Positions 1 through 58,837 of a DNA stretch of 58,837 nt are shown one piece after another. The DNA is from an uncultured Saccharospirillaceae bacterium (GTDB lineage: Bacteria; Bacteroidota; Bacteroidia; Flavobacteriales_D; CAJJDF01): the NCBI GenBank assembly GCA_950054195.1, contig CATLPG010000015.1, forward strand, positions 1 to 58,837, read 5' to 3'. Position 1 is the first letter of the stretch; the number at the start of each line of letters is the position of its first letter. Position numbers and translations under genes: made by a program. The notes beneath the pieces are model-generated. The model saw only the letters and a list, made by a program, of their open reading frames with translations, made no database searches and was not told the DNA's origin.

Positions 1-1
1 T

Positions 2-628
2 TTTTTTCTTTACATATTATTACTAATTCTAACTACTTTCTTTTCTAGTTGTAAAGAAAAAGAAAGTCCACATGTACTAGAAAGATTCTACACCTTAGAA
101 GTAACAACCAATGAAGAACCTCTAAAATCATTAAGAAAAAGAAAAGTACCTTTTTTCTACAACTCAATTATTGACCCTTTTCATTTAAAACATAAAACTG
201 GTCTTTCAAAAAGCACCTATGAGTATAAACCTGGAGGCTCTGCTAAAGTTTATCTTCTTAAAAATTTTTCGTTCTCTATGAATACAGCAATCAGAGAAAG
301 AAAAGAGGAATTATCCAAGGCAACACCACTTATCATCCAAAACGATCACCCTACCGACACATTATTTTTAAAATTATTTCAAGGAAAAGCTATTATTATT
401 CAAGAGGCATTGCATAAGCAGAAATGGAAAGATATTGAGCGAATGGCTCAAAGTAAAATGGGGTATTATTATTACAAAGTATACCCTAACGAGTATATTT
501 ACACCAAAATACCTGTTTACCAAGGAAAAATAAAAACAAAAGTACGAGCAAAAGTATACATAAACGACTCCACCATTATCACTACTGGTTCGTTTAACGG
601 AAAAATAAATTATTCTCAAGTACGGTAA
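2..628 (+). CDS. Lipoprotein of unknown function (5' partial)
   Basis: The frame is open from the left edge of the window, so the true start lies outside. The first visible residues are a hydrophobic stretch ending in FFSSC, which reads as the end of a lipoprotein signal peptide with the lipidated Cys encoded at 50-52. The mature part (about 190 residues) is basic and rich in Lys and Tyr, with no domain I recognise. An internal ATG at 278 would remove the lipobox and half the protein, so I do not take it as the start. The gene ends 33 bases before cinA on the same strand. I infer a membrane-anchored periplasmic or surface lipoprotein; function unknown. Confidence 0.7.
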   Translation, partial: FFLYILLLILTTFFSSCKEKESPHVLERFYTLEVTTNEEPLKSLRKRKVPFFYNSIIDPFHLKHKTGLSKSTYEYKPGGSAKVYLLKNFSFSMNTAIRERKEELSKATPLIIQNDHPTDTLFLKLFQGKAIIIQEALHKQKWKDIERMAQSKMGYYYYKVYPNEYIYTKIPVYQGKIKTKVRAKVYINDSTIITTGSFNGKINYSQVR

Positions 629-661
629 ATTAAACTTTACAAAACTTGTGTATATTTAATT

Positions 662-1921
662 ATGATAACACACTTAATTACCATAGGTGATGAGTTACTT
701 ATTGGTCAAACGGTAAATACAAATGCTGCTTGGATAGGTCAACAATTAGCTCTTTTAGGAATTAAAGTAAACTATAGTATAACTATAAGCGACACCAAAA
801 AAGATATTCTTGAAGCATTAGCTTATGCTAATAGTAAAGCCGATTTAGTTTTAATTACTGGAGGATTAGGACCAACAAAGGATGATATCACGAAACAAAC
901 CTTGTGTGAGTTTTTTGACACGAAGCTTGTGCTTAATGTTGAGATAGCAGCTAAAATTGAAGGATACTTTAACGCTATTGGAAAACCATTTTTAGAAGTT
1001 AACCGACAACAAGCCATGTTGCCCGGAAGTTGTGAAATACTTCAAAATGAAGTTGGAACGGCATCTGGCATGTGGTTTACAAAAGATAACACATCATTCA
1101 TCTCTATGCCTGGCGTGCCTTATGAAATGAAACATATTATGGAAACTGGTGTATTGCCTAAAGTAAAAGATACCTTTCAAACAAAAGATCTTTTTCATTA
1201 CACAGTAATGACTCAAGGAATAGGAGAATCCTTTTTAGCAGAAAGAATAAAAGACTGGGAAGACGATTTAAGAGCGAATGACATGGATTTAGCCTACTTA
1301 CCCTCCCCGGGCCTAGTTCGGTTAAGAATTTCCTCTTCTAAAGGCAACAAAGAAGCTGTTACTAAAAAAGCTAAACAGTTATTTGAACTGGTTCCAAAAT
1401 ATGCTTATGGAGTGGAACAACAAACCCTAGCAGAAGTTGTTGGCAACCTTTTAAAGGAAAAAAATAAAACAATCAGCTTTGCTGAGAGTTGTACAGGAGG
1501 TTATCTCTCTCATTTAATAACAGCTACCCCCGGAAGCTCTGCCTATTATGAAGGAAGCATCATCTGCTACTCGTATGATATTAAGGAAAAAGAATTAAAC
1601 GTTCCTTCCTCTATTTTAGTAAACAAAGGAGCAGTGAGTGAGCAAGTTGTTGAAATTTTGAGTGAAGAACTTCTCAAGAAATATAATACAGATTATTCCA
1701 TTGCTATCTCTGGCATAGCAGGACCAGATGGAGGAACAGAGGAAAAACCAGTTGGCACAGTTTGGGTTGCTGTTCGTAATGCAAACAAAGTCGTTACAAA
1801 AAGGTTTACCTTTGGTAATAACAGGGAAAGAAACATCCAAAAATCTGCACTAACTGCACTCAATATGGTTAGGCTATTAATTTTAGAAACAGAATATGAA
1901 TCCTTACCAACAGCTATTTGA
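662..1921 (+). CDS. cinA: CinA-like protein, nicotinamide-nucleotide amidase
   Basis: A 419-residue protein with the usual two-part CinA layout. The N-terminal half is a MoCF/molybdopterin-binding-like domain (TIGDELLIG near the start, LITGGLGPTKDD around residues 65-76). The C-terminal half is the CinA/PncC amidase domain (SFAESCTGG, then AISGIAGPDGG and KPVGTVWVAV). The family deamidates nicotinamide mononucleotide to nicotinate mononucleotide in NAD recycling, and some members hydrolyse ADP-ribose. Length and domain order are typical. The next gene starts inside its last 26 bases, so the two are probably cotranscribed and translationally coupled. Confidence 0.95.
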   Translation: MITHLITIGDELLIGQTVNTNAAWIGQQLALLGIKVNYSITISDTKKDILEALAYANSKADLVLITGGLGPTKDDITKQTLCEFFDTKLVLNVEIAAKIEGYFNAIGKPFLEVNRQQAMLPGSCEILQNEVGTASGMWFTKDNTSFISMPGVPYEMKHIMETGVLPKVKDTFQTKDLFHYTVMTQGIGESFLAERIKDWEDDLRANDMDLAYLPSPGLVRLRISSSKGNKEAVTKKAKQLFELVPKYAYGVEQQTLAEVVGNLLKEKNKTISFAESCTGGYLSHLITATPGSSAYYEGSIICYSYDIKEKELNVPSSILVNKGAVSEQVVEILSEELLKKYNTDYSIAISGIAGPDGGTEEKPVGTVWVAVRNANKVVTKRFTFGNNRERNIQKSALTALNMVRLLILETEYESLPTAI

Positions 1922-3293
1922 AGAACAAAAAAAACATTTTAGAAATCATCTAAAAAACGCTTCTGTTAAAGATCGAATAGGCAAACTAAAGCGTATTCGA
2001 AAATGGATGGCAGATAACGAAGAGTTTATTTGTTCTGAGATAAATAAAGATTTTAAAAAGTGTAAAGAAGAAGTTCTACTTACTGAAATTAAACCAGTTG
2101 TAGATGAAATAAAACACTCTTTAAATTATATCCATCAATGGACTGCTCAAAAACCTGTTGATAAAGGAGGCATTTCTTTTTGGGGTACATCTAGCTATAT
2201 TAAATACGAACCTAAAGGAACAACGTTAATTATAGCTCCCTGGAACTATCCATTTAATTTATGCTTAGGTCCTTTAGTTTCTGCAATTACTGCTGGGTGT
2301 AATGCTATTATTAAACCTTCGGAGCATACACCACATACATCTGCCCTTATTTCTAAACTGATTAAAAATCTTTTTAAAGAAGAAGAGTTTGCAGTAATTA
2401 CTGGAGATTATACAGTTTCTCAAGATTTACTTAAACTTCCTTTTGATCATATTTTCTTTACTGGTAGTCCGCAAGTTGGAAAAATAATAATGAAAGCAGC
2501 TGCTGAGCATCTAACTTCTGTTACACTAGAACTTGGAGGCAGAAACCCATTGATTTTCGACAAAACAGGAGATGTTAAGGATGCTGCTAGTAAAATTATA
2601 TGGGGGAAATACATGAATGCCGGACAAACATGCATCTCTATTAACTACCTCTATGTGCACGAATCAAAACAAGAAGCCTTAATAGCTGAACTAAAAAATC
2701 AGCTAGAAAAAATCTATCAAAATGGTGATTTAGATTATACACACATTGTTAATAGCAATCACTATAACAGAATAAAAAACCTAGTTGAAGAAACAATTAG
2801 CCAAGGAGCTGAAGCAGTATCTGGAAATACTTACCGTGACGAAGACAATTACATAGCTCCAACTATTTTAAAAAATGTAACGATTGATCACCCTATTTTC
2901 CAAGAGGAAATATTTGGACCTGTATTACCAATTATCACCTATACTGATACTGATCAAATGTTAGGAGTTGTGAATGAAGTAGAGAAACCTTTGTCCCTCT
3001 ACATTTTTTCAAAATCAACAAAAAACACAAACTATATTATTAATAATACTTCAGCGGGTTCAACTGTTATTAATGATACAACGATACAGTTTGCTCAACC
3101 AAACTTGCCTTTTGGAGGTGTTAACCATAGTGGCATTGGAAAAGCTCATGGAGAATATGGTTTCCTTGCTTTTTCTAATGAACGAGCAGTACTAAAGCAA
3201 CGATTGGGCTTTACAATGGCTAAATTAGCATATCCTCCGTACACATCTAAATTTAAGAAGTGGTTAATTAGGTTTGTAACCTGGAGAATATAG
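1896..3293 (+). CDS. NAD(P)-dependent aldehyde dehydrogenase, ALDH3-like
   Basis: A 465-residue aldehyde dehydrogenase that oxidises an aldehyde to the carboxylate. The Rossmann substrate entry motif APWNYPFNL is present, the general base is Glu212 in LELGG, and the catalytic nucleophile is Cys246 in GQTCIS. The C-terminal region carries EEIFGPVLP and LPFGGVNHSG. The last 30 residues are basic and amphipathic (FKKWLIRFVTWRI), as in membrane-associated fatty-aldehyde dehydrogenases of the ALDH3 group. Together with the overall length this favours a medium- or long-chain aldehyde substrate, but that is inference. The start at 1896 lies inside cinA and gives the full N-terminal helix of the family. 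Confidence 0.93.
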   Translation: MNPYQQLFEEQKKHFRNHLKNASVKDRIGKLKRIRKWMADNEEFICSEINKDFKKCKEEVLLTEIKPVVDEIKHSLNYIHQWTAQKPVDKGGISFWGTSSYIKYEPKGTTLIIAPWNYPFNLCLGPLVSAITAGCNAIIKPSEHTPHTSALISKLIKNLFKEEEFAVITGDYTVSQDLLKLPFDHIFFTGSPQVGKIIMKAAAEHLTSVTLELGGRNPLIFDKTGDVKDAASKIIWGKYMNAGQTCISINYLYVHESKQEALIAELKNQLEKIYQNGDLDYTHIVNSNHYNRIKNLVEETISQGAEAVSGNTYRDEDNYIAPTILKNVTIDHPIFQEEIFGPVLPIITYTDTDQMLGVVNEVEKPLSLYIFSKSTKNTNYIINNTSAGSTVINDTTIQFAQPNLPFGGVNHSGIGKAHGEYGFLAFSNERAVLKQRLGFTMAKLAYPPYTSKFKKWLIRFVTWRI

Positions 3294-3294
3294 C

Positions 3295-3314
3295 AACTAA
3301 TTTTTTAGTTTTTT
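3295..3314. terminator. Weak hairpin between convergent genes
   Basis: AACTAA (3295-3300) and TTAGTT (3305-3310) pair around a TTTT loop and are followed by more T residues on the + strand. The stem is only 6 bp and AT-rich. It sits in the 3-base gap and at the end of the minus-strand gene, where a shared terminator would be expected. Confidence 0.35.
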
Positions 3315-3938
3315 GTGTGAACCATCACAGGTTGGCATTCGATTAGATAACCCACACACGCAATCATGAAAACCATAGCCTTTCATAATTCGTGGAGTGT
3401 ACTTTTTAATTCTGTCTGTTCTTGTTTTAGCTTGTTTAGCTCCAGAAAAATAAAGTAAATATCCTTTTTGTCGTCCTTGTGTTAACGCATAAAATGCTTG
3501 TTTTAGTGAATCATCTTTTTTAAATGCTGCTGTAAGTTCTTCAGGCACCCCATATTCATCAGCAGATTTATACTCAATAGTTAACCCTTTTTCTTCTACT
3601 TGGATAGCTTCTTTAATATATGCCTTTATTGTTTCCTCATGCTTGATCACATCATCAACGCTAGTAAAACAAAACATTTTTGTAGCTTGAGAGTTTTCAC
3701 CAGGACTTTTTAATAGCTTTTTCTCGTCTTTTAATAATGTTCCTTTAAAAAAGCTCAATGTGCAGTAGTCTTTAAATGCACCAATAATGGCTATATTTTT
3801 ACCCTTATGTGTATAACATGGACTTTTCCATTTATACTCTTCCTTAAGATTCGTGTTGGATAAAACAGCCCTTAAACCATTCATTTCATCTTTCCATAGA
3901 GGAGCATTATCAAAAAATTCCTCAATTGGGTTACTCAT
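3297..3938 (-). CDS. YdeI/DUF1801-like protein with C-terminal CDGSH iron-sulfur motif
   Basis: A 213-residue protein. Residues 1 to about 185 resemble the YdeI/OmpD-associated (DUF1801-type) family: EFFDNAPLWKDEMNGLR near the start, FFKGTLLKD in the middle, and the basic segment SGAKQAKTRTDRIKKY typical of its end. The last 25 residues then match the CDGSH zinc-finger-like motif exactly: C-x-C-x2-S-x3-P-x-C-D-G-S-H, in CVCGLSNRMPTCDGSH. In known CDGSH proteins the three Cys and the His bind a 2Fe-2S cluster, so this protein is predicted to carry one. It is the last gene of a four-gene minus-strand operon, 2 bases after the second metalloprotease. Its role is unknown; redox or stress functions are only inferred. 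Confidence 0.85.
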   Translation of the reverse strand: MSNPIEEFFDNAPLWKDEMNGLRAVLSNTNLKEEYKWKSPCYTHKGKNIAIIGAFKDYCTLSFFKGTLLKDEKKLLKSPGENSQATKMFCFTSVDDVIKHEETIKAYIKEAIQVEEKGLTIEYKSADEYGVPEELTAAFKKDDSLKQAFYALTQGRQKGYLLYFSGAKQAKTRTDRIKKYTPRIMKGYGFHDCVCGLSNRMPTCDGSHKKLKN

Positions 3939-3940
3939 AA

Positions 3941-5035
3941 TTATTGCTTTATAAACTTACTTCTAGAAAAGCCTCCTGATTCATAAGAAACATGAATCGT
4001 ATAAACTCCATTAACCAAATGTTGAAGCGATACATGTTCATTTAAACTTCCCTTACCTTGTTTATGAAAAACTTCCTTTTGAGAAATATCATAAATGGTA
4101 ATAAACTCTATTAATTCATTCGCTTGAACCGTTAAATGATCACTAGCAGGGTTTGGATAAATAGTAATTTCTTTCAGTTGATTTTCATCTAAAGAAGCTG
4201 GAGCAGCACACATTAAATAATCCCTTGAGGTTGTTGCGTAATAACGCACACGACTTTTTTGATCTTCAGTAAATTCATAAGCACACTCAGAAGGGGCATA
4301 ACTCATAAGGTTTGATACCATAGGCATATAAAAATCTCCATTTGCATCAGTTTCTGTACCCGTATAATTACAATCAAAATCTACATTATTTGGTCCTAGG
4401 TAAGGATCGGCTGGTGTATCACAACATCTGTCGCCAGCAAAAGAACAATTACTCCTATCTACTAATTCTCCAAAAGCGTGTGTATGATAAAGACCAAGAT
4501 AATGACCTAATTCATGTGCAAAAGTTGCTCCATCAGCTGTACATCCATTTTGCATCATCACTAAATCTCCCGCCCATGGAAAGTAGGCATACCCACATAA
4601 TGGGTCACCAGAAGAAGACTCCAGTGTTCGAACAAAAAACACATTTATAGTATTCGGTACTAGGTATGGTGTTAACTGATTTTCTTCATTATCCCTAAAA
4701 TCCCATAACTCAGTATCATTTATGTATTCAATATCACCACAGATAAAAAACTCAATGTCCATAAATGCATATTGAGCATTCATAGTATCTACTGCATTAT
4801 ATAGTATTGTTGTATTTAATCCTCCAAAACCAAATTCGTGCTGAATAATATGAATCGATAAGGGCAATAAAATATCAGGTTCACTCCGTAAACTATTGTC
4901 ATTAATTAAAAATTGATCAAAAGCCTCTTGAGAAAAATTTGGTTCTATTTGATCTTTTGTTCCACATGCTTTTTCTTGAGAGAAAGCATATAAATGAAAA
5001 CAAAGGAAGAATATGATTAAACTAACTCTTTTCAT
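3941..5035 (-). CDS. Secreted M43-family zinc metalloprotease with T9SS sorting domain
   Basis: A 364-residue preproprotein. It has a signal peptide (hydrophobic core ending near FSQEKACG), then a cytophagalysin/pappalysin-type M43 catalytic domain. The zinc site HELGHYLGLYH lies around residues 173-183 (HExxHxxGxxH), and the Met-turn stretch NLMSYAPSEC follows. The final 75 residues form a T9SS type A C-terminal signal (ITIYPNPASDHLTV at its start, ending in SRSKFIKQ), so the enzyme is exported across the outer membrane and its tail removed or attached to the surface. It is a tandem paralogue of the gene at 5038-6138, from which it is separated by 2 bases. Substrate unknown. Confidence 0.93.
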   Translation of the reverse strand: MKRVSLIIFFLCFHLYAFSQEKACGTKDQIEPNFSQEAFDQFLINDNSLRSEPDILLPLSIHIIQHEFGFGGLNTTILYNAVDTMNAQYAFMDIEFFICGDIEYINDTELWDFRDNEENQLTPYLVPNTINVFFVRTLESSSGDPLCGYAYFPWAGDLVMMQNGCTADGATFAHELGHYLGLYHTHAFGELVDRSNCSFAGDRCCDTPADPYLGPNNVDFDCNYTGTETDANGDFYMPMVSNLMSYAPSECAYEFTEDQKSRVRYYATTSRDYLMCAAPASLDENQLKEITIYPNPASDHLTVQANELIEFITIYDISQKEVFHKQGKGSLNEHVSLQHLVNGVYTIHVSYESGGFSRSKFIKQ

Positions 5036-5037
5036 CT

Positions 5038-6138
5038 TTAAATTTTTACAAAACGCTTAGATACTACTCTCCCATCGGTTAAGGATATCTTCATAACAAA
5101 AGTACCTCTAGTTAGTTCATCAACATCTATTGATGTGTTTAAAGCTGTTAAACCATTGTTACTTATTAGCAGCTTTAATGATAAATCAAACACCTCAACT
5201 TTTTCGATAGCCCATTCGGATTGAATATTAACTTTATTTGTAACTGGATTTGGATATAGTTTAATACTGTTAAGCAAGTTATCCTCATCAATACTACTCA
5301 CGCTACAATTAAAATAGTTACGTTCAGTTGAAGCGTAAAACCTTGCTCTGTTTGTTTGATCGGTAGTAAATGTATTTCTGCATTCTGCTGGAGCATAACT
5401 CATGATATTCTCTACCATTGGCATGTATGAATTACCATTAAAATCTGTTTCTGTACCTATGTACTCACAGTTTTGATTGACGTTATTATTATCTAACGTT
5501 GGATCCGCAGGAGTATCACAGCATTCATCCCCCGCAAAGGAGCAATTTACTCGATTAACTAATTCTCCAGGGCTATGGGTGTGAAGTAATCCAAAGTAGT
5601 GTCCTAATTCATGCGATAATGTTGCTCCATTAGCTGTACATCCATTATTCATTACTATAAAGTCATTGGTTGACCATGGAAAATTTGAATAACCACATAA
5701 ACCTGTACTGCCACTTGTTACTTCACGAGCAAAAAAGATGTTAATAGTATTTGGTATTAAATAAGGCATTAGTTCGTTTTCCTCTTGCGAACGATCAAAA
5801 TCCCATAAATCTGTGCGATCAATATAGTTTATAGGTCCGCATAAATAAAACTCAATTCCTAGAGGAGCGTATCTTGCGTTCATTGTGTCAATAGCTCTTT
5901 CTAAGATAGAACTGTTTAATCCTCCAAAACCTAAATCATGCTGAAAAACATGAGCCGAAATTGGATAAACATAATCTGCTGATGATCGTGTTGCTGCTTC
6001 TGCTTGTAAAAATTGCATTAATTTTTCTTGTGAAAAATTTGCGTCTCTATATTGTTCCGTTCCACATGGTTTTTGGCTATAAGCCAACGAACTCAACAAA
6101 AGTGTCCCCCCTATTAATATTTTCTTCCCTACTATCAT
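5038..6138 (-). CDS. Secreted M43-family zinc metalloprotease with T9SS sorting domain (paralogue)
   Basis: A 366-residue protein colinear with its neighbour at 3941-5035. It has a signal peptide ending near LAYSQKPCG, an M43 domain with zinc site HELGHYFGLLH around residues 176-186, the Met-turn stretch NIMSYAPAEC, and a T9SS C-terminal domain (IKLYPNPVTNKVNIQ, ending in SKRFVKI). The two proteins share most of their cysteines and the motif GDECCDTPADP / GDRCCDTPADP, so they arose by tandem duplication. It lies 12 bases after the large adhesin gene and is probably cotranscribed with it. Processing of that adhesin is one possible role, without direct evidence. Confidence 0.93.
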   Translation of the reverse strand: MIVGKKILIGGTLLLSSLAYSQKPCGTEQYRDANFSQEKLMQFLQAEAATRSSADYVYPISAHVFQHDLGFGGLNSSILERAIDTMNARYAPLGIEFYLCGPINYIDRTDLWDFDRSQEENELMPYLIPNTINIFFAREVTSGSTGLCGYSNFPWSTNDFIVMNNGCTANGATLSHELGHYFGLLHTHSPGELVNRVNCSFAGDECCDTPADPTLDNNNVNQNCEYIGTETDFNGNSYMPMVENIMSYAPAECRNTFTTDQTNRARFYASTERNYFNCSVSSIDEDNLLNSIKLYPNPVTNKVNIQSEWAIEKVEVFDLSLKLLISNNGLTALNTSIDVDELTRGTFVMKISLTDGRVVSKRFVKI

Positions 6139-6150
6139 AACCCTCTAATA

Positions 6151-9100
6151 TTATCTAATCAAATTAATATGCCCATCTCTATATTTAATTGGAATCGTCC
6201 CTTTTACTCGGTATCGCATGATATAAGCATATGTTTCTGCCTCGTTTATTCCTCCTCTATATTCACCATCCCAGGCTGTTTCTCCTTGAACAGTGCTTGT
6301 ACTTGTATAAACTAAAATTCCTTGTCTACTATATATACGAAGCTCAAACAAATCTAGTTCGCATGAAAATTGAGGAATTAAAACTTCATTAATACCATTA
6401 CCATTAGGTGTAAAGGCATTTGGCAGATAAACATCACATGAACAGTCGGACTCAGTAACTAACAATGTATCACTATCAGCTCCGCATCCATTAGTGAGTG
6501 TAACTATATATTCCCCAAAATCAGTAATATATCTTGATTGAAAAATTGTGCTATCATCCCATACATATGAAACTCCTGGAGTTGTTACATCAACAACAAA
6601 TCCCTCTCCTTCACAGATAGCGGTATCATTTCCTAAGTTTGCTACTGGTGTGTATTCGTAAGAAATAGTAATATCATCTTGCTTCATACAATTACCTACT
6701 GTAACTGTTGCTGTATAAGTTCCTGCACCTGTTACTTGAAACACACTGTCCATAGATCCCGTATTCCATTGATAACTACTCGCACCACTTGTTCGTATAT
6801 CTAATAGCAGTATATCGTCATTACATAATGTGGTGTCATTTCCTAGATCTAAAGGAAAAATTGTATAGTCCACATTAATTGTATCCCTTACGATGCATCC
6901 GTTTTGATCTACCTCCACATGATATTCTCCTGCTGAAGTAACAGTATAAGTAGGTTGGGAGCTATTATCTTGCCAAGTATAAATACCATTTGGAACAGTT
7001 GCATCCAGTATTAATTGTTCATTTTCACAAAGTGTAGTATCATTTCCTAACTCAATTGAAGCTCCATTTACGTAAGTAACCTCTAAAGAATCTATTGTAG
7101 AGCAACTACCTATACTTACTTCTACGATATAATTTCCTGTTGTATCAACAAAGTAGGTAGCATTTGTACTTGCATCTTGCCATTCGTACGATGCATTTGG
7201 AGTTGTTGCGTCTAAAGTTAGTGTTTGACCAATACAAAGTATGGTATCGTTACCTAATATATCGTCAGTAATATCAAATTCATCGATAAATACGGTTATG
7301 CTATCTCTACAGCCACTAGCGTTATCTTCTACAGCAATAGAGTATGTTCCTCTTGCCAGGTTTTTAATGTTTAAGGTAGCAACTACTGTTCCATCTAGGT
7401 ATCTAGTATATGATCCTGATCCTCCAGTTATAAATAAGCCTGAAATTGCTCCAGTATTGTTGCCACAAGAATCAGATGTAAGTGTTTTGAAAGTAGTATC
7501 TAACTGTGGTACATCACTACCCTCTACCACTATGTTGCTTACTGTATCTGCACAACCAACTGAATCGTTAGCTATTAACTCTAGTGTTGTGCCTTGTAAT
7601 CCCGTTGTATCAAGATTAGTTGTAGGAGTTCCATTCCAAAAATAAGAGAGATTTCCTAAGCCTCCACTAACTGTTATTCCAGTAACTGAGCCATCCATTC
7701 CTGCACATGATTCATCTTGAATAACCATAGCTGAAGTATCAATTGTAATTGGAGATGAAACAGTAATTCGAATACTATCTTTAAACGGTATTCCACATCC
7801 TCCAAAGTAATACGTTGTTGTAGATGTTAAAATAGGTGTTGTAAATGAATTACCCGTATGAATAGGTGTTTGAGAAAAATAACTATCGAACCATTCTAGC
7901 TGACCAGTACCTGTTGGTAATGCTCCTGAAATTATTGGATTTAAAGTTACACTAGCTCCACCACAGATGGTTGTATCATTTCCGTAGAAGTGATAATTTT
8001 TTGGCAAGGTTTGGATTAAACCACTATCTCCAGATGAAGCTCCATTTTCTGGGAATTCAGTTAATCCATCTGAGTTTGTAGTTCCATTAACGCCTCCAGA
8101 AACATCAAAATTCCAAGAACCAGTATTAGAAACACCTATGTAACCACCTCCACCACCTCCACCAGTACCTTGAGCTTCTGTAGTATTAGCAAATAGTCCA
8201 ACATCTATAACTTGGCTCCCTCCTTCCCCACCTCTAGCGTAAAGGTTAGTACCTGTAATGTTTCCTGCTGAAGTTACAACTATTGTGCCTCCGGCACCTC
8301 CTCCTCCACTACCATCAATATTTCTAATCTCTCCTATTCCAGCTGTAGCTTGATCGGAGCCAAAACCTTCATTACCATTGGCTATTAAGTTATTAGCTAT
8401 TACATCTCCAAACGTATGTAGAATAATAATACCTGCTGCATTTCCTCCTGAACCGCCTTCCCCATCGTTTTGGTGTCCTGCTCCTCCTGCTCCTCCAAAA
8501 AAAATCCTTCCAGTTGAATAGTCTAAGGGCCTACCTCCTGTTCCGCCATAAGCATTACGTAAGTGACCTCCCCATGCACCATCCCCTGGTGGAGTAGTTA
8601 GAGCATTTTCATCATTTTGACTAAAGCAATAGCCTCCTTTTCCACCTCCACTTGATCTAGTATTTGATAAACCTGGTTGCTCTAAATTCCATGCTGGTGA
8701 AGAGCTTGTTACGCCAAAACCTGTCCAAGCAACTCCACTTGATGCATTTGCTCCTCCTGCTCCTCCTGCATTGTGGGCATTTCCAGCCCCTCCTCCATTT
8801 GCTGGAGCAGCTCTTCCAAACTCTCCTCCGTAAATATCATATTCACTCTGATATCCAGCTATACTCTCCCCTTTTTCGCCTCCATAATCTTCAGTTGTAC
8901 CTGTCCAAGTTGGTTGAAAGCCTCCAGTATTTATATTAATTATACCTCCTCTAAATCCTTTTCCTGAAACATCTACTTGTCCTGTTATATTGGTAGTCCC
9001 TAAAACCTCAACTACCACAATTCCGCCTGTGTTACCATCCCAATCGTCACAGGTTAATGTGCCCGCTACATCTAATGATTGATACCTAGGCACTCTAACA

Positions 9101-9552
9101 ACCATAACTTTTTCGTTAACACCAGAAACAGTATGATCAAAAGTTAGGGGACACGTTAATGTAATTTGATTTCCTGATACTGAAAGTACTTCAGCAAATT
9201 CTCTTAATCCAACGTTATTGTAATTTAATATATCTCCCCATGTAATGTCTTGTGGATCTGCTCGAGTTGGATCTATTGTATTGATTGAACCATTTATTTG
9301 AGCTCCTTGAGCATTATAGATGAGTAATAAATCTCCGGGAGCTAATGCCGCAGAAAACCTTCCATTTAAATTAAAACTAGATGATTGAACAGTTATTATA
9401 GAAGTGCCGGCTGATGCATCAGCAGTTAAATATGAGTATTCATTAACTATTTCTGTACCAGCGATTGATTTTGCACCATCCTTACCTCGTTGTGAGAGCA
9501 TTTGGTTACTAAACGTGCAAAATATTAATAATAAACTTAAAATTCTTACCAT
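6151..9552 (-). CDS. Large glycine-rich surface protein with gliding-motility-type C-terminal domain
   Basis: A 1133-residue secreted protein. After a signal peptide come a region of beta-strand character and then a long glycine-rich stretch (roughly residues 215-480) with runs such as GGGAGNAHNAGGAGGA. This is followed by Ig/PKD-like repeats (roughly 760-1030) marked by the recurring phrase LGNDTxLC, and a C-terminal T9SS type B (gliding-motility-associated) domain starting at VYLPNAFTPNGNGINE. The family is exported by T9SS and attached to the cell surface, where members act in adhesion or gliding. It is the first gene of the four-gene operon that includes two metalloproteases. The short open frames on the opposite strand here are shadows of the biased glycine codons. 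Confidence 0.9.
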   Translation of the reverse strand: MVRILSLLLIFCTFSNQMLSQRGKDGAKSIAGTEIVNEYSYLTADASAGTSIITVQSSSFNLNGRFSAALAPGDLLLIYNAQGAQINGSINTIDPTRADPQDITWGDILNYNNVGLREFAEVLSVSGNQITLTCPLTFDHTVSGVNEKVMVVRVPRYQSLDVAGTLTCDDWDGNTGGIVVVEVLGTTNITGQVDVSGKGFRGGIININTGGFQPTWTGTTEDYGGEKGESIAGYQSEYDIYGGEFGRAAPANGGGAGNAHNAGGAGGANASSGVAWTGFGVTSSSPAWNLEQPGLSNTRSSGGGKGGYCFSQNDENALTTPPGDGAWGGHLRNAYGGTGGRPLDYSTGRIFFGGAGGAGHQNDGEGGSGGNAAGIIILHTFGDVIANNLIANGNEGFGSDQATAGIGEIRNIDGSGGGGAGGTIVVTSAGNITGTNLYARGGEGGSQVIDVGLFANTTEAQGTGGGGGGGYIGVSNTGSWNFDVSGGVNGTTNSDGLTEFPENGASSGDSGLIQTLPKNYHFYGNDTTICGGASVTLNPIISGALPTGTGQLEWFDSYFSQTPIHTGNSFTTPILTSTTTYYFGGCGIPFKDSIRITVSSPITIDTSAMVIQDESCAGMDGSVTGITVSGGLGNLSYFWNGTPTTNLDTTGLQGTTLELIANDSVGCADTVSNIVVEGSDVPQLDTTFKTLTSDSCGNNTGAISGLFITGGSGSYTRYLDGTVVATLNIKNLARGTYSIAVEDNASGCRDSITVFIDEFDITDDILGNDTILCIGQTLTLDATTPNASYEWQDASTNATYFVDTTGNYIVEVSIGSCSTIDSLEVTYVNGASIELGNDTTLCENEQLILDATVPNGIYTWQDNSSQPTYTVTSAGEYHVEVDQNGCIVRDTINVDYTIFPLDLGNDTTLCNDDILLLDIRTSGASSYQWNTGSMDSVFQVTGAGTYTATVTVGNCMKQDDITISYEYTPVANLGNDTAICEGEGFVVDVTTPGVSYVWDDSTIFQSRYITDFGEYIVTLTNGCGADSDTLLVTESDCSCDVYLPNAFTPNGNGINEVLIPQFSCELDLFELRIYSRQGILVYTSTSTVQGETAWDGEYRGGINEAETYAYIMRYRVKGTIPIKYRDGHINLIR

Positions 9553-9725
9553 CTTGTATGCTAAAATAGTGGCTTTCCCCTATAATTACAATTAAAACTA
9601 CTGCTGTAACGTACAAAAAATTAAAAAGATGCCTTACTACCAGTATCAAGTTACCTTTCGGTTAAATTTAAAAATAAACGGTAGTTGCTAGTAAAAAGTT
9701 TTTTACTAAATATTATCCCTGCTTC

Positions 9726-10646
9726 TTACTCTAGATCAACAGCTAAAATAAAGGGCTCAAAAACTTGTGCTAAATAGAGTTGCTTGTTGTAAAGTATTGC
9801 TGTTGAAACAGCGCTAATTGGAACTCCAGATGAACTGTATAACTTTTTTTTATTGAATGTGTTTAAATCTATCGAATATACGTCACAAGGACTTGGGTTA
9901 TCCTTATTTTTAAGATGTTTTAGAAATTTCCTGAACTTGGGATGAGATGTGGTTATTAAATCATTCTTATAAAAGCGTATATTATCCGCTCCTTTAATTT
10001 TTGCTATTTTTTGAGATTTTTCTATTTTTCCAACACCAATGATTTTTGCTTTTTTTACTTTTCCACTTAAGGTTGTTGTATAATAGAGATAATCATCTTT
10101 AATATTAACTCCGTTAGGAAAATGGATACCTTTTGCTAGAGTATGAAACTTTGCATTTGCATACTCAACCAACTTACCATTTAAAACTTTATCATTAGTT
10201 ATATAAAATCTGTTTTTAGACACCGCACAAACAGCGTTTATTTTTGATGAATATTTAAAACTAGTATCATAGTATAGTGTATCACCTTTTAGCACATATC
10301 TTATGATTTCATTCTTTTTGTATTTATCGTAATGGTTAACCACAAATAAGTAGTTTGCATTGTTTTCATTAAGAAGATGTACGCCATGAGGATTAAAAGA
10401 AGTAGTTCTATCATTTATCCTTGGCAATACTTTAGTTTGTTTGCTTTTGATGTCAAGAGTCCAAATATCACCTTGAACAATGCTATCTTTATCTCTACGC
10501 TCGTCACATGAAATAATTAAACGTTCATTTCCTTGAAAAGTATCTAAAACAAAATCTTCTGGACCTGCCCCAACAGTTATTTTTTCATATGATTGCGAAA
10601 TACTAAAAAAAGGCAATAACAGTACAAAAAGAAGCTTATTTCGCAT
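9726..10646 (-). CDS. Paraoxonase/SMP-30-like six-bladed beta-propeller protein
   Basis: A 306-residue secreted protein with a signal peptide (LLFVLLLPFFSISQS). The body resembles paraoxonase/strictosidine-synthase-like propellers: GAGPEDFVLD near the start, NPHGVHLL with LFVVNHYDK in the middle, and FPNGVNIKDDYLYYTT later, equivalent to the metal-site loops of that fold. Family members hydrolyse lactones or esters with a central calcium. Whether all metal ligands are present I cannot confirm by eye. The start overlaps the end of the preceding glycosyltransferase gene by 11 bases, so the two are translationally coupled. The link between a secreted lactonase-like protein and glycosyltransferases is unexplained. 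Confidence 0.75.
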   Translation of the reverse strand: MRNKLLFVLLLPFFSISQSYEKITVGAGPEDFVLDTFQGNERLIISCDERRDKDSIVQGDIWTLDIKSKQTKVLPRINDRTTSFNPHGVHLLNENNANYLFVVNHYDKYKKNEIIRYVLKGDTLYYDTSFKYSSKINAVCAVSKNRFYITNDKVLNGKLVEYANAKFHTLAKGIHFPNGVNIKDDYLYYTTTLSGKVKKAKIIGVGKIEKSQKIAKIKGADNIRFYKNDLITTSHPKFRKFLKHLKNKDNPSPCDVYSIDLNTFNKKKLYSSSGVPISAVSTAILYNKQLYLAQVFEPFILAVDLE

Positions 10647-12108
10647 ATGAATGCTTTAAAGAAAAATAGGATATAGCACCAAAACCTAATGTTAACATAG
10701 CGAAAAATGGCAGCATAGCAAAGTCTCCCCATTTAAAGGATAAATAGATACCAAAAATGAAATATAGTGTTAAAAATATCTCTCCAACATTTATCCAGTT
10801 CAATTTTATTTTTGTGTACTTATTTCCTTTCCAGCTCCCATCTTTGTTTGTTAAGTTAAATTTTGGTGTTCGAATAAATGGTGATTTTTTCCCTGCATAG
10901 CCTTCGCTAACAGCAATGGCATTGTGCAATGATAATCCCATTGAAAAACTCAAGAATAAAGGAAAGTAATAGATAAAATGTATTAATGCAATCAACTTAT
11001 TTTTATACCCTTTTGCAAAAGATGTAAAATATAACAAGCCTATAACCCCAAAACTAAAAAGAGAAAATGTGGCTACCTGAAAAAATAGGTCGTATGAAGG
11101 GTTGTTGTGTTTTAAAATAAATAACGGAATACTTATTAAAGCCACTGATAATACAGCTATAAAAATAGAACTATTCATTAGATGAAAAATAGCATTGATT
11201 TTTGTCCACAAATTATAATCTGATGAAGTTACTCGACCAGCATTTTTCACTAGACACTCTGCTCCTCCTTTCATCCATCGAAACTGTTGTGATTTTAATG
11301 CATTCATCTCAGCTGGAAGTTCGGCAGGAGAACCTACGTTTTCTAAATAAAGAAATTTCCACCCTTTTAACTGTGATCGATAGCTTAGGTCTAAATCCTC
11401 TGTAAGTGTATCGGCTTTCCACCCTCCTCCATCAATAATTGTTTGCTTTCTCCAAACTCCTGCTGTACCGTTAAAATTTATAAAATGATTACTTCTATTT
11501 CTTCCACCTTGCTCTACGGTAAAATGCGCATCTAAAGCAAAGGCCTGAAGTTTAGTTATTAATGAATAATTCTTATTTAAATGCTCCCATTTTGTTTGAA
11601 CTACTCCAATTTTATCGTCTCTAAAGTATGGAATAGTTTTTAGTAAAAAATCTTTCTCTGGAACGAAATCAGCATCAAAGATGGCAATAAACTCTCCTTT
11701 ACAGTTATTCATCCCATAATCCAGTGCACCTGCTTTAAATCCTACCCGATCTGGTCGTATTACTTGGACAATATCTAAACCTTTATCCCTCCAATGTTTC
11801 ACTCTTTTTTTTACAACCTCAACAGTTTCATCTGTAGAGTCATCTAAAATTTGAATTTCTAATTTTTCTTTAGGATAATTAAAATTTGCTACTGCATCAA
11901 TTAATCGCTCAATAACATATAGCTCATTGAAAATAGGAAGCTGAAGCGTTACATGAGGTAAATCTTCAATATTCATTGGCTCACTTACTTGATTTGCTAT
12001 TTTTTTTCTGTTCTTTAAGTAAACAATAACCAAACTCAACTGCACCATACTATAGAAGAAAATAAATACAGCGAAAATCGAATATATGACAACTAGTGCT
12101 ATCCCCAT
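10636..12108 (-). CDS. Membrane-bound family 2 glycosyltransferase, cellulose-synthase-like
   Basis: A 490-residue processive-type GT2 enzyme. It has one N-terminal membrane segment (residues 1-27), a catalytic domain with DDSTDET, the DxD-type stretch IFDADFVP, TEDLDLSYR and the QxxRW motif (QQFRWMKGG), and then about four to five C-terminal membrane segments. This is the layout of bacterial cellulose-synthase-like and glucomannan-synthase-like enzymes that polymerise a sugar while moving it across the inner membrane. No PilZ domain is visible. Start and upstream stop overlap by one base (TAATG), so it is coupled to the gene at 12108-12788. The polymer made is unknown. Confidence 0.9.
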   Translation of the reverse strand: MGIALVVIYSIFAVFIFFYSMVQLSLVIVYLKNRKKIANQVSEPMNIEDLPHVTLQLPIFNELYVIERLIDAVANFNYPKEKLEIQILDDSTDETVEVVKKRVKHWRDKGLDIVQVIRPDRVGFKAGALDYGMNNCKGEFIAIFDADFVPEKDFLLKTIPYFRDDKIGVVQTKWEHLNKNYSLITKLQAFALDAHFTVEQGGRNRSNHFINFNGTAGVWRKQTIIDGGGWKADTLTEDLDLSYRSQLKGWKFLYLENVGSPAELPAEMNALKSQQFRWMKGGAECLVKNAGRVTSSDYNLWTKINAIFHLMNSSIFIAVLSVALISIPLFILKHNNPSYDLFFQVATFSLFSFGVIGLLYFTSFAKGYKNKLIALIHFIYYFPLFLSFSMGLSLHNAIAVSEGYAGKKSPFIRTPKFNLTNKDGSWKGNKYTKIKLNWINVGEIFLTLYFIFGIYLSFKWGDFAMLPFFAMLTLGFGAISYFSLKHSYAK

Positions 12109-12788
12109 TATTTATATTTAAAGATGGTGCTAATAATTTTATACCCTGCTAAGATAGTACCTTTTATTGTACCTGATATTTTAGATTTTCCTATTCTTTT
12201 GCGGTAACTCACATCTACCTGAGCAATAACCAAATGCTGTTTTAATGCTTTTAATTGCATTTCAACCGTCCAGCCATAGGTTTTATCCTCCATGTTAAGT
12301 TCAATTAGCTTATCTAACTTTATTGCTCTAAAAGGTCCTAAATCTCTATACCTGTAGCCATATAAAACTTTCATTAACCAGCAGGCTAACCAATTACCGA
12401 AAACTTGTTGTGGAGTCATTGATCCTTTAGAACGTTTTGATTTTACTCTATTACCTATAACCAAATCTGCACCGTTCCAAATTTTATTTAATAACAAACT
12501 AATTTCCTCGGGGTGATCAGAAAAATCTGCATCTAAAAAAACAATGACATCAGCCCTTTCATCATTTTCTTTTGCTTTTTCAATCCCTCTCAAACAAGCA
12601 TATCCATAACCTTGACCAGTTTCTTTTACTACTACTGCTCCAGCATTTCTAGCATTTATATATGTTTCATCAATTGAATTATTGTCCACAACTATAATAT
12701 CCCTTACCAAATGCTTAGGTATGGCCTCAATAACAGACCCTATTGAATTCTGCTCGTTATAAGCAGGTATGATAACATCTACAATCAC
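12108..12788 (-). CDS. Family 2 glycosyltransferase, DPM1/polyprenyl-phosphate type
   Basis: A 226-residue GT2 protein with VIIPAYNEQNSIG at the N-terminus, VVDNNSIDET, and the nucleotide-sugar site VFLDADFSDHPEE. The family transfers a sugar from a nucleotide donor, often to a polyprenyl phosphate. There is no clear C-terminal membrane domain, so the protein is probably cytosolic or peripheral. It starts with GTG: an in-frame stop lies two codons upstream, so no longer start is possible. It is coupled by a one-base overlap to the membrane glycosyltransferase that follows, suggesting a joint role in making a surface glycan or glycolipid. Confidence 0.88.
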   Translation of the reverse strand: MIVDVIIPAYNEQNSIGSVIEAIPKHLVRDIIVVDNNSIDETYINARNAGAVVVKETGQGYGYACLRGIEKAKENDERADVIVFLDADFSDHPEEISLLLNKIWNGADLVIGNRVKSKRSKGSMTPQQVFGNWLACWLMKVLYGYRYRDLGPFRAIKLDKLIELNMEDKTYGWTVEMQLKALKQHLVIAQVDVSYRKRIGKSKISGTIKGTILAGYKIISTIFKYK

Positions 12789-12826
12789 GTATTATTAATC
12801 GGTAGTAAAATAAAAACTTACAAAAA

Positions 12827-14185
12827 CTATGGGGTACTTTCTATAATGGTCGAAATCATTTCTCCAAACCCAGCATAACCTCCATTAGTTAAACCTAAAC
12901 GAACAATCACCAAGTCTTTTTTAGGAATAATAAATATTCTTTGCTCTTGATATCCTTGAGCTAAATATGATCCAGCTGGCAAATTTAGATCTTCACCAGA
13001 GTTCTTTGTCCAAAAATGTGCTCCATATTTACCATCAGATTCAGGTATTGGTGTTCCTGAATAAGTTGCCCAGCCTTTTGGTAAAATCTGTTCTCCATTC
13101 CAGTTACCATCATGCAAATAAAGCAATCCAAATTTTGCCCAATCTCTGGCTGTAGCCCAAGCATAAGATGATCCAACATAATTACCATTTGCATCTGTTT
13201 CGAATAAAAAGCTATTCGCTCCAATTTTCCCAAATAATTCATTGTACGGGAATTCCCAGTAATTCTCCCCTACTTTTCTTCTTATTAGTCCAGATAACAC
13301 ATTACTCGTTCCCGAAGAATACTCCCAATGCTCTCCTACTTTAGCTTCCATTTCTCTATTGATAGCAAAATCAACCATATCTTCGGACTCATATAACATT
13401 CTCGTTGCTCCTGATTTTTTAGTGTAATCCTCTTCCCAATCTAATCCTGATTTCATTTTCAATAAATCATCCCAAGTGATATTTTTCCTTTCATCATTTT
13501 CCCATTCTTCTATACCTACAGGCTTTTTAATCTCTACTAAACCTTTTTTCACTAATATCCCAACTAAAGCATTTGTTACACTCTTGCTCATCGACCATCC
13601 AATAAGCCTACTATCTTTTGAATAGCCAGGAGCATATTGCTCATAAATTAATTGGTCTTTATAAACTACTACAACTGCACGTGTGTTTCTATTTTTGCCA
13701 ATCGGTAGGTTGTTTTCTTCTGAAAAATGGTTGTTTACCGCTGTTTTGATTTTATTTATATCGATTTCTGATGAAATCTCTGGTTGAATATATTTAGAAT
13801 AAGGCCAAAACAAAGAGTCGTTTTGATAAAACTGACCTTTAGTTTCGAAGTACATGTTTTTATATTCTGCTACTTTTTCTTTGCCCATTAAGGCACAACC
13901 AGTTTGAGGATTAAAGTAAGCTGTTCGTGTTCTTAATCCTAAAAAAGAGGCTGAGGCAGACTGTTCTCCTTCATTTATTTCAACAGATGCCAAATTAATT
14001 GGAAAAAAATTTAAGTCATGTTTAACTATATAATCTAAAGGTTTATGAGCTACAAATTTACAGCTACATGCCATTTTAGCTGCATAACCATTAAGGATGG
14101 GTAATTTAGGGTATAAATAAAAAAAACCTCCAATCACTAGCAACAAAATGATTGCTATAAAAATTTTTAATAACTTCTTCTTCAT
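12827..14185 (-). CDS. Serine hydrolase of the beta-lactamase (class C)/NylB type
   Basis: A 452-residue protein with an N-terminal membrane anchor (residues 8-25) and a periplasmic serine-hydrolase domain. The nucleophile motif SxxK is Ser198-Met-Ser-Lys201. The second motif is YSS in EYSSGTSNVLSG, and the C-terminal GYQEQRIFIIPKKDLVIVRLG region matches the third-motif area of 6-aminohexanoate-dimer-hydrolase-like esterases rather than true beta-lactamases. Substrate unknown; a peptidase or esterase is likely. A perfect TAnnTTTG element (TATATTTG, minus strand, 14200-14207) lies about 15 bases upstream of the ATG. The gene ends 38 bases before the glycosyltransferase pair and may share their transcript. 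Confidence 0.9.
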   Translation of the reverse strand: MKKKLLKIFIAIILLLVIGGFFYLYPKLPILNGYAAKMACSCKFVAHKPLDYIVKHDLNFFPINLASVEINEGEQSASASFLGLRTRTAYFNPQTGCALMGKEKVAEYKNMYFETKGQFYQNDSLFWPYSKYIQPEISSEIDINKIKTAVNNHFSEENNLPIGKNRNTRAVVVVYKDQLIYEQYAPGYSKDSRLIGWSMSKSVTNALVGILVKKGLVEIKKPVGIEEWENDERKNITWDDLLKMKSGLDWEEDYTKKSGATRMLYESEDMVDFAINREMEAKVGEHWEYSSGTSNVLSGLIRRKVGENYWEFPYNELFGKIGANSFLFETDANGNYVGSSYAWATARDWAKFGLLYLHDGNWNGEQILPKGWATYSGTPIPESDGKYGAHFWTKNSGEDLNLPAGSYLAQGYQEQRIFIIPKKDLVIVRLGLTNGGYAGFGEMISTIIESTP

Positions 14186-14199
14186 GCGATAAAGATAAC

Positions 14200-14207
14200 C
14201 AAATATA
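14200..14207 (-). promoter_or_regulatory. Candidate -7 promoter element of the serine hydrolase gene
   Basis: Read on the minus strand this is TATATTTG, a perfect match to the Bacteroidota -7 consensus TAnnTTTG, placed so that transcription would start roughly 10 bases before the ATG. No clear TTTG -33 partner is visible, so confidence is limited. Confidence 0.35.
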
Positions 14208-14263
14208 TTGCTCGTGATACTGATTTACATGTTCTAAATAACCTACTTATTTTATTTATTTTT

Positions 14264-14277
14264 ACAACGGTTGTTAC
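14264..14277. promoter_or_regulatory. Candidate Crp/Fnr operator 1 (upstream of the regulator gene)
   Basis: ACAACGGTTGTTAC matches GTAAC-N4-GTTAC at 8 of 10 fixed positions, with a perfect right half-site. It ends 12 bases before the ATG of the Crp/Fnr gene, a position that suits autoregulation. It also forms an imperfect dyad ACAAC/GTTGT. Confidence 0.5.
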
Positions 14278-14289
14278 AGATTTATAGAT

Positions 14290-14922
14290 ATGAAAAAGAA
14301 GCTTAACGAAAACTATGGATATATTTTTGAGCAAGCACTACTCAATGAAATTGAAGAAGTTGGGAAGCTTCAGCATCTAAATGAGGGTGAAACACTAATC
14401 AACATTCAACAAAAGGTACTTTACATGCCTCTGTTATTAAATGGTGCAATTAAAATAATGAGAGAAGATGATCGTGGGGATGAGCTTTTACTTTATTACA
14501 TCGAAATTGGAGACACCTGTTCCATGACTCTTAACTGCTGCATGGGTGAATCACTAAGTGAAATTAAAGCCATTGCTGAAGTTGACACTGAAGTTATTCT
14601 TATACCTATTCAAAAAATGAAAGAATGGCTTAGAAAATATGATTCATGGATGAAATTTGTGTTTGATAGTTTCTATAACCGAACAAACGAAATGCTAGAA
14701 GCTATTGATACTCTCGCTTTTTTAGACATGAAAGAGCGATTAATAAAATATTTAAAAGACAAAGCCTTTATTAATCATACAACATCCTTAAACGCTACTC
14801 ATAGAGACATCGCATCTGACCTTAACACATCTCGTGTAGTTATTTCAAGGTTACTGAAAAAGATAGAGCAAGAGAAGAAAATTAAACTCTATAGAAATAA
14901 AATTGAAGTGCTAGAAGTGTAA
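14290..14922 (+). CDS. Crp/Fnr-family transcriptional regulator with a Cys cluster
   Basis: A 210-residue regulator. Residues 15-130 form a cyclic-nucleotide-binding-like beta-roll, followed by the dimer helix (about 100-140) and a C-terminal winged helix with the recognition segment ASDLNTSRVVISRLLKKIE. Cys77, Cys83 and Cys84 (CSMTLNCCMG) sit in the beta-roll, where a sensor would bind its signal. They are not arranged like the Fnr iron-sulfur ligands. The next genes handle sulfane sulfur, and GTAAC-N4-GTTAC-type sites precede this gene and the two after it. I infer a local regulator sensing persulfide/polysulfide or a related redox signal through these Cys residues. The family assignment is firm; the signal is a hypothesis. 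Confidence 0.92.
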   Translation: MKKKLNENYGYIFEQALLNEIEEVGKLQHLNEGETLINIQQKVLYMPLLLNGAIKIMREDDRGDELLLYYIEIGDTCSMTLNCCMGESLSEIKAIAEVDTEVILIPIQKMKEWLRKYDSWMKFVFDSFYNRTNEMLEAIDTLAFLDMKERLIKYLKDKAFINHTTSLNATHRDIASDLNTSRVVISRLLKKIEQEKKIKLYRNKIEVLEV

Positions 14923-14932
14923 CATCTGTTAC
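14919..14932. promoter_or_regulatory. Candidate Crp/Fnr operator 2 (perfect palindrome before the exporter gene)
   Basis: GTAACATCTGTTAC is a perfect GTAAC-N4-GTTAC palindrome. It covers the stop codon of the regulator gene and lies 22 bases upstream of the TAGCTTTG promoter element of the exporter gene. In a genome of about one third GC such a site is expected only about once per megabase by chance. Confidence 0.65.
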
Positions 14933-14954
14933 TTTTCGCTAAAATCGTAAGCCA

Positions 14955-14962
14955 TAGCTTTG
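14955..14962 (+). promoter_or_regulatory. Candidate -7 promoter element of the TauE-like gene
   Basis: TAGCTTTG matches TAnnTTTG exactly and ends 4 bases before the ATG at 14967. With the usual spacing, transcription would start at or next to the A of the ATG, implying a leaderless mRNA. The -33 region (TTTTC around 14933-14937) is a poor match to TTTG and directly abuts operator 2. Confidence 0.45.
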
Positions 14963-14966
14963 AGTT

Positions 14967-15773
14967 ATGGAATTACTGGATATAGTTGGTTATTTTGGAG
15001 CTGTATTAATTGGTGTTATATTAGGACTAATTGGTGGTGGTGGCTCTATTTTAACCGTACCAATATTTGTTTATTTATTAGGTATCGATCCTGTTTCTGC
15101 AACAGCCTACTCTTTACTTGTTGTTGGAACAACATCTGGCATTGGAGCAATTAGGTTTTCGATAAAGGGCTTAGTTGACTATAAAACCGGAACTGTTTTT
15201 GCCGTTCCTGCGTTGCTGGCAGTTTATATTACTAGAAAGTATTTGGTTCCCGCAATACCAAATGTAATATTCAATTTTGAAAACTTTACTTTATCAAAAG
15301 ATGTGGCAATCATGATGTTTTTTGCATTAATTATGCTGATTGCATCTATTTCAATGATTAGGGGACGCAAACAAAGTCAAAATGAAGACAAAAGATCAAA
15401 ATTAAATATCCCAATTATATTATTGGAAGGAGTATTTGTAGGTATTATAACCGGTTTAGTTGGTGCAGGTGGAGGATTTTTAATTATTCCTGCCTTAGTT
15501 TTGCTTGCTAAACTCCCAATGAAAATAGCCGTAGCTACTTCACTGTTAATTATTTCAGTAAAATCATTAATAGGGTTTATTGGTGATATTCAAAACTTAA
15601 CTATTGAATGGGGTTTCATCCTTGGCTTTACCTCACTTTCAATTGTGGGAATTTTCATTGGTATCTATCTAAGTCAATATATCAAGAGTAATAATCTAAA
15701 AATTTTATTTGGATGGTTTGTATTGGCTATGGGCATCTACATTATAATCAATGAAACACTCTTCCTTATGTAA
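14967..15773 (+). CDS. TauE/SafE-family (TSUP) membrane exporter
   Basis: A 268-residue integral membrane protein with about eight hydrophobic segments in two related halves. Each half begins with the family's glycine signature: GLIGGGGSILTVPIFVYLLG near residue 20 and GLVGAGGGFLIIPALVLL near residue 165. TSUP proteins move sulfite, organosulfonates or other sulfur species across the inner membrane. In the staphylococcal cst operon a TauE protein accompanies the persulfide dioxygenase CstB, and the same pairing is seen here. I infer export of sulfite/thiosulfate formed by the next enzyme. The gene starts 44 bases after the regulator and has its own candidate operator and promoter. Confidence 0.92.
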   Translation: MELLDIVGYFGAVLIGVILGLIGGGGSILTVPIFVYLLGIDPVSATAYSLLVVGTTSGIGAIRFSIKGLVDYKTGTVFAVPALLAVYITRKYLVPAIPNVIFNFENFTLSKDVAIMMFFALIMLIASISMIRGRKQSQNEDKRSKLNIPIILLEGVFVGIITGLVGAGGGFLIIPALVLLAKLPMKIAVATSLLIISVKSLIGFIGDIQNLTIEWGFILGFTSLSIVGIFIGIYLSQYIKSNNLKILFGWFVLAMGIYIIINETLFLM

Positions 15774-15783
15774 CTTTTGTAAC
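15770..15783. promoter_or_regulatory. Candidate Crp/Fnr operator 3 (before the dioxygenase-rhodanese gene)
   Basis: GTAACTTTTGTAAC matches GTAAC-N4-GTTAC at 9 of 10 fixed positions. It contains TTTG (15776-15779), spaced 18 bases from CGACTTTG (15798-15805), which resembles the TAnnTTTG -7 element in its last four bases. A protein bound here would cover the -33 element and block transcription. Confidence 0.55.
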
Positions 15784-15838
15784 AAAAATTAAACAAACGA
15801 CTTTGTAAATTTAAGTGTAGACAAAAGAAATTTAAATC

Positions 15839-17260
15839 ATGAAAGTAGAACAAATATATACCGGATGTTTAGCTCAAGGAGCATATTACATTGAAAGTAA
15901 TGGAGAAGCTGCTATAATTGATCCATTAAGAGAAGTACAACCATACATAGATATGGCCAGTAAAAGAGGAGCAAAAATTAAATATATTTTTGAGACTCAC
16001 TTTCATGCTGATTTTGTAAGCGGGCATAAGGATTTAGCAGAAAAAACAGATGCTACAATTGTGTACGGACCCACAACAATGAAACTAGGGTTTGATGCTC
16101 ACGTAGCTGAGGATAACGAGATTTTCAAACTAGGAAATGTTGAAATCAAACTTATTCATACTCCAGGGCATACACTAGAAAGCTCTTGCTATTTATTGTA
16201 CAATGAAGAAAGTCAAGAAGAGTCAATATTTACAGGCGACACTTTATTTATTGGTGACGTTGGCAGACCCGACCTTGCTCAAAAAATAGCTACTGATTTA
16301 ACTCAAGAAAAATTAGCCTCAATGATGTTTGATTCTTTACGAAACAAAATCATTCCTCTACCAGATCATATTACAGTTTATCCTGCTCATGGTGCTGGAT
16401 CTGCCTGTGGAAAAAATATGAGCAATAAAACATCTGATAGCTTGGGAAATCAAAAGAAGACTAACTATGCACTTAATACCAAATTAACAAGAGAAGAGTT
16501 TATTAAGGGATTAACAACTGGACTAACTCCTCCTCCTGGCTACTTCCCAGAGAATGTTTTAATGAATATACAAGGTTATAATCCAATAGATGAAGTGATT
16601 TCAAACGGAACAAGGAAACTTTCAATTACTGAATTTGAAGCGGCTATGGTTGATACTAACACATTAATCATAGACACTAGAAATGAGAAAGACTTTGTCA
16701 AAGGGTTTATACCTGGCTCATTATTTATAGGACTTGACGGATCATTTGCTGTTTGGGCTGGCACACTTATTAAAGATATCAATCAAAAAATTTTACTAAT
16801 AGCAGATAAAGGTAGAGAAGAAGAAGCAGTTACACGGTTAGCTAGGGTTGGATATGACAACACCATAGGTTATTTAGATGGAGGTATTGAATCTTGGAAA
16901 GAAGCAAACAAGTCAATTGACACCATTAAATCTGTTTCACCAGAACAAGCTTTTGAACTTATGAATAAAGAAAATTTAACTGTACTTGATGTAAGAAAAG
17001 TAAATGAGCACACTAGTGAGCATATTTTAGGAGCTAAAAATATTCCGCTAGATTATTTTGACAAACATTTAACAGAAATTAAACCTGACGAAAACCACCT
17101 TGTTCATTGTGCTGGTGGCTATCGCTCAGTAATATTCACCTCTATATTAAAAGCAAAAGGCTATAATAATTTGATAAACATTGAAAAAGGATTCAAAGGA
17201 ATTCAAGAAACTGGATTGTATAATATATCTGCATATGTGTGCCCCACAACACTAGCATAA
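15839..17260 (+). CDS. Persulfide dioxygenase-rhodanese fusion (ETHE1/CstB-like)
   Basis: A 473-residue fusion. Residues 1-235 are an ETHE1-type metallo-beta-lactamase domain with His54, His56, Asp58, His63 (HFHADFVSGH), His111, Asp134 and His184, enough for the mononuclear iron site of persulfide dioxygenases. Residues about 260-355 are a rhodanese fold whose active loop (ADKGREEE) has no Cys, a pseudo-rhodanese. Residues about 370-470 are a second rhodanese with Cys424 in CAGGYRS. This three-part order is that of staphylococcal CstB, which oxidises low-molecular-weight persulfides and releases thiosulfate. A cytosolic role in sulfide/persulfide detoxification is therefore likely. Two single rhodaneses follow. 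Confidence 0.93.
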   Translation: MKVEQIYTGCLAQGAYYIESNGEAAIIDPLREVQPYIDMASKRGAKIKYIFETHFHADFVSGHKDLAEKTDATIVYGPTTMKLGFDAHVAEDNEIFKLGNVEIKLIHTPGHTLESSCYLLYNEESQEESIFTGDTLFIGDVGRPDLAQKIATDLTQEKLASMMFDSLRNKIIPLPDHITVYPAHGAGSACGKNMSNKTSDSLGNQKKTNYALNTKLTREEFIKGLTTGLTPPPGYFPENVLMNIQGYNPIDEVISNGTRKLSITEFEAAMVDTNTLIIDTRNEKDFVKGFIPGSLFIGLDGSFAVWAGTLIKDINQKILLIADKGREEEAVTRLARVGYDNTIGYLDGGIESWKEANKSIDTIKSVSPEQAFELMNKENLTVLDVRKVNEHTSEHILGAKNIPLDYFDKHLTEIKPDENHLVHCAGGYRSVIFTSILKAKGYNNLINIEKGFKGIQETGLYNISAYVCPTTLA

Positions 17261-17270
17261 ATAACACAAC

Positions 17271-17573
17271 ATGAGTATAATAAAAAACATTAAAAAATCT
17301 CTCTTTGGAGAAAGACCAGACTTTAAGTCATTAATTGCGAATGGAGCAATGGTTATAGACGTTAGAACACCTCAAGAATTTAAAGGAGGGCATTTTGAAG
17401 GAAGTAAAAACATACCTCTCCCTACAATAAACCAACAAATTAATAAACTTAAAAACAAAGAAGTTATACTTGTTTGCAGGTCTGGGATGAGAGCTGCACA
17501 AGCAAGGGGAATTTTAAAAAGCCAAGGAATAATTGCTCATAACGCAGGAGCATGGCAAAACTTATATAGATAA
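17271..17573 (+). CDS. Single-domain rhodanese
   Basis: A 100-residue rhodanese-like protein with the substrate loop VCRSGMRAAQ; the loop Cys (about residue 65) would carry the persulfide. The N-terminal VIDVRTPQEFKGGH and central NIPL motifs are standard. It lacks a secretion signal and so is cytosolic. It lies 10 bases after the dioxygenase fusion and 13 bases before the next rhodanese, in one transcript. I infer that it shuttles sulfane sulfur between thiols as substrate or product for the fusion enzyme. Confidence 0.92.
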   Translation: MSIIKNIKKSLFGERPDFKSLIANGAMVIDVRTPQEFKGGHFEGSKNIPLPTINQQINKLKNKEVILVCRSGMRAAQARGILKSQGIIAHNAGAWQNLYR

Positions 17574-17586
17574 TAAATAAACAATT

Positions 17587-17895
17587 ATGAAAAACGTGAC
17601 GCCTAACGAGTGGAAAAAACTCATCAATGAAACAGACAATAAGTTGATAATAGATGTTCGTACACCTCAAGAATATCAAGGAGGAAAACAAAAGGAAGCT
17701 ATTAATCTAGACATTTTTGACTCAGAGAAATTTATTTCTGAAATTGAAAAAATTGATAGACAAACTCCATTATTTATGTATTGTAGAAGTGGAGGAAGAA
17801 GCGGCCAAGCTTGCACAATAGCATCGTCAAAAGGGTTTAAAGAAACCTACAACCTTATAGGCGGGATGATGGAATGGGATGGAGAAGTTATTTAA
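17587..17895 (+). CDS. Single-domain rhodanese
   Basis: A 102-residue rhodanese with IDVRTPQEYQGG and the active loop YCRSGGRSGQA. It is the last gene of the sulfur operon and is followed by a strong hairpin terminator. It is clearly related to, but not a close copy of, the rhodanese at 17271-17573, so the two may prefer different sulfur donors. Cytosolic; no signal peptide. Confidence 0.92.
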   Translation: MKNVTPNEWKKLINETDNKLIIDVRTPQEYQGGKQKEAINLDIFDSEKFISEIEKIDRQTPLFMYCRSGGRSGQACTIASSKGFKETYNLIGGMMEWDGEVI

Positions 17896-17900
17896 AATAG

Positions 17901-17930
17901 AAAAGGGAGGTTAGACCTCCCTTTTTTTTC
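17901..17930. terminator. Strong rho-independent terminator
   Basis: An 11-bp stem AAAAGGGAGGT / ACCTCCCTTTT (17901-17911 and 17915-17925) with a TAG loop continues into a T tract on the + strand (17922-17929). It ends the sulfur operon and, read on the other strand, can also serve the convergent dps gene. Confidence 0.9.
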
Positions 17931-17945
17931 TATCAAATTTATTTA

Positions 17946-18452
17946 TTACTCAGAATATTTTTGATTGACAAAAGCACTTAACTGCCAATGTTGCTTTTCA
18001 AGCGATACAGTTATCCGTTCGATAAGCGCTTTTGTTGCTATATCTCCATTAGAAGCAGCTAACTCATGTACTTCTATTAAGCAAGACAACAACACTTCTA
18101 TATCTGATACTATCTCTCTAACCATGTACTCACCACTCATATCGTGTGTTACTTCTGTTATATCTGACTCTTCTAAATATCCTGACAGTTTATAAGCAGG
18201 GGTATTACCAAATGTTCTTACCCTTTCAGCTACATCATCAATATTCTTCAATGCTTCCTTGTACATCTCTTCTGTGACTTCATGAATATCAAAAAAGTCT
18301 CCTCCAACTACATTCCAATGAAAATTTTGAAGTTTGTGGAAGAAAATCTGATAATTAGCTATTAATAAATTAGCCTTTGCTGTTATTTGCGCTGTTTCAA
18401 ATCTTGTAAACCCAAGTTTAGTGTGAGCTTCTTTTAAATCTACTGTTTCCAT
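17946..18452 (-). CDS. dps: Dps-family ferritin-like protein
   Basis: A 168-residue Dps protein: a four-helix bundle with the ferroxidase signature NFHWNVVG followed by FFDIHEVTEEMY, which supplies the His, Asp and Glu ligands at the dimer interface. Dps dodecamers store iron, consume peroxide and coat DNA in stress. Length is typical. It is monocistronic, convergent with the sulfur operon across a shared terminator and divergent from the phosphorelay cluster. Placement next to sulfur detoxification genes may be incidental. Confidence 0.93.
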   Translation of the reverse strand: METVDLKEAHTKLGFTRFETAQITAKANLLIANYQIFFHKLQNFHWNVVGGDFFDIHEVTEEMYKEALKNIDDVAERVRTFGNTPAYKLSGYLEESDITEVTHDMSGEYMVREIVSDIEVLLSCLIEVHELAASNGDIATKALIERITVSLEKQHWQLSAFVNQKYSE

Positions 18453-18570
18453 TTTTATTTTAATTTTTGATTGTTATTTATTATCACTCTGAATTTTTCA
18501 AAGCTTCTTACTTAAGATACAATTTTTTTCTCAATTTTACAAGAGCTTGACAAAAAAGAGAATTTTTTCT

Positions 18571-18578
18571 TATTTTTA
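18571..18578 (+). promoter_or_regulatory. Candidate -7 element upstream of the NtrC-type gene
   Basis: TATTTTTA is one mismatch from TAnnTTTG and is preceded 21 bases earlier by TTG (18547-18549). The arrangement fits a Bacteroidota housekeeping promoter for the phosphorelay operon, but AT-rich DNA produces such matches often. Confidence 0.3.
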
Positions 18579-18594
18579 GAAAAATCATTGTGCC

Positions 18595-19944
18595 GTGAAA
18601 ATTTTTATTGTTGACGACAACCAAGATTTCTGTGATTTACAGAGTTACTACTTGAGCCAAAATAAAGCTTTTGAAATCGAATGCTTCTATGATGGAAAAT
18701 CGTTAATATCAGCTCTCAGAGACAAGCCAAATTTAATACTGCTCGATTATTACCTTCCCGATTATAACGGACAAGATTTAATGAGAATAATTAAAGAAAA
18801 ATCTGATCAGAGTGAAGTTATTTTAGTTTCAGGACAAGAAGACGTTAGCTTGGCAGTTAAACTACTAAAAGAAGGAGCTTACGATTACATAGAAAAAAAT
18901 GAAAACACCCATAAACGTTTATGGACAATCACTAATCATTTATACAAAACGTTTTCTCTCGAGAAAAAAAACAAAGAATTACAAGAGAAACTAAACGAAA
19001 AAAAAGATAAAAACCCTATCATCGGAAATTGTGATGCACTCCTAAACACCTTATCAATAGCTAATAAAAGTGCAAAAACAAACATAAACATATGGGTTAC
19101 AGGCGATACAGGAACAGGCAAAGAATTACTTGCTTCATATATACATCAAAACTCTAAATATAAAAACAAACCATTTGTAGCCGTCAATATAACTGCAATA
19201 CCCTCAGAGCTAATAGAAAGCGAACTTTTTGGACACAAAAAAGGAGCTTTCACAGGAGCAAGCAGTGATCGAATGGGGAAATTTGAAAAAGCTAACGGAG
19301 GTACTCTTTTTCTAGATGAAATCGCAGAACTAGACATTTCACTTCAAGCCAAACTACTTAGAGCCATACAAGAAAAGGAAATTACTAAATTAGGCGAAAA
19401 TAAAGTGCGCAAAATCCATTTCCGTTTGATTGTTGCAACTCATCAAGACCTAAAAAAACTAGTTGTAGAAAAAAAGTTTAGAGAAGACTTATATTACCGG
19501 TTAATGGGAGTGAAAATTGAACTACCTCCACTGCATAAAAGAGGGTCTGATATCATTTTACTTAGCCAACATTTTATTAAAACTTTTGCCAAGGAAAATG
19601 ATATGCAAGCCAAAACACTTACTGACGAAAGCAAAAAAAAGCTATTATCATATTCATTCCCAGGAAACATAAGAGAGCTGAAATCAATTATTGATTTAGC
19701 TATGGTTCTAAGTGAAGGCCCTACAATCGAAGACAAACACATCCAGCTCGAAGGTATCAATACATCTAAAGCCCCTTTAATTAATGATCCAAACGAAAAT
19801 AAAACGCTCAAACAATATACTAGAGAAATTGTACAGCATTACCTTAACTCGAACAATGGAAACATTGAAAAAGTCGCAGAACTATTAGATATTGGCAAAT
19901 CGAGCATATACAGAATGTTAAAAGAAAACGAAGTAAGCAGATGA
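18595..19944 (+). CDS. NtrC-family sigma-54-dependent response regulator
   Basis: A 449-residue regulator with three domains. The receiver (1-115) has phospho-acceptor Asp51 in LLDYYLPDYNG. The AAA+ domain (140-375) has Walker A GDTGTGKE (170-177), the sigma-54 contact loop GAFTGA intact at 217-222, and Walker B GGTLFLDE (235-242). The C-terminal Fis-type helix-turn-helix (NIEKVAELLDIGKSSIYRM) binds enhancer DNA. It starts with GTG, placed just before the first receiver strand (KIFIVDD). It opens a five-gene cluster and overlaps the next gene by ATGA. A candidate sigma-54 promoter follows the cluster at 22007, making the surface-protein operon a likely target. Confidence 0.94.
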   Translation: MKIFIVDDNQDFCDLQSYYLSQNKAFEIECFYDGKSLISALRDKPNLILLDYYLPDYNGQDLMRIIKEKSDQSEVILVSGQEDVSLAVKLLKEGAYDYIEKNENTHKRLWTITNHLYKTFSLEKKNKELQEKLNEKKDKNPIIGNCDALLNTLSIANKSAKTNINIWVTGDTGTGKELLASYIHQNSKYKNKPFVAVNITAIPSELIESELFGHKKGAFTGASSDRMGKFEKANGGTLFLDEIAELDISLQAKLLRAIQEKEITKLGENKVRKIHFRLIVATHQDLKKLVVEKKFREDLYYRLMGVKIELPPLHKRGSDIILLSQHFIKTFAKENDMQAKTLTDESKKKLLSYSFPGNIRELKSIIDLAMVLSEGPTIEDKHIQLEGINTSKAPLINDPNENKTLKQYTREIVQHYLNSNNGNIEKVAELLDIGKSSIYRMLKENEVSR

Positions 19945-20255
19945 CAAAAAAAGAGGCCATGTTAATTTTTCTGGAAAAATTTAACAACGATAATAATTTA
20001 GCAGAGGATTTTTTTATAAAATCAACAACTAGACTTAAAGAGGATCTAGAACTACTAAATCATTCAATCAACTCAAATAAAATAGAAGACATTAAGTTTC
20101 ATGTGCATAAAATGAAATACACCTGCTCACTATATAAATGGGAAGAACTTGTTGCTTTAGCTAAGGAAATTGGATTAGAAACTTCTAATCAAAATATCAA
20201 TTTAAAATCTAAGCAGTTCTTATCTATACTTCAAGAAAACTTATCCAAATTCTAA
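19941..20255 (+). CDS. Hpt-like phosphotransfer protein
   Basis: A 104-residue, all-helical, acidic/basic protein. The stretch HVHKMKYTCSLYKWEELVALAKEIG matches the pattern of the central Hpt helix (HxxK followed by small residues and a second helix), with His56 and Lys59 as the likely phospho-acceptor pair. Other Hpt glycine positions are replaced by Tyr/Thr, so the match is not strong. The ATGA overlap with the NtrC-type gene and the nearby kinase and receiver support a phosphorelay role, with this protein carrying phosphate between the two receivers. Predicted cytosolic. Confidence 0.6.
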   Translation: MTKKEAMLIFLEKFNNDNNLAEDFFIKSTTRLKEDLELLNHSINSNKIEDIKFHVHKMKYTCSLYKWEELVALAKEIGLETSNQNINLKSKQFLSILQENLSKF

Positions 20256-20320
20256 AAATTAGAAAACAAAAACAATCCTCTAAAATAAAAGATTTAAAAT
20301 CAGAAGAATAATTAATTGGC

Positions 20321-20689
20321 TTGATTATTGATGAACATGATTTAGTGGTTGAATTTAAAAACAATATCGTTTACTTGAACTATCTAGACTCATTATCTAT
20401 TGATAAATTAGTTCCTATACTAGCTGAGGTAGAAGAAATTATTAAAGACGTAGAAGATCCCGTTCATTTAGTCGCTGATATAACAAAACTGAACAACATC
20501 TCCATTGAGAGTAGAAAATATGGCATAGAATGGACGAGATCTACCAAAATTAATAAAATTGCAGTTTTTGGAGGAAATGTATTTATGAAGCACCTCATAA
20601 ATCTTATAATAATGGCATCTGGAAGGAAAGAGAATTTTCGTATTTTTAAGACAAAGCACGAGGCTGAAGAATGGATTCTCAATCATTAA
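20321..20689 (+). CDS. STAS/SpoIIAA-like small protein
   Basis: A 122-residue protein with alternating strands and helices (VVEFKNNIVYLNY, then HLVADITKL, then KIAVFGGNVFMKHLINLI), which looks like a SpoIIAA/STAS fold; I do not recognise the exact family. It starts with TTG at 20321. No ATG, GTG or other TTG exists between the preceding in-frame stop and this position. The end overlaps the histidine kinase gene by 19 bases. STAS proteins often pass signals through binding or Ser phosphorylation, but I see no clear conserved Ser, so its role in the phosphorelay is unknown. Confidence 0.65.
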   Translation: MIIDEHDLVVEFKNNIVYLNYLDSLSIDKLVPILAEVEEIIKDVEDPVHLVADITKLNNISIESRKYGIEWTRSTKINKIAVFGGNVFMKHLINLIIMASGRKENFRIFKTKHEAEEWILNH

Positions 20690-21576
20690 ATAAAAAAATA
20701 AAGGCCCTTTCAAAGGATTTATACCCACACCTCATCAACTCCATGCTTGGAGACTTCAGCAAAACTGATGAATTTATTATTCCTGAGGAAGAAGACGAAC
20801 TAACCCCTATTCGTTCTGGATTTAAAATCATTTTTGATGGAATTAACGAAAAAATCAATGAAATTGAGAAAATAAATGATTTATTGAGTAAACGTAATGA
20901 AGAACACCTAGAAACCATCAAAAGACTAGAAGAATTCACTTATATTTCATCACATGACCTAAGAGCCCCAGTTGTTAACGCCAAACTTCTAGTTGATCTT
21001 CTAAAGGAAGACAAATATCCATCAGGCACCATTATTGAAAAACTTGATCAATCAATCAACAACTTGGATAACACCCTCAATGATTTAATTAATATAATTG
21101 CTAGAACCAAGCCCCAACACCAATTAGTAGAAGTTAATCTCGAAAATACCTTTGAACACATTTGGAAAGAAGCATCCAAAAACTACTCCACAGATCACAT
21201 TAAAATAAACACAACTTTTGAGCAAAACACCATGGAAACATCCAAGGTTTACATAGAAAATTTATTTTATAACCTTATAAGTAACAGCCTTAAATATCAA
21301 GACCCAAAGAAAAAACATTTAGTATTAAACCTAAAAACCGAGTCCACACCTAACAGCATAATTATAACCTATTCCGATAATGGACTAGGCTTAAACCTCC
21401 CTGATGACCAAGAAAAACTCTTCGGTATATTTACAAGAGCGCATGATCACATCCAAGGCAAAGGAATTGGAATGTATATCGTTAACCAAAACATTAAAGA
21501 ATTAGAAGGCTCAATAGATGTGGAAGGAAGCCTAAATAAAGGATTGTCGTTTACAATTAAAATCCCCAACCGATGA
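20671..21576 (+). CDS. Soluble sensor histidine kinase
   Basis: A 301-residue kinase with no membrane segment. Residues 1-60 have no recognised sensor domain, 55-90 form a coiled coil, and the HisKA domain has phospho-acceptor His95 in SSHDLRAPV. The catalytic domain shows the N box (NLISNSLKYQD), G1 box (YSDNGLGLNL) and the GKGIGMYIV G2 box. The lack of a PAS or membrane sensor means the signal must arrive through a partner, possibly the STAS-like protein encoded just upstream. It overlaps the next receiver gene by ATGA. Phosphate would flow to that receiver, the Hpt-like protein and the NtrC-type regulator. Confidence 0.92.
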   Translation: MDSQSLNKKIKALSKDLYPHLINSMLGDFSKTDEFIIPEEEDELTPIRSGFKIIFDGINEKINEIEKINDLLSKRNEEHLETIKRLEEFTYISSHDLRAPVVNAKLLVDLLKEDKYPSGTIIEKLDQSINNLDNTLNDLINIIARTKPQHQLVEVNLENTFEHIWKEASKNYSTDHIKINTTFEQNTMETSKVYIENLFYNLISNSLKYQDPKKKHLVLNLKTESTPNSIIITYSDNGLGLNLPDDQEKLFGIFTRAHDHIQGKGIGMYIVNQNIKELEGSIDVEGSLNKGLSFTIKIPNR

Positions 21577-21932
21577 AAAATATAATTATTATAGACGATG
21601 ATGACATCCATAATTTTATTCTCGAAAACGAATTAACCTCCAGCTATCAATGCCAAGTTCAGTGCTTTACCGATACAACAAAAGCCACGCTTTACCTTAA
21701 AGATAATCAACCAGATATCATTCTGCTTGATATAAACATGAGACCCATGAATGGTTTCGAGTTTCTCGAAAACTACATTAGTAATAAACTAGTCAATAAC
21801 AAGACTAAAATCTACATTATTTCATCATCCAAGCACGAGAAAGATATTAACAAAGCCAAAACATTCCCCGTAATTACCGATTACCTCGTAAAGCCAATTA
21901 ATTACTCGGTTTTGAATATTTCTCAAAAATAG
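21573..21932 (+). CDS. Stand-alone receiver-domain response regulator
   Basis: A 119-residue receiver with no output domain. The acidic pocket IIDDDD is at the N-terminus, the phospho-acceptor is Asp53 in LLDINMRPMNG, the Ser switch is in YIISSS, and the Lys is in YLVKPIN. It resembles the CheY-like partners of cytosolic kinases in Bacteroidota. Its start is coupled to the kinase by ATGA. It could act as a phosphate shuttle in a kinase-receiver-Hpt-NtrC relay or bind a target protein directly. Confidence 0.93.
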   Translation: MKNIIIIDDDDIHNFILENELTSSYQCQVQCFTDTTKATLYLKDNQPDIILLDINMRPMNGFEFLENYISNKLVNNKTKIYIISSSKHEKDINKAKTFPVITDYLVKPINYSVLNISQK

Positions 21933-22006
21933 AATTTATTTCTCGATAAAAGAAAGTACACTTTAACTCAACCACCAACATTACTAACTATTAAACACTT
22001 AACATT

Positions 22007-22023
22007 TTGGCATGCTTTTTTCA
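22007..22023 (+). promoter_or_regulatory. Candidate sigma-54 promoter of the surface protein/PorP operon
   Basis: TTGGCATGCTTTTTTCA fits the sigma-54 consensus TTGGCAYR-N4-TTGCW except for one base in the -12 element (TTTCA instead of TTGCA). Spacing between the -24 GG and the -12 C is correct. Transcription would begin about 22034, some 23 bases before the ATG. A small dyad TTTCT/AGAAA at 21939-21955 lies upstream where an enhancer site could be. Confidence 0.5.
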
Positions 22024-22056
22024 TGAAGGGATTGTTGTAATATAAATAATAACTCT

Positions 22057-24990
22057 ATGAAAAAATTTACTCGTTTAGTCTCAACCTTGTTTTTTACAAG
22101 TTGTTTGACGAGCTTAATGGCACAAGACATTGGAGTCATAAGCATTCAGCAGCCTAGCGGTGATGGCTGCGACATCAATAATCAACCAGTTTCAGTCACC
22201 ATTAGAAATTTTGATGCTGCAACTTTAACGGGTTCATTCGATGTAACCTATCAGTTAGATAACGATCCAACCGTAACACAAACAGACCTTAACCTACTAG
22301 GTTTTGCTGGTGGTTCAACCAGAAACTTCAATTTTGTAACCCCTATTAACTTAACTGGAAATTATGGTCAACACACGCTCAAGGTTTACACAGAACGAGC
22401 AGGTGACACAGACAATACTAATGATACTACAACTATTACTTTTACGAATTACGAACCTTCAAATGGAGGAACACTAGTTGCCGATGATACTGTCTGCTCA
22501 ACAGGAAATGGAGATTCACTATTCGTTTCTGGAATTGTTGGCGATGTAGTTGAATGGCAATTTAATAATGGCGGTGGTTGGATTCCAGTAGCCACAACTG
22601 ATACATTTTTTGTTTACAGCAACCTAACACAAACAACAAGCTACAGAGTAATTGTACAAAATGGAACTTGCCCGCAAGCAATGTCTAATGAAATAACCAT
22701 ACAAGTGGATGATCCTGCAATGGCTGGAACTTTAGCAAGCTCTAAAACCGTTTGTTTAGGTGACCCTGGTGATACACTACGATTAACTGGTTATTATGGG
22801 GCAATTACTAAATGGGAGTCCAACAATGGTGGCGGATGGATGGACATCGTTAACACAGATGACACACTAATTTATGCAGCGCCTACAGTTACTACTTCGT
22901 ATAGAGTAATTGTTGACACTGGCGTTTGTGGACCAGACACTTCTAACACAGTTACTGTAACAGTAGTACCTAGCTCTGTTGGTGGTAATATAGTAATGAG
23001 CGATACAGTTTGTGCAACCGCAAATGGAGACACACTTATCTTAACTAATTCTTTTGGAGATGTACAACAATGGGAATTTTCTGATGATGGACTTTCTTGG
23101 ATACCTTTTGTAACTACTGATACATTTTTAATCTATAACAACTTAACACAAACAAGAATGTATAGAGTTCTTGTTCAAAATGGTTCCTGTCCAGCTGTAT
23201 ACTCAGACACAGCTACAATTACAGTAACTCAACCCGCTGATGCAGGGACATTAGCTGCTAACAGAACAGTTTGTGCAGGTGCTGATGGTGACACACTTCA
23301 ACTAAGCGGATATTATGGCTCTATAACTAAATGGCAATCCAACAACGGAGGCGGATGGATGGATATCGCTAACACAACCGATACACTTTCTTATCCAAGT
23401 CCAACAATGACAATGAGCTATCGTGCAATTGTTGACACTGGTGTTTGCGGACCAGATACCTCAAACATAGTTACTATTGAACTTGCTCCAGCTACCGAAG
23501 GTGGAAACCTTGATGAAAGCGATTCAGTATGCTCAGGTTTTAATTTTGATACTATTTTCTTAACCAATGCCGTTGGAAATGTGCTTGAATGGCAAATTTC
23601 TGATGACGAAGGTATAAGTTGGTCTCCTTTAATAAACACAGATACATTTCAAGTATACTCAAACTTAACAACTACAAGATGGTATAGAGCCCTGGTAGAA
23701 GCTACTGGTTGTTCACAGGAATTTTCTGATACTGCAATAATTACTACTATCGATCAACCAATAGCTGGTACTGTAGAAGAAGACAAATCTATTTGTGGAG
23801 GAACAAATACAGACACACTCTACTTAGTTGGTTACACTGGCGATATTGTTAAATGGCAATTCGATAACGGTGGTGGATGGATGGACATCGCTAACACTTC
23901 TGATACCTTATTTGTTTCTAACATAACATTAACTACAAGCTATAGAGCTATTGTTGGCAACGGATTTTGTCCAAACGACACGTCCACAGAAGCTACATTA
24001 ACAGTTATTGCTACAACACTTGGAGGAAGCATCATCCAAAGTGATTCAGTTTGTTTAGGAATAAACCGAGATACATTACAATTAGTAGGACACGTAGGAG
24101 ATATTAGATGGTGGGAAAGATCTACCGATGATGGTGCTTCTTGGACTCCACTTGCTAATACTGATACATTCCAAATTTATAACAACTTAACACAAACAAC
24201 CTGGTACAGGGTATTAGTAGAAGGGACTAGTTGTCCAAATGATTATTCTGATACTGCTATCATTACAACTTATGAACCAATGGTTAGCATTACTCCTCAA
24301 GATACAACTACCTTCTGCGAAGGGGACAGTGTTCAACTTGATGCAACAGCTGGGTACACAGGTTACTCTTGGAGTACTGGAGAAATAACTCCTTCTGTTG
24401 TAGCTAATTCAACTGGAACATATACGGTAACTATTACAGATTTTAGAGGCTGTATGAATAGCGATTCTATTGATGTAACAGTTAACCCATTACCTACAGC
24501 AAATGCTGGTGATGATGTAGAAATTGATTTAGGAGAGTCAACAACATTGATGGGACAAGGAGGCACAGACTACTTATGGAGTCCAGGTGAAACATTAGAT
24601 GATGTAAATGCTCAAAACCCAGTGGCCACTCCAAATGAAACAACAACATACTTTTTAATCGTAACTGATAATAATGGTTGTCAAGACGATGATAGCGTTA
24701 CCGTTACTGTTAAAAAAGAGTTCGTATTTGGAACTAAAAACATCATTACTCCTAACGGAGATGGATTTAACGATGTATTAGTAATTGACAACATAGCTGC
24801 TTACCCAGAATGTACACTAGTTATTCTTAACAGGTTTGGATCAGTTATTTACGAAACCAAAGGATATCAAAACAATTGGAACGGTGAAGTTGATGGCAAA
24901 ACAGTTCCTGATGGCACTTATTACTACCTCATCACATGCGATGGATTTGATGGCGAATACAAAGGAAGCGTTACAGTAATAAGCAAATAA
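22057..24990 (+). CDS. Repeat-rich T9SS type B surface protein
   Basis: A 977-residue secreted protein. It has a signal peptide (to about residue 22), an N-terminal CARDB-like beta domain (about 23-130), then seven Ig-like repeats of about 78 residues, each starting GG/AG followed by a xxVC or xxIC motif and containing a WxxxxxGGGW or WxxSxDxGxSW core. Two further Ig/PKD-like domains follow (one starting near FCEGDSVQLDA, one near PTANAGDD). It ends in a gliding-motility-type C-terminal domain (NIITPNGDGFNDVLVI onward) that directs T9SS export. The repeats alternate between two subtypes. It is followed after 30 bases by a PorP/SprF gene, the usual partner for this class, and a sigma-54-like promoter lies upstream. 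Confidence 0.93.
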   Translation: MKKFTRLVSTLFFTSCLTSLMAQDIGVISIQQPSGDGCDINNQPVSVTIRNFDAATLTGSFDVTYQLDNDPTVTQTDLNLLGFAGGSTRNFNFVTPINLTGNYGQHTLKVYTERAGDTDNTNDTTTITFTNYEPSNGGTLVADDTVCSTGNGDSLFVSGIVGDVVEWQFNNGGGWIPVATTDTFFVYSNLTQTTSYRVIVQNGTCPQAMSNEITIQVDDPAMAGTLASSKTVCLGDPGDTLRLTGYYGAITKWESNNGGGWMDIVNTDDTLIYAAPTVTTSYRVIVDTGVCGPDTSNTVTVTVVPSSVGGNIVMSDTVCATANGDTLILTNSFGDVQQWEFSDDGLSWIPFVTTDTFLIYNNLTQTRMYRVLVQNGSCPAVYSDTATITVTQPADAGTLAANRTVCAGADGDTLQLSGYYGSITKWQSNNGGGWMDIANTTDTLSYPSPTMTMSYRAIVDTGVCGPDTSNIVTIELAPATEGGNLDESDSVCSGFNFDTIFLTNAVGNVLEWQISDDEGISWSPLINTDTFQVYSNLTTTRWYRALVEATGCSQEFSDTAIITTIDQPIAGTVEEDKSICGGTNTDTLYLVGYTGDIVKWQFDNGGGWMDIANTSDTLFVSNITLTTSYRAIVGNGFCPNDTSTEATLTVIATTLGGSIIQSDSVCLGINRDTLQLVGHVGDIRWWERSTDDGASWTPLANTDTFQIYNNLTQTTWYRVLVEGTSCPNDYSDTAIITTYEPMVSITPQDTTTFCEGDSVQLDATAGYTGYSWSTGEITPSVVANSTGTYTVTITDFRGCMNSDSIDVTVNPLPTANAGDDVEIDLGESTTLMGQGGTDYLWSPGETLDDVNAQNPVATPNETTTYFLIVTDNNGCQDDDSVTVTVKKEFVFGTKNIITPNGDGFNDVLVIDNIAAYPECTLVILNRFGSVIYETKGYQNNWNGEVDGKTVPDGTYYYLITCDGFDGEYKGSVTVISK

Positions 24991-25020
24991 TCAAATACGA
25001 ACATTTTAACATTTAACATT

Positions 25021-26424
25021 ATGAAAACTTTAAATAAAATATTTTGTATGGGTGCATTATTTGCTGGTGTAACTGCAAATGCTCAACAATACCCCATATA
25101 CAACATGCAATTCATGAATCAATCCTTGTACAACCCAGCCACTATCGGCATAGGGGATCAAGTAAATGCTATGCTGGTTCAAAAATCTTACTTAACGGGT
25201 ATAGATGGTAGCCCATCAACACTATACTTAAACATCGATGGCCCTGCGATCGAAGATAAATTAGGGGTAGGACTAGGAGTATATAACGACCGTTTAGGAA
25301 TATCTAATAGACTGCGGGTGCGCGGAATTGGGGCGGACCCGGGGGGCTGCCAACAAGATCATTACTTAGATTTTGGTCTTTCGTTGGGAATGCTACAGTA
25401 CTCTATCGATCCAGACAAAGCTGAAATAACAGACGAAAACGATCCATTACTCGTAAATAAAAAGTTTAGCAGCTCTACGTTAGACGGTATGGTTGGTGTA
25501 AATTACACAAACAAAAACTTTACCGCAGGAATTGGAGTTACTCAACTGTTTGGAACAAGCACAAGTTTAGCTGACAATGTAAGTTATACACTAGAAAGAA
25601 CCTTCATTGGATCTGCTAAATATACCTTATTCTTGGATAGCAAAAGAGATTTTTCTATCTCTCCTATGATTGTAGCAAGATATGCTAACTCTCAAGTACC
25701 TCAAGAGGCGTTTGTAATACTTAATTACAAAAACATGTATTACTTAGCTCCTTCTTACAAAAGTACAGGAGCGTTAGGTATTACTGCCGCAGTTAATATC
25801 TTAGACGGATTTAAGGTTGGGTATTCTTACGAAACAATTATTCAAGATCCTGTGGGCAGCTACCAAAATGGAGGTCATGAAATAATGGTAGGCTATTCGT
25901 TTGATATTAGAGCGAAATCGAATAGAAAAATCGAGAAAAAACTTGATCGTTTAGATGAAAAACTTGATGAATTTGAATTACGTCAACAACGTAAAGATAA
26001 AATCCAAGATGAATTGTTAAAACAACAAGGACAGGACATTGAAGACAACAAGCAAAACATCGAAGAGAACAAGAAGAAAGCTGAAGAACTTGAAGTAGAA
26101 ATTCAAGAAACGCAAAAAGAGCTTGAAGATCTAAAAAGAGAGTTGAAAGAGGCTGGAATACTTAAAGAAGAAAGTGCTTCTAGCTATGACAACCAACCAA
26201 AAGGATACTACATTGTTATCGCTTCGGTGAAGGATGTTAATATTAGCGAGGAGCGTATGAAATCTGACTATCTAGATAGAGGTTTTAAGCGTATGTATAA
26301 CAAATCAACGGGATGGCATTATGCATACAAAGCTTACTACAAAGATTTTAATCTTGCACTTAAAGATTTAAGAGAAACCCGAAAAGGGGAATTTGATGAC
26401 GCTTGGATTCACGTATTAAAATAA
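25021..26424 (+). CDS. PorP/SprF-family outer-membrane protein with coiled coil and SPOR-like C-terminus
   Basis: A 467-residue protein. After a signal peptide (to about residue 22) a PorP/SprF barrel (FMNQSLYNPATIG, LGVGLGVYNDRLGISNR, FGLSLGML) spans to about residue 300. Members serve as T9SS partners for type B surface proteins, anchoring them at the outer membrane, and here the partner is the preceding gene. Residues about 300-385 form a Lys/Glu-rich coiled coil. The last 75 residues (GYYIVIASVKD ... WIHVLK) resemble a SPOR-like peptidoglycan-binding domain, so the protein may link the outer membrane to the wall. Residues 97-111 are encoded by an unusually GC-rich patch at 25311-25351 and lack the family's usual sequence there. 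Confidence 0.9.
   Translation: MKTLNKIFCMGALFAGVTANAQQYPIYNMQFMNQSLYNPATIGIGDQVNAMLVQKSYLTGIDGSPSTLYLNIDGPAIEDKLGVGLGVYNDRLGISNRLRVRGIGADPGGCQQDHYLDFGLSLGMLQYSIDPDKAEITDENDPLLVNKKFSSSTLDGMVGVNYTNKNFTAGIGVTQLFGTSTSLADNVSYTLERTFIGSAKYTLFLDSKRDFSISPMIVARYANSQVPQEAFVILNYKNMYYLAPSYKSTGALGITAAVNILDGFKVGYSYETIIQDPVGSYQNGGHEIMVGYSFDIRAKSNRKIEKKLDRLDEKLDEFELRQQRKDKIQDELLKQQGQDIEDNKQNIEENKKKAEELEVEIQETQKELEDLKRELKEAGILKEESASSYDNQPKGYYIVIASVKDVNISEERMKSDYLDRGFKRMYNKSTGWHYAYKAYYKDFNLALKDLRETRKGEFDDAWIHVLK
25311..25351 (+). other. GC-rich patch within the PorP/SprF gene
   Basis: Thirty-two of 41 bases are G or C, against roughly one third in the surrounding genes, and the patch contains CCCGGGGGG. The frame stays open across it. 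The protein sequence on both sides (NDRLGISNR and HYLDFGLSLG) is typical of the family, while the patch encodes LRVRGIGADPGGC, which is not. It may be an assembly or sequencing fault, or a real local substitution. Confidence 0.6.
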
Positions 26425-26532
26425 AAGCAACTTAACTGAGGGAAGGACGTTATATATAAGCATAGGGTTTATATTGCAAAGTTGGTAAAGCTCACCAGCA
26501 CGTTTTATGTAGTTTGTCCTTCCCTTTGCTTT
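26424..26532 (+). ncRNA. Candidate structured RNA
   Basis: Two nested helices close a 109-base element: AAAGCAA (26424-26430) pairs with TTGCTTT (26526-26532), and GGGAAGGAC (26440-26448) pairs with GTCCTTCCC (26516-26524). Inside, ATATAA/TTATAT (26454-26459 and 26469-26474) and a TGGT/ACCA hairpin can form. No T tract follows, so it is not a simple terminator. The long closing helix with an internal bulge recalls small regulatory RNAs such as the 6S-Flavo class, which I cannot confirm by eye. It could instead be a 3' end or a leader of the next gene. Confidence 0.4.
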
Positions 26533-26596
26533 AACAAAACAAGTACTATTCATAACAGAATACCTCTTGTTAATACTAACTTTAAAACGATATAAG

Positions 26597-27130
26597 ATGA
26601 AAAGTTTAATTGTTACATCACTAGCAGCCGTAGCATTATTATTTTCTTGTAAGAAAATAGATAGCTACACACAGTTTAACATAGATTACGAAGTTGGAAT
26701 ACTCTTTCAGTCCGGAAGCCCAATAAGCGTTCCTTTTAACATTACTACTCCCCCTCAAGAAACAAACTCCTCTGGGAAGTTTCAAGCAAATGATACGGAG
26801 AAAGATAAAATTGAAGAAATCAGATTAACTAAAATGTATCTACAGGTTGAATCTCCATCAAATGCAGATTTTAGCTTCTTGGATGAAGTTGAAATATTTA
26901 TCGATGCTGACGGACTAAGCGAAATTAGCTTAGCTCATAAATACAACATTTCTAATAATATTGGCAGCTATTTGGAACTAGATGTTAACGAAAATGATTT
27001 TAAAGAGTACGTTAAAAAAGATGAATTCACATTAAGAGTACGTGCAGTTCAAGACGAACAAATTTTTCAAAACATCGAAGCAACTTGCTTTATGCGATTT
27101 TTTGTTGACGCCAAAATTCTTGGTGTTTAG
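26597..27130 (+). CDS. Lipoprotein of unknown function
   Basis: The start at 26597 gives a clean lipoprotein signal peptide (MKSLIVTSLAAVALLFSC, with the lipidated Cys in the LFSC box); an ATG 30 bases upstream would add a non-signal extension. The mature protein (about 160 residues) is acidic and beta-rich with no domain I recognise. It probably faces the periplasm or cell surface. It follows the candidate structured RNA, and a strong bidirectional terminator separates it from lolA. Confidence 0.85.
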   Translation: MKSLIVTSLAAVALLFSCKKIDSYTQFNIDYEVGILFQSGSPISVPFNITTPPQETNSSGKFQANDTEKDKIEEIRLTKMYLQVESPSNADFSFLDEVEIFIDADGLSEISLAHKYNISNNIGSYLELDVNENDFKEYVKKDEFTLRVRAVQDEQIFQNIEATCFMRFFVDAKILGV

Positions 27131-27153
27131 CACAACAAGTTACTACATAACAA

Positions 27154-27194
27154 AAAACACAAAGGCGATAGATTTTCTATCGCCTTTGTGTTTT
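27154..27194. terminator. Strong bidirectional terminator
   Basis: A 19-bp perfect stem (27154-27172 with 27176-27194) with a TTT loop has a GGCGATAGA core and A/T flanks that give a U tract in either direction. It lies between the convergent lipoprotein and lolA genes. Confidence 0.92.
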
Positions 27195-27215
27195 ATAAAT
27201 AAATATTATAAGGTT

Positions 27216-27884
27216 TTAGAATCTCATATCATTCTCTTCAATACCTGGATACTTAGAAGTATCAAACTTAAACTTATTATCAGCTATAGCTTGATTTCCT
27301 TTAAGTGACTTTATAGCGTACTCAATATTTACTGCGTCTCTTCCCTTCACAGAGATTTTAGCAATTTCGTTTTTAGCTTCGTCAACGTATAATGACACTG
27401 TGTGGAATTTAGATTTTTTAGGATTCTCTGGGAATAAACGGATCTCTTGAGTTTTAACACCTCCTATCGTTTTAAACCCTGCTAATTGATATTTAAATCC
27501 CTTTTCCCAAATAGTCAATAGTTTTGCTGGATTCATTACCTCTTCGTCTTCCTCTGCATCATCAGAAGATGTAATAGTAACAACGTTATCATCCTTTACA
27601 TACGTCCATACCGAACGTCCATCGCACACTACTTTATAATCTTCTGTATCGTATGCGTATTTATCTCCTTTTTTAAGCGCATTTCCCTTAATGGTTTCAT
27701 TCACACCATCACCTTTAAGCTTTACAATAAAATCAATATCAATGGTGTTATACGATTTATATTTCGTGTTCAACTTTTCTAAGATAGCCTTAGCTTTTGG
27801 ATCTTTTTCTTTAAATGTTTCTTGTGCTATACCTACTTGGGTTAGCAAAAGCATAGACGTTAATATGGTAACTATATTTTTCAT
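27216..27884 (-). CDS. lolA: LolA-like outer-membrane lipoprotein carrier
   Basis: A 222-residue periplasmic protein. It has a signal peptide (to about residue 20, ending near GIAQ), then a LolA/LolB-type half-barrel: AKAILEKLNTKYKSYNTIDIDF at the start and LKKGDKYAYDTEDYKVVCDG in the middle. LolA carries lipoproteins from the inner membrane to the outer membrane. The window holds many lipoproteins that would need it. The gene lies 92 bases after ftsK on the same strand, an order common in Bacteroidota. Annotation as LolA is by fold and context; the family is divergent in this phylum. Confidence 0.88.
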   Translation of the reverse strand: MKNIVTILTSMLLLTQVGIAQETFKEKDPKAKAILEKLNTKYKSYNTIDIDFIVKLKGDGVNETIKGNALKKGDKYAYDTEDYKVVCDGRSVWTYVKDDNVVTITSSDDAEEDEEVMNPAKLLTIWEKGFKYQLAGFKTIGGVKTQEIRLFPENPKKSKFHTVSLYVDEAKNEIAKISVKGRDAVNIEYAIKSLKGNQAIADNKFKFDTSKYPGIEENDMRF

Positions 27885-27976
27885 AATACTGTATTTTCTT
27901 TTATCTATCTAAATCAAATATAAAGCCAAAGTTTGGGAAGCCCTCAAAAATAACAAAAGTATAACCTAATATTTTG

Positions 27977-30394
27977 TTAATTGTTCAAAAGCTGATCAAG
28001 AGTTGCTTCATCAGGAACGAGAACTTTTCTTGCCTTGCTACCTTCAAAAGGACCAATAATTCCTGCCGACTCTAACTGATCTACAATTCTTCCTGCTCTA
28101 TTATAACCTAATTTCAACTTTCTTTGCAGCAACGATGCCGATCCTTGCTGATGAATAACAATAATTCGTGCTGCTTCCTCAAACAAATCATCTCTATCTT
28201 CATCATCCAATGCTCCCGTTTGCGAAGATGATTCATCAATATATTCTGGAAGCAACAAAGCACTCGGGTATGCCCTTTGATCTCCAATAAAATCACAAAT
28301 CTGTTCTACTTCGGGTGTATCTACGAATCCACACTGTAAACGAATAATATCGCTACCTGTAGAATAAATCATATCTCCTCGTCCAATTAATTGATCTGCA
28401 CCTCCTGTATCTAAAATCGTTCTACTATCTATCTTAGAAGTTACTCTAAAGGCTATTCTTCCAGGGAAGTTCGCTTTAATAATACCTGTAATTACATTTA
28501 CAGAAGGTCGTTGAGTAGCAACAATTAAATGTATACCGATTGCTCTTGCCAGCTGAGCAATTCTAGCAATAGGCGTTTCTACTTCCTTACCAGCAGTCAT
28601 AATTAAATCGGCAAACTCATCAATTACAAGTACAATATAAGGCAAATATCGATGTCCTTTTTCAGGGTTTAACCTTCGCTGAACAAACTTTTTATTGTAC
28701 TCTTTGATATTACGGACTTGCGCCTCTTTTAGCAAGTCGTAACGTGCATCCATTTCAATACACAAGGAGTTAAGTGTAGTAACAACTTTGCTCGTATCGG
28801 TAATAATCGCCTCTTCTTCATCTGGTAGTTTAGCTAAAAAGTGTCGTTCTATTTTATTAAATAGCGTTAATTCCACCTTTTTAGGATCTACAAGTACAAA
28901 TTTAACTTGAGAAGGATGCTTTTTATAAAGGATAGAAACCAAAATAGCATTTAGTCCAACCGATTTACCTTGACCAGTAGCTCCCGCCATTAATAAGTGA
29001 GGCATTTTTGTTAAATCTGCAATAAAGGTTTCGTTGGAAATAGTTTTTCCTAATGCTACAGGCAACTCATAATCTGAATTTTGGAATTTATCTGAACTGA
29101 TTAAAGCTTTCATCGAAACCACCTGAGGCTTTGAATTTGGTACTTCAATACCTATTGTTCCTTTTCCTGGTATCGGTGCAATAATACGAATTCCAAGCGC
29201 AGCTAAACTCAAGGCAATATCATCTTCTAAGTTTTTAATCTTAGAAATTCGAACACCAGGTGCTGGAACTACTTCGTAAAGCGTAACTGTAGGACCAACG
29301 GTAGCCTTAATTTTTTGAATTTCGATCTTATAATTAAGAAGCGTTTCTACAATTCTATTTTTCTTCTCTTCGAGTTCAGATTTATCTACACTTATAGAAG
29401 AATCCCCTCCATGAGCATCAAGCAAATCAATAGTTGGCAATTGATAGGATGACAAATCCAGCGATGGATCATACTCCCCGAACTCTTTTACCTTATGATT
29501 AATTTCATCATCTGATAACGAATGTTCTTCTTCCTTTACTACCTCAATTTCAAAATCCTCTCCATCATCAGAAGCATTTTCTTTGATAGAATTGGTAATA
29601 GCTAATTCTTCTTCTACTATCTCTTCTTCCTCTTCCTCATCTGAAGTACTAAACTCTACAGTTTCTACTGGCTTTTCTTCAATAATCTCCTCTTCTTTAA
29701 TGGTATTAACAATTTTAACATCAACCATTCCTTTTGCTTGAGGCTCTTCCTCCTTCCCTACTTTATCTTTGGAAACATTGACTTTACTAGTTATAGCACC
29801 AACTAATTTCTTAACCCAAGAGAAAGAAGTATTAAATAATACAGTTGTAATAATAAAAAAGGTAAATATGAGTAAAAAGAAAGCTCCTATTTGCCCAAAT
29901 GAATCTATAAACCACGAATTAATTGAATAGCCAAAGTTTCCTCCCATGAATAAATAGGATGATCTAAACCAGTATCCAAAAAATATCGAACCAAATACCA
30001 GTGTTACAATTGAAACTTTAAGCGTTTTAGCTAATGGAAGCAAGTTCTTTTCAAAAACTAATCTTGTTGCTAATAAAAAAAGTACAAATGGAAATATGAA
30101 CGACATAATACCAAAGCCATTATAAACCAATCGATGAGAAGTAATTGCTCCTAATTTACCTAACCAATTGCTAATTTCAACTCCTTCTTGCTTCGTAAAT
30201 ACAAATGAAAAGAAATTTGCTCCATCTACTTTATCTTGGTCTAATTGCCAAGTGGATAAATAAGAGAGAAAAGAGATAAATAAGTAAATAGCCAGCAACC
30301 CTAACACTAAACCCAACCCTCTACGGTTTCTCTCCGTATTAATAGTAACAGGTTTCTTACTTTTTTTTGCTTTTGCTGGTTTCTTTTTTGCCAT
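27977..30394 (-). CDS. ftsK: DNA translocase FtsK
   Basis: An 805-residue septal DNA pump. It has a Lys-rich N-terminus, four membrane segments (about residues 27-190), and a strongly acidic linker (about 210-310, with runs of Glu). The motor domain has Walker A GATGQGKSVG near residue 468 and Walker B VLVIDEFADL near 588. The C-terminal gamma winged helix (SLLQRKLKLGYNRAGRIVDQ) reads DNA polarity. It uses ATP to move chromosome ends through the closing septum and to activate XerCD dimer resolution. Length and order are normal for the phylum. It is divergent from the lipoprotein at 30554. Confidence 0.97.
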   Translation of the reverse strand: MAKKKPAKAKKSKKPVTINTERNRRGLGLVLGLLAIYLFISFLSYLSTWQLDQDKVDGANFFSFVFTKQEGVEISNWLGKLGAITSHRLVYNGFGIMSFIFPFVLFLLATRLVFEKNLLPLAKTLKVSIVTLVFGSIFFGYWFRSSYLFMGGNFGYSINSWFIDSFGQIGAFFLLIFTFFIITTVLFNTSFSWVKKLVGAITSKVNVSKDKVGKEEEPQAKGMVDVKIVNTIKEEEIIEEKPVETVEFSTSDEEEEEEIVEEELAITNSIKENASDDGEDFEIEVVKEEEHSLSDDEINHKVKEFGEYDPSLDLSSYQLPTIDLLDAHGGDSSISVDKSELEEKKNRIVETLLNYKIEIQKIKATVGPTVTLYEVVPAPGVRISKIKNLEDDIALSLAALGIRIIAPIPGKGTIGIEVPNSKPQVVSMKALISSDKFQNSDYELPVALGKTISNETFIADLTKMPHLLMAGATGQGKSVGLNAILVSILYKKHPSQVKFVLVDPKKVELTLFNKIERHFLAKLPDEEEAIITDTSKVVTTLNSLCIEMDARYDLLKEAQVRNIKEYNKKFVQRRLNPEKGHRYLPYIVLVIDEFADLIMTAGKEVETPIARIAQLARAIGIHLIVATQRPSVNVITGIIKANFPGRIAFRVTSKIDSRTILDTGGADQLIGRGDMIYSTGSDIIRLQCGFVDTPEVEQICDFIGDQRAYPSALLLPEYIDESSSQTGALDDEDRDDLFEEAARIIVIHQQGSASLLQRKLKLGYNRAGRIVDQLESAGIIGPFEGSKARKVLVPDEATLDQLLNN

Positions 30395-30553
30395 AAAGGA
30401 GTTGTGCTAACACAAAAATACTAGAATTTATGAATAACGCATTTTTAGAAAACAATGTTTTGTGTAAAATCAAGATATTCTAGCTTTAAAATAATGAAAA
30501 ATACACGGTTGACCTCAGCAATCAATTGAAATAACCTTATATTTAAAAATTAA

Positions 30554-32155
30554 ATGTACAAGAACCAATCAAAATATATTCTTCATAAGTTAAGTGGTTA
30601 TGCTTTACATTTTCTGTTAATAGCTACAATATTGGTTAGTTGTAAAAGAAAAGAAGAAACTACTTGGGATATTGATGTACAAGCTCCAATCGCTAACACA
30701 TCATTAACTTTATCTAATTTGATTCCAGACTCATTACTAACCACAAACCCTGATAATAGTGTTACAATTGTTTACCAGAGAACAATAGATGCACTCAATA
30801 ACGGTGAGTTTTTTGAAATTCCTGCGGATACTACAATAGATTTTTTCAACTTTAATTTTGCAAATCCAATAGCCTTTGATCCAGGTGATCAATTTCCTAC
30901 TATAAACTCAAACATTGATTTAGAGTATAACGACTCCAAGCTTACTGAAATGGTTGTAGAGTCGGGAAAAGTAAAATACAAGGTAACCAGTAATGTAGAT
31001 GAAAACATCATCTTAGAAACATTTATCCCAGGCTCGTTTGATAAGTTTGGAAATCCTTTTAAGCAAACCATTATCGTTCCTGGTAAGTTAGCTAACACTC
31101 CAGGTGTTATAGAAAGTGAATTTGACTTAAACGGCTACTCCTTTGATTTAACTGGAACTGGAGGCACTAGCTATAGTATTATTGAAGTAGAAAACAACAT
31201 AAAAATAGATCCAAACGGAAGTACTGTGCTGGTTTCATCTCAAGACACTATTTTTATCGAATCAATTGTTACCAACATAAAACCGATCGCTGTGAAAGGA
31301 TACCTCGGACAGTCCTCTATTGAAGAAACTGATAAAGCTGGAATTGATTTTTTTGATCTTATAAAGGATGGTTCTATTGATTTAGAACAAGTCAACCTAT
31401 CACTAGAGTTAAATAATTACACTGGAACAGACTTACAATTTAAGCTTGAAAATTTAGTAGCTCATAGAGGTTTAAACAGCGTTGCTTTAAATCATCAAAT
31501 TATAAATCAACAGCTCAATTTTTCAAGAGCAACAATAGTTAACAATAATGTAATACCTACAGTTAAATCATTTTTATTAGATAATAACAACTCAAACATT
31601 GATGAGTTTATTGAACTATTAGTAGATAGTATAGGGTATGAAATAGCTATTGATGTTAATCCTCTTGGTGATATATCTGGTGGAAATGATTTTTTGTTTG
31701 CTGATAGAACATTTGAATTAGGCTTAAATATAAATATTCCACTTTCTATTATAGCCAATAACTTAACATTAGTTGATACGGTTGATTTAAACATAACGGA
31801 TAATTATTTAAACGAGGGAACATTTAACTTAATCGCAGAAAACAGCTTCCCTTTTGATGCATCCATTCAATTTTACACGATAGATGAAAATCTAAACATC
31901 ACAGATTCTTTATTTGATAATGCAGTTATTTATGCTGGAATAACTAATGGGAATGGGTTGGTTGATCAACCACAAAAAACCACTCTTACAAGTACTATTC
32001 CTCTAGAGAAAATGAATACAATTAACGAAACAGAGAAACTTATTGTTAAAGCCGTATTTAATACTACAGGCTCGTCATTTGTAAATTTATATAATCATTA
32101 CTCACTGGATTTGTTATTAACTGGAGACTTTAATGCCACAGCCAAAATTAAATAA
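30554..32155 (+). CDS. Large lipoprotein of unknown function
   Basis: A 533-residue protein with a hydrophobic N-terminal segment ending in TILVSC, a lipoprotein signal with Cys near residue 30. The rest is beta-rich and Asn/Asp-rich with no motif I recognise, resembling uncharacterised Bacteroidota surface lipoproteins. The next gene, an outer-membrane barrel, begins 23 bases before its end, so the two are coupled. A lipoprotein-barrel complex at the outer membrane is a reasonable inference. Confidence 0.85.
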   Translation: MYKNQSKYILHKLSGYALHFLLIATILVSCKRKEETTWDIDVQAPIANTSLTLSNLIPDSLLTTNPDNSVTIVYQRTIDALNNGEFFEIPADTTIDFFNFNFANPIAFDPGDQFPTINSNIDLEYNDSKLTEMVVESGKVKYKVTSNVDENIILETFIPGSFDKFGNPFKQTIIVPGKLANTPGVIESEFDLNGYSFDLTGTGGTSYSIIEVENNIKIDPNGSTVLVSSQDTIFIESIVTNIKPIAVKGYLGQSSIEETDKAGIDFFDLIKDGSIDLEQVNLSLELNNYTGTDLQFKLENLVAHRGLNSVALNHQIINQQLNFSRATIVNNNVIPTVKSFLLDNNNSNIDEFIELLVDSIGYEIAIDVNPLGDISGGNDFLFADRTFELGLNINIPLSIIANNLTLVDTVDLNITDNYLNEGTFNLIAENSFPFDASIQFYTIDENLNITDSLFDNAVIYAGITNGNGLVDQPQKTTLTSTIPLEKMNTINETEKLIVKAVFNTTGSSFVNLYNHYSLDLLLTGDFNATAKIK

Positions 32156-33335
32156 ACACATACCAACTATTTTAGCTCTATCAGTGGTAATATTACTTTC
32201 TTGCACTACCTATGGTCAAAATAGAAATGAGCTTACGGTAAACGGCTTTGCAGGGTACGGCTCTAATGCACTTAATAATGAGTTTATGAATAAGCTTGTT
32301 TTAGGTGGAAATATATCTAATAGTTTAAAAGATCAAACATTAAATCACACAAACAAATACAACAGAATTGGGGCTGATTTAACCTATGAGGTCTACTTTA
32401 AAAATTACAGTGACACACTGTTTGATAACGCACCTAATTGGAGACTTTATTTTGGTTTAGGCTCCTATACTCAATACAGCTCAACCTTTACCAGAGACTT
32501 GTACAAAACCATATTTTATGGTAATAAAGTTTTCGGAGATCAAGAAGCTTCTATTGGGGGCAGTCAGTTTTTTTTACTTGATTTTAAAAAAATAACGATA
32601 GGGTTTACCCATATAAAACATAAGCTAAGCATTGGTTTATCTGTTGTTAGTGGAAATAATTTAGAGCAATTACATTTAAAAAAGGGAACGTTTAAAACAC
32701 AGAATAATGGAGCATCTATTTTAATTAATACTGATGCAACCTACCTCAAGTCCGATTCATTAGGAGGCGGGTACTTAAGCTTTAGTGGCATTGGATCAAC
32801 AATTGACATCATCAAAGAATTTAAATTTGCTGATGTAGCAATTAAAAACCTAGGGTTTGCTACTTGGAAGAGAAACCCATCTTACAACAAGGTAATATTG
32901 AAAGACTACACATTTGAGGGGTTTAGAATTGATGATATAACTGATACTGAGGATTTCTCTTTTCAAAACACGTTTGATACAGTTATCCAAGAAAATCAAA
33001 GCAAATCTTTCACAAGGCTACTCCCTTTTGAGTTTTTAATTATAAGTAAAGATCATTTCAACAGAAAAATTGAACCAATGTACGGGTTTAGATCAAGAGC
33101 TTTTTCAAACTATCATCCGTATCAGTATATTGGATTAACACTTCGTCCTTTTAGTCACTTTCAGGTATCATCGGCCATAAGTTATGGGGGATATACTACT
33201 TTTGAAGGAAAACTGTGGTTAAGTCTTTATGGTAAAAACTACCAAACTAGCGTTGGTACGGATAATTTATACGGACTTATTAGTAAAAATGGCTTTGGAA
33301 ACAGTGTTTTATTTTCTTTATCAGTGTTCCTTTAA
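32133..33335 (+). CDS. Outer-membrane beta-barrel protein (DUF5723-like)
   Basis: A 400-residue protein with a signal peptide (core ILALSVVILLS, cleavage near YGQ). It continues as amphipathic beta strands with aromatic residues at the ends, and the last residue is aromatic-hydrophobic (LFSLSVFL), as in barrels inserted by BamA. It resembles the DUF5723 group of Bacteroidota, but I am not certain. The start overlaps the lipoprotein gene by 23 bases. Function unknown. Confidence 0.78.
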   Translation: MPQPKLNKHIPTILALSVVILLSCTTYGQNRNELTVNGFAGYGSNALNNEFMNKLVLGGNISNSLKDQTLNHTNKYNRIGADLTYEVYFKNYSDTLFDNAPNWRLYFGLGSYTQYSSTFTRDLYKTIFYGNKVFGDQEASIGGSQFFLLDFKKITIGFTHIKHKLSIGLSVVSGNNLEQLHLKKGTFKTQNNGASILINTDATYLKSDSLGGGYLSFSGIGSTIDIIKEFKFADVAIKNLGFATWKRNPSYNKVILKDYTFEGFRIDDITDTEDFSFQNTFDTVIQENQSKSFTRLLPFEFLIISKDHFNRKIEPMYGFRSRAFSNYHPYQYIGLTLRPFSHFQVSSAISYGGYTTFEGKLWLSLYGKNYQTSVGTDNLYGLISKNGFGNSVLFSLSVFL

Positions 33336-33354
33336 GCCTACCTGATTAGGTTAA
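33332..33354. terminator. Weak hairpin covering two convergent stop codons
   Basis: TTAAGCCTA (33332-33340) pairs with TAGGTTAA (33347-33354) with one bulged base and a CCTGAT loop. It contains both convergent stop codons (33333-33335 and 33338-33340). The stem is short and no T tract follows. Confidence 0.35.
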
Positions 33355-36300
33355 CACTTCCTATAGTCGTTTTATTATCTGGCCCTTGATCGGTAATTTT
33401 CATTACCCAAATATAAACTCCTTCTGGACAAAGCACATTATCATGTGTACCATCCCATGAATCTCCCTCTTCTACTTTAGACCAAATAAGCTCTCCCCAT
33501 CTATTAAATACTTCAAACGAATAAGTAATATCAGTTAAACCAGAACCACTAATCGTAAACACTTCATTTTTATTATCCTCATCTGGAGTAAAGGTATTCG
33601 GCACGAAAAAGATTAAATCATTTTCTATTATCACATCATGACAAGTAGAATCAGAACAACCTTGTGTATTTTCTGCTAATAAACAAGTTGTATAGGTACC
33701 TGCCTGTAAATTCGGATATTCATAAACAAAAACTGTTCCTGTACCTTCTTCAACACCTTCTACAAACCATGTAAAATTAGTTGCATTAGAAGATTGCTCC
33801 ACGTGTACGATCTCTGGGTTTAATATAGTTGTTGTTGGAGGAGTGCTCGTAAAATCAGAAATTACTGGTAACGGTCCATTAACAACAAAATTTGTATCAA
33901 ATGTACATCCGTTATCATCTGTTACCGTTAAAGAATAATTACCTGCACATGCTCCTGTTGCTACATTTGTAGTATTTCCAGCTAATGTTCCAGACCAAGC
34001 ATAGTTTGGAGTTGTTGCTATACTACCTCCAATAACTGTAGCTGTTATTTCACCATCGCAAGTATTATAACACAATGGATCAACCACATTTAAAGTTGCA
34101 TACATCCTAACTGGCTCTTGAATGGTTACGGTTGTATCAAACGTACAACCACTAGCATCTGCAACACTAACATTATATGTTCCTGCTGCAATATTATTAA
34201 ACACTGCTGTTGATTGAGGTCCGCTACCTATATCGTAAGCGTATGGAGCTACACCTCCAGTAGCTGAAAGTGTTATTCTTCCGCTGTTATCACCATTACA
34301 GATCAGGTCAACAGTAACTACTGAAACATTAATTCCTGCTGATTGTTCTAAAGAATCTTGCTGGGTAATTTGACATGCTGTTCCATCCTCTACCCATAAA
34401 TCATACACACCTGCAGTTAAGCCAGTAAAAACAGGATTTGTAGAAGTTGTTGCACCTCCATCTATACTATAATTAAAGGTTGGTGTACCTCCTGTAACAA
34501 CAAATTCAATTTCTCCGTTAGGATTACCACATGTTGGATCAGTTTTATTTACAGTGAAAGAAAATCCACTCGCTCCTAACGTAAACGTAGTATCCTTTGA
34601 ACACATCCCTACAGAATCATAAACACTTACTGTATATGAACCTGATGAAAGTGCTGTTAAATCTTCAGTTGTTCCATTAGCACCCCAATCGTATCCAAAA
34701 TTTCCAGAACCTCCTGCGACTGTGATATCAATTGCCCCATCAGAAGCACCACATGTAGGATCCGTAACTACTGCTGATATCGTAAAATTACAACAACTTT
34801 GAGCTAAAGTAGCCGTTCCTGTTTCTATACAACTTGCAGCATCCCTTACAGATAAATTATATGTTCCAGCCCCTAAATTAATAATGGAATCTGTTAACAC
34901 ATAAGTTGCTCCATTATCGGTACTATATTCTAGTGGTGCTGTACCACCAGTTACATCAAACTTAATTGAACCGTCTGTATTTCCACAAGTTGGGTCAATA
35001 GTTGTTGTTGTAAATATAAATGCATTGGAACTGATTGATATGGTAGTATCACGACTACACATTTGACCAGAATCATAAACAGTTACTTGGTAAGTTCCAG
35101 ATGGCAATGCAGTTAAATCTTCAGTAGTTCCATTTACTCCCCAATCGTATGAATAAGGACCTGTACCATTATTTACAGTTATATCAATGGCACCATCAGA
35201 AGCACCACAAGAAGGGTTTGTTACTGCTGCTGAAAGGGTGAAATTACAGCAAACAGGTAATACAGTAATATTAGCAGTATTTGTTTCAGTTACACAGTTG
35301 TGTTGATCGGTAGCAGATAACGTATATGATACGTCAGCTGTTGGACAAATATTTGGGTTTAGAATGTTAGGATCTGAGAGTCCTGTGGTTGGTGTCCAAG
35401 TAAAATCTGCTGGGTAACTAATTTCTGGATCATCAAAAGAAATTTCCCAACCATTCAAGAATCCAGTTGCAAAGTTACCTGCACCAGCGATCTTAATATT
35501 CCATACCCCATTAGGATCACATCCATTTAAGTTACTAAATGGTTCAGCTGGAGCAAATGTTCCTGTGTAAGGCGAAGAACCCGTTGATATAGCTGCTCCT
35601 CCAACGTCAAAACACATATTTGTTATGGTGTTCCCTGTTAAATCACCAACATTGACTAGGTTTATACTGCTTCCTCCCGGGCATTCAAGAATTATTTCTG
35701 CTCCTGACAAGTCAATTGAGCTTGGAGGAAAACCACCAAATCCACTAATCGTAATTCCTGTTAAACATACAGAAGTGATTGAATTTGTAGTTAAAGCTGT
35801 GGTATTAAGATCAGTAATATTAATGTTCATATCTGCCTCAAACGAAGCTCCAATACCTCCTACTGCGTCAATTTCAGCATTTTCATACGTTGGTGTTTTT
35901 GCCGGACTTGTTATTACTTTTGCTTCTCCGTTAAGATCAATACATTCTCCAGCACAAATGGAGGTATCACCTCCTGCATTTACCACAACATTAGGCAATC
36001 GAACTGGTACAGTAATAGATTCTGTACAAGTACTCGTGCCATTTGTAATTTGAGCTGTATAGGTTTGATTAGCAGTTATACATTCTGGTGTTGGGTGATC
36101 TCCACCTCCAGAACCTACTGGATAACTATAACTATCGTGCAACCAGGTTATTTGAGCACTAGGATCATTTAATGTGATTTGAACATTATCGAGGCCCCAA
36201 TGGTCGTATTCTGGTCCTGTAACATCGTCTTGATGCCATTGAATCATTGTATTAGTTGTTTGAGCTCCAGGTGGAATAGTTACGCAGTAATTATTCCAGT

Positions 36301-36802
36301 TAGTTAATTGAGGATCATTACCTCCATTAGGATCCCAATATTGGATATCAATCCAAGTAGCTCCATTATCAATTGAGTATTGAATATAAACTCCTTCATC
36401 TGGCTCATCTGGACCTTCACATGGAGAAGCATCACCCTGTACAGAAAAACGCATATCAAAACAAATAATTCCTCCTTGCGTTAAATCATACCCATTGGTT
36501 GTCATATCTCTAGGATTAGCTGAGGCATCTCCCATCCACATAAAATCGGTACCATCTGGAGAAGGCTGTCCGCAGGTATTATTTCCTATTGTTACTGTTT
36601 GTGTTGATTGCCAACCTGTTGGTGTACCACTATTAAAATCCTCTTCAAAAACTACATTTCCATCCATGTAACCAAAGGCACTTAGAGTAAAGCACTCGCC
36701 ACATAAAACCGAATCAACAGATGCCTGTAAATTAAGTGTACATTGAGAATAAGAATTTAAAAACAAGACACTTAAAAACACACAAAATACTAACTTCTTC
36801 AT
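33338..36802 (-). CDS. SprB-repeat surface protein with T9SS type B C-terminus
   Basis: An 1154-residue secreted protein. After a signal peptide comes a reelin-like beta domain (about residues 45-220, with YIQYSIDNGATW and GPEYDHWGLDNVQI). A proprotein-convertase P-domain-like region follows (about 320-460, ending near GVWNIKIAG ... LNGWEISF). SprB-type repeats span about 515-980, with the phrases NPSCGASDGAIDITV and PTCGNTDGSIKFDVTGG. It ends in a gliding-type domain from FFVPNTFTPDEDNKNEVF. SprB is the mobile gliding adhesin of flavobacteria, so an adhesive surface filament is likely. No PorP/SprF gene is adjacent; the one at 25021 or another elsewhere would have to serve. Confidence 0.92.
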   Translation of the reverse strand: MKKLVFCVFLSVLFLNSYSQCTLNLQASVDSVLCGECFTLSAFGYMDGNVVFEEDFNSGTPTGWQSTQTVTIGNNTCGQPSPDGTDFMWMGDASANPRDMTTNGYDLTQGGIICFDMRFSVQGDASPCEGPDEPDEGVYIQYSIDNGATWIDIQYWDPNGGNDPQLTNWNNYCVTIPPGAQTTNTMIQWHQDDVTGPEYDHWGLDNVQITLNDPSAQITWLHDSYSYPVGSGGGDHPTPECITANQTYTAQITNGTSTCTESITVPVRLPNVVVNAGGDTSICAGECIDLNGEAKVITSPAKTPTYENAEIDAVGGIGASFEADMNINITDLNTTALTTNSITSVCLTGITISGFGGFPPSSIDLSGAEIILECPGGSSINLVNVGDLTGNTITNMCFDVGGAAISTGSSPYTGTFAPAEPFSNLNGCDPNGVWNIKIAGAGNFATGFLNGWEISFDDPEISYPADFTWTPTTGLSDPNILNPNICPTADVSYTLSATDQHNCVTETNTANITVLPVCCNFTLSAAVTNPSCGASDGAIDITVNNGTGPYSYDWGVNGTTEDLTALPSGTYQVTVYDSGQMCSRDTTISISSNAFIFTTTTIDPTCGNTDGSIKFDVTGGTAPLEYSTDNGATYVLTDSIINLGAGTYNLSVRDAASCIETGTATLAQSCCNFTISAVVTDPTCGASDGAIDITVAGGSGNFGYDWGANGTTEDLTALSSGSYTVSVYDSVGMCSKDTTFTLGASGFSFTVNKTDPTCGNPNGEIEFVVTGGTPTFNYSIDGGATTSTNPVFTGLTAGVYDLWVEDGTACQITQQDSLEQSAGINVSVVTVDLICNGDNSGRITLSATGGVAPYAYDIGSGPQSTAVFNNIAAGTYNVSVADASGCTFDTTVTIQEPVRMYATLNVVDPLCYNTCDGEITATVIGGSIATTPNYAWSGTLAGNTTNVATGACAGNYSLTVTDDNGCTFDTNFVVNGPLPVISDFTSTPPTTTILNPEIVHVEQSSNATNFTWFVEGVEEGTGTVFVYEYPNLQAGTYTTCLLAENTQGCSDSTCHDVIIENDLIFFVPNTFTPDEDNKNEVFTISGSGLTDITYSFEVFNRWGELIWSKVEEGDSWDGTHDNVLCPEGVYIWVMKITDQGPDNKTTIGSVNLIR

Positions 36803-36876
36803 TTAATCCTTCGTTTTAAACCCAACAAATTTCAACAGATTATAAAAATACTAAATTTAATCTTAATGTTAAGTTT

Positions 36877-36890
36877 CCCTTAATTAAGGG
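36877..36890. promoter_or_regulatory. 14-bp perfect palindrome upstream of the SprB-repeat gene
   Basis: CCCTTAATTAAGGG is a perfect palindrome about 75 bases upstream of the SprB-repeat start codon. CTTAA recurs nearby on both sides (36862-36866 and around 36903). It may be an operator, or a loose 3' hairpin of the preceding minus-strand gene. Confidence 0.3.
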
Positions 36891-36948
36891 TTATTTACAT
36901 TTCCTTAACGATAGCTAAATGGAATGGTTGCTTTAGGCTATTTTGTGT

Positions 36949-38088
36949 TTACTGTGTTATACTTACTGATCCAGAGCCACCATCAGTAGATGACCAAGTG
37001 GCTGCATCACCTAATGTAAATCCATTACAAAAAGAGTTATTATTAATTAAGTTAATAACCGTACTAGAGTTTGCAGGAATGACAACTGTTGCACTAGGAT
37101 CCCAAGTTCCATATAATGGAGTAGGCATAATTACTGTGACATCTGAACCTGTATTGTTATACCACAAATGACCAACTACTCCTGGTGCAGGGCAAACATT
37201 ATAATCAAAACTACAAAAACCTGGACCTACAGGTGGCGTGGAAGTACATGGAGAAAACCATGCTCCTGGAATTGCTGCATCATTTACTGTGAAGGTTACA
37301 TCACTAAAAGATAAAGGGCATGCACCATTTGCTGGTATTGTATAACGTACTGTTACTGATGTTGGAGAACTAACATCTGCAGGAGTATAGGTTGTTCCCG
37401 CTATTGAGCCTCCTCCACTGACAACGCTCCAGCTACCACCTCCAGTTGTTTCTGTTAAAGCCTTAGTCTGAGAATCATCTATTGTTGCTGTACTGGTTGT
37501 ATTGTTAGCCACCAATAAACTATTTACGGTAAATGTAGCATCGCTAAACGTTGGAGGACAAGAACCTGATGCAGGAATTGTGTAGCGAACAGTTACTGCT
37601 GTATTACCAGCTACGTTTGGAGGTGTATATGTAGTCCCTGCTATTGAGCCTCCTCCAGATACAACACTCCAAGAACCTCCTCCTGGAGTACCCGTTAAAG
37701 CTTTTGTTTGATTTTCACAAATAGAAGCCGTACTTGTTGTATTATTTGCTGCAACAAAAGTTGTGTTATTTGTTAGCGGTGTTACACATCCTCCTGCATT
37801 TGTTGAGCTTACACAAAGTGTTGCTCCTCCAGAACTATTTAATGTTAGTGCATTCGCTGCCGCAGAAGTTATGTTTAGGTAGCGACAATGTGCATTACCT
37901 GTTATAACAGGATAAGTAGCTGATGTTGGTATTTCAACAGTTTCTGTAGCTATGGGTATATGACTCAAACTCCAGTTACAATCGTTGTGCCAATCAGAGT
38001 TGACTGCTCCTTGCCAAATATTTTGACTGTGGTAATTAGTTAAATAAACTATCAAAAAAAATGAAAAAGTAATTTTTAAGAATGTCAT
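36949..38088 (-). CDS. Secreted protein with WH-CNW N-terminal module and tandem Ig-like repeats
   Basis: I take the start at 38088, ten codons inside the longest frame, because it begins a clean signal peptide (MTFLKITFSFFLIVYLTNYHSQ). The mature N-terminus carries WQGAVNSDWHNDCNWSL, a module shared with the FISUMP protein at 40105-41100. Two 80-residue repeats follow (encoded by 37279-37758), sharing GGGSWSVVSGGGSIAGTTYTP; then a Cys/Pro-rich C-terminal domain. No T9SS tail and no lipobox are visible, so its route past the outer membrane is unclear. A membrane TPR-HTH regulator is encoded immediately upstream on the same strand. Confidence 0.82.
   Translation of the reverse strand: MTFLKITFSFFLIVYLTNYHSQNIWQGAVNSDWHNDCNWSLSHIPIATETVEIPTSATYPVITGNAHCRYLNITSAAANALTLNSSGGATLCVSSTNAGGCVTPLTNNTTFVAANNTTSTASICENQTKALTGTPGGGSWSVVSGGGSIAGTTYTPPNVAGNTAVTVRYTIPASGSCPPTFSDATFTVNSLLVANNTTSTATIDDSQTKALTETTGGGSWSVVSGGGSIAGTTYTPADVSSPTSVTVRYTIPANGACPLSFSDVTFTVNDAAIPGAWFSPCTSTPPVGPGFCSFDYNVCPAPGVVGHLWYNNTGSDVTVIMPTPLYGTWDPSATVVIPANSSTVINLINNNSFCNGFTLGDAATWSSTDGGSGSVSITQ
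37279..37758 (-). repeat. Two tandem 240-bp coding repeats
   Basis: Two in-frame units of exactly 80 codons, both containing the coded phrase GGGSWSVVSGGGSIAGTTYTP and ending in FSDxTFTVN. The DNA has diverged enough that the duplication is not recent. Confidence 0.8.
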
Positions 38089-38200
38089 GTGCTTTTGTCT
38101 GTTACTATACGTACACACAACAAGGATAAATCATTGCATCATATTTAAGAAAGATGATTTGTAGACAAAACATCAAATATTTAAAAATCAAACCATTACG

Positions 38201-40018
38201 TCAATAAAAAAGAATCTCTTGAAAGTTTTTTATTTCTAATTTATTTTTCAATCTATTCTTTATTCTTCTAACACTGTTATATTCGATGTAGAGTAAATCT
38301 GCTATTTCTTGATCGTTTAGATTGAGTTTGAGCAACGATAATAAACGTAAATCCCCTTGTGTAAGTTGAGAGTATTTTTTGGAAAGTGATATAAAAAAGT
38401 TTTTATGCAAAAGTTCAAACTCAATCATAAATTGAGCCCAGCTTTTATCATTGGATAGTTTTTCAATCATTTTTTTAGCAAAATCATCTTCTATGTTAAT
38501 TATTTTAGGTTGCTCTTCAATTTCTTTAATTAATAAGTTTTTGTTGATGATTTCTTTTTTTAGTTCTTCTATTCTATATTCTGCTTGTTTTTTTGCTTCT
38601 TGATCAGCTTTTATTTTGTTATTTAACGCAACTATTTTTGTGTTTTTTGCTTTGTTACGATAATAAACTGTTAGTATTAGCCCTAAGAAAAAAAGCAATG
38701 CACATAATGAAATGAAAATTACTCTACTATTTGAATATTTCAACTCATTTTTAAGTCTCTTATTTTCACTTTCTTTTAGTTCAACTTCATATTTTTTAGT
38801 TATTTCCTGTATGTTTTTCTTTACTTGTATATTCTCTATACTATCGGAGAGGCTAACAAATAAGTCTTTATACTCATAAGCTTTTTTATACTCTTGCCGT
38901 TTAAAATAAAGTGTAGATAATAACTCATAAATATCTATGATTAGAATGTTGTTTGTAATCTCATTTTCGAGGTTTTTTGCCGCAAGTAACTGTTTTTCTG
39001 CTTCATCCAGTTTGTTTTCATTCATAAGAAACAATGAAAACCTAGCATAAGCAGTAGCCACATGAGATTTGATACCGGATAGCTTACTATAGTCTATACT
39101 TTTTTTAAAGCAATCGTATGCAGCTTGTTTTTCTCCTATTTCACTATATATTGAACCTAACTGAGAATAACACGAATAAATTCCTGAATAATGATTGATA
39201 GTTTGAAATGTTTGTAAGGCTTTTTTATATGTTTTAATTGCTAATTGATATTTCTTCTTATATAAGTAAATGTTAGCTAAATTGTTTTCAAAAATAGCCA
39301 CTATATATGCCCTATCTATCTTTTTACCTAGAGACAGTCCTTTTTTAATATAAAACTCCGCCTCATCTAAAGAAAAATTATCGGTATATATATTCCCTAT
39401 ATAATTTAATACTGCTATCGTTAGGTTAGTATCCTTTTGATTTTTACATAAATTATAGCTTTTAAGAAGTATAGTTAATGCTTCATCCAGCTCTCCTGTC
39501 TTTTCCAGGTATGCCGATTCAACACACATAATATTAGCATAGAGCAAAGGTTTTTTGCTCGTATCTATTTGAGCATATGCTTGCTTAATAAACTGCTTAT
39601 ATGAGTTGATTTTATTTAGTCTAAGCTCTAGCATTGCTTTTGAAAGTGAAGTTTCAAAAATACCAAACTTGCTACTTGCTTTCTTATTATTTGACAACGC
39701 TAAATCAAGGTATTTGTTACAACTGTCGTTTTCATAGAGTCTATAATATATTAACGCTCTATATAAATCTACCCGAGCTAGCTTTCTATTTGAAGGAATA
39801 GCCTTTATGTTTAACTCTTGTAGACAGCTTTTAAGATAACTTGAATCAAAGTAAAGGTAATCTTCAACTTCAATATCATTAATGGTTAATGGCTTTTCAT
39901 CAATAAGGTGAAATAGTTTACTTTCTTTTTCAGAACATAAATAATCGCTATTGTTAGATTGGCTTTTAACAAAAAAAGTAGTAACGGCACAAAGTAGCAG
40001 GAGGAACAAACCTTTCAT
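38201..40018 (-). CDS. Membrane TPR protein with C-terminal HTH (one-component regulator)
   Basis: A 605-residue protein. It has a signal peptide (1-20), a TPR array from about residue 80 to 395 (for example YIGNIYTDNFSLDEAEFYIKKG), one membrane segment (432-453), a coiled coil (455-510), and a C-terminal LuxR-like helix-turn-helix (QGDLRLLSLLKLNLNDQEIADLLYIEY...). The TPRs face the periplasm and the HTH the cytosol, so a periplasmic signal could control DNA binding without a phosphorelay. It is paralogous in layout to the gene at 41203-42855. The next gene downstream encodes a secreted protein and is its likely target or partner. Confidence 0.88.
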   Translation of the reverse strand: MKGLFLLLLCAVTTFFVKSQSNNSDYLCSEKESKLFHLIDEKPLTINDIEVEDYLYFDSSYLKSCLQELNIKAIPSNRKLARVDLYRALIYYRLYENDSCNKYLDLALSNNKKASSKFGIFETSLSKAMLELRLNKINSYKQFIKQAYAQIDTSKKPLLYANIMCVESAYLEKTGELDEALTILLKSYNLCKNQKDTNLTIAVLNYIGNIYTDNFSLDEAEFYIKKGLSLGKKIDRAYIVAIFENNLANIYLYKKKYQLAIKTYKKALQTFQTINHYSGIYSCYSQLGSIYSEIGEKQAAYDCFKKSIDYSKLSGIKSHVATAYARFSLFLMNENKLDEAEKQLLAAKNLENEITNNILIIDIYELLSTLYFKRQEYKKAYEYKDLFVSLSDSIENIQVKKNIQEITKKYEVELKESENKRLKNELKYSNSRVIFISLCALLFFLGLILTVYYRNKAKNTKIVALNNKIKADQEAKKQAEYRIEELKKEIINKNLLIKEIEEQPKIINIEDDFAKKMIEKLSNDKSWAQFMIEFELLHKNFFISLSKKYSQLTQGDLRLLSLLKLNLNDQEIADLLYIEYNSVRRIKNRLKNKLEIKNFQEILFY

Positions 40019-40060
40019 GTCTTAGATATTTAGCCAAACACAAAGGTATTTAATATTTAT

Positions 40061-40095
40061 GCAATAATTACGTTACTTTTTAATAGAATTATTGC
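40061..40095 (-). terminator. Hairpin after the FISUMP gene
   Basis: GCAATAATT (40061-40069) and AATTATTGC (40087-40095) are perfect 9-bp arms with a 17-base loop, 10 bases after the FISUMP stop codon. No U tract follows on the minus strand, so it may protect the 3' end or attenuate read-through into the next regulator gene. Confidence 0.4.
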
Positions 40096-40104
40096 TTATT
40101 ACTC

Positions 40105-41100
40105 CTAATTCTGAATACACCTTACACAGTAGCCGTAGTCTCTATCTTGAGAATCTCTAAACTCATTATTATTAGTTCCATATACTGCTCTATACCAAGA
40201 ATCTGTAGGATCTAAGAACGTAGATGTCCAGAAAGCCGAGTAACTTCCTTCTGAACTGAAGTTATTAGAACTATTTGTACCTGTTTTAAAACCTGTTCCT
40301 ATGGCACAAAAACCTGCTGTATTTGTTCCATTTGCAGCACCCCAAGTTGCAGTACCTGTTTGTTTTAAAGCATTACCAATAGGAACAAAATCTTGTCCAT
40401 TAGTACCAACTGGTAAACAAGCAACTGATGCCAAAAAGTTTTCAAGTTCACACCATTCTGCGTGCGATGGTAAATGCCAACCTGCCGGGCAGACACCTTG
40501 ATGTCCACTTGGGTTTCCATTTATTCTAAAACCTGGTATACTTTGCATAGCAGCTGGCCAATTATAAAAAACACCATAGTTGGTATAATTTGGTGTTGCC
40601 TTTGCTGTAGCAACATTCGTACCTGAATAACCCATAACATAATACCTCTGTGCTGTAGTACTAGCCGCTGTTGGTGGGTTTACAGAAGGGAGATAGCGTA
40701 GATTTTCGGCCATCCACACTTGTGATCCGATAGTTACGTAACCATAAACGTTTCCATCTCTCGCATCTGTGAAAGTTCCTTCAAAAACACAAGTGGCACA
40801 ACCGCCTAAATCTGTTTCAGCCACATCAACTCCTATGTTCAGTCTACCCCCAAGTGAACTCTGTAAATTAACAATGGCTCCAGTTTGTATTTCTATTGCT
40901 CTGCACTCAGCAATCGCTGAAATTGTAGGGTCGTTAGGCACTGAAGGTATCAATACAGAATCGGTAAATACTGGTATGGTATTTAAGCTCCAGTTACATG
41001 CTTTGTGCCAACTGTTATCTGTTGCACCTGTCCATACATTTAGCTGACCATAAATACTTGTGGTAAAAATTGAAAAAAGAATAAAAATAAACTTGAACAT
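40105..41100 (-). CDS. FISUMP-domain secreted protein with WH-CNW N-terminal module
   Basis: A 331-residue protein with a signal peptide (to about residue 19). Residues 20-90 hold the module WTGATDNSWHKACNWSL, shared with the protein at 36949-38088. Residues about 104-331 form a FISUMP domain (DARDGNVYGYVTIGSQVWMAENL at its start, GVCPAGWHLPSHAEWCELE in the middle, YGYCVRCIQN at the end). FISUMP domains are common in Bacteroidota and Fibrobacter surface proteins; their biochemical role is unknown. There is no T9SS tail. It lies 102 bases downstream of a TPR-HTH regulator gene, and the gap contains 11-bp repeats and a dyad. Confidence 0.87.
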   Translation of the reverse strand: MFKFIFILFSIFTTSIYGQLNVWTGATDNSWHKACNWSLNTIPVFTDSVLIPSVPNDPTISAIAECRAIEIQTGAIVNLQSSLGGRLNIGVDVAETDLGGCATCVFEGTFTDARDGNVYGYVTIGSQVWMAENLRYLPSVNPPTAASTTAQRYYVMGYSGTNVATAKATPNYTNYGVFYNWPAAMQSIPGFRINGNPSGHQGVCPAGWHLPSHAEWCELENFLASVACLPVGTNGQDFVPIGNALKQTGTATWGAANGTNTAGFCAIGTGFKTGTNSSNNFSSEGSYSAFWTSTFLDPTDSWYRAVYGTNNNEFRDSQDRDYGYCVRCIQN

Positions 41101-41104
41101 AACG

Positions 41105-41129
41105 TAACTTTAACACATGTATAAAGTTA
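41105..41129 (-). promoter_or_regulatory. 25-bp dyad just upstream of the FISUMP start
   Basis: TAACTTTA (41105-41112) and TAAAGTTA (41122-41129) are perfect 8-bp arms around ACACATGTA, ending 5 bases before the ATG on the minus strand. It could be an operator or a 5' hairpin affecting translation. Confidence 0.45.
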
Positions 41130-41160
41130 AATCTGGGAAATCTTTTATGTTACTACAGAA

Positions 41161-41193
41161 GGTTGACCAAAGGTGGACAAAAGGTAAGCAAAA
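41161..41193 (-). repeat. Three contiguous 11-bp direct repeats (candidate regulator sites)
   Basis: GGTTGACCAAA, GGTGGACAAAA and GGTAAGCAAAA occupy 41161-41171, 41172-41182 and 41183-41193 with no gap. The 11-base step keeps them on one face of the helix, as in sites for tandem-bound regulators. They lie 60-93 bases upstream of the FISUMP start and 9 bases after the stop codon of the TPR-HTH regulator. Confidence 0.55.
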
Positions 41194-41202
41194 GCCTATT
41201 TA

Positions 41203-42855
41203 TCAAGAGCTGAGCTTCTTTTTTGCTCGATACAACCCTTTTTTTACACTAGGTAACTCAATGGATAATATTTCGGCCATTTCTTTATGAGAGAGTTTCA
41301 ATTTATCAAAAGCTAAAAAGCATAAATCATTCTTCGTAAGTTTACCATTATCAGTTTTAAGACTAGGAAAGAATTCTGGATAGGCTAATTCAAAATCTAG
41401 AATGAATTTTGTTAAATCTTTTGTATCTCTTAAACTCGAAAGCATTCGTTCAGAAAAATCAATCCCTAAGCCTGTATTAATAGATTCAGAAGGTAACGCT
41501 TGAATTTTTATTTGATTTGACGTTAGCTGTTTATTCTTTTGAAGTAAAATAAAAATCAAAATTAAGGCTAACAAGAATAATGCTCCAACCAGAACTAAAG
41601 CTATGAAGAATCTATTTTGCTTTTGCTTTTGTTCATCATTAGCTCTATTTAGTGATGTATTTTCTTTTTTTAATTGGGCATTAAGAAATTGCATCTCGGA
41701 AGTTTGATAATCCTCCATGGTAGGGATTGAACTATAATCTAAATTTAAGAACACACTATCCCATTTTGTTAAATATTTAAATGCATTACTGGTATCTTTT
41801 TTTAAATAATATGACAATGCTAATAAACCAAACAGCTTTTCATTTTGTGTAGCTGACAGCTTTTCTGAAGCAAACTCTAGTTTTATTAATTCCTCATGAG
41901 CTTCAACTTCTTTTTTTGTTTTCATCAGGAAGTGTACAAAAGTGAAACTTTTGGATAAGTCACCATCTAAAGCATAGTCAAAACTTCTTTTATAGTAAAG
42001 ATATGCACTATCGTATTGATTTGTTTTTTCATAACAAATGCCAGTTGCCCAAAATGTGTTAGACAATGTTTCATACATTTTTTTAGACTTTAACTTACTT
42101 AATGATTGCTTAAAATATATAATTGCCTGATTGTAATCTCCTTGTTGAGTATAGCTAAAACCTATGTTTGATAAAAAGATCCCTAAAAACAACTGGTCTT
42201 TTGATTTTTTCGCCTGATCTAACCCTTTATTAAAGTAAAAAATTGACTCATCATTTATATGCATTGTTCCGTATAGAATACCTATTTCATTGTAAAAACC
42301 AAGCTTTACTGATTGATTTTCAATTTGAGGTAAAATGGATCTTATTTTATTAATGTTAGACTGAACCTCATTATAATTATTATCCATATAGCTCAATCTT
42401 ATTTTTATTAAATAATAAAAAGCTTGCCATTCTTCTTTCGACTGAGATGTTATGATTTGTTTTACAGTATCAAGGTATATTTGAGCACTATCTCTATTAT
42501 CTTTGAGATACAATAATGAAATATTTAAATGTGAATAAAAAGCTACATCTGTCTCTCTATTTGCTTGTTGTTTTGCTAAAAACAAAAGTTTTTTAGCTTT
42601 CTTTCTATCTCTTTCGTAATAAGCTAAAGCACCTTGTAAAGTAGCTACAAAACCATCTCCATTACTAATACTCAGTGAATAGATAGAATCTTTATAAGTC
42701 GAATCCAAAAAGTAATTTGTTTGATACAAGTTGTAAATAGACAAGGGCTTATCACTATAATATTGCCTAAGCTCATCTTCAAATGCTCCAAAAGAAACAG
42801 CATAAGAAAACAATAGTGCAAATAAGGCAAATAAAACACCTTTCTTTTTTAGCAT
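41203..42855 (-). CDS. Membrane TPR protein with C-terminal HTH (one-component regulator, paralogue)
   Basis: A 550-residue protein with a signal peptide (1-23), periplasmic TPR units (about 60-350, for example IGFSYTQQGDYNQAIIYFKQSLS), and one membrane segment (about 412-436). The C-terminal helix-turn-helix (NDLCFLAFDKLKLSHKEMAEILSIELPSVKKGL) is LuxR-like. It has the same layout as the 605-residue protein at 38201-40018, and each precedes a gene for a secreted WH-CNW protein. The three 11-bp repeats right after its stop codon are candidate binding sites. It follows kmo by 37 bases and may be read from the kynurenine transcript as well. Confidence 0.88.
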   Translation of the reverse strand: MLKKKGVLFALFALLFSYAVSFGAFEDELRQYYSDKPLSIYNLYQTNYFLDSTYKDSIYSLSISNGDGFVATLQGALAYYERDRKKAKKLLFLAKQQANRETDVAFYSHLNISLLYLKDNRDSAQIYLDTVKQIITSQSKEEWQAFYYLIKIRLSYMDNNYNEVQSNINKIRSILPQIENQSVKLGFYNEIGILYGTMHINDESIFYFNKGLDQAKKSKDQLFLGIFLSNIGFSYTQQGDYNQAIIYFKQSLSKLKSKKMYETLSNTFWATGICYEKTNQYDSAYLYYKRSFDYALDGDLSKSFTFVHFLMKTKKEVEAHEELIKLEFASEKLSATQNEKLFGLLALSYYLKKDTSNAFKYLTKWDSVFLNLDYSSIPTMEDYQTSEMQFLNAQLKKENTSLNRANDEQKQKQNRFFIALVLVGALFLLALILIFILLQKNKQLTSNQIKIQALPSESINTGLGIDFSERMLSSLRDTKDLTKFILDFELAYPEFFPSLKTDNGKLTKNDLCFLAFDKLKLSHKEMAEILSIELPSVKKGLYRAKKKLSS

Positions 42856-42892
42856 AGCTCGTTGAATTGACAGGTATTAAGTATAGAAAATC

Positions 42893-44227
42893 TTATTTTC
42901 TAATCGATAAAAGTGCTTCATCTTCTATTTTCTTTTCATCAGAAAGGCCATGAACTTCAATTGCTTTCTTCATAATTTCGTCTTGTTTTTGACCAACTTC
43001 CCAAGCTTTTGAATAAGGGATATGACTAAACGTAACTTGACTGTACAATGGCATCCATTCGTCTGGATACTTTCCTGAGAGTTTAGCCTCTATCTTTTTT
43101 TGAAATAAGAATGTAGGATCAGCAACATAGTCTCTCATTACATAATAATTATGTAGCGATAAATCCTGAAGGGCATCACCGTCTTTTTTTCTAGTTTCTT
43201 GGTATTCTTTAAATACTTCTTTCCAATTTTCGTTATGCTTTATCATTAAATCGTTAAGCACAGTACAATCCTCGAAAGAAGCGTTCATCCCTTGTCCATA
43301 AAAGGGCACTGTTGCATGGCACGCATCGCCTAATAAAGCGGTTTTTCCTTTTGTCCAAGGATAGCACCTAATTATGCATAGCGATGATAATGGATGCGCA
43401 TGCCAATTTTCAATAAGGTTTGGCATGATTGCATAAAAATCTGGAAATGTATCTTTAAAAAATTGATCTACTTTCTCATCGGTTGTGAGTGTTTCAAAAG
43501 AGTTTTCGCCCTCAAAAGGCATAAAAAGTGTACACGTAAAAGATCCATCTTCATTTGGTAAGGCAATTAACATAAAGCGACCTCTTGGCCAAATGTGAAG
43601 TGCGTTTTTTTCTAATTTGTAAGATCCATCTTCGTTTGCTGGAAGCAAAAGCTCTTTGTATCCATCATCTATAAAATCTTGTAGATAATCGAAGCGGTTT
43701 GTTTTTTGAAAACCTTTATAGCGAACGGATGAAAAAGCCCCATCCGCTCCAAAAACCACATCTGCTTCATCTTCGAAAACTTCTTTTGTTTGAGTATTTT
43801 GGATCGTTACTTTTCCTTCTTCGAGATTAACACCAACACATTTGTGCTCATAAAAAATATTTGCATTTCCTTTTTCTTCAGCAAGATTCATCATAATGGC
43901 ATTTAAATGGCCTCTAGAAACAGAATAAATGGCTTGTCCTTCTTGTCCATAAGGCTGAAAGGTTAGTTCTCCATCTACACTATGCATCATTCTGCCAGGC
44001 ATTGGTATAGCTATTTCTTCTACTTCTTGTTTAATTCCTGCTCCTTCAAGTGCTTTCCACCCTCTGGTAGACAAGGCTAGATTGATTGATTTCCCAGCAG
44101 ATATCTCAACATCTCTGATATTCTTTCTACGTTCATATACCGTAACTTTATATCCAGCTTTAGCTAAATAAATAGACCACAATGAACCCGCTAAACCAGC
44201 ACCAATAACAATCGCTTTTTTTTCCAT
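42893..44227 (-). CDS. kmo: Kynurenine 3-monooxygenase
   Basis: A 444-residue FAD monooxygenase. The dinucleotide motif GAGLAGSLWSIYLAKAG is at the N-terminus and the second FAD motif GDACHATVPFYGQGMN at about residue 300. It uses NADPH and oxygen to turn kynurenine into 3-hydroxykynurenine in tryptophan breakdown. Two hydrophobic C-terminal segments typical of the eukaryotic enzyme are absent, as in bacterial members. It lies one base after kynU, so both are cotranscribed. Confidence 0.95.
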   Translation of the reverse strand: MEKKAIVIGAGLAGSLWSIYLAKAGYKVTVYERRKNIRDVEISAGKSINLALSTRGWKALEGAGIKQEVEEIAIPMPGRMMHSVDGELTFQPYGQEGQAIYSVSRGHLNAIMMNLAEEKGNANIFYEHKCVGVNLEEGKVTIQNTQTKEVFEDEADVVFGADGAFSSVRYKGFQKTNRFDYLQDFIDDGYKELLLPANEDGSYKLEKNALHIWPRGRFMLIALPNEDGSFTCTLFMPFEGENSFETLTTDEKVDQFFKDTFPDFYAIMPNLIENWHAHPLSSLCIIRCYPWTKGKTALLGDACHATVPFYGQGMNASFEDCTVLNDLMIKHNENWKEVFKEYQETRKKDGDALQDLSLHNYYVMRDYVADPTFLFQKKIEAKLSGKYPDEWMPLYSQVTFSHIPYSKAWEVGQKQDEIMKKAIEVHGLSDEKKIEDEALLSIRK

Positions 44228-44228
44228 C

Positions 44229-45506
44229 TTAATTTTCTAATGATTCTTCTAATGTCTTTGCTAGCCAAAAACAATCCTCAAAACTATTGTATAATGGCGT
44301 GGGAGCAACTCTAATAACATTTGGTTCTCGCCAATCAGCTACCACCCCTTTTTTACTAATTTCATCAAACAACACCTTTCCTTGTCCTCTGGCAGCTATT
44401 GACAGTTGTGCCCCTCGATACTTTTTATCTTTTGGCGTTATGAGTTCAAAAGATACATGCTCATTTCTTAATGAAATATCATCCAATAGATATTCTAAAT
44501 AAGCCGTAAGTAAATCTCTTTTAACACCAATACGCTCCATTCCAGCTTCTGCAAAAATAGCTAAAGAAGCTTTTAAAGAAGCCATCAAAAGAACAGGTGC
44601 ATTACTTAATTGCCAGCCCTCGGCTGTTGGAATTGGATCAAAAACCTTTTCCATTTTAAAGCGTTCTTCTTTATTATGTCCCCACCATCCTGCAAATCGT
44701 TGTAAAGATTTATCCTTCGCATGATCTTCACGAATATAAATTCCAGCAACACCTCCGGGGCCAGAGTTTAAATATTTATATGTACACCAAGCAGCAAAGT
44801 CAACTTTCCAATCATGAAGTTTTAAATTTATGTTACCTGCTGCATGTGCAAGATCAAAGCCTGCTTTTGCACCAACTTGATGAGCCGCTTTAGTTATTTT
44901 CTCCATATCAAAAAGCTGACCCGTATAATAATTCACACCTCCAATCATCACAACTGCAAGCTCCTCATTCAACTCTTCTATTTTAGTTAGGACATCTTCC
45001 TCTCTAATGAGTTCTTCTCCTGCTCTTGGTGCTATTTCAACAATTACTTCCTTTGGATCAAGACCATGATAGCTAACATGACTTTCAAGAATATATTGAT
45101 CAGAAGGGAAAGCTTTTGCCTCGCAAATGATTTTAACTCGTTTTCCTTTTGGCTGATAAAATGAAACTAAAAGTAAATGTAAATTCGTTGATAAACTGCC
45201 CATCAACACAACTTCGTTCTCCTTAGCTCCAACAACTGCTGCCATATTTTTTGTGAGAATCTCATGGTAGGAAAACCATGGATTTGTACCGTAAAAATGA
45301 CCTTCAACTCCTAAGTTAGCCCAATCTCTAAGCTCTACATCAATTGCATTTTTAACAGACTTTGGCTGTAGACCTAATGAATTTCCAGTAAAATACAACG
45401 CATCTTTCCCATTTATTTGAGGTATATAAAACTGTTTTCTATACTCTTTTAATGGATCTTTTTGGTCCATTTGTTGGGCAAATTCCAAGCTACTACTATA
45501 ATTCAT
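44229..45506 (-). CDS. kynU: Kynureninase
   Basis: A 425-residue PLP enzyme of the class V aminotransferase fold. The Schiff-base Lys is in TYKYLNSGPGG, preceded by FDLAHAAGN, whose Asp binds the pyridine nitrogen; YFTGNSLGLQP is at the N-terminus. It cleaves 3-hydroxykynurenine (or kynurenine) to 3-hydroxyanthranilate and alanine. Paired with kmo, it supplies 3-hydroxyanthranilate for de novo NAD synthesis or catabolism; the next enzymes are not in this window. It is divergent from the TetR-RND operon across 230 bases. Confidence 0.96.
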   Translation of the reverse strand: MNYSSSLEFAQQMDQKDPLKEYRKQFYIPQINGKDALYFTGNSLGLQPKSVKNAIDVELRDWANLGVEGHFYGTNPWFSYHEILTKNMAAVVGAKENEVVLMGSLSTNLHLLLVSFYQPKGKRVKIICEAKAFPSDQYILESHVSYHGLDPKEVIVEIAPRAGEELIREEDVLTKIEELNEELAVVMIGGVNYYTGQLFDMEKITKAAHQVGAKAGFDLAHAAGNINLKLHDWKVDFAAWCTYKYLNSGPGGVAGIYIREDHAKDKSLQRFAGWWGHNKEERFKMEKVFDPIPTAEGWQLSNAPVLLMASLKASLAIFAEAGMERIGVKRDLLTAYLEYLLDDISLRNEHVSFELITPKDKKYRGAQLSIAARGQGKVLFDEISKKGVVADWREPNVIRVAPTPLYNSFEDCFWLAKTLEESLEN

Positions 45507-45669
45507 GTCTAGATACTCTTTGTATAAAACTAACTAAAAAAGCAATGTTTTAAAAACTTGTTTTCACTCAACTATGGACAGTTACATTAAACGGCATATA
45601 TCAATGAAAGTAATACAGCTAAAGAAAAAGGCAAACAAAACGATTGATTAACAAGGTGTTTCATAAAAA

Positions 45670-45717
45670 TTTAAACAAGGGAAACTTTTTTAATGTTTTT
45701 TGTTTCCTCTGTTTAAA
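45670..45717. promoter_or_regulatory. Candidate TetR operator: 16-bp inverted repeat
   Basis: TTTAAACAAGGGAAAC (45670-45685) and GTTTCCTCTGTTTAAA (45702-45717) are inverted repeats matching at 14 of 16 positions, with a 16-base AT spacer. The right arm begins inside the TTTG -33 element and ends 7 bases before the -7 element of the tetR promoter, so binding would repress the efflux operon. Confidence 0.55.
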
Positions 45718-45732
45718 AAGTTTATACCTTTG
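45699..45732 (+). promoter_or_regulatory. Candidate promoter of the tetR-RND operon
   Basis: TTTG (45699-45702) and TACCTTTG (45725-45732) are separated by 22 bases, slightly more than usual. TACCTTTG matches TAnnTTTG exactly and ends 4 bases before the ATG at 45737, which implies a leaderless or nearly leaderless mRNA. Confidence 0.5.
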
Positions 45733-45736
45733 TTTC

Positions 45737-46360
45737 ATGAGTGCTGAAAAAAAACAAGAATTTTTAATTCAAATCATCCCTCTTTTTTTGAAATATGGTT
45801 TCAGAAGTATGGGGGTGGATGATATTTCTAAAGAATTAGGAATATCTAAAAAAACACTTTACCAAGCCTTTAAGGATAAAAATGAAATTGTTTTTGAAGC
45901 TGTTTCTGCGATCATGTGTCAAGAACAGGATATCTCCAAAGAAATTACAGCTACGAGTGAAAATGCTATTGATGAAATGATTCAGATATCAAAATTGATC
46001 ACTCAAAAATTTGAAGTGCTACATCCTTCTGTCCATTTTGAAATTTCAAAATATTACCCTGCTGCTTATAAACTTTTTAATGAACATAAAACAGAATTTG
46101 TATTCTCTTCTATCAAAGAAAATATTATTAGAGGTATAAACGAAGGCTTGTACAGAAACAATTTAGACCCTAATATTATCTCAGGGTTATTTGTACACAA
46201 AATGGAGCTTTTTTTAGATAGGTCTGGCTTTGGAGGAAAAGACTACTCTTTTAAAGAGGTCTACTTAGAAATGATTCGCTATCACATCAGGGGTTTAGCG
46301 AGTGAGAAAGGTAGAAATTACCTTAAAGAACGAATTAAAGACGAAACACTTAATTTTTAA
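45737..46360 (+). CDS. TetR/AcrR-family transcriptional regulator
   Basis: A 207-residue regulator starting at 45737 (MSAEKKQEFL). A longer frame from 45644 would place the promoter elements inside the gene and add 31 residues unlike the family. The N-terminal helix-turn-helix (MGVDDISKELGISKKTLYQAFKDKNEIV) is typical TetR; the ligand-binding domain is diverse. The gene heads an efflux operon and ends 16 bases before its TolC-like gene. By analogy with such arrangements it is a repressor released by the transported compound. The inverted repeat at 45670-45717 is its likely site. Confidence 0.92.
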   Translation: MSAEKKQEFLIQIIPLFLKYGFRSMGVDDISKELGISKKTLYQAFKDKNEIVFEAVSAIMCQEQDISKEITATSENAIDEMIQISKLITQKFEVLHPSVHFEISKYYPAAYKLFNEHKTEFVFSSIKENIIRGINEGLYRNNLDPNIISGLFVHKMELFLDRSGFGGKDYSFKEVYLEMIRYHIRGLASEKGRNYLKERIKDETLNF

Positions 46361-46376
46361 AACCAATAAAAAATCA

Positions 46377-47705
46377 ATGAAAAACTATTTATCAATCCTT
46401 CCTATTTTACTTTTTACAGGGAGCATATCTTTTTCACAGCAATACTCTATACAACAAGCCATAGACTACGCTTTACAAAACAACAAAAACGTTTCTAACG
46501 CCAGTTTAGATATTGAAAAATCGAATCAAAAAATTAGAGAAACCAGAGCTATTGGTTTACCGCATGTAACAGCCGAAGGTACTTTTAATGACTTTATAGA
46601 TATTGCCACAACTGTTGCTCCAGCAAATGCCTTTAACCCAATGGCGAGTCCAGATGATTTTGTAGAACTGCAATTTGGTACACGTTACAATGCTAGTGGA
46701 ACAATAAATGTTTCTCAAATTTTATTTGACGGAGGTTACATAGTTGCTTTAAAAACAACTAAAAAATACCGTGCTTTAAGTAAATTACAAAAAGAAAAAA
46801 GTGAGTACGATTTAAAAAGAGAAGTTGTTAATGCTTATTATGGCGTTTTAGTTTCTCAGGAAAGTATTAAAACACTTGAGGAGCTTGAGGCTAATTCTTC
46901 TGCCATGTATGAAAAAGCAAAAAAAACATATGATGCTGGTTTTATCGAGAAAGATAATGTAGACCAATTAGAGTTATCCTTAATAAATACAACAAACGCA
47001 CTTACAACTGCTAGAAATAGAGTAGAGATTGCTAAAAAGAATTTAAAATTTCAAATGGGACTTGACTTAAACGCTCCTATTGAAGTTACGTCTTCTTTTA
47101 CTGAGGTTGTTAGTAATGTTAAAGCTACTGGCACTAGTGAAGATTTTAACCCTTCAAATAATGTTGATTTAAAATTACTAAATGCCCAGCTCGAATTGAA
47201 TATGCTAAACGTGAAGGATGAAAAATGGGTAGGACTACCTTCTTTATCTGCTTTTTTCTCTCATCAGCAACAAGCTTTTAGAAACGATTTCGATTTTTTC
47301 GAGAACAAACCATGGTACCCAACTACTTTATGGGGACTAAAGTTTTCTGCACCTATTTTTGGCTTTGGTCAGCAACGAGCTGTTGTTAAACAAGCTGAAA
47401 TAGAAGTTAAAAAAACCGAAAATCAAATTGAATTAGTAGAGGAAGGATTAAAACTTCAACAAGCTAATGCATTATTAACGTATCAAAATGCTTTACAAAG
47501 TTATGAAGCGCAAGAAAAGGCAGTAAAAACCGCTAAAAACATCTACGACCGTCATCAAATAAAATACAACGAGGGATTGATTTCAAGCCTTGATTTAACA
47601 CAAACACAATCACAATATATAAATGCACAAAACTCATATATACAGGCGATGTACGAGTTAATAAATGCAAAACTAGAACTAGACCAACTAAACAATAAAC
47701 TATAA
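46377..47705 (+). CDS. TolC-like outer-membrane efflux protein
   Basis: The start at 46377 gives a normal signal peptide (MKNYLSILPILLFTGSISFS) and 442 residues; the longest frame begins 25 codons earlier inside tetR and lacks a signal there. The mature protein has the two-fold TolC repeat of long helices (YSIQQAIDYALQNNKNVSNA at the start, LISSLDLTQTQSQYINAQN near the end). It forms the trimeric outer-membrane duct of a tripartite efflux pump with the next two gene products, 20 bases downstream. Confidence 0.93.
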   Translation: MKNYLSILPILLFTGSISFSQQYSIQQAIDYALQNNKNVSNASLDIEKSNQKIRETRAIGLPHVTAEGTFNDFIDIATTVAPANAFNPMASPDDFVELQFGTRYNASGTINVSQILFDGGYIVALKTTKKYRALSKLQKEKSEYDLKREVVNAYYGVLVSQESIKTLEELEANSSAMYEKAKKTYDAGFIEKDNVDQLELSLINTTNALTTARNRVEIAKKNLKFQMGLDLNAPIEVTSSFTEVVSNVKATGTSEDFNPSNNVDLKLLNAQLELNMLNVKDEKWVGLPSLSAFFSHQQQAFRNDFDFFENKPWYPTTLWGLKFSAPIFGFGQQRAVVKQAEIEVKKTENQIELVEEGLKLQQANALLTYQNALQSYEAQEKAVKTAKNIYDRHQIKYNEGLISSLDLTQTQSQYINAQNSYIQAMYELINAKLELDQLNNKL

Positions 47706-47725
47706 CTCTTTATTTCAATATAAAC

Positions 47726-48769
47726 ATGAAAAAATTAATCATTCCTATAGCAGCACTTACTCTTATAGCTTGTGGTGCAGAAACAAAAGAAGAATCTAAT
47801 CCAAAAAAGGCAGTAAACCTTCCTTTAGTGACAACCCAAGAAGCTAAAACCATGCCTTTCGAAGAAAAGGTAAGCTTCCAAGCTACAGTTGAAGCAGATA
47901 AAAATGTGCTTGTTAGTCCACAGTCAAGTGGTGTAATAAGAGGAATATTTGTTAAAGAAGGACAAAGAGTTTCTGTAGGAAGCACACTTGCAAGTTTAGA
48001 TTCTGATATTTTAAGTAAAAATATTGCTGAGCTTGAAAAATCATTAGAGCTAGCTACTTACATGTTCGAGAAGCAACAAAAGCTAAAAGAGCAAGGAATT
48101 GGTGTAGAAGTACAATACGAGCAAGCAAAAAACCAAAAAGAATCACTAGAAAGCAAACTAGCGACCTTAAGTACACAAGCTAGTAAATCTCGTGTGTTTT
48201 CTCCAATTAACGGATATGTAGATGAAATTTTTCCGAACATCGGTGAAATGGCTTCTCCACAAGCTCCTATGTTTAGAGTATTAAATCTTGATAAGGTAAC
48301 TATCAAAAGTGAAATTTCTGAAGCTTACTTAACTTCTATTGATGTGGGCAGCAAAGCGAGTGTTTACTTTCCTTCTATTGATTTAAGAATGGACGATTTA
48401 AAAATTACTCGAAAAGGTAGATTTATTAATCCATCAAACAGAACGTTTGACATTCAAATTGATTTAAACAATCAAGCAGGTAAAATTTTACCAAACTTAT
48501 TAGCTGAGCTTGAAGTTGTAAAATCATTCACTAAAGAAGCTCTTTTAGTTCCATCAAAAAGCATCATGGAGGATAATAAAGGAAATAAATACCTCTATGT
48601 TTATAAAGATGGTGTTGCTACTAAAAAGAATGTAACTGTAGATTTTGTACAAGGAAACTTAACACAAATTAAAAAAGGAGAAGAAATAACTGATGGCGAT
48701 CAAATTGTTGTAAGAGGTGCTGAGGAAATCGTTGATGGAGAAAAAGTAGCAATTAAAAAAGAAGCCTAA
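47726..48769 (+). CDS. RND efflux periplasmic adaptor (membrane fusion protein)
   Basis: A 347-residue lipoprotein (lipobox LIACG, Cys near residue 17). It has the adaptor layout: barrel-sandwich/lipoyl halves (VLVSPQSSGVIRGIFVKEGQRV and SPINGYVDEIF), a coiled-coil hairpin between them (about 95-140), a beta-barrel domain, and a C-terminal membrane-proximal domain. It joins the inner-membrane RND pump to the TolC-like duct. The gene is 21 bases before the pump gene in one operon. Confidence 0.93.
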   Translation: MKKLIIPIAALTLIACGAETKEESNPKKAVNLPLVTTQEAKTMPFEEKVSFQATVEADKNVLVSPQSSGVIRGIFVKEGQRVSVGSTLASLDSDILSKNIAELEKSLELATYMFEKQQKLKEQGIGVEVQYEQAKNQKESLESKLATLSTQASKSRVFSPINGYVDEIFPNIGEMASPQAPMFRVLNLDKVTIKSEISEAYLTSIDVGSKASVYFPSIDLRMDDLKITRKGRFINPSNRTFDIQIDLNNQAGKILPNLLAELEVVKSFTKEALLVPSKSIMEDNKGNKYLYVYKDGVATKKNVTVDFVQGNLTQIKKGEEITDGDQIVVRGAEEIVDGEKVAIKKEA

Positions 48770-48790
48770 AACAGTAAAATATATTTTAAC

Positions 48791-51700
48791 ATGGTTAACG
48801 AAGAAAAAAATAAAAAAGATAACCACAAGGAGTTTGCCCTCTCTTCCCTATCGGTAAACAACCGAAAAACGGTTTATCTTATCTCCTTATTAATACTAAT
48901 TATAGGGATTCAGTCGTACATAAACATGCCTAAGGAAAACTTTCCTGAGTTAGTTATTCCTGAGATTTATGTTGGTACACCTTATCCTGGAGGTTCTCCT
49001 GAGTTTATTGAAGACAAAATTACCGAACCTTTCGAAAAAGAATTTAACGCCATTAAAGGAGTTGATGAAATATCCTCTACTTCTATTTATGGGTTTTCAT
49101 CAGTAAAAGTTCTTTTTGAATACGAAGTAGGAGTTGAGGAAGCTAGAAGAAAAATTCAAGATGCCATTGCTGATGCTCGTGCAAAACCAGAGTTCCCAGA
49201 ATTACAAGTAGAACCGATGGTAATGGAGGTCGATTTCTCCGAAATGCCTGTAATGAACATTAACCTATCGGGTGATTATACTACTGATCAACTAAAAGGC
49301 TATGCCGAATTACTAGAAGATCGCATTGAAAATCTGCAAGAAATTAACGAAGTAGATATTCGTGGTATTCAAGAAAAGAAATTAAAAATTGAACTAAGAA
49401 AGTATGAAGCTGAAGCAAAAGGTGTTACTTATCGTGATATTGAAAATGCTATCCGAGCTGAAAATGTTACAATGCCTGGAGGCGAAATACTTGTTGGGGG
49501 TAAAAAACGTTCGGTACGTATTGAAGGTGAATTTACATCGCCTAAGCAACTTGCAAACATTATTGTTAAACAAGAAGATGGTGGCAACGAAATTTACTTA
49601 AAAGAAGTCGCTGACGTTAGTTTTGGTGATGCCGACATGACAAGTTATGCACGTCAATTTGGTCAACCTGTGGTTATGCTAGACATCAAAAAGCGATCAG
49701 GCGAAAATTTATTAGATGCAGCTGCAAAAATTAAGCAAATTGTTGCCGAACGTAAGGGAATTCCTAGTGGAGTTGATGTAAGTATTACTAACGACCAATC
49801 ATCAAATACTAAGAACATGGTAAGTAACCTTGAGAACTCTATTATTTTTGGAGTTATTCTTGTTGTTCTCGTTTTAATGTTCTTCTTAGGATTAAGAAAT
49901 GCTCTTTTCGTGGGTATTGCTATTCCTCTTTCTATGTTTATGTCGTTTATGATTTTAAGCTCCATGGGTGTTACCCTAAATGTAATGGTACTTTTTTCAT
50001 TGGTACTAGCCCTCGGTATGCTTGTGGATAACGGAATTGTGGTTGTTGAGAACGTGTATCGTTTAATGGATGAAGGTATGGGAGCTATTGAAGCCACTAA
50101 AAAAGGGGTTGGTGAGGTAGCATGGCCAATTATTGCCTCTACTGCAACAACCTTAGCAGCCTTTGTTCCTTTAGCTTTTTGGCCTGGGATAATGGGTGAG
50201 TTCATGAAGTTTCTACCGATTACTTTAATTATCGTTTTAGGCTCATCATTATTTGTTGCTTTAGTTATAAACCCAGTTTTCATAGCGGTTTATATGAAGT
50301 TATCTGAAGATAAAAGCAACATGTCAACTAGAAAACTATTGATAAATGGGGGTGGATTAATTGCCGCTATTCCTTTAGTAAGTGGAATACAACTCAGTGT
50401 TCCCATTCTTGCCATAGTAGCTATTATTTTCTTAGCAATAGGCATTTGGAAAATTATAGATGCTAAGAAGATGTTCTTTAAAATTTTACATCTTATCGTT
50501 TCTATTCTGTTCTTCGGATTATTGATAGGTGTAATATCGTTTAATTATTATGTGATAATAGGTTCCTTACTAACACTATATTTTTCATCTCAACTATTAG
50601 GTAACTATCTATTCTTTAATAGAAAAACATCTTTTTCTGATTTGTTACCAGGTATAGCTATATTTTCAATTACAGGACTTTTATATTTATTTATTGGTCT
50701 TACTTCTATCTCTAATTTAATGTTCATTTTTGGTGGATTAATAGTACTTATGAAGCTATTATTACCTACTATTGAAAGTTTCCAAAATGATCTTCTAAAG
50801 AGAATTGAAAATTGGTACGAAGGCTTTCTTTCCCGATCAATGAAAAAGCCATTCACCTTAGTTGTAGGGTTAATTCTTTTAATCTTTGGCACGTTCATTT
50901 TTATGGGATTGAATCCCCCTAAAGTCCTTTTCTTCCCAGAAAATGATCCTTTATATGTAAACGTATATATTGAAACCCCTATTGGAACAGATATAGAAGT
51001 TACTAATGGTATAACCAAAGAAATTGCTGCCATTCTTGATAAAGAAGTTGTCCAAAAACACAAGGACGATGTAAAAATCAAGACTGTAAAATTAGATGAC
51101 GGAAGCAAAGTAAAACAAAAAGTACCTATCATTACCTCTGTTTTAGAACAAGTAGGTGAAGGAACTAGTGACCCTGCCAGTGGTAATCGTATGGCTGGAA
51201 GCACCCCTCACAAAGCTCGTATTGCCTTACAATTTGCAGATTTCGAAGATCGTCAAGGTATTAGTACAAGTACCATTATGACTGAAGTTAAAGATGCCTT
51301 ACAAGGTAAATTTACCGCTGATGTAAGCATTGTGATCGATAAAAATCAAAATGGTCCGCCTCAAGATCCTCCAATTAATATTGAGGTTTGGGGACCAAAA
51401 GATTATGAGTATACCATCGAATGGGCTGAAAAAATCAAAAAATTCTTGTCTAACAAAAATGTTTCTGGAGTTGATAATTTAAGAATTGATGTAGAAACTG
51501 GTAAGCCAGAGTTACTCATTAATATTGATAGAAACAAAGCCATTCGTTTTGGTTTATCGACTTCTCAAATTGCCACAACTATACGTACGGCAGTTTTTGG
51601 TAGTGATGTATCAACATACAAGATGGGAGATGAGACCTACGACATTAATGTAAGACTGAACGAAAGTAAGAGAAACAATATTGATGAAATTTTAGATCAA

Positions 51701-52675
51701 AAAATTAATTTCAGAAATAACAAAGGGAAAATAATTAATATTCCTATTCGATCTGTACTTGCAGGAGAACCCATAGAACGCTCAACCTATGGTTCGGTAG
51801 TAAGAAAAGAGTTAAATCAAGTTGTTACTGTTTTCTCTTCTGTTGACCCAAATTACAATCCAAACGAAGTGGTGGAAGTACTTAAAGGTCATTTAGCCGA
51901 GTATATGGAAACTGAAGAGGGGAAAGAATTAAAAGAACAAGGTTATGATGCTAAGTTTACAGGACAAATGGATCAACAAGCCGAAGAAATGAGCTTTCTT
52001 TCTGGAGCACTTGGTATAGCCGTTTTCCTTATCATGTTAATTATTGTTGCTCAGTTTAACTCATTCTCTGCTCCAACAATTATTTTATCTGCAGTAGTGT
52101 TGAGTTTACTTGGAGTATTCTTAGGACTGTCTTTATCAGGGATGGATTTTGTAATCATGATGACAATGATTGGTATTATTTCCTTAGCTGGTGTAGTTGT
52201 AAACAATGCCATCGTACTGATAGATTATACCAACCTAATCCAAGATCGAAAGAAAAAGGACTTAGGCTTAGAAAAAACAGATAATTTACCAATGAAAGAT
52301 GTAATTAGCGCTATCGTTGAAGGAGGAAAAACAAGGTTAAGACCAGTACTGTTAACTGCAATTACAACTATATTAGGTTTATTACCTCTTGCGACTGGTT
52401 TAAATATTGATTTTGTTGGTTTGGTTTCTGACTATGATCCAAACATATCTATAGGTGGTGATAATGTTATGTTTTTTGGACCTATGAGTTGGGCAATCAT
52501 ATTTGGTTTAACCTTTGCGACATTCTTGACGTTGGTTGTTGTACCTATTATGTATCTTGGTTTATACCGATTAAAACTTAGAATATACGGTGGAGATAAC
52601 CAAAATCATCTCTATCCTCCTGAAGAACAAAAATCACTAGAAGACGATCTAAACAAACTGGACACCCAGTCATAA
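48791..52675 (+). CDS. RND efflux pump permease with inserted membrane segment
   Basis: A 1294-residue HAE-type RND transporter. TM1 is near residues 27-45, the first porter domain (YVGTPYPGGSPEFIEDKITEP) follows, and TM2-TM6 carry GMLVDNGIVVVENV, the helix with the proton-relay acidic residue. A second porter domain and TM8-TM12 (VVVNNAIVLIDYTNLIQD) complete the fold. Members of this class are usually about 1050 residues; the excess is mainly an insertion at about residues 511-675 with roughly five or six hydrophobic segments, between TM6 and TM7. The pump exports small hydrophobic compounds using proton flow; substrates are unknown. It closes the operon, followed by a terminator. Confidence 0.94.
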   Translation: MVNEEKNKKDNHKEFALSSLSVNNRKTVYLISLLILIIGIQSYINMPKENFPELVIPEIYVGTPYPGGSPEFIEDKITEPFEKEFNAIKGVDEISSTSIYGFSSVKVLFEYEVGVEEARRKIQDAIADARAKPEFPELQVEPMVMEVDFSEMPVMNINLSGDYTTDQLKGYAELLEDRIENLQEINEVDIRGIQEKKLKIELRKYEAEAKGVTYRDIENAIRAENVTMPGGEILVGGKKRSVRIEGEFTSPKQLANIIVKQEDGGNEIYLKEVADVSFGDADMTSYARQFGQPVVMLDIKKRSGENLLDAAAKIKQIVAERKGIPSGVDVSITNDQSSNTKNMVSNLENSIIFGVILVVLVLMFFLGLRNALFVGIAIPLSMFMSFMILSSMGVTLNVMVLFSLVLALGMLVDNGIVVVENVYRLMDEGMGAIEATKKGVGEVAWPIIASTATTLAAFVPLAFWPGIMGEFMKFLPITLIIVLGSSLFVALVINPVFIAVYMKLSEDKSNMSTRKLLINGGGLIAAIPLVSGIQLSVPILAIVAIIFLAIGIWKIIDAKKMFFKILHLIVSILFFGLLIGVISFNYYVIIGSLLTLYFSSQLLGNYLFFNRKTSFSDLLPGIAIFSITGLLYLFIGLTSISNLMFIFGGLIVLMKLLLPTIESFQNDLLKRIENWYEGFLSRSMKKPFTLVVGLILLIFGTFIFMGLNPPKVLFFPENDPLYVNVYIETPIGTDIEVTNGITKEIAAILDKEVVQKHKDDVKIKTVKLDDGSKVKQKVPIITSVLEQVGEGTSDPASGNRMAGSTPHKARIALQFADFEDRQGISTSTIMTEVKDALQGKFTADVSIVIDKNQNGPPQDPPINIEVWGPKDYEYTIEWAEKIKKFLSNKNVSGVDNLRIDVETGKPELLINIDRNKAIRFGLSTSQIATTIRTAVFGSDVSTYKMGDETYDINVRLNESKRNNIDEILDQKINFRNNKGKIINIPIRSVLAGEPIERSTYGSVVRKELNQVVTVFSSVDPNYNPNEVVEVLKGHLAEYMETEEGKELKEQGYDAKFTGQMDQQAEEMSFLSGALGIAVFLIMLIIVAQFNSFSAPTIILSAVVLSLLGVFLGLSLSGMDFVIMMTMIGIISLAGVVVNNAIVLIDYTNLIQDRKKKDLGLEKTDNLPMKDVISAIVEGGKTRLRPVLLTAITTILGLLPLATGLNIDFVGLVSDYDPNISIGGDNVMFFGPMSWAIIFGLTFATFLTLVVVPIMYLGLYRLKLRIYGGDNQNHLYPPEEQKSLEDDLNKLDTQS

Positions 52676-52689
52676 CAAATAAATCAGAT

Positions 52690-52717
52690 AAAGCCGTTCT
52701 TTTTTAAGAGCGGCTTT
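52690..52717. terminator. Terminator shared by convergent genes
   Basis: AAAGCCGTTCTT (52690-52701) pairs with AAGAGCGGCTTT (52706-52717), 12 bp with one G-U pair, loop TTTT. The right arm is coding sequence at the 3' end of the minus-strand glycosyltransferase. It ends the RND operon. Confidence 0.75.
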
Positions 52718-53756
52718 TAGTTTTCCAAAGGTTTAGGTATGCATCAACAGTTACCTCAATAGTGTACTCCTGAGGTAACTCTGCTATCATCTGGTTATTT
52801 AAAAAGTAGGATATGTGCTTTACATATTCATCTACAGTATCGGCAATTTTCCAATATACTGAAGCTTTTGCTATACCTACATTACTGGAAACAATTGGAA
52901 GTTTATTTACTAAAGCCTCAACAAAAACATTTCCGAAGGATTCGTATTTAGAAGTGTGAACAAATACTTTTGACCTTTCCATTAAAGCCACAACCTCTTT
53001 GTTGCTCAACTTACCATGAAAGGTTATTAAATCATCAACTCCAAGTTCTTTTGATTTAGCCTCTAACAACTCTCGTTGTGGCCCATCGCCAATTAAGGAT
53101 ATCTTCAATTCAGGAAATAAAGTTTTTAATTCCTGCGCCACTTGAATTAACAAAACACAATTCTTTAGTTCAATTAACGAACCAACAGCCACTATGTCAA
53201 TATCTTTTTTACTTTTATTTGGCTGTGTATTCTCAACACCCCAAGGAATTAAGACATGACCTATTGGTTTATTATTTTCCTCAAAAAGATCGCGTTGATT
53301 TTTACTTAAAAACACCACAGGGTTTGATGGCTTAACTAAACGTAAGTATTTATTAGACCTGAACACATCTTGCCCCATATACGTTACAAAGTGCTCTACG
53401 TTATTATTTTTAGCAAAACGTTCACCAATCAACGCTGTATCTGAAAGCCAAAAACTGTGAACAACTGATATCGGAGAAACTAAATGTAACTTATTAAGCA
53501 ATTTATTTACTTGAATGAAATACAGAAACCTTTTAGGGTATGATTTATTATTCATACCAAAAGCATAAACATCAATAGTATTCCACGTGTAGTTTTCTTT
53601 TTTGTGAGGATAATGAAAGGTAATAACACTTAATTTTATCTCCTTTCTTTGAGACAGTTTTTTAACGAGCAATTGTAGTGGTGGTATACACGTATCATCC
53701 TGTTCATCTATAGGGAAACCTGGTGTTAAAAGCACAATATGTGATCTTGTAGACAA
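52704..53756 (-). CDS. Family 4 glycosyltransferase
   Basis: A 350-residue GT4 (GT-B fold) enzyme: N-terminal Rossmann start HIVLLTPGFPIDEQDD, a donor-binding half from about residue 185 with IDIVAVGSLIELKN, LISLIGDGPQRELLE, and the family EX7E region KYESFGNVFVEALVNKLPIV. It adds a sugar from a nucleotide donor to a glycan or lipid; the acceptor is unknown. No signal peptide, so cytosolic or peripheral. The gene begins 8 bases after the small lipoprotein gene, and its 3' end overlaps the efflux-operon terminator. Confidence 0.92.
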   Translation of the reverse strand: MSTRSHIVLLTPGFPIDEQDDTCIPPLQLLVKKLSQRKEIKLSVITFHYPHKKENYTWNTIDVYAFGMNNKSYPKRFLYFIQVNKLLNKLHLVSPISVVHSFWLSDTALIGERFAKNNNVEHFVTYMGQDVFRSNKYLRLVKPSNPVVFLSKNQRDLFEENNKPIGHVLIPWGVENTQPNKSKKDIDIVAVGSLIELKNCVLLIQVAQELKTLFPELKISLIGDGPQRELLEAKSKELGVDDLITFHGKLSNKEVVALMERSKVFVHTSKYESFGNVFVEALVNKLPIVSSNVGIAKASVYWKIADTVDEYVKHISYFLNNQMIAELPQEYTIEVTVDAYLNLWKTKSRS

Positions 53757-53764
53757 TATCCTTG

Positions 53765-54262
53765 TTATTTATCAGATATGTTAATCTCAAAATCATCAAA
53801 ATAGGATGGAGAATTGTTGGTATGATACACATAAATCTTCAATTCATCATCTCCGATATTATCAGGAAAAGCAAAGGAAGCTACAAGCTTTTCCCATCCA
53901 TCAGATTGAGCAACAATTTGCCTAAAACTTTCATAAAAAACTCTTGTTTTATCGCTAGCTACAATTATTTCTCCTTTTCCTTTTTTCCAAACTGAAACAT
54001 TAAGTATTTTATCTTTTAAGTCCTTCAATTTAACGGTATAACCATAAGGGTTTTCATTTGATAATTTTAAAGAATAATCTCCTGATCTGCTCTCCTCTTT
54101 TGTCCGAAACTTTGCTCCAATTAACAAATCACCTTCTTTAGATAAAAGGTATTCTTTATACGAGGCACTAACAATCTCAGTGTTACAAGTAATGCTAGTT
54201 TGTTCTGGTCTGCAAGCCACTGTAAAACATGCACAAAGTATTAAATAAGTAATTACTCGCAT
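53765..54262 (-). CDS. Small lipoprotein, galactose-binding-like
   Basis: A 165-residue protein with a lipoprotein signal (MRVITYLILCACFTVAC). The mature part is beta-rich and looks like a carbohydrate-binding jelly-roll: a segment SGDYSLKLSNENPYGYTVKL, later WEKLVASFAFP, and the ending LKIYVYHTNNSPSYFDDFEI, which is typical of CBM-like modules that close with an aromatic-Asp-Asp pattern. It is not a close match to a named family. Cotranscribed with the glycosyltransferase 8 bases downstream, so a role in a surface glycan is plausible. Confidence 0.72.
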   Translation of the reverse strand: MRVITYLILCACFTVACRPEQTSITCNTEIVSASYKEYLLSKEGDLLIGAKFRTKEESRSGDYSLKLSNENPYGYTVKLKDLKDKILNVSVWKKGKGEIIVASDKTRVFYESFRQIVAQSDGWEKLVASFAFPDNIGDDELKIYVYHTNNSPSYFDDFEINISDK

Positions 54263-54393
54263 AGAGGTAAAGCTAATAAAAATAGGTTTAATTAGCTTCT
54301 AAAGTCCCATTTTCATAGTTTTATCAAATCAAAAAACTACTTGAAATCAAAACTAAAATTGTTTTATATAACCCAAAAGCTGTTTTTTACGAT

Positions 54394-55758
54394 ATGCCGC
54401 TAGCTTTAATGGCTATTGGCTCTTGTTTTGATAAAACAAAATATGAAGTAATTATTATAGATGGTAGACTTCATAAAAATCCAAAAGAACTTTTAGAAGT
54501 TCATTTAAAAGACGCTATTTGCTTTGGTGTAACTGTGTTAACAGGCAGCCCCCTAAAAGATGCATTAGAAGTAACTGAATGGGTTAAAAATCATTATCCA
54601 AAAGTCCCTACTGTTTGGGGTGGATGGCATCCTTCGTTATTCCCTACAGAAATTTTAACTGACACTCCTTTTGTAGATATTACTGTGCAGGGACAAGGAG
54701 AAATTACTTTCCAAGAAATTGTTTCAAGTATTGAAAATGAAACCAATTTAAATGAAGTAAAAGGTATCTGCTGTAGAAACAATAATGAAGTAATAAAAAA
54801 CCCTGGCCGTTTATTAACTCCAATGGATGATTTACCCTCAATAGATTATTCGTTAATTGATGTTGAAGCTTACTTTAAACTAAAAGGTAAAAGACAATTG
54901 GATTATATCTCATCAACTGGCTGCTACTTTAGGTGTACTTTTTGTGCTGATCCTTTTGTTTTCGGAAGAAGTTTTACTGCTCTCTCTGCTGAACGCATGG
55001 GGGAAGAACTTGAAGAGCTATATAGAAAATATAACTTTGAAGATCTAAATTTTCAAGATGAAACATTTTTTACCTATCCAAAACGAATAGCAAAAATTGC
55101 TAAAGAACTTATTGATAGAAACATAAAAACAAGTTGGGCTGGAACCATGCGAGCAGATCAAGGAGCAAGAATGACCGAAGAACAGTTTGAGCTTTGTGTA
55201 AAATCTGGGTTAAGGCGTGTATTAATTGGTGTAGAATCTGGATCGCAAGAAATGATGGACTGGCTTTCAAAAGACATTAAACTAGAGCAAGTTCTTTTTT
55301 GTGCTGAGCGATGTAAAAAGTTTGGTATAGCTGTTATATTTCCTTTTATAGTTGGCTTTCCTGAAGAAACGGAAGAAAGTATTGTAGCTACTAGAAATCT
55401 CATTTTACAATTAAGAGGTATGAGTTCGTCATTCGAAACACCTATTTTTTATTTTAAACCATATCCTGGATCAAAAATAACCGAAGATGTTGTGAAAAAA
55501 GGGTATCAGCTGCCTCAATCGACCATTGCATGGGGAGATTTTGATTACATTGGTTCCAAAGGTCCTTGGGTAAGCAAAGAAAAATACCGTTTTTTTGAAC
55601 GTTTTAAGTTTTACATTAAGGCTGCTTATGGAAAAGCACCTGCTTATAGAGCTCCCTTTAAATGGTTAGCTAAAGCTAGATGTAAATTTAATGCCTTTGG
55701 TTTACCTTTTGAAAAAAGCATTTTTGAAGTGTTGTTTAAACAACAAAAATTATCGTAA
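54394..55758 (+). CDS. B12-binding radical SAM protein (start uncertain)
   Basis: The protein has a B12-binding-like N-terminal domain (IIIDGRLHKN, then WGGWHPSLFP) and a radical SAM domain with the cluster motif CYFRCTFC (C-x3-C-x2-C), then GVESGSQEMMDWLSKD. Such enzymes often methylate or rearrange lipids or antibiotics; substrate unknown. The first ATG (54394) would remove the first beta strand of the domain, which is encoded in frame upstream (IVLYNPKAVFYD, 54358-54393) without any ATG, GTG or TTG. TTG at 54341 would give a perfect N-terminus if one more A were present in the A run at 54355-54358. I therefore doubt the start and suspect an indel. Confidence 0.85.
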   Translation: MPLALMAIGSCFDKTKYEVIIIDGRLHKNPKELLEVHLKDAICFGVTVLTGSPLKDALEVTEWVKNHYPKVPTVWGGWHPSLFPTEILTDTPFVDITVQGQGEITFQEIVSSIENETNLNEVKGICCRNNNEVIKNPGRLLTPMDDLPSIDYSLIDVEAYFKLKGKRQLDYISSTGCYFRCTFCADPFVFGRSFTALSAERMGEELEELYRKYNFEDLNFQDETFFTYPKRIAKIAKELIDRNIKTSWAGTMRADQGARMTEEQFELCVKSGLRRVLIGVESGSQEMMDWLSKDIKLEQVLFCAERCKKFGIAVIFPFIVGFPEETEESIVATRNLILQLRGMSSSFETPIFYFKPYPGSKITEDVVKKGYQLPQSTIAWGDFDYIGSKGPWVSKEKYRFFERFKFYIKAAYGKAPAYRAPFKWLAKARCKFNAFGLPFEKSIFEVLFKQQKLS

Positions 55759-55779
55759 TTGAAACTAATTTTCAATTAC
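55755..55779. terminator. Hairpin containing both convergent stop codons
   Basis: GTAATTGAAA (55755-55764) pairs perfectly with TTTCAATTAC (55770-55779). Both stop codons (55756-55758 on + and 55776-55778 on -) lie inside the arms. There is no long T tract, so it may stabilise 3' ends rather than end transcription alone. Confidence 0.5.
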
Positions 55780-56954
55780 TTAAAAGCATTAACCCCTGTA
55801 ATATCAAAGCCGGTAATCAATAAATGGATGTCATGTGTTCCTTCATAAGTAATAACAGATTCTAAATTTGCCATATGACGCATAATAGAGTATTCGTTAG
55901 TTATTCCCATAGCCCCATGAATTTGACGAGCCTCTCGTGCTATTTTCAAAGCCATGTCTACATTGTTTCTCTTAGCCATTGAAATTTGAGCAGAGGTTGC
56001 TCTACCTTCGTTTTTTAACTGCCCTAATCTAAACGTTAAAAGCTGAGCTTTCGTAATTTCTGTAATCATTTCAGCTAGCTTCTTTTGTTGCAATTGAAAC
56101 GCAGCAATAGGCTTACCAAATTGCGTTCTTTCTTTTGCATACCTCAACGCAGAATCATAACAATCCAATGCTACTCCTATTGCTCCCCATGCAATGCCAT
56201 ACCTAGCAGAATCTAAACATCCTAAAGGAGCTCCTAGCCCACTTTTATTGGGTAATAAATTTTCCTTTGGTACTTTTACATTATCAAAAACCAACTCCCC
56301 TGTTGCAGATGCTCGTAAAGAGAGCTTTCCATGTGTTTCAGGAGTAGTAAAACCTTCCATGCCTCTTTCAACAACTAAGCCCCAAATTCTACCTTCTTCA
56401 TTTTTAGCCCAAACCACTGCAACATCACAAAATGGAGCATTTGAAATCCACATTTTAGCTCCATTTAATAGGTAATGATCACCCATATCCTTAAAGTTGG
56501 TAACCATTCCTCCTGGATTTGATCCATGATCGGGTTCAGTTAATCCAAAGCTTCCAATAAATTCACCAGAAGCTAGTTTTGGCAAATATTTTTTTCGTTG
56601 CTCTTCATTCCCATACTTCCAAATAGGATACATCACTAACGAACTTTGTACAGAAGAAGTAGATCTTAACCCAGAATCGCATCTTTCCAACTCTTGCATA
56701 ATTAACCCATAGGATATTTGATCTAATCCAGCCCCTCCATATTCTTGAGGAATGTAAGGTCCAAAACCTCCAATGGAAGCTAAACCAGGAACAATCTGCT
56801 TAGGAAACTCCGCCCGTTCGTAATAATCCTCTATAATAGGGCTAACTTCTTTCTTTATCCATGCACGAGCGGTATCCCGGATAAGCTTATGCTCATCAGA
56901 TAAAAGTTCGTCCATTAAATAATAATCATGTCCTTGGTATAAGTCGGTTTTCAT
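55776..56954 (-). CDS. Acyl-CoA dehydrogenase, glutaryl-CoA dehydrogenase-like
   Basis: A 392-residue flavoprotein. The stretch RCDSGLRSTSSVQSSLVMYPI is characteristic of glutaryl-CoA dehydrogenases, as is the end TYEGTHDIHLLITGFDITG, in which the Glu of YEGT is the catalytic base. The substrate loop and FAD site (FGLTEPDHGSNPGG) are present. The enzyme turns glutaryl-CoA into crotonyl-CoA in lysine and tryptophan breakdown. It is not in an operon with the kynurenine genes 10 kb away. Confidence 0.92.
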   Translation of the reverse strand: MKTDLYQGHDYYLMDELLSDEHKLIRDTARAWIKKEVSPIIEDYYERAEFPKQIVPGLASIGGFGPYIPQEYGGAGLDQISYGLIMQELERCDSGLRSTSSVQSSLVMYPIWKYGNEEQRKKYLPKLASGEFIGSFGLTEPDHGSNPGGMVTNFKDMGDHYLLNGAKMWISNAPFCDVAVVWAKNEEGRIWGLVVERGMEGFTTPETHGKLSLRASATGELVFDNVKVPKENLLPNKSGLGAPLGCLDSARYGIAWGAIGVALDCYDSALRYAKERTQFGKPIAAFQLQQKKLAEMITEITKAQLLTFRLGQLKNEGRATSAQISMAKRNNVDMALKIAREARQIHGAMGITNEYSIMRHMANLESVITYEGTHDIHLLITGFDITGVNAFK

Positions 56955-57062
56955 ACGAATGATGAATTAATTGTTTACATAAATTTAATAATTTAATACC
57001 CGATCAGTCAATAATACAGGTTTAAATTCTTAATTTTCGGAAGAATTTAATCAAAGAAAATT

Positions 57063-57656
57063 ATGGATATTACTAGTATTCTCTCTTACCTTGGAGATAA
57101 CGAAATGAACAAAATAGGCAGTCAGGCTGGTATCGATAGTGATAAAGCTAAAACTGCTATGCAAGGTGCTATACCAGCAATTGTAACAGCTTTAAATGGA
57201 AATGCAAGAAGCAAAGTTGGTCAAGAAAATTTAGCTAAAGCACTAGAAAAAGATCATAACGGAGGGTTACTAGAACATTTATCGAATTACTTGGAAATTC
57301 CTCAAGAGAAAAACGGAAAAGGAATTTTAAAGCACACCTTTGCTTCAAGAAGAACAGAGACTGAAAATATTTTAGCTAAAAAAGCTGGAATTAGTTCTCA
57401 ATCTATGAGTAAAGTGATGGAAATAGCTGCGCCAATAGTTATGTCATACCTCGCTAAAAAGAAGTCTGAAGAGAACTTAAAAGGAGACGGAATCTCTTCT
57501 TTACTTTCTGGTTTATTCCAAAGTAACTTAAATTCTTCAGGTGATCCATCAGACAATGGTTTAGACGTTGGAGAAATTGCTGTAATGTTTTTAGGAAATA
57601 AAGAAGGTCATAAAACTGGAATTGCTGGGATTATGGATGCTTTCTTTGGAAGATAA
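57063..57656 (+). CDS. DUF937-family protein
   Basis: A 197-residue cytosolic protein. The DUF937/YidB-type repeat fold shows as LGDNEMNKIGSQAGIDSDKAK near the start, then ILAKKAGISSQSMSKVMEIAAPIVMSYL, two related helical units. The C-terminal third is Ser/Gly-rich linker with a final hydrophobic helix (GIAGIMDAFFG). Function of the family is unknown. It is monocistronic and ends at a strong terminator. Confidence 0.88.
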   Translation: MDITSILSYLGDNEMNKIGSQAGIDSDKAKTAMQGAIPAIVTALNGNARSKVGQENLAKALEKDHNGGLLEHLSNYLEIPQEKNGKGILKHTFASRRTETENILAKKAGISSQSMSKVMEIAAPIVMSYLAKKKSEENLKGDGISSLLSGLFQSNLNSSGDPSDNGLDVGEIAVMFLGNKEGHKTGIAGIMDAFFGR

Positions 57657-57680
57657 GTCTATCTCATTAAAATAATTGGT

Positions 57681-57717
57681 AAGCCATAACAACTTTCTGT
57701 TATGGCTTTTTTATTTT
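57681..57717 (+). terminator. Rho-independent terminator
   Basis: AAGCCATAACA (57681-57691) pairs with TGTTATGGCTT (57698-57708) around a 6-base loop and is followed by TTTTATTTTT. It ends the DUF937 transcript just before purT. Confidence 0.88.
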
Positions 57718-57723
57718 TATAAC

Positions 57724-58837
57724 ATGGTAAAGAAAATTGTTTTATTAGGTTCTGGGGAGTTAGGCAAAGAGTTTGTAATTGCTGCTCAACGTTTAGGTCA
57801 ATACGTAGTTGCTGTAGATAGCTATAAAGGTGCTCCTGCTATGCAAGTAGCAGATGCAAGCGAAGTTATTGATATGCTTGATGCCGATGAATTACAAACC
57901 ATCATATCTAAATACAATCCTGATATTATCGTTCCTGAAATTGAAGCAATACGCACAGAAAAACTTTATGAATTTGAAGAAAAAGGAATTCATGTAGTCC
58001 CAAGTGCCAAAGCCACAAATTATACCATGAACCGTAAAGCAATAAGAGATTTAGCTGCTAAAGAACTAAATATTAATACAGCAAATTATGCTTACGCTAA
58101 AAACGAAAAAGAATTAAAGGAGGCAGTTGACCTTATAGGGTTTCCTTGTGTTGTTAAACCACTTATGTCCTCTTCTGGTAAAGGACAATCAGTAATTAAA
58201 GAAGAAAGTGATATCGTTACAGCTTGGGATTATGCAGTTGCTGGGTCTAGAGGCGATATTATCGAAGTTATTGTTGAAGAATTTATCCCTTTTGAATCGG
58301 AGATAACGTTGCTTACCGTTACACAAAAAGATGCTCCTACTCTATTTTGCAAACCAATAGGTCATATTCAAGAAAGAGGAGATTACCAACAAAGTTGGCA
58401 ACCCGCCCAAGTTAATACTGACTTGCTTAAAAAAGCAGAGCAAATGGCAGAAAAAGTAACTAAAGCTTTAGGCGGAGCTGGAATTTGGGGCGTTGAGTTT
58501 TTTTTAACGAAAGATGATGTTTATTTCTCAGAATTATCTCCTCGTCCGCACGATACAGGAATGGTAACGCTAGCGAATACACAAAACTTAAATCAATTTG
58601 AGTTACATGCAAGAGCTATATTGGGATTGCCAATTGCTAATATTGATCAACTACGATCGGGTGCTAGTTCGGTAATCTTAGCTAATGAACACTCGGATAC
58701 GTATAGTTTTTTGGGCATTGAAGATGTATTAACTACTTCTCACACTGATATTCGCCTTTTTGGAAAGCCTGATACACGTCCATACAGAAGGATGGGAGTT
58801 GTTTTATTATCCGATGATTTAACCGTAGAGGCTAAAG
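57724..58837 (+). CDS. purT: Phosphoribosylglycinamide formyltransferase 2 (3' partial)
   Basis: The frame runs off the right edge after 371 codons of an expected 390 or so. The ATP-grasp layout is clear: the start [22 protein letters not shown], the Gly-rich ATP loop [20 protein letters not shown], the metal-binding stretch [24 protein letters not shown], and [10 protein letters not shown]. PurT formylates GAR with formate and ATP in the third step of purine synthesis, without folate. The ATG at 57724 follows the upstream terminator by about 7 bases. Confidence 0.96.

Follow-up and report, generated by a model that had tools for sequence, protein, structure and literature searches.

A Crp/Fnr-superfamily protein as the probable class II activator of a sulfur-detoxification regulon in Bacteroidota

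The window, which is the whole stretch of 58,837 nucleotides analysed here, carries a regulator gene (crp) followed by genes for a probable sulfite exporter (tauE), a persulfide dioxygenase-rhodanese fusion (pdo) and two single-domain rhodaneses, the latter probably on the pdo transcript (Table 1). After this sulfur operon, at 18595-21576, come a gene for a sigma-54-dependent response regulator and downstream Hpt-like and histidine-kinase-like genes. The initial annotation had placed GTAAC-N4-GTTAC palindromes at 14264, 14919 and 15770, each located 5' of one of three consecutive genes, crp, tauE and pdo. These positions, the gene order and the match counts of 8, 10 and 9 of 10 all proved correct.

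Table 1. Features of the crp-tauE-pdo locus and exact intergenic sites in the rest of the genome
Feature	Position	Strand	Basis or remark
Weak palindrome before crp, ACAACGGTTGTTAC	14264..14277	+	8/10; over predicted crp transcription start
crp, Crp/Fnr-superfamily regulator, 210 aa	14290..14922	+	Pfam HTH_Crp_2, cNMP_binding; homologue conservation; AlphaFold model
Predicted tauE operator, GTAACATCTGTTAC	14919..14932	+	Exact palindrome, 10/10; starts within crp stop region; predicted centre -41.5; exact intergenic site of own genome
tauE promoter -7 box, TAGCTTTG	14955..14962	+	22 nt after operator 14919-14932
tauE, TauE/SafE family exporter, probable sulfite exporter	14967..15773	+	Pfam TauE, 145 bits
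Predicted pdo operator, GTAACTTTTGTAAC	15770..15783	+	9/10; overlaps tauE stop codon
pdo promoter -7 box, TAAATTTA	15806..15813	+	22 nt after operator 15770-15783
pdo, persulfide dioxygenase-type metallo-beta-lactamase fused to rhodanese domains	15839..17260	+	Pfam Lactamase_B and Rhodanese x2
Single-domain rhodanese	17271..17573	+	Pfam
Single-domain rhodanese	17587..17895	+	Pfam
Exact intergenic site, own genome	C10:36069		Before DUF983-rhodanese-lipoprotein operon
Exact intergenic site, own genome	C67:11536		Before YgaP-like membrane gene

The product of crp falls in the Crp/Fnr superfamily, with a cNMP-type sensor domain and a C-terminal Crp-type HTH. PF13545 scored 33.3 bits, above its cut-off, and PF00027 scored 26.3 bits against a cut-off of 27.5 in the protein scan and 27.8, above the cut-off, in the genome search. 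The AlphaFold model (mean pLDDT 87) has the CRP fold with a TM of about 0.78, and the nearest structures are 3dv8, CRP and NtcA. The regulator was assigned to no equivalog family among those tested; it reached 45.2 bits against 266 for cAMP-activated CRP.

Conservation was assessed over 120 homologues from Bacteroidota (about 30-61% identity) and also checked in 54. In the recognition helix, S181-R182-V183-V184-I185-S186-R187, the residues R182, S186 and R187 are invariant in 120/120 homologues, as is C77 in the sensor region. C83 is present in 99 and C84 in 97 of the 120, with the C-x5-CC motif in about 80%. These three are the sole cysteines of the regulator; on a reading of the family alignment they align with the cAMP phosphate-binding cassette of CRP, the least confident region of the model (pLDDT about 67). 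The genome encodes 8 cNMP-domain proteins, and all 7 paralogues lack both the C77/C83/C84 motif and an Arg at the CRP R180 position. In more distant Bacteroidota homologues (L168-L181), C77 is kept and GG replaces C83-C84 (PGETCIMSFLGG), and some of these loci still have GTAAC sites; the CC pair may tune sensing rather than define it.

At position 183, 105 of the 120 homologues carry Val and the other 15 Glu. Val183 was considered as a determinant of GTAAC specificity and rejected, since exact composite sites (palindrome plus -7 box) are borne by the Glu183 homologues L194 and L195. Only a tendency is left, with an exact site at 54 of 105 Val183 loci and 2 of 15 Glu183 loci, and no alternative palindrome emerged near the Glu183 regulator genes.

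The three palindromes of the window are not of equal standing. In mononucleotide shuffles of each gap (3000 trials), a site with at most one mismatch arose in 0.3% of cases for the 14919 gap and in 0% for the 15770 gap; on these figures and on the conservation described below, both sites are judged to be real and far from chance. Before crp, a site with at most two mismatches arises in 4.7% of gap shuffles. An exact or one-mismatch counterpart 5' of crp was found in few of 54 orthologues, and no -7 box lies 22 nt downstream of 14264-14277. A -7-like TATTTTTA at 14257-14264 would place the crp transcription start beneath the weak palindrome. The self-control of crp proposed for this site is thus weak, as the match is 8/10, a -7 box at the right distance is missing and the site is rarely conserved. 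The 14264 site is probably a chance match; the alternative is an autorepressor site, and autorepression of crp through it would be possible, with no backing from conservation.

The orthologous crp loci came from two sources, 399 Flavobacteriales genomes and named genome records. In an unbiased palindrome count covering all 1024 five-base half-sites at 13 spacings in the 200 bp after crp of 54 distinct loci, GTAAC/N4 was the top palindrome (18/54 loci). The runner-up, TAACA/N2, with 6 loci, represents the interior of that palindrome. Across orthologous loci GTAAC-N4-GTTAC is frequent after crp, between the regulator gene and its targets as at 14919, and before tauE, pdo, DUF983 or SulP genes, and only occasional before crp itself. 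The presence of the motif before orthologous operons had been set beforehand as one point on which the proposal could fall, and the motif does recur there.

Exact sites combined with a -7 box were found in 113 of the 399 genomes, against 3 for the reversed control. Of the 47 genomes that have a close regulator orthologue, 33 contained such composites, against 7 of the 149 that lack any orthologue (Fisher p about 1e-19, uncorrected for relatedness). The correspondence is incomplete on both sides: the exact composite is absent from 14 of the 47 genomes with a close orthologue, and seven genomes have composites with no orthologue detected.

Among 86 site contexts, in which divergent gaps are counted in both orientations, an exact TAnnTTTG begins 22 nt past the palindrome end in 35, and in 59 when one mismatch is allowed. 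At all other spacings from 0 to 44, the exact box was seen in 0-1 of the 86 contexts. The nominal probability of the 22-nt spacing is about 4e-77, the loci being related to one another. The mean identity of the spacer sequences is only 28%, which is near random, so the spacing appears to be constrained and is not explained by common descent. None of the 35 promoters with the exact 22-nt TAnnTTTG pairing has a TTTG at -33.

In Flavobacterium psychrophilum, TAnnTTTG spans -12 to -5 (PMC9723704). Combined with the 22-nt spacer, this position means that the palindrome covers -48 to -35 and is centred at -41.5. The 22-nt spacer, the computed centre and the lack of a -33 TTTG in 35/35 promoters correspond to the layout of a class II activator-dependent promoter, and they make activation of tauE and pdo likely and repression unlikely. 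The earlier suggestion that the 15770 site covers a -33 element depends on a TTG paired with the poor box CGACTTTG; the conserved partner is TAAATTTA, 22 nt away. The predicted transcription start of pdo is at about 15818; the one of tauE, at about 14967, is also the position of the tauE ATG. The tauE mRNA may thus be leaderless; most relatives would carry leaders of about 12-22 nt.

Within the own genome (3.27 Mb), exact GTAAC-N4-GTTAC occurs 7 times per strand against 6 in the control. The motif alone is therefore not enriched, and discrimination comes solely from where a site lies and from the -7 box paired with it. Three of the 7 exact sites are intergenic, and all three lie 5' of sulfur genes (Table 1). 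A composite search ranked these three best, tauE first, with pdo next at two mismatches. With up to three mismatches the composite gave 54 matches against 86 in the control, a level of noise; the top matches at up to two mismatches were mostly sulfur operons. Other two-mismatch composites, one before DUF1573 genes and two within ORFs, were judged to be chance.

Genes downstream of 57 composites, classified by Pfam, included TauE (16), PDO-type metallo-beta-lactamase (11), rhodanese (9), DUF983 (5), thioredoxin (4) and SulP (3). About half of the 57 loci were picked via crp; the 30 from a genome-wide pattern search had similar gene content. In relatives, sites also precede genes for SQR, a YeeE/YedE-like transporter, cytochrome bd subunit I and a sulfite-oxidase-like protein, all named by eye from sequence. 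An SQR similar to the protein of locus L067 was not found in the own genome, in a search run without a positive control. The regulon proposed in the initial annotation stands in its tie to the Crp/Fnr protein; it is not local, as at least two further operons lie elsewhere in the genome.

Several arrangements in relatives widen this picture. At 8245-8326 of locus L068, tauE and a cytochrome bd oxidase subunit I-like gene diverge from a gap that holds two GTAAC-N4-GTTAC sites, and on the side of the bd gene there is a -7 box close to consensus. Cytochrome bd oxidase resists sulfide, and the L068 gene may for this reason belong to the regulon. Maribacter loci have extra exact sites (L058 1028; L059 4095 and 12356; L061 3890 and 12402; L062 3871), which precede genes for a membrane protein (MKKDFETK..GWAFIVSA) and a sulfite-oxidase-like protein; the membrane-protein gene has a TAnnTTGA box at the 22-nt spacing from the site. 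In L018, L019, L020, L029 and L033, crp either follows a site-bearing DUF983 gene directly or is transcribed divergently from a rhodanese gene with the site in the gap between them, an arrangement which would give positive autoregulation.

The reading best fitting these observations, held with good confidence, is that the Crp/Fnr protein would bind GTAAC-N4-GTTAC and, as a class II activator, switch on a sulfur-detoxification regulon spread over the genome. The palindrome that it would occupy, centred at -41.5, would take the place of the -33 element, and the sigma-A -7 box TAnnTTTG follows after 22 nt. In the own genome the regulator would act on tauE, the pdo-rhodanese operon, the DUF983-rhodanese operon and the YgaP-like membrane gene, a programme in which sulfane sulfur would be oxidised and sulfite exported. 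The sequence basis of this reading covers the motif, the spacing, the regulon content and the co-occurrence with the regulator; from these we infer that the sites are bound by this protein and that binding activates, and more weakly what its signal is.

The probability that all three palindromes arose by chance in AT-rich intergenic DNA is negligible. Two-mismatch sites are common, with 44 in the window against 23 expected in shuffles, and the near-equal genome counts of the exact motif and its control point the same way; recurrence across genomes at a fixed spacing and with fixed gene content rules this out for 14919 and 15770, and chance is likely for the 14264 site only. A cluster of two-mismatch sites at 33393-35764 of the window, probably in repetitive coding sequence, may explain part of the excess over shuffles. 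Repression is improbable too. A regulator covering the promoters of tauE, pdo and itself, and released by sulfane sulfur as CstR, SqrR or BigR are, would resemble the regulators of sqr/pdo-type operons named in the cited papers, such as CstR, YrkD and BigR, which are repressors (PMC9918477; PMC5823870), and the start of crp transcription would fall within the weak 14264 site. A repressor, however, does not require one exact spacing, yet the 22 nt are invariant and the -33 box is missing in 35/35, and the 14264 site is not conserved. The repression of its own operon, as first proposed for this regulator, is thus unlikely at tauE and pdo.

Very improbable, finally, is that the sites serve another Crp/Fnr protein, such as an HcpR-type nitrosative-stress regulator, with the neighbouring crp a bystander. 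HcpR2 has the recognition motif GTAACnnnnGTTAC (PMC1274295), to which GTAAC-N4-GTTAC is identical; the resemblance to HcpR-type signals mentioned in the initial annotation is borne out at the level of the motif only. The number of cNMP-domain proteins in the own genome also leaves room for a different binder. Against this, the 7 paralogues do not have the Arg at the CRP R180 position, hcp (PF03063) had no match in the own genome while controls were positive, and over the 399 genomes the sites track this orthologue and precede sulfur genes, not hcp.

The signal is a separate question, and here the claim is tentative: the activator could well be a Crp/Fnr sulfane-sulfur sensor, in which persulfide at the invariant C77, usually within C-x5-CC, would switch on a Bacteroidota-wide regulon. 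TauE is a sulfite exporter, and PDO makes sulfite from persulfide. A similar gene set is elsewhere under sulfane-sulfur sensors (PMC9918477), and together with the roles of TauE and PDO this makes sulfane sulfur the most economical signal. Cys77, often accompanied by Cys83 and Cys84, would be the best sensor candidate, because it is invariant, lies in the position of the cAMP pocket and is absent from the own-genome paralogues. About 20% of homologues lack C83/C84, and sites are retained by some of these, which leaves C77 as the only possible universal sensor.

The protein may also be the right activator with another signal at C77/C83/C84, such as redox, a metal or Fe-S cluster, heme or nitric oxide, which is possible but doubtful. 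Only the signal is at issue here, and the other parts of the preferred explanation would stand unchanged. FNR employs a Cys-bound Fe-S cluster, and since C77 alone is invariant, the C-x5-CC motif is not essential. HcpR and PgRsp of P. gingivalis bind heme (PMC12040651). Against another signal stands the content of the regulon, whose genes deal with sulfane sulfur and sulfite, as do the persulfide-regulated clusters described elsewhere (PMC9918477). A Crp/Fnr sulfane-sulfur sensor was not found in a literature search limited to open-licence papers, and an earlier description is possible.

HcpR2 is a member of the same superfamily as the regulator, with the identical consensus, and occurs in Bacteroidetes, but it has Pro at CRP position 181, where Val183 (Glu in some relatives) is found here, and it regulates hcp rather than a sulfur-oxidation regulon. 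Within the open-licence literature, PMC1274295 is the only paper printing the motif in the searched spellings. In canonical promoters of cyanobacterial NtcA, GTAN8TAC has its centre at about -41.5, and for ilvG and glnA a distance of 22 nt to the -10 box is reported (PMC3898017). GTAAC-N4-GTTAC is a case of GTAN8TAC, and the class II gap and the Arg-Val of the recognition helix are shared as well; however, the regulator scores 42.4 bits against the TIGR03697 equivalog cut-off of 244.95 (NCBIfam), no nitrogen-control regulon is seen here, and the effector pocket has a conserved Cys. With E. coli CRP it shares the fold and a class II palindrome centred at -41.5, whereas the cassette is replaced by the C77/C83/C84 segment and the half-site is GTAAC, not TGTGA.

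The N-terminal Cys cluster that holds the [4Fe-4S] of FNR is absent, none of the regulator's cysteines being N-terminal. CstR/YrkD, SqrR, BigR and FisR control PDO, rhodanese, TauE, thioredoxin and SQR genes and have conserved cysteines, but their folds are unrelated to the Crp/Fnr fold (CsoR, ArsR, sigma-54 activator) and they are mostly repressors. PDB 3dv8, a Crp/Fnr protein of Eubacterium rectale, is the best match in sequence and fold (25% identity) and has Cys aligned with C77 and C83, with Glu instead of Val in the recognition helix. To our knowledge, no function has been published for it.

The promoter grammar of GTAAC-N4-GTTAC, 22 nt and TAnnTTTG finds sulfur-detoxification genes from sequence, including the uncharacterised DUF983. 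The HcpR2 motif alone is no marker of nitrosative-stress genes in Bacteroidota. The regulators that the cited literature names for persulfide dioxygenase operons come from other protein families, and most of them are repressors. Should it hold true, an activator from the Crp/Fnr superfamily whose pocket carries an invariant cysteine would represent another solution, found in one of the phyla most abundant in sea and soil.
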